DNA of 28,128 bases, from contig JAEUWP010000431.1 of the NCBI GenBank assembly GCA_018524725.1, positions 1 to 28,128 on the forward strand, in the 5' to 3' direction. The notes beneath the pieces were generated by a model that saw nothing but the letters and a program-made list of their open reading frames with translations, was not told the origin of the DNA and did not search any database. The position numbers and the translations under genes are program-made. The stretch comes from Podaxis mareebaensis. Taxonomy: Eukaryota > Basidiomycota > Agaricomycetes > Agaricales > Agaricaceae. Shown piece after piece: positions 1-28,128 of the stretch (positions are counted from its first letter, which is position 1; each line of letters opens with the position of its first letter).

Positions 1-713
1 CATTGCAACAGTGATTTTCTGTGTGGTGGGGATCACCACAAATAGAGCAATGGGGGTTGAATGCCCTGCACAGGTGAGTAGGGTGGCCCTACCTCCAGCA
101 CCTGTTGCAAAGAGGGGAAGCAGTGTGCATGGAAGCACCTCAGAAGGTGCAGACCCAGTTTTCAAAGAGGAGTGTGTGGTTGATAATGAGTTTCACCCTC
201 ATGGCCAATTGGGAATCCCAGAGGTCGAAGAATAAGATGGCAGAGTCAGAATGAGGGGAGATTCAATGGAAACAAGGTTTACCAACGAGGTGTTGAATTA
301 TCTTGTAGTAAGGGGAGTTTTCAATGACTTCTTTAAAGTCATCAGTGGTGTGGGGGGTACTGTCAGGTTGGAAATAAAGGAGGTTTGTCAGTTTGACAAA
401 CAATTTGGACATGGGAAGTGAGGGAGAGATTGTATCCCTCATTTCAGGTGTAGTGAAAGTGGACCTGTTAGAGTTGGCTATACCCTTCTTTATGATGAGG
501 AGTTCTTCATTGGTTGTGACTTGATTGGTTGAGAGCCACAAAGTCCAATTGTTGGACTTGGCTGACTTGACTTTAAGTAAGAAGCCCTTTTGGTAGAGGG
601 CATTGTTACAATTTTGCACCACCAGGTCAAGGGAGGTGATGTGAATGGGTTTGAACATGTCATTGTAGGGGATGATGATATTCTTACAAGAAGGGCCTTG
701 AGTGGCCTTGGGG
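1..713 (-). pseudogene. LINE copy A ORF1 (Gag-like), C-terminal part, cut by the window edge
   Basis: This is the continuation, on the far side of the 714-1452 insertion, of the LINE ORF1 that starts near 3109. ORF1 proteins of LINEs bind the element RNA. The frame runs from about 713 down to position 1. It carries in-frame stops, including one near 263, one in a TTC TGA codon pair that copy B (20106-22595) shares, and a TAG inside the first zinc knuckle. Two CCHC knuckles can be read: CNRCWR*GHPTHLC and CSICGDPHHTENHC, both fitting CX2CX4HX4C. The segment aligns codon by codon with copy B (for example GKP, SAILFFDLWDSQ, NHTLLFEN). The third knuckle and the ORF1 end lie outside the window. 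The copy is CpG-poor and non-functional. Confidence 0.85.
700..713. repeat. Left target-site duplication of LINE insertion
   Basis: The 14 bp GAGTGGCCTTGGGG occur here and again at 1453-1466, directly after the poly(A) tail. Removing the insert and one copy restores a continuous alignment with ORF1 copy B, which proves the boundary. Confidence 0.93.
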
Positions 714-715
714 TC

Positions 716-1171
716 ATGAACGACCCCTCTCATCGTGGCCACTCGTGGCTCCCTCTAGTTGACAGCGCAGGGAATCCTCTTCAGCCCAAATACGCCAAAG
801 GAGGCACTTGGCTCAATTCACCCCTTGGGAAGAACCCCAATTTATGCATGCGCTTCACACACTGCATTACCAACCACACACCCATTGGTGCCTTTTGACA
901 GTGCTTCTTCCCTGGGTGCCATATCACCTCTTGCCCCTGCGGCAAACAACTAGAAACGCAAGATCACATACTTGACGCCTGCCCCCAATTCCGATACCCA
1001 TATGGAGCCCGTAATGGCTTCCATTGGGTTATCCAGTTCTTAGACCAAAACCCCACAGCGTTCTCCTTTGCCGACCAGATTCAAGGACCTATTACTCAAG
1101 AAGAGTTCACAACCCGCTGCCTCAACCGCAGAGAGCGACTTGCAAGAAATGGAGTCCCAGACGTACATTGA
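716..1171 (+). pseudogene. LINE ORF2, C-terminal fragment with CCHC-type finger
   Basis: The frame runs from within the insert to a TGA at 1169-1171 with one internal TGA at 896-898, probably a decayed CGA. Readable landmarks are GHSWLPL, KYAKGGTWLNS, ITNHTPIG, then a cysteine/histidine cluster CFFPGCHITSCPCG...HILDAC, and a terminal DQIQGPITQEEF block. The same order is seen in the LINE fragment at 15716-16526, and the 27.2-28.05 kb fragment joins on just upstream of it. In fungal LINEs this segment follows the RNase H domain and ends ORF2. It is a dead-on-arrival fragment with no catalytic domain. Confidence 0.88.
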
Positions 1172-1452
1172 AGGCCTTCTCTTTCCCATTTACCTCATAG
1201 CTAGCTCCCCGCTCCTACCCCTCTTCTTCTTTTCTTTTCCATTTCTTTTACTCGTTTTGTTAAGTTAGTTCACTTTCTTTTCATCTCATCTATATATAGA
1301 GTAGCTTCACTTGCTCTCATACTTTTCTTTCTCTCTCTTTTCTCTATCTCTTTTCCTTTTCTCTAGTTTCGGTATTGGGACTGCTATCATGCACCCATTT
1401 GTAGTAGCTAGTTCTATTGCAATAAATGTCGATTAAAAAAAAAAAAAAAAAA
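1172..1452 (+). other. LINE 3' UTR, AATAAA signal and poly(A)
   Basis: This is a pyrimidine-rich 3' UTR with many CTCTTTTC runs and no coding content. It contains an AATAAA hexamer in GCAATAAATG shortly before an A run at about 1436-1452. Its last 70 bp are shared with 16725-16812. Confidence 0.8.
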
Positions 1453-1466
1453 GAGTGGCCTTGGGG
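1453..1466. repeat. Right target-site duplication of LINE insertion
   Basis: GAGTGGCCTTGGGG repeats 700-713 exactly and abuts the poly(A) tail of the inserted LINE. Confidence 0.93.
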
Positions 1467-3109
1467 GAACTAGACAGATGGGGAGAGGGTTTAGAAGGAG
1501 GGGGGGAGGATTTGATGTTGCCAGAAGAGTGGAGGAAGTTAATGATATTGACTGGTGACATATTAGGGAATTGGTTTTGAAGAGTAGCATATATTTGTAA
1601 CTCTTCAGGTTGCAATGGGGAGTTGGAGGCCACTCTGGCATAGGATGACCTCTGGGTTGAGGGGGAAGGGGCATTTGACCTGGGGCAGGTCTTGTAATTG
1701 ATGGGAGGGGGAATGGAAGAAGGAGGAGAGGGTTTAGGAGGAGGGGCTTGAGGAGGGAAAGTGGGAGCAACAATAGGCTTACACTGAGCTTGGGTGGCTA
1801 TTGGTTTATGAGGTGCCCATTGGCAAGTGACAGGTGTCCATGCACTAGAGTTAGTGTCACCTTTCCTGGAGTTTTGAGCTCCAGGAGTGGCTTCAGGAAG
1901 AGTAGAGGTGGCAGGGGGAGGGGGAAGCATTTCAGTGTCAACATTTGAACCAGAAGACTCACCTGGTTTGTTCATATCTTGCAAGGGGAGATGAGAGAGG
2001 GTGATTGCTCATGCTGTGTCCTTATTGAATTGTGAATCTGGGTCTTGGGACTGCCCAATGATGCCAGGAGGAAGGATGGAAGAGCTCTGGGGCTGCCCAG
2101 TAGCACTTTTGGGGGAAGGGGAGGACACAGCTGGTGCCTTTTCAGCCTGACATTCATTGCAGTGGCCTGTGGACATTGGAGTGGGAGTAGGAGAAAGAGT
2201 GTGGGAGGGGGGGAACTGCATAGACATGAAGTTGTACAGTCTTAGTTGATGACTATTGTAAGGGACAGATTTGTTGTGCAATTGTTCAGAATGTGCAATG
2301 GCCTGGAGGATCTGGATGAGGTGATGAGTGCCTTCAAAGGAAGAAAGGTTGCCTGAATTAGCCCAATTCCCTAAATAGGAGGAAACAAAGCCTAATAAGG
2401 AAGTGAGGCAATTAAGCCCCATGATGTCACTAGTGTTGGTGATGTCTATATTGAATAAGGCATTGCCAAGAGATTCATGGATGGATGACCAATCTGTTCT
2501 GTGGGTTGGCTGTGCATCTCCATGAGATTGTGCAGTGGGAGGGGGAGAGATGGGAGTGAAAGAGGGGATAATGGGGAGAGGATCAGAGGGTAGAGACTTG
2601 TCCCAAGCAGCTCCAGGAGTGGGGGGGACAAAGCCATAGGAGGAAGCAATGGCCTGAGAAGGGGAGAGGACTCTGTGAGATGGCAGAGCTATCTCAGGAG
2701 AGAGGTCAATTTCATCATGAGCCAGTGTGATAGAGGGATGAATAGAGTGAGGAGTGGAGAGGCCCTGGGAGCCTTCTTGTTCATCTTCAGCTTCTTCTGC
2801 TGAGGAAACTGATGCTGCATCATCATCATCTTTGAATTTCATACTCTTCTCTAAGTGATTAGAGAGAGACTGGTCAGTGGAGTAAGAACATTTGATTCCA
2901 ATTGAGGGTGTAGGCAAAGGCAGTTTGTACAGGAAGTCTTCCCTAGTGTTATCGAGGATGAATGGTCCTTCAGAGGGGTCTCAAGGTTGAGTTGAGACAG
3001 GTGCTAGGCTGGCACTTGAATGCCGATGATGAGTGATACTGGAACAAATGCTGTTGGCAGTCTTTTTCATACCTCCAAGGAAGCTGCTAGTCTCCTTAGA
3101 GTCTTTCAT
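1467..3109 (-). pseudogene. LINE copy A ORF1 (Gag-like), N-terminal two thirds
   Basis: The reading frame can be followed from a candidate ATG at 3109 (MKDSKETSS) to the insertion point, all in one frame from about 2940 downwards. The one nonsense codon inside 1984-2917 is a TGA near 2009, where copy B has CAA; both could come from an ancestral CGA. The frame also has a TGA near 2980. The protein is acidic and Ser/Pro-rich at the N-terminus (DDDDAASVSS), has a middle conserved region (ITNTSDIMGLNCLTSLLGF) and a Pro-rich linker before the knuckle region. Copy B (20106-24090) is collinear. No enzymatic motif is visible; assignment rests on the downstream CCHC knuckles and on the neighbouring ORF2 of copy B. 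Confidence 0.85.
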
Positions 3110-3493
3110 AGTGAAATAGAATGAGTTTGTTGATTCCTTGTACTACAAATAACTGTGCCACTGAAACAATAGTGGTAGTTACTGAGAAAGGAAGGTTGAA
3201 GCAGTCAAGTCAGTTTCAAAAGTTGTTCTCAGAGTGTGCTCTCTGAAGGAGGGTTTGGAGTTCCTGGAAACAGGAGTCAGAGAAAGGTTGATAGGAGGGA
3301 GGAGGGAGTTAGGGATACAGATTAGAGGGAGTGCACCTAGTTTTAGGCAGGGGTAGATGAGACATGTTGGATGATGGTCTGGACAAAAGGTCAGAGGGTG
3401 CTCTACCAAAGTTATCTTGCAGGAGACTTGGGTCAACTCATAGCCATGAGGACAAAAGAGAAGGTAGGGAGTGGAAGTGTAGCTTTATGATTC
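3110..3493. other. LINE copy A 5' leader and unassigned decayed sequence
   Basis: Positions 3110 to about 3190 match the region upstream of ORF1 in copy B (about 24090-24190; for example ACAATAGTGGT). Beyond about 3240 the two copies diverge, so the LINE 5' end or a later junction lies near there. I see no supported gene in 3240-3493; the 85-codon minus-strand frame here has no recognisable motif. Confidence 0.55.
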
Positions 3494-4110
3494 TGTTACT
3501 TAGGCATGGTATGGACATTGTGCCAGTGCAGAGAGATACTGTCCTAAGACACACCTGATACTATTAAGTTCCTAAGCAGAATGCCTGTCTGTTCACCAGG
3601 TGAACTAGAGGCTGGTTAGAGATCTCAGAGGGACTGCCACCAGGAGGGATATGACTTGTAAGGTCACAGGCCTCTCCAGAGGTTTAGCTGTTATGCCAGT
3701 TATCCTGTTGAGGCAGATAGAGCTCTCATGCAGCAAGAAGATAAAGCAGAAGAAGAGCCTGCTATTCTCATGCTATGTACAAGTGATCATAAAGCTAAGT
3801 TCTACTTACTTTACAAGCTACCCAAATACTAGAGCAATTGCTATACTACATGTCCATATTGAGATGTGCATAACTACTTCAGTGTTCTAATAATACTAGA
3901 CTGAGCCTGAGGTAAGATGTGAGATCTGTTGGAAGAGGACTACTACTATGAGAGGTAATGCTGAGTCTGAATGCTGAATATAGTACAGCTCAGAGATCAG
4001 ATATATGGCTGATGGCTGAAGTGTGAGTCAAGACAACTGAGGGAGGAGACAGAGGGAAAGGGACAAGAGAGGCAATGCTGTGTGAGAGGAAATGAGGGAC
4101 AGTGTAATGA
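3494..4110. mobile_element. LTR-like repeat, family B, copy 1
   Basis: This starts TGTTACTTAGG and is similar along its length to 11706-12351, with blocks such as GAGATACTGTCCTAAGACA, TATTAAGTTCCT and GTTATGCCAGTTATCCTGT. Copy 2 has clear TGTTAC...GTAACA ends; here the right end is eroded (GTGTAATGA) and is placed at about 4110. Because the ends form a 6-bp inverted repeat, orientation is not set by the termini. I see no convincing coding frame, and no TSD is recognisable. Confidence 0.7.
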
Positions 4111-4114
4111 GACA

Positions 4115-4119
4115 CTAGG
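4115..4119. repeat. Left 5-bp TSD of family A solo LTR copy 1
   Basis: CTAGG here is repeated at 5487-5491, immediately outside the LTR ends. Confidence 0.9.
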
Positions 4120-5486
4120 TGTTATGAACTTGCCCTAGATATTGTGTACCAACATCATCTACCATGCCCTTATCCATGAACTTAGCCTCCCAAACACCTC
4201 TCAAGACACCACCACTGATACCAATGAATCTACCAGCAACTCAACTCACTATAGAAATGAAGCCTTTGCCAATCATCACCTTCCTGGTCACACCTCACTT
4301 TTCTCTGAAGACTAGCCAACCCCCAGCCCTATGTTCTACTCCACTGATTGCATGATGACTGAAATACTGTGCATCACTTGGGAGAATGCTCCCTTCACTC
4401 ATGTCTTCAACCTCAATGGCCTTTACATCCAGACTATTACTAACAACTTCAACTCATCCTGGGCTCATGGTTGGAAGATGATTCCTTACACTGGAGAACT
4501 AATAGTATTCCTTCACCCCTACATGATGTACCTGCTAGAAGTCATCCCCCATATTATTAAATATGAAGTCACCCACAGCCTTTACTTTTGAGAAGTAGAG
4601 GTTTATCATATCAATCCTAACTCTGAGGATCCACCTTCTATTCCCCCATGGCTTATCCAGCTTCCTCCACTCTTCAGCATTGATTCCAATGTTCCCAGCA
4701 TTGACAAGTCACCACCCAAAGAACCAGCCACTGCTCTACCTCCACCTCCTCCTTACCCACCTCCCTATGCCACAGTAGACATCTCCTCATCATCCTCATC
4801 ATTGCAGTCACCACACTGCAGCTCTATGGTTGAGTCAGACTCTTCTGACTCTCCACTCATTGGGAACTTCACAGTTCCCTCCTCCACCTTATCCCCTGCA
4901 TTGTTTACTTCTGACTCTTCTAATGGACAACTTCACCCAGACTTAGACTTGTAGTATATGCCTCTTATCTATTGATCAGGATGTACAGACTCATCTCTAG
5001 TACTACTCTCTGTTCCTGTTTCTCACTACTCCTCCATAACTTGTCTTGAACTATTCTTGGACTTAGTCTATTTTTAGTCTTTAGTCTGTTTCCATTCTCA
5101 TCCCATCTCCACTCTGCAGTTACATGTTTCTGATTGGCTATTGGACTTAGCAATACATTGTCATAATTTCCTGATTAGGACTTAGATGTGAGCTTAAATA
5201 GCTGCCCATGTACTGGAAGTGCAAGCTTCTAATATTCTCAAATTGTATCTGTGTTCTTCACTCTTACAATTGATGTTAGTTGACAATCAGTGTGGTAGTA
5301 AACTCTCTATTGGTCATACCCTCAACTGATAGAAGTTTGACCTCTGAGTGTGCTTAATTGGACACTTGCCTTGCCACCTACTTACCATCATTCTTCTTGG
5401 TAGATCCTGGTGTTTGTGAACCATCTACTGAGATAGCCACCCCCTAGCTTAAGCATAGGCAACCAGTGATAAGGACCACCCTAACA
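4120..5486 (+). mobile_element. Solo LTR, family A, copy 1
   Basis: This is a 1367-bp unit starting TGTTATGAAC and ending CCTAACA. The termini form a TGTTA/TAACA inverted pair and are flanked by a perfect 5-bp duplication (CTAGG). TG...CA ends with a 5-bp TSD are diagnostic of LTR-retroelement integration. No internal domain is attached, so it is a solo LTR left by LTR-LTR recombination. By eye I find no CpG dinucleotide in the whole unit, so it is old. A TTAAATAG box near 5198 and the following CATGTACTGGAAG are conserved in all three full-length copies and are a candidate promoter core. Confidence 0.93.
4124..4954 (+). pseudogene. Decayed LTR-A ORF (copy 1)
   Basis: This is collinear with the intact 273-aa frame of copy 2 (22600-23421), starting at an ATG inside the LTR terminus. 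The span is 277 codons with no net frameshift. I read three internal stops: TAG at codon 5, TAG replacing a Trp in SEDW, and TGA where copy 2 has CAA (codon 156). The conserved block (MMTEIL, WENAPFTHVF, AHGWKMIPY, IVFLHPYMMY), the PPPYPPPY tail and the final LHPDLDL are all retained. Loss by point mutation only suggests the frame was coding when this copy inserted. Function unknown. Confidence 0.8.
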
Positions 5487-5491
5487 CTAGG
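5487..5491. repeat. Right 5-bp TSD of family A solo LTR copy 1
   Basis: CTAGG, identical to 4115-4119. Confidence 0.9.
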
Positions 5492-6070
5492 TGAAGATGA
5501 TGGAAAACAAGAGGAGTATAACACTTTTGCCTTGCTTTGGTCAAAAGCTTCAAAAAGCAGGACATCATAAAACAAATCAGATGCATTCCAATTTGGAAAG
5601 GTCTGATGTGACAGATCTGATTGAGCCTCCAGGATGTCCTCCATGCTAACTTCCAGGTTTCAGACACTTTGCAACTACAGATGGCCTCAGAATGAATACC
5701 ATTTGGCTTATATGATATGGGGATCCATGTTGTAGCACTATTGTGTATGCAATTGATGCCTACATTGAGATACCTCATTTTGCAAGGGACTGCCAATGAT
5801 CCCCTCAATCATTGTGACATGGTCAGATCACCAATAATAACCAGAAACACTATCATTTTGTAACTGAGGCACTAGGGTGTATAACTACAAAAAGTCTGAA
5901 GGGAAAAGGTGAAAATCTCAAGTGGGAATGTGAAATTTTCCACTGAGTGTCCATTTCCCACTGACCATTCAATGACTGTACCTGGGAAGATGTTAAAAGA
6001 CAATGAAGCACTAGACATATGGGAAAACAGAGATAGAGAGCAATTTTCATAGGGCAAGGAGGGGTGTAAG
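5492..6070. other. Unassigned decayed sequence between LTR-A1 and the gene island
   Basis: This CpG-poor stretch resumes the sequence interrupted by the solo LTR. Several short minus-strand frames overlap here (for example 5449-5808), but they disagree with one another, one crosses the LTR boundary, and none shows a motif. An inverted pair AGTGGGAA/TTCCCACT lies near 5920-5961. I see no supported gene. Confidence 0.5.
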
Positions 6071-6077
6071 CTGGGGC

Positions 6078-6296
6078 TTACACAGTCATAGGATGATCAG
6101 GTGTCTTAGGAAGTAGTACAAAAGGCAAGTTGCAAGTGGGATAGTCACTTTCTTCTTCTCCCATCTCGAATACACCCTCAAGTTCATTGTATATCTGTGT
6201 CTCCCTCCAGTGAGGCCAAACGTACTGTATATGGTGGCCTTTCAAGAGGATCCCGAAGAGGACAAGGACCAACCATGACCCACACACTGGCTGCAA
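6078..6296 (-). CDS. Possible terminal exon of an unrecognised hypothetical gene
   Basis: This is a 72-codon frame at the edge of the CpG-containing island. It has no ATG start: upstream codons stay open for about nine triplets and then meet a TAG, and a TGCAG that could be a splice acceptor precedes it. It encodes a hydrophobic stretch (WLVLVLFGILL) followed by an acidic, tryptophan-containing segment (YVWPHWRETQIYNELEGVF) and a CNLPFVLLP tail. That layout would fit the last exon of a membrane or secreted protein, but I recognise no family and see no upstream exon with confidence. It could also be chance. Confidence 0.3.
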   Translation of the reverse strand: MQPVCGSWLVLVLFGILLKGHHIQYVWPHWRETQIYNELEGVFEMGEEESDYPTCNLPFVLLPKTPDHPMTV

Positions 6297-6399
6297 TGCA
6301 TACTTTTCAAACCTTTTCCCTTTCTATTCTTTTCCCATACCTTACCCATGATTCTATGATTATATGACTATGACAACTCACAGTAACAACACAACACAT

Positions 6400-6760
6400 C
6401 TACACTAGTGTACCCCGTAGACTTACCACATCAACCGGACTACTCCACACACCATCTCAGAACCCCTTATATTTACTTAGATACCACCCTGCCGAGGGGC
6501 GTAGTTACCTAGTACGCGCTCACTGCGTCTTAGCAGACAGTTTGTTTGTAGCGGTATAGAAATGCAGAATACAACAACAACAACAATCCACATCACGTGC
6601 CAGTACAACGCTGGTGGGACGGTTAAATTGCATCTGTCACTGAAACGCCGATTCAATTCATGCACCAGAACTGCCCGACAGGTTCCCCACGTATAATCCT
6701 CCTGTTCTGATCAATCATCAACAACGGTGTCGACCAGCTTGGTCTCAAAGCCGCCCTACG
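6400..6760 (+). promoter_or_regulatory. Upstream region of the F-box gene
   Basis: This non-coding, CpG-containing stretch precedes the F-box start. It holds a TTATATTTA box near 6467, a CACGTG E-box near 6594 and a CAA-rich leader (CAACAACAACAACAA near 6570, and ATCAACAACGG near 6718), typical of fungal 5' regions. Assignment is by position and composition only. Confidence 0.4.
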
Positions 6761-7735
6761 ATGGAAACGAACCTCGCTAATTCACCCGATTTCGCGCTAC
6801 ATGTATACCGGACGCAGAATATCTGTGACAACGCCTTAGATAATGCGAAGCTGGAAAAACGATGTCCGCTCGACAATGGGCGACACGATTGCACGCTCAT
6901 CTCCACGTGTTTTGCCGCCGGTCAGCTCGACAGGCTTCCCCTAGAACTTCTCACCGAGGTCCTGCTGCAGCTAGACATTCCTTCGCTGACTCGCTTCCGC
7001 GGCCTCAACCGCCGCGCAATGCAGCTTGTCAACTCGGTCCGCCAGTACACCGCAATCATCGAGCATTGCCCTAACATCATCCGCGCCATTATCAGCATCC
7101 AGGCGGACGCGTTCGACTGCGGTACACTGTACAGAACGCTTTGTACAAGCCAATGTTCCACGTGCAATCGCTTTGGCGATCATCTCTATCTTATAGACTG
7201 TCGCCGCGTCTGCTACTTCTGTTTCACCCGGCGGCCGGAATACTTCCCCCTCACAAGCCACGAAGCATCTAGGTTGTTCACCCCCAACGCAGTGCCACAG
7301 AGCAGTACTAAAAGCTCCCGCAAACTTTTAGGGTTGGCAAAACTCCCGAGCATCCTGAGCCTGCCCGGGCGGTACTGTGCTGGTTGGACTACGAGGGGGG
7401 GTAGTTTGGAGCGGAAGCGACTTCGACTCTATGATCGCCAGGCAGTGGTCCAGAGTCTGGCGGGCCGTGGTCTTCCACAGCTGGACAAAACCACCAGGGA
7501 GCCTAAGCGATTCATGGCCATCATCACCGCGCCGGTTCTGCTCAATGCTGGCCGGCAGGTCGACCGGGGATTCTTCTGCCTCGGCTGCAGGGACGAGACG
7601 GAGGAGAAAACTAAGCACTTTAGAATCAAATACACGACACAAGGCATTTTAGAGCACATTGCGAGCTGTGGACCAGTAGTAGAGAGGATCCCCGGCAGGT
7701 TCATGCATGTTGCCAAGGACCGGATCAAGTCGTAG
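6761..7735 (+). CDS. F-box protein with Cys-rich C-terminal region (ascomycete type)
   Basis: This is a 324-aa intronless frame. Residues about 55-95 form an F-box (QLDRLPLELLTEVLLQLDIP, then LTRFRGLNRRAMQLV), which in known proteins binds Skp1 and links substrates to an SCF ubiquitin ligase. The region that follows (CPNIIRAIISIQADAFDCGTLYR) and two CxxC pairs at residues 132/135 and 151/154 resemble a family I know from ascomycete genomes, where the Cys pairs may bind zinc. A C-terminal CxxC (273/276) with HxxxC (299/303) may form a second zinc site. The ATG at 6761 is the first in frame. The frame is intact, CpG-rich and unlike the repeats around it. The substrate is unknown. Confidence 0.88.
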   Translation: METNLANSPDFALHVYRTQNICDNALDNAKLEKRCPLDNGRHDCTLISTCFAAGQLDRLPLELLTEVLLQLDIPSLTRFRGLNRRAMQLVNSVRQYTAIIEHCPNIIRAIISIQADAFDCGTLYRTLCTSQCSTCNRFGDHLYLIDCRRVCYFCFTRRPEYFPLTSHEASRLFTPNAVPQSSTKSSRKLLGLAKLPSILSLPGRYCAGWTTRGGSLERKRLRLYDRQAVVQSLAGRGLPQLDKTTREPKRFMAIITAPVLLNAGRQVDRGFFCLGCRDETEEKTKHFRIKYTTQGILEHIASCGPVVERIPGRFMHVAKDRIKS

Positions 7736-7799
7736 TCAGCTTTCCTGGATGAGGTACCTATTTCATAAAATCCCAAGCCCCTGTAACTAAGCTCTTCCT

Positions 7800-7805
7800 A
7801 ATAAA
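7800..7805 (+). terminator. AATAAA polyadenylation signal of the F-box gene
   Basis: A perfect AATAAA lies 65 bp after the F-box stop codon, in a plausible place for cleavage and polyadenylation of that transcript. Confidence 0.55.
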
Positions 7806-8333
7806 ACTGAAGCTACGGGTTATTCACATTCGAACGAGAGGGCTGATCCAACTCTTGGTCGGAGATAGTTTTTGGTGTTCTTTTACCGAAAACGAATCTT
7901 TCGCAAGCTTCTGTCAGCTATAGTTCAAAAGCGCCATGGTGGTGCCTACACATGTGTCTGGTATTCAATGTACTTAGGACGCGTTCGAATGCCTTCAGCA
8001 TTCGAATAGTCAAGCCTTTGACCATAAGGTAGACGACACCAGAACATAGCACCTTGAGTAATTGTGTTACATAAGCGCCAAGCGCGGCAAAATCTGAGGG
8101 CTTTCAAAAAAAAAAAAGCTGGACATGCAAATTTAGACCAGGGATAGTCTAGTTATATTAGAAACCTCTCCTCATACTCCTATCGAACCTTCCGCCTTAT
8201 CTCTGGGAAGAATACGCGGTACATACAACGCTAATGTTACTCCTTATCTTCTCACATAAGTTCTTTCCACTTTTCCCTGCGTCGAAAATATCACGGGTAG
8301 AACCGGCGCGCACGGGCCGTTACGCTACTGGGG
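7806..8333. other. Intergenic region inside the gene island
   Basis: The stretch has mixed composition with some CpG and a 12-A run near 8107. I see no supported coding frame, RNA gene or repeat. Confidence 0.5.
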
Positions 8334-8546
8334 CTAACCGCCCCCACGCCCACCTTCCCGGCGGTACATTGGATCCTGAGTCCCGGCCGGCACCATATGC
8401 TTTCTGCAATAATGTACCGACGCTGGCTGGTACTCTCTCGTTGGTTTCGCGCATCGCACGTTTGAACCAGCATGCACCTGGCACTGAACGAACTCCTCGG
8501 ACTTTTCACAACCACAGGTGTATTGGTGGATCTTTTGAGTGCACAT
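8334..8546 (-). CDS. Small Cys-rich hypothetical protein
   Basis: This is a 70-aa frame starting ATG TGC. It opens MCTQKIHQYTCGCEKSEEF, with cysteines at residues 2, 11, 13, 22, 32 and 47 and a histidine-rich HYCRKHM segment. The spacing of Cys and His suggests a metal-binding mini-domain, and small ascomycete proteins beginning in this way are familiar to me, but I cannot name a function. There is no signal peptide. The C-terminus is Gly-rich and may be replaced by a further exon. A TTTATAC element lies upstream on the coding strand. Longer frames on the opposite strand (8234-8548) lack such a pattern, so I prefer this strand. Confidence 0.5.
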   Translation of the reverse strand: MCTQKIHQYTCGCEKSEEFVQCQVHAGSNVRCAKPTREYQPASVHYCRKHMVPAGTQDPMYRREGGRGGG

Positions 8547-8737
8547 AGTGAGTCTTTAGGGCGTGGTGAGTAATGCGTCTATGTCGGGCTATTCCGCAGC
8601 GACAGAGTTTTGCTCACTTAGTATAAAGCGTAGTTTGACAGAGTCGCAGTGTGAAGCAGATAAGTGGTAGTGCTGTTTCCACTGTTTCCGCGTTGCTTGC
8701 TTTCGATAGTAAGTTAGCTGTCTGTCGCTGATGTAGG

Positions 8738-9286
8738 ACAGAGCCCCTTGCCGGGGTGGAAAACCTCTGGCATCCAGTGAAGCTGAACGAGCTGGATTTC
8801 GCACAAGAACAATTGAGGCAACGAGTTCGCATTTCAACACACCCTGAATTTAATGACGGCAAGCCCGTTCTTATCAAAACTGCCGTTTGGCCTTGGGAAA
8901 TCGCCTCCATTGAGGCTGAGACGACTGTTTATGAACGCATCCGTGACAAGGATATCAGCCCCAGGTTTCTTGGTCATCTTACTGAGGGGAAAGACGGGCG
9001 TGTGGTTGGATTCGTTGTTGAGTGGATACAGGATGCGAGGATCGCAGGGCCGGGAGACCTCGAGAGCTGCAGGAAGGTCTTGGGGCGATTGCATGAGCTT
9101 GGGATCAAACATGGCGACATCAACAAACACAACTTTCTTGTATGGGAAGGGCACGATGTGGTTTTAGTAGACTTTGAGGCTGCGAAGGAGTGTTCACCTC
9201 AGGAGCTCAAAGACGAGATGAATGCCCTCGAGGAAAACCTACAGGACACAAGTTTCCGGGGTGGAATAAAAGTAATTTGTGAGTGA
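8738..9286 (+). CDS. Kinase-like (protein kinase/APH fold) protein, 5' part missing
   Basis: The frame opens after a TGA at 8729 and ends at a TGA at 9284-9286. Numbering from the GTG at 8756, the kinase-fold landmarks are a Lys at 41 (VLIKTA), a Glu at 55 (EAETTVYERI), a catalytic loop HGDINKHN (Asp121, Asn126) and VDFEAA with the metal-binding Asp139 in the DFG position. The run TEPLAGVENLWHPV, which extends above the GTG, fits a small ascomycete kinase-like family. There is no in-frame ATG, and the nucleotide-binding glycine loop is not visible. Either an upstream exon is joined through the TAG near 8734 as acceptor, or the gene is 5'-truncated. The C-terminus looks complete (DTSFRGGIKVI). 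The substrate is unknown. Confidence 0.7.
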   Translation, partial: TEPLAGVENLWHPVKLNELDFAQEQLRQRVRISTHPEFNDGKPVLIKTAVWPWEIASIEAETTVYERIRDKDISPRFLGHLTEGKDGRVVGFVVEWIQDARIAGPGDLESCRKVLGRLHELGIKHGDINKHNFLVWEGHDVVLVDFEAAKECSPQELKDEMNALEENLQDTSFRGGIKVICE

Positions 9287-10040
9287 TAGATATTAGAATA
9301 TAGATGATGGAATAAATTTGGTGTTTAACTAGGAACCATATGCTAAATGGAACCACTATTCTTGATTCCTAAATGGCCATACCCTCTTACTTAGTAGGTA
9401 GACAAGTGCCTAGTTAGGGATGACATGTTACATCAGCAAATTGACTTAAAATAGTTATTACATGTTGGTTTATATAATCCATTTGAAGAATAAGATGGAA
9501 TATAACAGCTGGAAAAACATTCAATTGAGTAAGAAATGACATATAAACTTTTTGAAGGTATAACATCATTTACAAAACCTTATATTGCCTTTCTTATCAC
9601 ACACACAACTTTTCAAGGGTACAACATCATTCACAAAACCTTTTATTGCCTTTCCTATCACACACAAAGGTTTTACTTGGAATGTATCAAATACAATCAT
9701 ACTTTGAGGATACACAGATGAGAACAAGTAAATACTACTAACCTTTTATCTCAAAAACAGCTTATGAGAATTATCAGATACTCTGAGAGAAGACTCAGAT
9801 TGGTGAAATAAGCTGAAAAATGAATTTTTTCAGATTTTTTCCTGAGTACTTGAGTCTGGGATAGAAATAAATTGCATTTTTCAAGCCAATGGCTTGATAG
9901 TTCCTCAAGAGTAAATTTTCTCCAGGATGCTCTCAATGAAATCTATCAATTGAGACTACATTTATAAATTTTGAAGAGTTTTGAAATAGTGTTTGCCCTA
10001 GTAGCAGACAAATTGTATTTAATCACAGCATAGTGCCTAA
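9287..10040. other. AT-rich non-coding stretch after the gene island
   Basis: Composition changes sharply at about 9290 to AT-rich, CpG-free sequence. Apart from the 61-bp duplication at 9547-9667 I see nothing identifiable; short frames here have no motif. Confidence 0.5.
9547..9667. repeat. Imperfect tandem duplication, 61-bp unit, two copies
   Basis: Unit 1 (9547-9607) and unit 2 (9608-9667) align over their whole length with a few transitions. Shared blocks include ACAACATCAT or TAACATCAT, CAAAACCTT, ATTGCCTTTC and TATCACACACA. The short open frame across both units merely reflects the duplication. Confidence 0.85.
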
Positions 10041-10043
10041 GAA

Positions 10044-10116
10044 GGTGTGATGGCTCAACTGGATGAGTGACATGATTCTTCCAAGAGGTTCTAGGTTCAA
10101 ACCCTAGTCTGGCCAA
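10044..10116 (+). repeat. tRNA-like module (SINE head), unit 1
   Basis: This has an A-box-like TGGCTCAACTGG (10051-10062) and a B box GGTTCAAACCC (10094-10104). The B box lies in a perfect T-arm: CTAGG, loop TTCAAAC, CCTAG. The spacing fits an internal RNA polymerase III promoter. There is no convincing acceptor stem, so it is better read as a tRNA-derived SINE than a tRNA gene. Confidence 0.6.
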
Positions 10117-10134
10117 CTAATTGTAGTACATCCT

Positions 10135-10195
10135 CTCAAATAGCTGAGTGGTGTAATATCATTTCAGTAGGTTTTGTGTTCAAGCCCTAGACTGG
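10135..10195 (+). repeat. tRNA-like module (SINE head), unit 2
   Basis: A second A box TAGCTGAGTGG (10141-10151), matching the TRGCNNAGTGG consensus, is followed by a B-box-like TGTTCAAGCCC (10177-10187). The CCTAGACTGG that follows echoes CCTAGTCTGG of unit 1, so the two modules look like a tandem dimer. The T-arm stem is weaker here. Confidence 0.5.
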
Positions 10196-10199
10196 TTAA

Positions 10200-10780
10200 T
10201 TTTTAGTGTCTCTCATTGTTGCTTTTCTATGATGATATATACATTCAGTATGTTGGCAATTCTTGTATACCCTGGAATGATTGTATAGTCACAAATCCTT
10301 TTGTACCTTGCAAAATAGCTTTTAGAAATATGGACTTTTGTGGTATTTAGTATATTTTAGTGTATGTATTAACTGTTTTGAGTATATATAGTTTCAGCCT
10401 TTTTGCTAATATAGAAGCTAGCCACTATGCTTGAATGTTATTGTTAGTACTGTCCTCTTTAATTTGGGCTATTTGTTATGGGTTGCCTCAGAGAGGATTA
10501 GTATGTGGCTATGTATAGTTTGTTAGTAGCTATGCTATTGCCTTTTAGATTTGCCAAAGGCAATTGATATACAGTTGAAATGTTAATAATGCATATAGCA
10601 GTAATGCATGAACTTTTCTGGGTCCTAGGTCAGAGTGCTGTGGTGTTGCATAACACATAATGCATAATGCATTCAGGGTCAATATGCATTATCAGCCCTG
10701 CATTGTGCTGGGCTTTTTCTTTATTTTTGTCATTGTAGCAGCCTCTCATTGTCCATTCCTGTAGATATAGCCCAACTTTT
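10200..10780. other. AT-rich unassigned sequence
   Basis: No coding frame or complete repeat is recognisable. A cluster of ATAATGCAT/ATGCATTAT inverted motifs occurs at about 10654-10692. Part of this stretch may belong to the LTR whose terminus lies at 10883, but its inner boundary cannot be fixed. Confidence 0.4.
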
Positions 10781-10883
10781 TGTATCTTGGAAGCTCACAA
10801 ATATTGCATATTATTCTAATTCTGCTTCTTTGTCAGTCATCTTGGAGTCTTCAATTGCCTTGACATTTATAATATTCATAACA
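10781..10883 (-). mobile_element. Terminal part of a family D LTR (copy 2)
   Basis: Read on the minus strand it starts TGTTATGAATATT, as does the LTR at 18164. It also shares GACTCCAAGAT and a frame beginning MNI...DSK.TD.E, but stops after 22 codons. Only this terminus is alignable; the other end of the LTR is not identified. Confidence 0.55.
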
Positions 10884-11405
10884 GATGCAATCAATATACT
10901 TTTACTCTTATTTATATAACACACTAATAGTTGCTTAGGCTGAGCTGAGGAGCTAGACTCTAGAGGGAAGGGTTTCACCACAAGCAACTATCAGAGAGAC
11001 TTGACATATTAAGCACCTAAACAGAGTTGAAGGTTGATTGGCTTGAATTAACTGTGATATATTGAGGATTGGTACTACTAGTACATTCACAGAGAGCTGT
11101 TAAATACTTTGTGAGTCTGCACTATCCTTTAAGCCATGCTCTATATGATCCTGAAAATCTATTAGTTGCTGCCATAATGTGGTGTATAGTGTATTGTAAT
11201 GCTATGGATGCCATTTAAAATGTAACCTATATTATTGCTCTTGGCTCCACTCTCTGCACAAGAAACTGAGTCTGCCTGTCTGAGGTCTCCAAATGCCTTT
11301 AGTGCAATGCTACTGATACTTTTTGCCTCATTAGGGGTCATTTCAATCATATTTCTCATCTTAGTTCTACTGACTTGTATACCACTATCAAGTCAATTAC
11401 CTTGA
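10884..11405. other. Unassigned decayed element sequence
   Basis: This CpG-poor sequence contains a 65-codon minus-strand frame (11162-11359; NEAKSISSIALKAFGDL...) whose composition looks protein-like, but I recognise no family. Possibly a retroelement remnant linked to the LTR end at 10883. Confidence 0.35.
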
Positions 11406-11705
11406 TGTTATGAGCTCACCCCAGCCATCTCATACTAATGTCATCTATCATGCCCTTATCTACAAACTCAGTCTTCCAAATGCCTCTCAAGGTACTACCA
11501 CTGATACCACTGACTCTGCTGGCAACTCAACTCACTACTGAAATGAAGCATTCACCAACTAGCACCTTCCTGGCCACACATCTCTCTTCTCTGAAGACTG
11601 GCTGACCCCTGGCCCTCTATTCTACTCTACTGATTGCATGATGACTGAAATGCTATGCATCACATGAGAGAATGCTCCCTTCAGTCATGTATTCAACCCT
11701 GATGG
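11406..11705 (+). mobile_element. LTR family A fragment (copy 4), 5' 300 bp
   Basis: It starts TGTTATGAGCTC and follows the first 300 bp of family A, including the internal frame (IYHAL, NEAF, LPGHTSLFSEDW, CMMTEML, ENAPFSHVF) with three stops (TGA, TAG, TGA) but no frameshift. It ends abruptly in CCCTGATGG, where family B LTR copy 2 begins. The missing remainder is not found downstream, so the junction is a deletion or recombination rather than a simple insertion. Confidence 0.85.
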
Positions 11706-12351
11706 TGTTACATAGAGACGGTTTCTACACGTTGTCTCAGTGCGGAGAGATACTGTCCTAAGACAACCCAGCACTATTAAGTTCCTGAAGTGGAACACCC
11801 GTCCATTCTCCTGAGAGAACTAGAGGCTGGCTGGAAATCTCGCAGGGACTGCCTAGGGAGAGATACGACTTGTAAGGTCGCAGGCTACTCTGTAGGTTTA
11901 GCTGTTATGCCAGTTATCCTGTCAAGGCAGGTAGAGCTCTCACGCAGCAAGAAGATAAAGCAGAAGACAGTCCTCACTATTCTCGTGCTATGTACAAATG
12001 ATCATAAAGCTAAGTTCTACTTACTTTACGAGCTATCTAAATACAAGGGCGATTGCTATTCTACATATCCTAAAGGAGAATCTTCGTAGTTACTTCAGTA
12101 CTCTAAGTATAGTAGACCAAGCCTGAAGTAAGATGAGATCTACAGAAGGCAAGCTATTATTACATGACATATCACCGAGACTGAGTGCTAAACATAGTGC
12201 ATCTTCGGAAGATCCAAGGTGGAGCTGAAGTTGCAGTGAAAGGTGGTCAAGGTGGACACTTGGAGTCAGGAGGTGGAAAGGTGGCTGGTGAATGATGAGG
12301 TGGGAATGTGAAAGAGGCATAGATGGCAGTGGAAGTGAAAGGAGTGTAACA
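11706..12351. mobile_element. Complete LTR, family B, copy 2
   Basis: This is a 646-bp unit with TGTTAC...GTAACA ends (6-bp inverted repeat), homologous to 3494-4110 and 26195-26313. It retains several CpGs (CACGTTG, GTGCGG, CTCGCAGG), so it is younger than copies 1 and 3. Flanking pentamers differ (GATGG left, GGGCA right), so no TSD: it marks a recombination junction between a family A LTR and a Gypsy pol gene. The 99-codon frame at 11790-12089 is not conserved in copy 1 and is not called. Confidence 0.8.
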
Positions 12352-13135
12352 GGGCATTGTAAAAATTGTTGCTTTAGAAGTTCAAATGCTTTCTGTACTT
12401 CTAGATTCCATTCAAATTTCTTTGTTTTTCTCATGAGTGCATGTAGTGGATGTGCAATTTGAGCATAGTTTTTGATGAACTTTCTGTAGAAGTTACAAAA
12501 ACCTATGAATTGTCAAATGTTCTTTGCAGTTTTTGGAACAGGCCAGTCTTCTATTCCTTTAAGTTTTATTGGATCCATTTTGATAGAATCTGGCTTGATT
12601 ATAAAACCAAGGTATTCTAGATGTTGTTTCTTAAATTCGCATTTTTTTGTTTTAAGATAGAGGTCATTCTTGTCTAGTATTTCCAGGACTTTGATAGTGG
12701 AATGATCTAGTTCTTTGATTCCTTTGGCTGGGATGAGTATGTCATCCATATAGATGATAGCTTCTTCTTTAGATAATAGTTCTTGAAAGAGATGATTCAT
12801 CATTGATTGGAATGTAGCTGGAGAATTAGTCATGCCAAAGAACATGACAGTTGGTTTGTATAATCTATTTGGAATGCAAAAGGCTGCTTTCCATTCATCT
12901 CCTTCTTGAATTCTAACATTGTTGTAGCATAGACAAACATCTAATTTAGTGAAGTATTTGGCTCCTTTAAGTTTGTCCATTATTCTTGAGATGTTAGGGA
13001 TTGGATGAGCATTCTTAATAGTGTGATTGTTAAGATAGCAATAATCTTGACAAGGACATAGATCTCCTCCTTTCTTTCCTACAAAGAAGAAAGATGAGGC
13101 CATAGGTGATTGTGATTTATGAATGTATCCCTTTC
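12352..13135 (-). pseudogene. Ty3/Gypsy reverse transcriptase, truncated after the RT/RNase H junction
   Basis: From about 13127 the frame reads GYIHKSQSPMASSFFFVGKK, then QDYCYLNNHTIKNAHPIP, KGAKYFTKLDV (first catalytic Asp), GMTNSPATFQ, IIYMDDILI (catalytic YMDD pair), LYLKTKKCEF and YLGFII. This is the canonical order of Ty3/Gypsy RT. An in-frame TGA near 12513 interrupts AKNI*QFIGFCNFYRKFI, after which KKFEWNLEVQKAF leads into the RT-RNase H connection and is cut at 12351 by the family B LTR. RNase H and integrase are missing. A TGA also precedes KGYIH. The 196-codon core is open, which is unusual for this decayed region. Confidence 0.9.
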
Positions 13136-13268
13136 ATAAATCCTGAATCTAATAATGCTTTGATTTTATATGTTCCTTTAGACATTAGTATTTCTGTTGG
13201 GATTAGTAAACATTTTCCTTTAGATGCATGAAGATCAACGATGTTGAGTTGATCTTCTAAACTACTCA
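13136..13268 (-). pseudogene. Gypsy protease remnant
   Basis: In the -1 frame relative to Gag, residues LEDQLNIVDLHASKG lead to TYKIKALLDSG, ending in the DSG triad of a retroviral-type aspartic protease. Right after LLDSG the sequence joins the start of the RT segment in another frame. The rest of the protease and the pol linker have therefore been deleted. Confidence 0.7.
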
Positions 13269-13275
13269 AAAATTT
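13266..13275 (-). promoter_or_regulatory. Candidate -1 ribosomal frameshift site between gag and pol
   Basis: On the minus strand the Gag codons GAA AAT TTT TGA contain the heptamer A AAT TTT (13275-13269), a permitted X XXY YYZ slippery sequence, followed at once by the Gag stop TGA (13268-13266). A slip back by one base reads TTG AGT AGT TTA GAA, which enters the protease frame. The geometry is what a -1 programmed frameshift requires; a chance indel in the T run cannot be excluded. Confidence 0.5.
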
Positions 13276-14813
13276 TCATCTTGAGAAAATTCTTCCATTT
13301 GTTCATCTTCTATTCCATCTTTGATGGCATAGACCATTGCATTTGGATTGACTTGTCTTTTCTTTCTACTGAAAGTTTTCTTTGGTTTTCCTTTGGGTAT
13401 AAAATTATTTTGCTGTTTCTTTGTGGTGTAATTTCTTCTAGATGGGCATTGTCTGTAGAAATGTCCCTTCTTTGTACAAAAGAAACATTCTTTGTTCTTG
13501 ACTGCTGTTCACTGCTTGTTGGTAAGTACATTGTTAATGAGGTGTGATATAGCATTGCTTGTCACTCTTTCACTGTTATGAACTCCTGATTTGGGAGGTT
13601 GTATATCTTGTATGTCTTCTGATTCGATTTCTTCCTCTTCTTCATCAGAATCCTGCTCATATTCTCCATCAGAGAATCTGAGCTCATCAAAGTAGTCAGC
13701 AAGATGATCGATGTCCATATCCCACTCACTTCTCCTGTATTGAGGTAAGACTAGTTGGGAGGTGATATTTTGATAACAGGGTTGGATTCTGTAGCCCTTT
13801 GTTTTCCTTTTTCCTTTCTTTACATAGGAAATTCTTCCATTGATTGCTGCTCTATATTTGCATTGCTCCTGAACAATTCTATGGGCATTTCTTGCTGCAT
13901 TCTTCCACTCTGCAATTGTGTTTGTGGAACTTCTAAGTGCTTCGTGTCCGACAGCAGGGTCAAGTCTGTTCATGAAGTATGCCTGAAGGGCCACACTGTC
14001 TGTAAGTCCTGCCTGGGAAACCAGGACTGAGAACTCTGAGATATATTCCTCAATATATCTGCCATGCTGCTGGAGGTTTCATAATGCCTGTTCAGGCTCA
14101 TGGTGGCTCCTGAACGTTGTGGAGGCAAAGGGCTTCTTCTGGGACTCCCTGAATTACTTGGACTTGTTCTTCCTCTCATCTGAGTTCTCAGATCTGTTCC
14201 CCAAGATCCTCCAATTTATTGATGACTTGTTGAGTAAAGTACTGTTGTTCCACCCAAGGTAGTGAGGTCAGTTCCAGTTGCGAATGTTGGTCTCAAATAG
14301 TCCATTGAAGGTTGATAAGATCTTGACTGGTGTACTGATGATGAAGATTCAGGTTGCTTTCCTTTCTTCTGAGTGGAGAGATTGAATCTGGCAAGATCCT
14401 CAGTGACTTCTTTGACACTTGGTTGTCTTGTAACCTGTTGCAGTGTATTAAGTGTTGCTGCAAGTCCTGTGAATCAATTTGTGGTTGGTTGCTGTTCTGT
14501 GATTTCTCTTCTTGCAGTTTCATCTTCAAGTTTTCTTTGAACTGCATCAATTTGTTGCTGATCTTTTCTTGAAAAGTCTTCATAGAGGAAGTTTTCGGGT
14601 TGGACTCCTGCTTGTTCAAGTAGTTCAAACTCTGCTGAGTATTCTTCATTGAGTCTTCTTTGGATTGAAGCTTCGAAGTAGTGAGGTCTGTTTCTTGCAT
14701 CTTTGTAATACCACTCTTTTGTTGTGGGGTCCTTAAAGACTATTCCTCTAGTCAGGCTGTTGAACTTGGTTGTTTTTGCAATTTTGAATTATCCAGTTTG
14801 ACAACTTTATAAT
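13266..14813 (-). pseudogene. Ty3/Gypsy Gag with CCHC knuckle
   Basis: The upstream part (about 14810-14440) reads KIAKTTKFNSLTRGIVFKDP, then EWYYKDARNRPHYFEA and a charged helical segment. After frameshifts near 14.2-14.5 kb, a Gag core follows: GRYIEEYISEFSVLVSQAGL, ALQAYFMNRLDPAVG. Next come an acidic stretch (SDEEEEEIESED) and a single stop near 13509. The nucleocapsid knuckle CFFCTKKGHFYRQC lies at 13487-13446 and matches CX2CX4HX4C exactly. A basic tail ends at the TGA at 13266. Gag assembles the retroelement particle and the knuckle binds RNA. The frame 14293-14700 in another phase is a shadow. Confidence 0.82.
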
Positions 14814-15715
14814 TTCACTTTTAATAAATTTCCTTCCCTTTCAACAACTGAGCATCCACAGCAAAGCTTCTTCTCAGCAGTACTTTCAATGGAAATTTAT
14901 ATCCCAATAGATTATAGCTCTATCTAAGCATAATCACTTCTTTATCATGAGTGTGATTCCCTTCACTTGTCAAAATATCCTCCAGAGTCAAGGCTCTGTC
15001 AAGGAATTTCCTCTAGATTGTGGGACTACAATCCTCAACTAATCTGCACTAGTTAGCAATGCATGCCTACTCCCTCTCTAATGCTAACTTCAGAAACTAG
15101 GACCCAAAGTTAGAACACTAGCTGCTCAAGTAGGGCTCCTTCAACAATCAATGCTGAGCAGCTGAGACAAGGTAATGACTCCATGCTACAGAGAAGGATC
15201 ATTTCTACTTAATGTTATAGTGAGGCTGCTTCAGTCTGTAAAGAGGCCCAATACATATCTGCAGATCATATCAAAGGAGACTTCTTGTGTACTAACAGAT
15301 CTATTTGAGTCTCCACCTAACCAAGTAGAAATGATGCTTTCTACTTGTTAGTATTGATGACTTATATACCTAAGGACAGTGTATCTAAATATATCTACAT
15401 AAGAACTTTCCAGAAGTTCTTTAGGTACTGAGGCTCGACTCAGAGATTGACTTGGAACAGAAGAAGCATGATTCTACTAATAATAGTTCAATAGAAAAAG
15501 TTCTTTGATAAAGAAGTCTTCTTTTCTAATAATAGTATGAAAGCTTATCAATCTGTAAAAGTCATATGACTTCTTGATATTACATAAGCATAATCAATGT
15601 CAAGAAGATATAAAAGAAACAAACTAAAGGCTAAAGCTTTCAAATAAAACAAGAGACAAATAGATTGAAAACATAATTAGTAAATGTATAGTGAACATTT
15701 ACTAAGTTCATAACA
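14814..15715 (-). mobile_element. 5' LTR/leader region of the Gypsy element (family C terminus at 15715)
   Basis: On the minus strand the sequence starts at 15715 with TGTTATGAACTTAG, an LTR-type terminus, and lies directly upstream of gag, where a 5' LTR and leader are expected. The right flank is LINE ORF2 sequence. I cannot locate the inner LTR end or primer-binding site because no second copy is present. The sequence is AT-rich, with a hairpin at 15323-15346 and repeated CTAATAATAG motifs near 15476-15535. Confidence 0.5.
15323..15346. other. Perfect 9-bp inverted repeat (hairpin)
   Basis: AAGTAGAAA, six bases TGATGC, then TTTCTACTT form a perfect stem-loop inside the presumed 5' LTR/leader. 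A related half-site (ATTTCTACTT) lies at about 15200. Its role is unknown. Confidence 0.6.
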
Positions 15716-16526
15716 GCCTCAGTCTCTTCTCTTCTATCTCTTTCTCCTCATCTCTCAATATTTCATCAATTGTAGTTTTCACAGACTCAATTTCTTTGGC
15801 TAAACTTCTATTTTCCTATAGACCCCACAGCATGCATCTGGACTCTATTGTAGTTGCCCCTCTCTTACACTCCTGGCTTTCCTCCTCCCCCCTCAATCAT
15901 GTCCATTTCTGGTCCATCCCATCATTAGCCAACTGGTCCATCCATCACAAGGCACACACCCTTGCCAAATCTCTGCACCTTCCTAATCCATGTCATCAAC
16001 CAATTCACACATCCCTTGGATTTGTTAGCAATCACTACATGCAGAAGTGCCTATCATTGTGGCAACAACACATGAATGATCCAACCTACTGTGGTCACTT
16101 GTGGCTCCCCCTACTCAACCCTGCCAAGCAACCTCTCTAACCCAAGTATGCCAAAGGCAGTACCTGGCTCAATTTGCCCCTCAGGAAGAACACCCAGTTA
16201 TGCACATGCTCCACACATTGTGTCACCAATCACACACCCATCAGCACTTTTCAACAGTGCTTCTTCCCTGGGTGCCATGTTACCTCTTGCCCATGTGGTG
16301 AATCACTTGAAACAAGAGACCACATCCTCAATGACTGCCCTGTTTCCAATACCCTATAGGAGCCCATGATGGTTTCTTCTGGGTCATCCAATTTCTAGAC
16401 CAGAACCCCACAGTGTTTTCCTTTGCTGACCAGATTCAAGGACCCATCACACAAGAGGAGTTCGCCACCTGCCACCTCAACCACAGAGAGCAATTTGCTA
16501 GACATGGAGTACCAGACATGCATTAA
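15716..16526 (+). pseudogene. LINE ORF2 fragment: end of RNase H and C-terminal finger (second LINE copy)
   Basis: The first residues align with the RNase H part at 27650 onwards, including FTDSISLAKLLF, which carries the third catalytic Asp. Then follow WLSSSPLNHVHFWS, LGFVSNHYMQKCLSLWQQ, TNHTPIST and CFFPGCHVTSCPCG...HILNDC. There is a TAA near 16140 and a one-base shift near 16360. After the shift the frame reads WVIQFLDQN...DQIQGPITQEEF and ends at TAA 16524-16526. The 5' side is cut by the LTR terminus at 15715. CpG-poor. Confidence 0.88.
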
Positions 16527-16812
16527 AGGTCTTTTCTTATTTCTTTCTCATAGCTAGCCCCCCACTCCTACACTCTCTTCTGTTTTGGACCTTCATCTCT
16601 TCCTCTGCATTTTGATAAGTTAGGGTCCATTTTCTTCTCATTTCACTTGTCTCTAGTGTAGCTCCCCTGCTCCTACACTCCTCTTCTTTTATCCATATTT
16701 CTCTCTCTCTCTTTCTTCTCTTCTCTAGTTTTGGTATTGGGACTGCTACTGTGCACCCATTTGTATTAGCTAGTCTAGTGCAATAAACATCAATTTAAAA
16801 AAAAAAAAAAAA
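16527..16812 (+). mobile_element. LINE 3' UTR with AATAAA and poly(A)
   Basis: This pyrimidine-rich 3' UTR ends in GGTATTGGGACTGCTACTG, GTGCAATAAACATC and an A run of 16 bases to 16812, matching 1370-1452. It joins abruptly to Gag-like coding sequence of another element at 16813, so this LINE inserted there. The matching left TSD is not found because the 5' side is rearranged. Confidence 0.85.
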
Positions 16813-17110
16813 GGTTCCTCTTGACAAGGGCTTGAATCAATTCTTGGATTTGGGACAGTGTGAGGTTGAGTTGTTGAAGCTCTGTAGGAATTGAGGAGAA
16901 AAAGGAAATACTGTCCTGTGAAGAAGTCCAGGAAGATGATAAGGTAGAATAAATAGACTGAGAGGTGAATGACTGAGGGCTGTCAATTTCAGGTGATTGA
17001 GAACTGTCATTGATTTCCACTGATCAAGAACACTTTTTGATTTCTGTTGATTGAGAACACTTTTCAATTTCTGTTGATTGAGAACACTTCACCTTGACAA
17101 ATGTCAACAT
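16813..17110 (-). pseudogene. N-terminal Gag-like ORF of LTR element D with 9-aa repeats
   Basis: From an ATG at 17110 the frame reads MLTFVKVK followed by four 9-residue repeats (CSQSTEIEK, CSQSTEIKK, CS*SVEIND, SSQSPEIDS), a Ser-rich segment and a leucine-rich helix (LNLTLSQIQELIQALVKRN). The LINE poly(A) tail then interrupts it. It has one internal TGA, in repeat 3. Its place just inside an LTR on the same strand suggests the start of a gag gene, but no Gag core is present to prove it. The remaining part may have been displaced by the nested LINE. Confidence 0.55.
16979..17086 (-). repeat. 27-bp coding tandem repeat, four units
   Basis: Units lie at 17086-17060, 17059-17033, 17032-17006 and 17005-16979, each 27 bp and in phase with the Gag-like frame. 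The first two differ by very few bases and the last two are more diverged. Confidence 0.85.
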
Positions 17111-17138
17111 GATTTATAGTCAGAGGGTCTTCTTCTGA

Positions 17139-17214
17139 CAGACCACCAAACATTGAGTGGGCATATTACAGGCTTCCTTGCCAGACCACCAAACAATGAG
17201 TGGGCAAATTACAG
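17139..17214. repeat. Direct repeat, 33-bp unit, spacing 43
   Basis: CAGACCACCAAACA.TGAGTG is found at 17139-17171 and 17182-17214 with two mismatches. A second pair based on CAAAGCAATGAGA occurs at about 17255 and 17295. They lie between the element D LTR and its first ORF. Confidence 0.8.
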
Positions 17215-17238
17215 TCAAGAAGGATGGGGTTTTGGTGT

Positions 17239-18164
17239 TATTTAGGCACAGCACAAAGCAATGAGAACCTTGGGGTGACTACATGCACAGTGCAAAGCAA
17301 TGAGAGCAGCAGTCAGGAAAAGGTTACAACATGGGATCAGCACATGAGGGAAGTCTAATCTTTATGTTACAAGGTTTCTTCTTTAGCTAAGCAACACCTA
17401 AGTCAGAGCCTATCCTTGTAAGAGAGATGAGCAGAGGTCCTAGTCCTATACAGGTCAGTAGGAGCTGCTCTGTTTAACCTTAGGTGGCTGTTCATGTTGT
17501 CTCTAGGCAGCAAACTCATATAGATTGCACACTCTGTAGGACAAGACATTGATGAGAAGCCTGAGAGGGAAAAGCTATCTTCAAGGGCAAAGAGTTGTAG
17601 ACTTAACAGGCTACTGGTGTTCAAGGAAGTATCACATGTTCCAAGAAGAGGTAACACTCATTAAGATTAGACTTGCTAATCTGTAGGTCCAAGCAGTGTA
17701 CATATACAAGTCCAAGTGACTACTTTAGGAAGTAGATCAATTGTAGCATAGAAGACAAATATCAAAGAGAAGGCATATATGAAGAGCATAGGGCATAGGG
17801 CATAATGAAAGGAAGGCATAAGGCATAGAGTAAAAGTCTGCAAGAGTGAACATAATTGATGTGATACAAGTAAGACAGAAAGGTTGAAACTTATACCTGG
17901 TCCTAATAATAGAAAGTGTCTAAAGACAGAAACAGTAAGTTTAGCATTCATCACAAGTTGTCATTGCAGGGGAAGTATACTCTGTGATATTGAAACACTT
18001 CATCTACCTTCTCACACATTTCCCAATCTAGTGTCTGCCAGAGCTCCATTGTTTCCTGCCATAAGCTGATCATCATCCACCTCATTAAATCCCAATCTTC
18101 ATATGACTGTTCCTTGGTCTCTTCAGTCTCATCAGTGATCTTGGAGTCTGCAATATTCATAACA
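17239..18164 (-). mobile_element. 5' LTR of element D (inner end tentative)
   Basis: On the minus strand it starts at 18164 with TGTTATGAATATTG and interrupts LINE ORF2 copy B. The terminus is shared with 10883. The inner end is placed at a TGTTATTT near 17239, which would pair with the terminus, but TGTTACAA near 17366 is an alternative. No TSD can be paired because the other side is rearranged. Confidence 0.55.
17951..18160 (-). CDS. 69-aa ORF beginning inside LTR D terminus
   Basis: The ATG overlaps the LTR end (TGTTATG, ATG at LTR nt 5-7), the same offset as the family A LTR ORF. The product is acidic and tryptophan-rich (DETEETKEQSYEDWDLMRW, then LWQETMELWQTLDWEM) and has no recognised motif. 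The frame stays open although the surroundings are CpG-poor and stop-rich. The related terminus at 10883 encodes a similar start (MNI...DSK.TD.E) but stops early. It could be the first exon or remnant of a longer LTR-encoded protein, or chance. Confidence 0.4.
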   Translation of the reverse strand: MNIADSKITDETEETKEQSYEDWDLMRWMMISLWQETMELWQTLDWEMCEKVDEVFQYHRVYFPCNDNL

Positions 18165-20061
18165 GCCTTGGTAGAATAGTATCAGACATGTTCCTTGAAT
18201 GAAAGCACCTGATTGAAGTAGAAACCCAAGTAATGGAGATACTGTTTGGGTTTGAAGATAAGTTGGCCATTGATGGGATGATTAACAACTATGTTGGGGT
18301 CAGGTTCTGCCCAAGGATGGTTGGAAAAATGAAAGGCTTCAGTCTTGTCATGTTCAAGAGTGAGGCCCATAGAGGTCAATAGATGTTCACAGTCTAGGTA
18401 GACAGAAGTGAGTAATTTACAGTTGGTGTGTACAAATTCTGATTGGACAACTATTAAGAGGATAAACCAGATCAAATTGTGTTGCTTCAAATTGAAGATG
18501 ATTAGATATCATTTTCTCAATAAGCTTGCCAAGAGTATTGAGGAGGATGACAGGTCAGAACATTTTTGGAGTCAAATAATGTGGTTTTTTTGGTTTTGGG
18601 ATGATGACCAAAGTGGATGACTTGAAATATTCTGGCCAGATATGGTATCTAATGCATGCAGAAGTGAAAGAGGCAAAGTTTACTTTGATGTCATCATCAG
18701 ACATGATATGTTTGACATGGGCCCATGAAAAGTGGTCTGGACCTGGAGCAGAGGAATTAGTGCATGGAATAAGAGCATCTGTAAGTTCCCTGGAGGAGAA
18801 AGGGGGCCACATTCATTCTTCCTGGTTTGGTGTGAATGTGGCTGTGTTAAGATTGACAGGGTGGGAGGATGCCACATTGTATGTTTCATCAAGTGCTCTC
18901 CATAAGCTCTCAGGTTTGTCACATGGTTGTCCCTTATGAAGGATGGATTAGGAAGGAAGGAGGTTGCATTTCTTCACCCAAGACATGAGGTCCCATGGTC
19001 ATCTTTTCTCCTGAGAGATTTTGAGGATTTTATGGTCAAAGAAAGTTTGTTTAGCCTTTCTTGTGGTGCATCTGAAATTGGTCCAGTTGTGCTTAGTTCT
19101 ATGGGTGTTAAACACATGAAGGGTGTTGGAGCATTGTTTGTTCCACTACAGTTTAGATCAATGGCATTATTGTTCCATTCCTCTGTGACAATAGAGAAAA
19201 TGGATGATGCATATTTATTAATGTTATCAGCAGATACAAATGTGGGAGTGATGGACTTTATGCACCTGGAGCAATTATAAAGAAAGACTGCTTCTTCTTT
19301 GGAATCTTTGGGAATAGTATGTTTGACCATAATGGGATGGGCAGTCATAGGGAGGGGAATGTATGTGAGGAGTGGAACATGATCAGATTTGGATCTCCAA
19401 TTGTGTTTATGTGAATGAGTAGGAGCTGGAATGTTTTTGGGGGATATAGCAAATATAAGATCAATGACCATTTCCAATTTGTTAGGATTGTCAGGGTAAT
19501 GTGTGGCAGAAAAAGTGATGGGTGATGACTGGATGAGTCTGATTGAATCCATGATGTTGATTAATAGATCTGTGCAGGCTGAATAGTGGTTATGTTTAGG
19601 ATCCCAGTCAGGTGATCTTGTATTAAAATCCCCTCCAGTGAAGAGAATGTTGTTGGGGAAGGAATAGATGTGTGATTCTAAATAGTCTATGGATGAGGAA
19701 TCATGCAATTTGAAGTAACAATTAAGGAAGTATTGTTTACTAGGTATTGATAGAGAAAATAGTTGAAAGTCTGATGAGGAAATAATATTTAAGTGGATGA
19801 TTGGGTTTAGGGATCAAAGGGTATTACAGACATATGTAAGTACTCTCAGTTTAAAAATGGACTGATCATGGAGGAGTAACCAGTCTTTATGGATAGGTGG
19901 TCCTTCTATCAGATCTCCTTCAGAGGTCAATGTGGATGGGATGTTCCTAATGAACCTGAAAGGAGGCTCTTGTAAACATAGAATGTGAATGTCTTTCAAT
20001 AGGGGAGAATTTAAAAGAAATTCAGTAGTAGTCTAGTTCTTTTGTATATTAAACAAACAAA
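18165..20061 (-). pseudogene. LINE copy B ORF2: AP-type endonuclease and truncated reverse transcriptase
   Basis: ORF2 encodes target-site nicking and reverse transcription. The endonuclease domain is clear: LCLQEPP (catalytic Glu), FTGGDFNTRSPDWD and SDHVPL (terminal His). A frameshift near 19000 leads to GQPCDKPESLWRALDETYNV, then the RT region TNSSAPGPDHFSWAHVKHI, KSSTLVIIPKP and LNTLGKLIEKMISNHLQFEA. Near 18450 the sequence jumps to TNCKLLTSVYLDCEHLLTSM, LEHDKTEAFHF and YLHYLGFYF, so the RT palm with the YxDD motif is deleted. Several TGA/TAG stops occur, including ones near 20034 and 19814. The copy ends at the LTR D insertion at 18164; RNase H is lost here. Confidence 0.9.
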
Positions 20062-20105
20062 TTGAAACACTATTTAAAGAACAAGCATTATTGAGATGTG
20101 AGTGT

Positions 20106-22595
20106 TCAGACATTTACTGCTCTTGTATTGAAGTCAGCTTTAGCCTTTTCAGTCTTTAACTCCTTTAGTTTATTGATAATCCATTCTTTGTTGTAACAAT
20201 GATGGAAGAATGGGCACTTGTCACTGTTCACATGGTGTTCTTTGGAGCTACATGACAAACAGTTAAAGGAGGTTATGTGAAGACACTCTTTGATGTTAGC
20301 AGGGGTAAGGGGATGGGGATTAGGGCCAGCCTTGCTGCAACAGTAGTGCCCATCACATCAGTAGTTATCAGTATGGTGGGGGTCACCACAAATAGTGCAC
20401 CTAGGATTGTGTGCTTTACAGAGATGAGTGGGATGTCCCCACCTCCACCATTGGTTACACAAGGGGCTAGCAACCCTCATACTAGTGCCTCAGAAAGTAC
20501 ACACTCTATTCTCAAAAAGAATGGTGTGATTGATATAGAATTTGGCCCTAGAGGCTGTTTGTGAATCCCACAGATCAAAGAAAAGGATGGCTGAGTCCAA
20601 GTGGGGGGAGACATGGCAGAAGTGGGGTTTACCAATGAGGTGGTTGACAATGTTGGCATAGGGGGAGGCATCAATGGTGGGCTTAATATCATCCACTGTG
20701 TGAGGAGTACCATCTTTCTTAAAGTAAGGAAGGTTGGTAAGTTTGATGAAAGATTTTAACATAGGAAGTGAGGGAATGACTGTATTCCTAATGTCAGGTG
20801 AAGCAAAGGCTGACCTATTGGAGTCAGTGATGCCTTTCCTGATAGCAGAAAGCTCAGCCTCAGAGGCAACAGAGCTAGTATTGAGCTAGAGAGTACATTT
20901 GTTCTTCTTCACTAACTTGATGTGAAGAGGAAGGCTCTTTTGGTAGAGTTCATTGTTGCAACAACAAACAATGAGCTCCAAGGATGTAATCATAAGGTGT
21001 GTAAATATGTCATTGAAGGGAATAATGACATTTTTATGAGAAGGTCCCTGTGTAGCTTTTGGTTGAGAAGATGGATGAGGAAATGGTGAGGGAGATTTGG
21101 GTGGAAGCAATTTGATATCACTGGAGTTGTGAAGGAAGTTAATGATGTTGACCAGTGACATTTGAGGGAATTGATTTTGTAGAGCTGCATATTTTTACAG
21201 TTCCTCTACTTTGAGTGGGGTTTGAGATGCTGCTTTGGAATACAATGTTCTTTGGGTAGATGGGAATGGAGCCCCAGACCTGTATTGAGGTTTGGTAGCT
21301 TGGTTGGTTAATGGGAGGGGGGGTAGAGGGTTAGGCAGAGGGGAGAGGGAGAGGGGGATTAGGAGCCTTTGGGGAAAAAGACAGGGCTATAATAGGCTTA
21401 CACTGACTAGGAGTGGCTACTGTTTTACAAGGTGCCCAGTGACAAGTGACAGTGGACTAGGAGCTAGGGTTAGGGTTACCCTTACCTGAACTGGAAGTCT
21501 CAGGAGGGGTGTCAGGAGTGGTGTTAGAAGAGGGAGGGAGAGGAAGCATATCAGTATCAATATTAAAGCCAGATAACTCACCTGGTTTGAGAGGGTCAGC
21601 CAGAGGGAGACATGAAAGGGTGATTGCTTGAGCTGTGTCTCAAGTGAGTTGCAAATCTAATTCCTGGGAAGATCCCATGGAAACAGCAGGAATAGTGGAA
21701 TCTACTGGGAAAATCCCATGAAGATTTGAAGGAGAAGGGGGGGACACAGCAGGAGCCTTTTCAGCCTGATGATTGTTATGAAGACCAGTTGACATTGGGG
21801 TTGGAGTCAGGGAAAGAGTATGGGATGGCAGGAATAACATTGAGATAGCATCATAGAGATGCACTTTGTGGTTGTTGTATAGGACAGATTTGTTGCACAA
21901 TTGTTCAGAGTGTGCAATGGTCTGAAGAATATTAATGAGGTGAGAAGTTCCCTTGAAGGTCAAAAGATTTCCATTGTTAGCCCATGTAGTGAGCCAACTG
22001 GAAGTAAAGCTGAGGAGTGATGTTAAAAAGTCTAGGCCTTTGATGTCATCAGTATTAGTGACATCCATATCACTGAGGGTATTACAGATAGTGTTACAGA
22101 TGGCTGACCAATCCATTCCACAGGACAGCTGTGCATCAACATGAGGCTGCACACAGGAAAGGGGGAGATGAGGGTGAAGGTAGGGAGAGAAGGGAGAGGG
22201 TCAGAAGGTTGAGACTCATCCCAAGTGGCACCTGGAGTAGGAGGGATAAAGCCATATGAGGAGGCAATGGCCTGGGAGGGAGTGAGAACCCAGTGGGATA
22301 ATGGTGTGAGTTCAGATGACATTTCAAGTTCCTCATGGACCAGCACAAGGGATGGATGGATGGAGTGGGGAGTGGAGAGGCCTTAAGAGCCTTCTTCTTT
22401 GCTCTGATTGCCTTCTTCAGTGCTATAGACTGAAGAGGCAGCATTGTTATTATCATGAACTTTCAAACTCTTATGAGTTTGGTTGGAAAGAAGTTGATCA
22501 GTAGAAATAGAATGTTTAGTTCCAAGAGAGGGGGTAGGTGAAGGTGGCTTGCATATGAAGTTGTCCTTGTTCTTGAGATCATTGAAGGGAGTGCA
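20106..22595 (-). pseudogene. LINE copy B ORF1 (Gag-like), main part
   Basis: This is collinear with copy A. It shows the acidic N-terminal stretch, SQAIASSYGFIPPTPGATWD, ITNTDDIKG-like LDFLTSLLSF (as NTDDIKGLDFLTSLL), SEQLCNKSVLYNNHKV, the Pro-rich linker, SLVNIINFLHNSSDIK, the NVIIPFNDIF block, and SAILFFDLWDSQ. Near the end there are three zinc-knuckle-like clusters: CNQWWRWGHPTHLC (second Cys lost), CTICGDPHHTDNYWC (spacing altered) and CLSCSSKEHHVNSDKCPFF. It ends at TGA 20106-20108, about 50 bp before ORF2, the usual LINE order. Multiple stops and small shifts occur. The frame continues beyond the solo LTR at 22596-23966. Confidence 0.87.
22591..22595. repeat. Left 5-bp TSD of solo LTR A copy 2
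   Basis: GTGCA, repeated at 23967-23971 next to the other LTR end. Confidence 0.93.
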
Positions 22596-22599
22596 TGTT

Positions 22600-23421
22600 A
22601 TGAACCAGCCTGGTACCTCCTGCCACAATATCATTTATCATGCATTAGTCCATGAACTTGGACTTCCAAATGCCTCTCGCTCCACCACTCAAGATATGGG
22701 TATACCAGCTGAAGACTCAACCTGCTACCGCAATGAAGCTTTCACCAATCGTCGCCTTCCTGGCCACGTGTCCCTATTCTCTGAAGACTGGCCAACACCT
22801 GGACCACTCTTCTATGAGACTGACCGCATGATGACAGAAATATTACGCATCGCTTGGGAGAACGCTCCCTTCACTCACATCTTTGATCCTGATGGGTTAT
22901 ACGTTCAAATGATCCACAACAACTTTGACTCTGCCTGGGCCCACGGTTGGAAGATGATTCCTTATGCTGGAGAACCCATTGTATTCCTTCACCCCTACAT
23001 GATGTATCCACCTGAAGTGGTCCCGCACATCATCAAGTACGAAGTCGCCCACGGATTCTACTTTCAAGAAGTAGAAGTCTACCATGTTGACCCTAACTCT
23101 GACGAACCTCCGGCCATCCCTCCCCGTCGTACTCAGCTTCCGCCCCTCCGCAGCATCGACTCCAACGTTCCAGGCATCGACGAGTCAAACCCAGAAGAAC
23201 CCATCAGTGATCCCCCTCCATATCCACCACCATACATCACCAGTGATATATCGTCATCATCGTCATCGTCCCCGCACCGCAGCCTCATCTTCCTCCATGA
23301 AGATTCTCCTGACTCGTTGCCTTTGACTGGTAACTTCCCTATTCCCAGTTCCGCCTCGTCTCCCAATTCCTACTCATCCGACTCTTCTAATGGACGCCTC
23401 CACCCCGATATGGACTTGTGA
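22600..23421 (+). CDS. Intact LTR-encoded protein (273 aa), unknown function
   Basis: The ATG is bases 5-7 of the LTR (TGTTATG). Residues about 10-165 form a domain conserved in all copies: IIYHALVHELGLP, NEAFTNRRLPGH, SLFSEDWPTPGPLFY, MMTEILRIAWENAPFTHIFD, AHGWKMIPYAGEPIVFLHPY, VVPHIIKYEVAHGFYFQEVE. The remainder is Pro/Ser-rich and probably disordered, with two PPPY motifs (205-208 and 209-212), a serine run after residue 217 and an acidic end. There is no signal peptide or membrane segment. I recognise no family. The frame is open for 17 codons above the LTR into flanking LINE sequence. The PPxY motif in known proteins binds WW domains such as those of Nedd4/Rsp5 ligases; that role is inference here. 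Confidence 0.75.
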   Translation: MNQPGTSCHNIIYHALVHELGLPNASRSTTQDMGIPAEDSTCYRNEAFTNRRLPGHVSLFSEDWPTPGPLFYETDRMMTEILRIAWENAPFTHIFDPDGLYVQMIHNNFDSAWAHGWKMIPYAGEPIVFLHPYMMYPPEVVPHIIKYEVAHGFYFQEVEVYHVDPNSDEPPAIPPRRTQLPPLRSIDSNVPGIDESNPEEPISDPPPYPPPYITSDISSSSSSSPHRSLIFLHEDSPDSLPLTGNFPIPSSASSPNSYSSDSSNGRLHPDMDL

Positions 23422-23666
23422 TATATAACCAGTAAATAACTCCTCTTCTATCTTGCTACAGACATTCCACCTTGTATTCCTGTATCCCGCCTGAACTCTA
23501 TCTTGAACAGTTTCCTTAGTTAGTTAGTTTCCTTTCTGATCTCTGTTTCTATTCTTGTCCTAGTTCTATTCTTGTCTCACTCCGCTCCGTAGTTACGCTT
23601 CTATTGACTCTCGGACTTATAGCATTACTTCGTCATAACTACTAGATTTGGACCTTAGAAGTAAAG

Positions 23667-23675
23667 CTTAAATAG
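23667..23675 (+). promoter_or_regulatory. Candidate TATA box of LTR A
   Basis: CTTAAATAG followed by CATGTACTGGAAG is kept in copies 1 (about 5194) and 3 (minus strand). It lies downstream of the LTR ORF, as a U3 promoter core would. A transcript starting here would not include the ORF of the same LTR. Confidence 0.4.
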
Positions 23676-23966
23676 CCGCTCATGTACTGGAAGCGCAAGC
23701 TTCCTATATTCTCAAATCTCAAGTTATTGTCTACCTTTAACTTCTGATTGATGTTAGCTCACGATCAGTGTGGTAGTAAACGCTCTGTTGGTCATACTCT
23801 CGACTGATAGACGTTCAACCTCCTGAGTGTACTTAATTGGACACTTGCCTCACCACCTTCTTATCGTGATCCTTCTTGCTAGATCCTAGTGCCTCTGTGA
23901 ACCATCTAGTAAGATAGCCACCCCCTAGCAAAGCTTAGGCGACCGGTGATAAGGACCAACCTAACA

Positions 23967-23971
23967 GTGCA
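23967..23971. repeat. Right 5-bp TSD of solo LTR A copy 2
   Basis: GTGCA, identical to 22591-22595. Confidence 0.93.
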
Positions 23972-24090
23972 TGAAGCTTCCTGGGGTTGTGTAAGAGATA
24001 GTGCTATGCTAGTACTTGAGCATCAGCAGGAAAGTTTTGACTTGACAGTCCTCAAAGCACCTCCAAGGCCTCCAGAAGAGTCCTTAGAGC
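23967..24090 (-). pseudogene. LINE copy B ORF1, N-terminal piece beyond the solo LTR
   Basis: Once the LTR and one TSD copy are removed, this joins the ORF1 at 22595 and aligns with the start of copy A (SSKDSSGGLGG against SKETSSFLGGMKK; CSSTSIALSLTQP against HRHSSASLAPVSTQP). The start codon is not preserved and one TGA interrupts the frame. Confidence 0.75.
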
Positions 24091-24821
24091 TTGATATAAT
24101 AAGTGAGATGGTTTGTATTCCTTTTCATAACTACAAATAACTATTCTACTGAGACAATAGTGGTGGTTACTGGAAAAGGAAGGATGTTTGGTGTAGTTAT
24201 TGCTGTCAAGCTGGACAAAATTCTATCTTGATCTTGAATATCTCCAGGATTTCTTTGGTATAGCTTTGATCTTTTTTTTGAATCCAGTTGTACTTCTGGG
24301 TGGTAGACTATTTCTGTAGTGTGCAAATCCACTAGTTGTGCCAGGGGTCTATCTTTTCTTTCCAGTTACCCTTCAATTGGATACTCCTTCTTTCTATGTG
24401 GCTTAGAGTTATTCCACAGCAGAGCTATTGTCTCCTACAGCCAGTTCATGCTTATGTGGGTGATTTGTCTTCTACTAGTTATCCAGGCATTCAAAGTTGG
24501 CTCTTCCCTTTGTTATTGGTCCAGAGTAGGGTTGCAGTTGTTTTCTGGGTTCACCAAGGTTCCTACAATCTGTCAAAATCACTTTTTATGGAGTGGTTTC
24601 CTCTCTCCAATCTGCAGGCCTTTAAGGATTGGTTGCTATCCAATTCACTGTGTTTAGGTGTAACTCCTGTCATAGGTTTGCAGTCTACTTGTAGATCCAG
24701 TCTAGCCCAGGATGGTTCTAATCTGTGATGGGATTAGGGCCCATTACACTCTAGAGGTATCATGCATCATCTAGTCACTTATAATGGACATGAGGGTCAC
24801 TGAGGGAAGCTTCTAATATAA
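24091..24821. other. LINE 5' leader, then unassigned decayed sequence
   Basis: Positions 24091 to about 24190 match the leader of LINE copy A. From there to the LTR at 24822 nothing is identified. A 130-codon plus-strand frame at 24336-24728 is long for this region, but it starts at no clear signal, has no motif and may be chance or the relic of an unknown element. Confidence 0.45.
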
Positions 24822-26194
24822 TGTTAGGGTGGTCCTTATCACTGGGCACCTATGCTTAAGCTAGGGGGCAGCTATCTCAGTAGATGGTTTGCAAGCACTA
24901 AGATCTACCAAGAAGGATGATGGTAAGTAGGTAGTGAGGCAAGTGTCCAATTAAGCACACTTAGGGGTTGAACTTCTATTAGTCAAGAGTATGACTAATA
25001 GAGAGTTTACTACCACACTGATCATTGACTAACATCAATTGTAAGAGTGAGGAACATAGATACAATTTGAGAATATTGGAAGCTTGCACTTCCAGTACAT
25101 GGATGGCTATTTAAGCTCTACATCTAATGTCCCAATCAGGTAGTTATGATGATGTAGTACAAAGTCCAATGGTCAATCAGAAACATGTAACTACAGAATG
25201 GATATGAGATAAAAATAGAAACAGACTAAGAGCTAGAAATAGATTGAGTCCAAGAATGGTTTGAGATGAGTTATAGAGAGATAACTAACAGGAGACAGAA
25301 ACAAGAAGTAATACTAGAAATAAGTCCATACATCCTGACCAATAGACAAGAGGCATATACTACAAGTCTAGGTCCCAGTGAAGTTGTCCATTAGAAGAAT
25401 TAGAAGTAAATGAGGCAGGGGATGAGGCAGAAGAGGGAACTGTGAAGTTCCCAACAAGTGGAGAGTCAAGAGAGTCTGACTCAATCATAGAGCTGCAGTA
25501 TAGTGACTGTGATGATGAGGATGACAAGGAGACATCTCCAGTGATGTAGGAGGGTGGGTAAGGAGGAGGTGGAGGCAGAGCAGTAGTTGGTTCTTTGGGA
25601 GGTGACTTGTCAATGCCAGGGACATTGGAGTTGACTCTGAAGAGGGGAGGAAGCTGGGTATACTGTGGAGGGATGGAGGGTGGATCCTCAGAGTTAGGAT
25701 CAATGTGATAGACTTCTACCTCTCAAGAGTAGAGTCCATGAGCAACTTCATATTTGATAATATGAGGGATGACTTCCAGCAGGTACACCATATAGGGATG
25801 AAGGAATACAATTGGCTCTCCAGTATAGGGGATCATCTTCCAGTTATGGGCCCAGGACAAGTTGAAGTCATTTGTAATGGTTTGGACATAAAGACCATTG
25901 GGGTCAAAGACATGAGTGAAGGGAGCATTCTCCCAGGTGATGTGTAGTATCTCAGTCATTATGTGGTCAATGGAGTAGAATATAGGACCAGGGGTTGGCC
26001 AGTCTTCAGAGAAGAGTGAAGCATGACCAGGGAGGCAATGATTGGTGAAGGCTTCATTCCTATAATGAGTCAAGTTGCTGGCAGATTTGTTGATATCAGC
26101 AGTAGTGTTCTGAGAGATGTTTGGGAGGCCAAGTTCATGGATAAGAGCATAGTAGATGAGGTTGGTGTGTGATGTCTGGGATGAGTTCATAACA
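24822..26194 (-). mobile_element. LTR, family A, copy 3 (full length, reversed)
   Basis: This is a 1373-bp unit with the same ends as copies 1 and 2, read on the minus strand. Flanking pentamers differ (TATAA on the left, CAGCC on the right), so it is not a simple solo LTR. It probably derives from recombination between LTRs of different insertions or from a deletion. It sits inside a family B LTR at its 5' side (26195-26313). CpG-poor. Confidence 0.9.
25360..26190 (-). pseudogene. LTR-A ORF, copy 3, one stop codon
   Basis: The ATG overlaps the LTR terminus. 277 codons run collinearly with copy 2 and I find a single internal stop, TGA at codon 156, after HGLYS. Copy 2 has CAA there and copy 1 also has TGA, so an ancestral CGA that mutated on either strand explains all three. 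The first 155 residues (IYYALIHELGLP, SLFSEDWPTPGPIFY, WENAPFTHVFDPNG, IVFLHPYM) and the tail (one PPPY kept, the second PPSY; final LHWDLDL) are conserved. Confidence 0.85.
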
Positions 26195-26313
26195 CAGCCT
26201 CTAGTTCATTCATGAACAGATGGGCATTCCACTTAGGAACTTAATAGTGTCAGGTTGTCTTAGGACAGTATCTCTCTGCATTGGTGTGACATCCATACTA
26301 TGCCTAAGTATCA
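26195..26313 (-). mobile_element. LTR family B, copy 3, first 119 bp
   Basis: Read on the minus strand it starts at 26313 with TGATACTTAGGCAT and follows copy 1 through GAGATACTGTCCTAAGACA, TATTAAGTTCCTAAG and GAACTAGAGGCTG, where the family A LTR begins. The remainder is absent at the other side of that LTR. Confidence 0.8.
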
Positions 26314-26395
26314 GCCATATGGTCGAGGGGTTTGGATGTAGGCTTAATTCCTGCCAGACCTTTCAGCTGTGTGGTCCCAGGTTCAAACCCCTGAG
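26314..26395 (+). repeat. tRNA-like module (SINE or pol III promoter)
   Basis: An A-box-like TGGTCGAGGGG (26320-26330) and a perfect B box GGTTCAAACCC (26380-26390) are correctly ordered and spaced for a long-variable-arm tRNA type. No full cloverleaf is seen. It begins exactly at the edge of the family B LTR fragment. Confidence 0.5.
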
Positions 26396-27150
26396 GATGC
26401 ATTTCTTTGGGGGCTACCAGTGCACAAAGCATGGTTGCTTAGCAATAATCTTGGGTGACTCCAAAATGGTTGTATGGTCCTGTTTGGGTCTCGGGTGGTT
26501 CCAGGCACACTGATCACTGGTACCCTCTGGGGTTAAGCTGGCTTTCAAGTACCCAGGGAGAGATCTCCCAGGCTAGTGTGGGTAAATTACTCAGCCATGC
26601 AGCAAGTCATGTAGTGATGTCACACTGTAATGGTGTGACTAAGCTGTGTGCTCCACCCAAGTCCAATATACTGGCTGAAGGTAGTGGTGCTCCCTTGGTA
26701 AAGGAGCTTAATCTGGGGTATATCTCAGGCCATTACTGGAAATAGGGCATTATAAGAGGGGGATGGAGAAAACAGTCCAATCTGGAAGTGTGCTGAAAAA
26801 AGCCAGCTAGAACAGGATACCCCCCACCGGTCCACTTCGGCATAGTTCTGGTAGTTAGTAGGCATAACCCAATCTCCAGATTGAGGGCATCAGCTGATAG
26901 CTGTCCAAGGACCCCATGTCACGTACCTCTGGGGTGACCTTGGGAACCAATCCAGTAGCAGCACCTGCAAGGTGTAGAGCCCAGACAGTTAAGCACAGGG
27001 ATCTGGGCCTTAATGGCATACCGAACCGGCTGCTGGGTAATGGGAAGTGGCTCTGGGGTAGCACCTGGATCAAGCCATGGGCCATAGCAAGGGATGTCAG
27101 AGAATGCTCCCTTGGCTTGAGAGGACTAAATCCTACACCAGTCAGCCTGA
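26396..27150. other. Non-coding sequence between the tRNA-like module and LINE ORF2
   Basis: The sequence is moderately GC-rich, with many stops in all frames I read. It contains paired motifs such as GGGAGAGATCTCCC (near 26558) and CACTGTAATGGTGTG. It may be the body of the tRNA-headed element or a LINE-associated untranslated region; I cannot decide. Confidence 0.4.
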
Positions 27151-27166
27151 TACAGTTAAAATAGTC

Positions 27167-28052
27167 AGGTTCTGGCTCAAGTTGATTCCACATCACCTGA
27201 AAAGGGTAGGGGTGCCTGCAAAGGGCTCTATAGATGGGCTTGATGTGCGTTCTACTAAAACTTGATCCATGGCACTAGATTTTGTATCTGACACCCAACT
27301 CGTTTTGGATTGGTTTAACTGCCTCCACCCAAGTGCCAAGCCCAGTCAGCATCTAGTTGATCACTTCAATTCTCAAATTCACTTTCATCAATGTCCCACC
27401 CCCGTCAATAATAATGTCAAGGCTAGATACATTCAATCTCTCAACGTAGCTAGAGACTCTTCTTTCTCTTCTCCAGTATCATTAGTTGTTGCTTCTGATG
27501 GTTCTGTTCCCCTTGACCCACAGCTCTCTGCCACCTCAGCCTTTCTAGTTTTTGGTTCTTCTGTTTCTAATATTCTCTCCTCATCTGTCTGCCCCTGTGG
27601 GGAAGTCATCTCTTCTGACTCCGAATCATATGCTATCCATCTCAGTCTCTTTTCTTCCATCTCTCTTGCTATCTCTTGCAACTGTTCCTCTATCTCATTC
27701 TTTACAGACTCTATTTCCTCTGCTAAACTTCTCTTTAACTATGGCCCCCACAGTGCTCATAAGGATGCTTTAGTGGTCATACCTCTTCTCCAAGAGTGGT
27801 TGTCTTCCTCCCCCCTCAACAATATCCATTTCTGGTCAGTCCCATCCTCTGAAAAATGGTTGGTCCACTTCCAAGCACACAACCTCACCAAGTCACTGTG
27901 CATCCCCAACAATCCACGGTTCCCTTTCCACACATCTTTGGGTTATGTTCGAAACCACTATACCACCAAATGCCTCACTCTCTGGAGACAAAAGATGAAT
28001 GTTCCCAAATACTGAGGCCATAACTGGCTTCCTCTTACCAATCCTGCAGACG
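27167..28052 (+). pseudogene. LINE ORF2 fragment with RNase H domain (third LINE copy)
   Basis: The frame runs from about HLKRVGVPAKGSID through one TGA just before 27269, then 248 codons to a TGA at 28013-28015, and on through GHNWLPLTNPADG. Numbering from 27269, RNase H acidic residues are Asp77 (VVASDGSVP), Glu119 (SDSESYAIHL) and Asp147 (ISFFTDSISSAKLL); the fourth acidic residue is not evident. The tail HFWSVPS, LGYVRNHYTTKCLTLW is the part that joins on to the other two LINE fragments. The upstream RT is absent, and the 3' end is cut by a different repeat at about 28053-28063. Confidence 0.88.
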
Positions 28053-28063
28053 GGGCAGGGGAC

Positions 28064-28128
28064 TGATGTATATGGTTTATGAGACATACAACCAGCTGTA
28101 TGTAGGGCATACAACTGGCTGTATGTAA
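28064..28128. repeat. Edge of another repeat with 23-bp duplicated palindromic motif
   Basis: LINE similarity stops and a new sequence starts TGATGTATATGG. It contains CATACAACCAGCTGTATGTA (28085 onward) and CATACAACTGGCTGTATGTA (28108 onward), a near-perfect direct duplication; each unit has inverted CATACA/TGTATG arms. The TG start could be an LTR terminus, but the window ends here. Confidence 0.45.

Follow-up and report, generated by a model that had tools for sequence, protein, structure and literature searches.

A solo long terminal repeat (LTR) with a long open reading frame was identified in the window, i.e., the whole 28,128-nt stretch of Podaxis mareebaensis DNA that was analysed. 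The LTR is 1371 bp long, has the ends TGTTATG...CCTAACA, and is bordered at both ends by GTGCA, a perfect 5-bp target-site duplication (TSD), as described in the initial annotation (Table 1). The triplet at LTR nt 5-7 is an ATG, and the frame that it opens runs for 273 codons and occupies 60% of the LTR; both features had been claimed previously and were found again. First-order Markov simulations of these 822 nt yielded a stop-free run of at least 273 codons, in any of the three frames, with a frequency of 0.0002. The same frame had also been noticed in other copies in the window, and it is present in three diverged relatives of the solo LTR (a second solo LTR, a 5' LTR and a 5' fragment), where stops break it, yet the pieces remain in register.

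Table 1. Features of the solo LTR and of its relatives in the window.
Feature	Position	Strand	Basis or remark
5' target-site duplication GTGCA	22591..22595	.	sequence
Solo LTR (TGTTA...TAACA) of the self-priming chromovirus family	22596..23966	+	boundaries by TSD
C-terminal 273 codons of ORF4 and stop, LTR-encoded	22600..23421	+	continues upstream into the internal region in full-length elements
PPPYPPPY (PPxY-type) motif in Pro/Ser-rich tail	23212..23235	+	sequence
TATA-like box TTAAATA, predicted LTR promoter	23668..23674	+	same box in 10/10 elements
AAGCTTCCTATAT, predicted RNA 5' end and self-primer	23697..23709	+	complementary to a site just inside the 5' LTR
3' target-site duplication GTGCA	23967..23971	.	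sequence
Diverged solo LTR, related sequence, TSD CTAGG	4120..5486	+	stops interrupt frame, PPxY retained
Diverged 5' LTR, followed by leader to about 24200	24822..26194	-	frame open 155 aa, resumes past a stop
5' fragment of diverged LTR with beginning of the frame	11401..11710	+	window comparison

Several other features are present in the window. A reverse transcriptase (RT) fragment at 12465-13133 on the minus strand comes from another chromovirus-like family and is about 61% identical to the RT of the family with the LTR-encoded frame. Two related copies of another repeat, with a minus-strand ORF, are located at 1914-2781 and 21533-22399, and the solo LTR adjoins the second of these. A 324-aa ORF on the plus strand (6761-7735) contains an F-box domain (PF00646, E = 3.3e-6) and is probably a host gene.

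The genome (36.95 Mb, 429 contigs) was searched for the LTR-encoded protein. A fungal host agrees with its content of the fungal transcription-factor domain PF04082, which was detected at 35 places and at none in 14 control genomes. At least 141 places, the window LTR included, were scored out of 322 candidates at 70-100% identity, and a search with the LTR by DNA gave at least 42 matches, with 40 of 286 candidates scored. No stop was present inside the match in 81 of the 141 scored places, some of the 81 being partial matches. Seventy loci, a set without the most diverged copies, were read in sequence. The alignment comprised 68 non-redundant LTR copies that cover the ORF to its last codon, 66 of them taken from loci and two being diverged copies from the window; duplicates, late-starting copies and copies ending before the ORF end were left out of it. 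The frame is open for at least 265 codons in 51 of the 68 aligned copies and has an early stop in 14, and the ATG at the LTR border is retained in every copy (one row starts two bases later). Over codons 1-265 of all aligned copies, the stops consist of 17 TGA, 4 TAG and 1 TAA, and most of them are therefore consistent with CpG decay. The two LTRs of the same insertion (eight elements, L031-L046) differ by 37-103 CpG-type changes and 0-31 others. CpG decay dominates these differences, and LTR dating must therefore mask CpG sites. At locus L048 (contig C79), two LTR copies are arranged head to tail. The first breaks off at about 829 nt, and about 40 nt further on the second starts; this is possibly a nested or recombined LTR.

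Selection on the ORF was measured among the copies of this one genome, and dN/dS was computed with CpG-affected columns masked. All 13 distinct gap runs in the ORF are multiples of three, compared with 12 of 66 in the remainder of the same LTRs. The dN/dS values of the ORF were 0.097, 0.059, 0.041 and 0.042 in four divergence classes, i.e., about 0.04-0.10 after CpG masking, a value near 1 having been set beforehand as refuting. Thirty-three disjoint pairs gave 0.07 (95% interval 0.049-0.095), and a comparison of the diverged window copies with other copies gave 0.16. In 150 random diverged pairs, dN/dS was 0.086 in the real frame versus 1.76 and 2.71 in the other two, and the noncoding part of the LTR gave 0.63-0.82 over its three frames. 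The ratio was 0.842 in 15 pairs with at least 99% identity, a value that rests on only 19 changes, and 0.41 (95% interval 0.16-1.45; 18 changes in eight pairs) between the two LTRs of the same insertion. This pattern is consistent with selection during transposition and with weaker or no selection after insertion. The frame-keeping gap runs and the CpG-masked dN/dS far below 1 bear out the earlier claim that the LTR is protein-coding, and these substitution patterns indicate purifying selection on the protein, similar in strength to the selection on pol.

Full-length elements of this family were recognized as ten same-strand LTR pairs about 8.8-8.9 kb apart, eight of which were examined in detail. 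The element is about 10.2 kb long. The LTRs of the eight elements are 1365-1385 bp long, 5-bp TSDs were found in 8/8, and termini of the TG..CA type with short TSDs are shared by these elements and the solo LTR of the window. Conservation of the frame in full-length elements, which had been named as a check on the coding claim, was observed in both LTRs of all eight, with one early stop among the 16 LTRs. In one element, L041, pieces of pol match the Pfam protease, RT, RNase H and integrase, in that order, and a chromodomain (PF00385, E = 2.2e-16) is located at the end of pol. A 13-nt stretch just inside the 5' LTR is complementary to the LTR sequence AAGCTTCCTATAT in nine of ten elements, and 10 nt are complementary in the tenth. 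This sequence lies about 29 nt past the first base of the TATA-like box TTAAATA, which is present in all ten. The box and the primer complementarity place the predicted start of the RNA near LTR nt 1100; the ORF (nt 5-826) would therefore sit wholly in U3. The element is, on sequence grounds, a Ty3/gypsy chromovirus with a self-priming site.

The LTR frame continues upstream of the LTR in full-length elements and forms part of a longer reading frame, ORF4. Two elements have 606 and 608 open codons in this frame, counted across the border. ORF4 has about 729 codons, of which about 455 lie upstream of the LTR and the last 273 inside the 3' LTR, and it crosses the polypurine tract that lies between the internal region and the 3' LTR. 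It had been suggested that such an ORF would sit downstream of pol in the 3' LTR, and it is located there in the full-length elements. A sliding three-frame scan of ten elements detected gag, then pol in frame 1, and then frame 2. In L041 coordinates, frame 2 had the lowest ratio in all windows but one between 7934 and 9793, a stretch that takes in the start of the LTR (8975). Only at 8564-8713 did frame 1 give a lower ratio (0.23 versus 0.49 for frame 2), and the frame-2 ratio was weak (0.42-0.49) over 8564-8893.

In the full-length elements, the dN/dS of ORF4 was 0.085 in its internal part (8100-8560), 0.18 at the LTR border and 0.082 in the LTR part; pol and gag (2453-3250) of the same elements gave 0.06 and 0.16, respectively. 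The 3' internal region was compared in 20 copies. ORF4 opens with an ATG at 7614 that follows a stop at 7611, each found in 19/19 readable copies. The stretch from 8850 to the LTR is stop-free in 19 of the 20 copies, one copy having a stop near the border; invariant stops occur there in the other frames. On contig C45, a natural copy can be read from the ATG to the stop in the LTR, with 728 residues after the start. Of the seven distinct gap runs in internal ORF4, three have lengths not divisible by three; we take these to be lesions, each in one or two damaged copies. The LTR part is very likely coding and fused in frame across the LTR border. The initial annotation had proposed a stand-alone 273-aa protein starting at the LTR terminus, and this proposal is not supported, as the frame continues under selection for about 455 codons upstream. 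The ATG at the border is most simply an internal methionine, and extra initiation there is conceivable. Overall, it is highly probable that the window contains the solo LTR of a chromovirus whose ORF4 ends in the 3' LTR.

A further reading frame, ORF3, overlaps ORF4. It consists of 479 codons in the pol frame, and its ATG at 7463, 9 nt past the pol stop, was found in 12 of 13 readable copies. The first invariant stop of this frame is located at 8900 (20/20 copies), and stops ahead of it are CpG-type codons or occur in single copies only. ORF4 lies in the +1 frame to ORF3, and the overlap extends over about 1.29 kb. Synonymous permutation of the ORF4 codons was carried out for 17 of the 20 copies, which are non-independent, and gave 0.3 frame-1 TAA/TAG observed versus 6.8 expected. 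The means for three segments were 0.06, 0.12 and 0.12 versus 2.05, 3.20 and 1.57 expected, respectively. When TGA was also counted, 15 of the 17 copies were depleted at 0.05 and two were not. The same permutation detected no stop depletion in frame 0. The LTR part, used as a control, also showed some depletion (3.7 versus 6.9), and the test is therefore biased to a degree. Changes that are silent in ORF4 were also silent in ORF3 in 16 of 108 cases versus 4.7 expected, and changes that are nonsilent in ORF4 were silent in ORF3 in 44 of 79 cases, about 39% being expected. Constraint on ORF3 is strongest at about 7560-7940 and 8580-8714, and the segment 8100-8560 looks neutral; the exact extent of ORF3 is therefore less sure than that of ORF4. 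Two overlapping genes, ORF3 and ORF4, are probably present downstream of pol, and both appear to be maintained.

Other explanations of the LTR frame have been considered. The frame could be open by chance on a T-poor strand with few stops, and frame 1 is indeed open over long stretches too. The chance of such an artefact is negligible, however, because frame 0 of the same region holds many invariant stops, the Markov chance is 0.0002, and the reading is refuted by the phase of the indels (13/13 frame-keeping gap runs) together with the frame-specific dN/dS. Capture of a host gene that owes its maintenance to the host and not to the element would agree with the lack of a Pfam match and with the many places free of stops. 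This origin is highly improbable, since the copies form a single transposing family in which LTRs are paired and TSDs are present, and the LTR pairs of the same element are less constrained (0.41, 95% interval 0.16-1.45), which is consistent with selection on the transposing lineage. A gene of the Sag type, in which the LTR encodes a stand-alone 273-aa protein from the ATG at nt 5-7 and the frame is open further upstream only by accident, would account for the presence of this ATG in 68/68 aligned copies and for the 81 of 141 scored places without stops. This possibility is very unlikely: the terminus TGTTA is constrained in its own right, coding in this frame extends upstream beyond the LTR (dN/dS 0.085 internally and 0.18 at the border), and the border is stop-free in 19/20 copies while other frames hold invariant stops. 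As the main reading, a stand-alone LTR gene was rejected on account of the coding frame upstream of the LTR.

The relation between the two overlapping frames also allows another reading, that ORF3 and ORF4 form one protein through a +1 move by ribosomes or through splicing in the dual-frame region. ORF4 is +1 to ORF3, nucleotides from about 7620 to 8050 are unusually invariant, the ATG of ORF4 is in a poor context by general rules of initiation, and the Bet protein of foamy viruses likewise consists of the N-terminus of Tas and of Bel2. A single protein is nevertheless somewhat unlikely, as ORF4 has a conserved ATG straight after an invariant stop in 19/19 readable copies, and the stops of ORF3 ahead of 8900, located far past any early switch, are CpG-type or restricted to single copies.

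A sequence TATAAAA is located 36 nt ahead of the ORF3 ATG in 10/10 elements. This box overlaps Tyr-Lys codons of pol, and its conservation may therefore be due to coding. An internal promoter ahead of ORF3, with TATAAAA as the candidate box, is suggested tentatively. One or two ATGs lie between the starts of ORF3 and ORF4 in 7 of 19 copies, and none in the other 12, which would agree with leaky scanning. This absence is not significant, as 43% of shuffles have none, and such scanning receives no statistical support from the ATG count in the 19 copies (P = 0.43).

The LTR-encoded tail is rich in Pro and Ser. At least one PPxY motif is present in 68/68 aligned copies, including the diverged window copies, and two or more are present in 44. 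The motif in the ORF4 tail may point to a host partner with a WW domain. As a check for transmembrane segments of an envelope-like product, the best 19-residue Kyte-Doolittle mean was calculated for one copy; it is 1.51, slightly under the usual threshold of 1.6.

The following mode of expression and action is proposed. With the ORF in U3, the RNA of the element would carry the frame only at its 3' end, and ORF4 would be made from the 3' LTR side. A subgenomic RNA would perhaps be started at the TATAAAA box at the end of pol, and translation of ORF4 might then result from leaky scanning past ORF3; alternatively, a +1 shift or splice would lead from ORF3 into ORF4. ORF4 would be an accessory protein that serves the element and combines a conserved part with the Pro/Ser-rich PPxY tail, and this tail might recruit a WW-domain protein of the host, for example a ubiquitin ligase of the Rsp5/NEDD4 type. 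Judged from the motif, recruitment of a WW-domain host protein by the tail is a doubtful prospect, more unlikely than likely. U3 is copied to both ends of the element at each reverse transcription, and both LTRs and solo LTRs carry the protein tail for this reason. The wider idea that the element has independently evolved a module in the style of complex retroviruses, with an internal promoter, two accessory genes and a U3-coded PPxY tail by which a ubiquitin ligase of the host is hijacked, is speculative and rather improbable. If it were true, each insertion and each solo LTR would scatter a copy of the tail that could be expressed from flanking host promoters.

The internal part of ORF4 was found at 59 places in the genome, and a match to the LTR frame lies directly next to it in 41 of these. 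We take the other 18 to be truncated, or to be followed by an LTR outside the 141 scored places. The RT copies were grouped by identity classes inside this genome, and 70 of 150 RT rows were used for the comparison. ORF4 was present at the right distance downstream of 29 of 36 RT copies with at least 78% identity, and downstream of 0/34 copies with 63-68% identity. Within this genome, no ORF4 was recognised in the closest relatives of the family.

When the LTR part and ORF4 were used as protein queries, no homologue was detected in a database that seems thin for such elements. A control search with the element's own RNase H piece found just 24 proteins, the best being 54% identical, and absence from the protein database therefore means little. 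No match was obtained in a scan of viral contigs, and a PDB sequence search gave matches at chance level only. In Pfam, no family was found for the LTR-encoded protein or, up to E = 5, for two pieces of the ORF3 frame (one element) and for ORF4 (one copy). A structure model of the LTR part, built from the window sequences alone, had a mean pLDDT of 39.8 and was too poor to use.

The Sag gene of mouse mammary tumour virus is a gene of the LTR alone, whereas nef, like bel2 of foamy viruses, runs into U3. Sag resembles the fungal frame in that the U3 of the LTR codes for a protein downstream of the structural genes, and differs in that the fungal frame starts outside the LTR and has no superantigen context. 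Sag had been offered previously as the parallel; the LTR-coded protein past pol holds, but the closest layout is that of foamy bel2 or nef, with a frame starting upstream of the LTR.

In foamy viruses, tas and bel2 overlap at the 3' end, a spliced protein, Bet, is formed, and the gene ahead of them contains, at its end, an internal promoter with a TATA box (PMC3798896, PMC6950176). In bovine foamy virus, a non-coding part of U3 is described downstream of bet/bel2, and bet/bel2 would therefore reach into U3, as far as the available parts of these sources go (PMC3798896, PMC6950176). The fungal element is similar in having two overlapping 3' ORFs, the second extending into U3 by the RNA start predicted here; the TATAAAA box is a candidate counterpart of the internal promoter. 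It differs in host kingdom, in the lack of a Pfam match for its ORFs and in that no env was recognised. The likeness to tas(bel1)/bel2 is one of analogy and not of membership, because no Pfam family matched the ORFs.

Self-priming LTR retrotransposons include Tf1 of S. pombe and Tj1 of S. japonicus (PMC4600332). As in these elements, the Podaxis element carries, immediately internal to its 5' LTR, a sequence complementary to the predicted 5' end of its own RNA, and encodes protease, RT and integrase; it differs from what the available part of that source describes in having two further overlapping ORFs past pol and an LTR that is 60% coding (PMC4600332). Crapaud from Podospora is a fungal chromovirus with two ORFs, LTRs of 339-443 bp and a variable U3 (PMC10787394). 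It shares Gag, RT-RNase H-IN-chromodomain and LTR subfamilies with the Podaxis element, but in the part of the report available its U3 variation is treated as promoter or enhancer and not as coding (PMC10787394). Chromoviruses with an additional ORF of unknown function beside gag and pol have also been reported, although no ORF running into the LTR is described in the available part of that source (PMC2864245). A literature search, with subscription journals thinly covered, found no described fungal LTR with a selected protein frame.

LTRs are usually taken as non-coding in annotation, insertion dating and promoter studies. A large part of this LTR is coding under strong selection, and LTR-based dating and masking could therefore mislead. 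A terminal repeat that codes for the end of a putative accessory protein is, by analogy, an arrangement otherwise known from complex animal retroviruses. The family offers a fungal system for testing accessory genes past pol, which are known mainly from complex retroviruses, and an instance of two long genes that overlap and can be compared across many natural copies.

Two observations were also made near the 5' end of the element. In the gag region (3344-3583 of L041 and nine other elements), frame 0 is constrained (pN/pS 0.17-0.21), and frame 2 is constrained on both flanks; this change of frame is possibly a frameshift, an intron or a further overlap. The leader between the 5' LTR and gag (1454-2053 of L041) shows low divergence (0.020-0.034). 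Most of its windows contain many stops in all frames, and frame 0 has few stops at 1544-1783; a short ORF or conserved RNA elements may be present in the leader.
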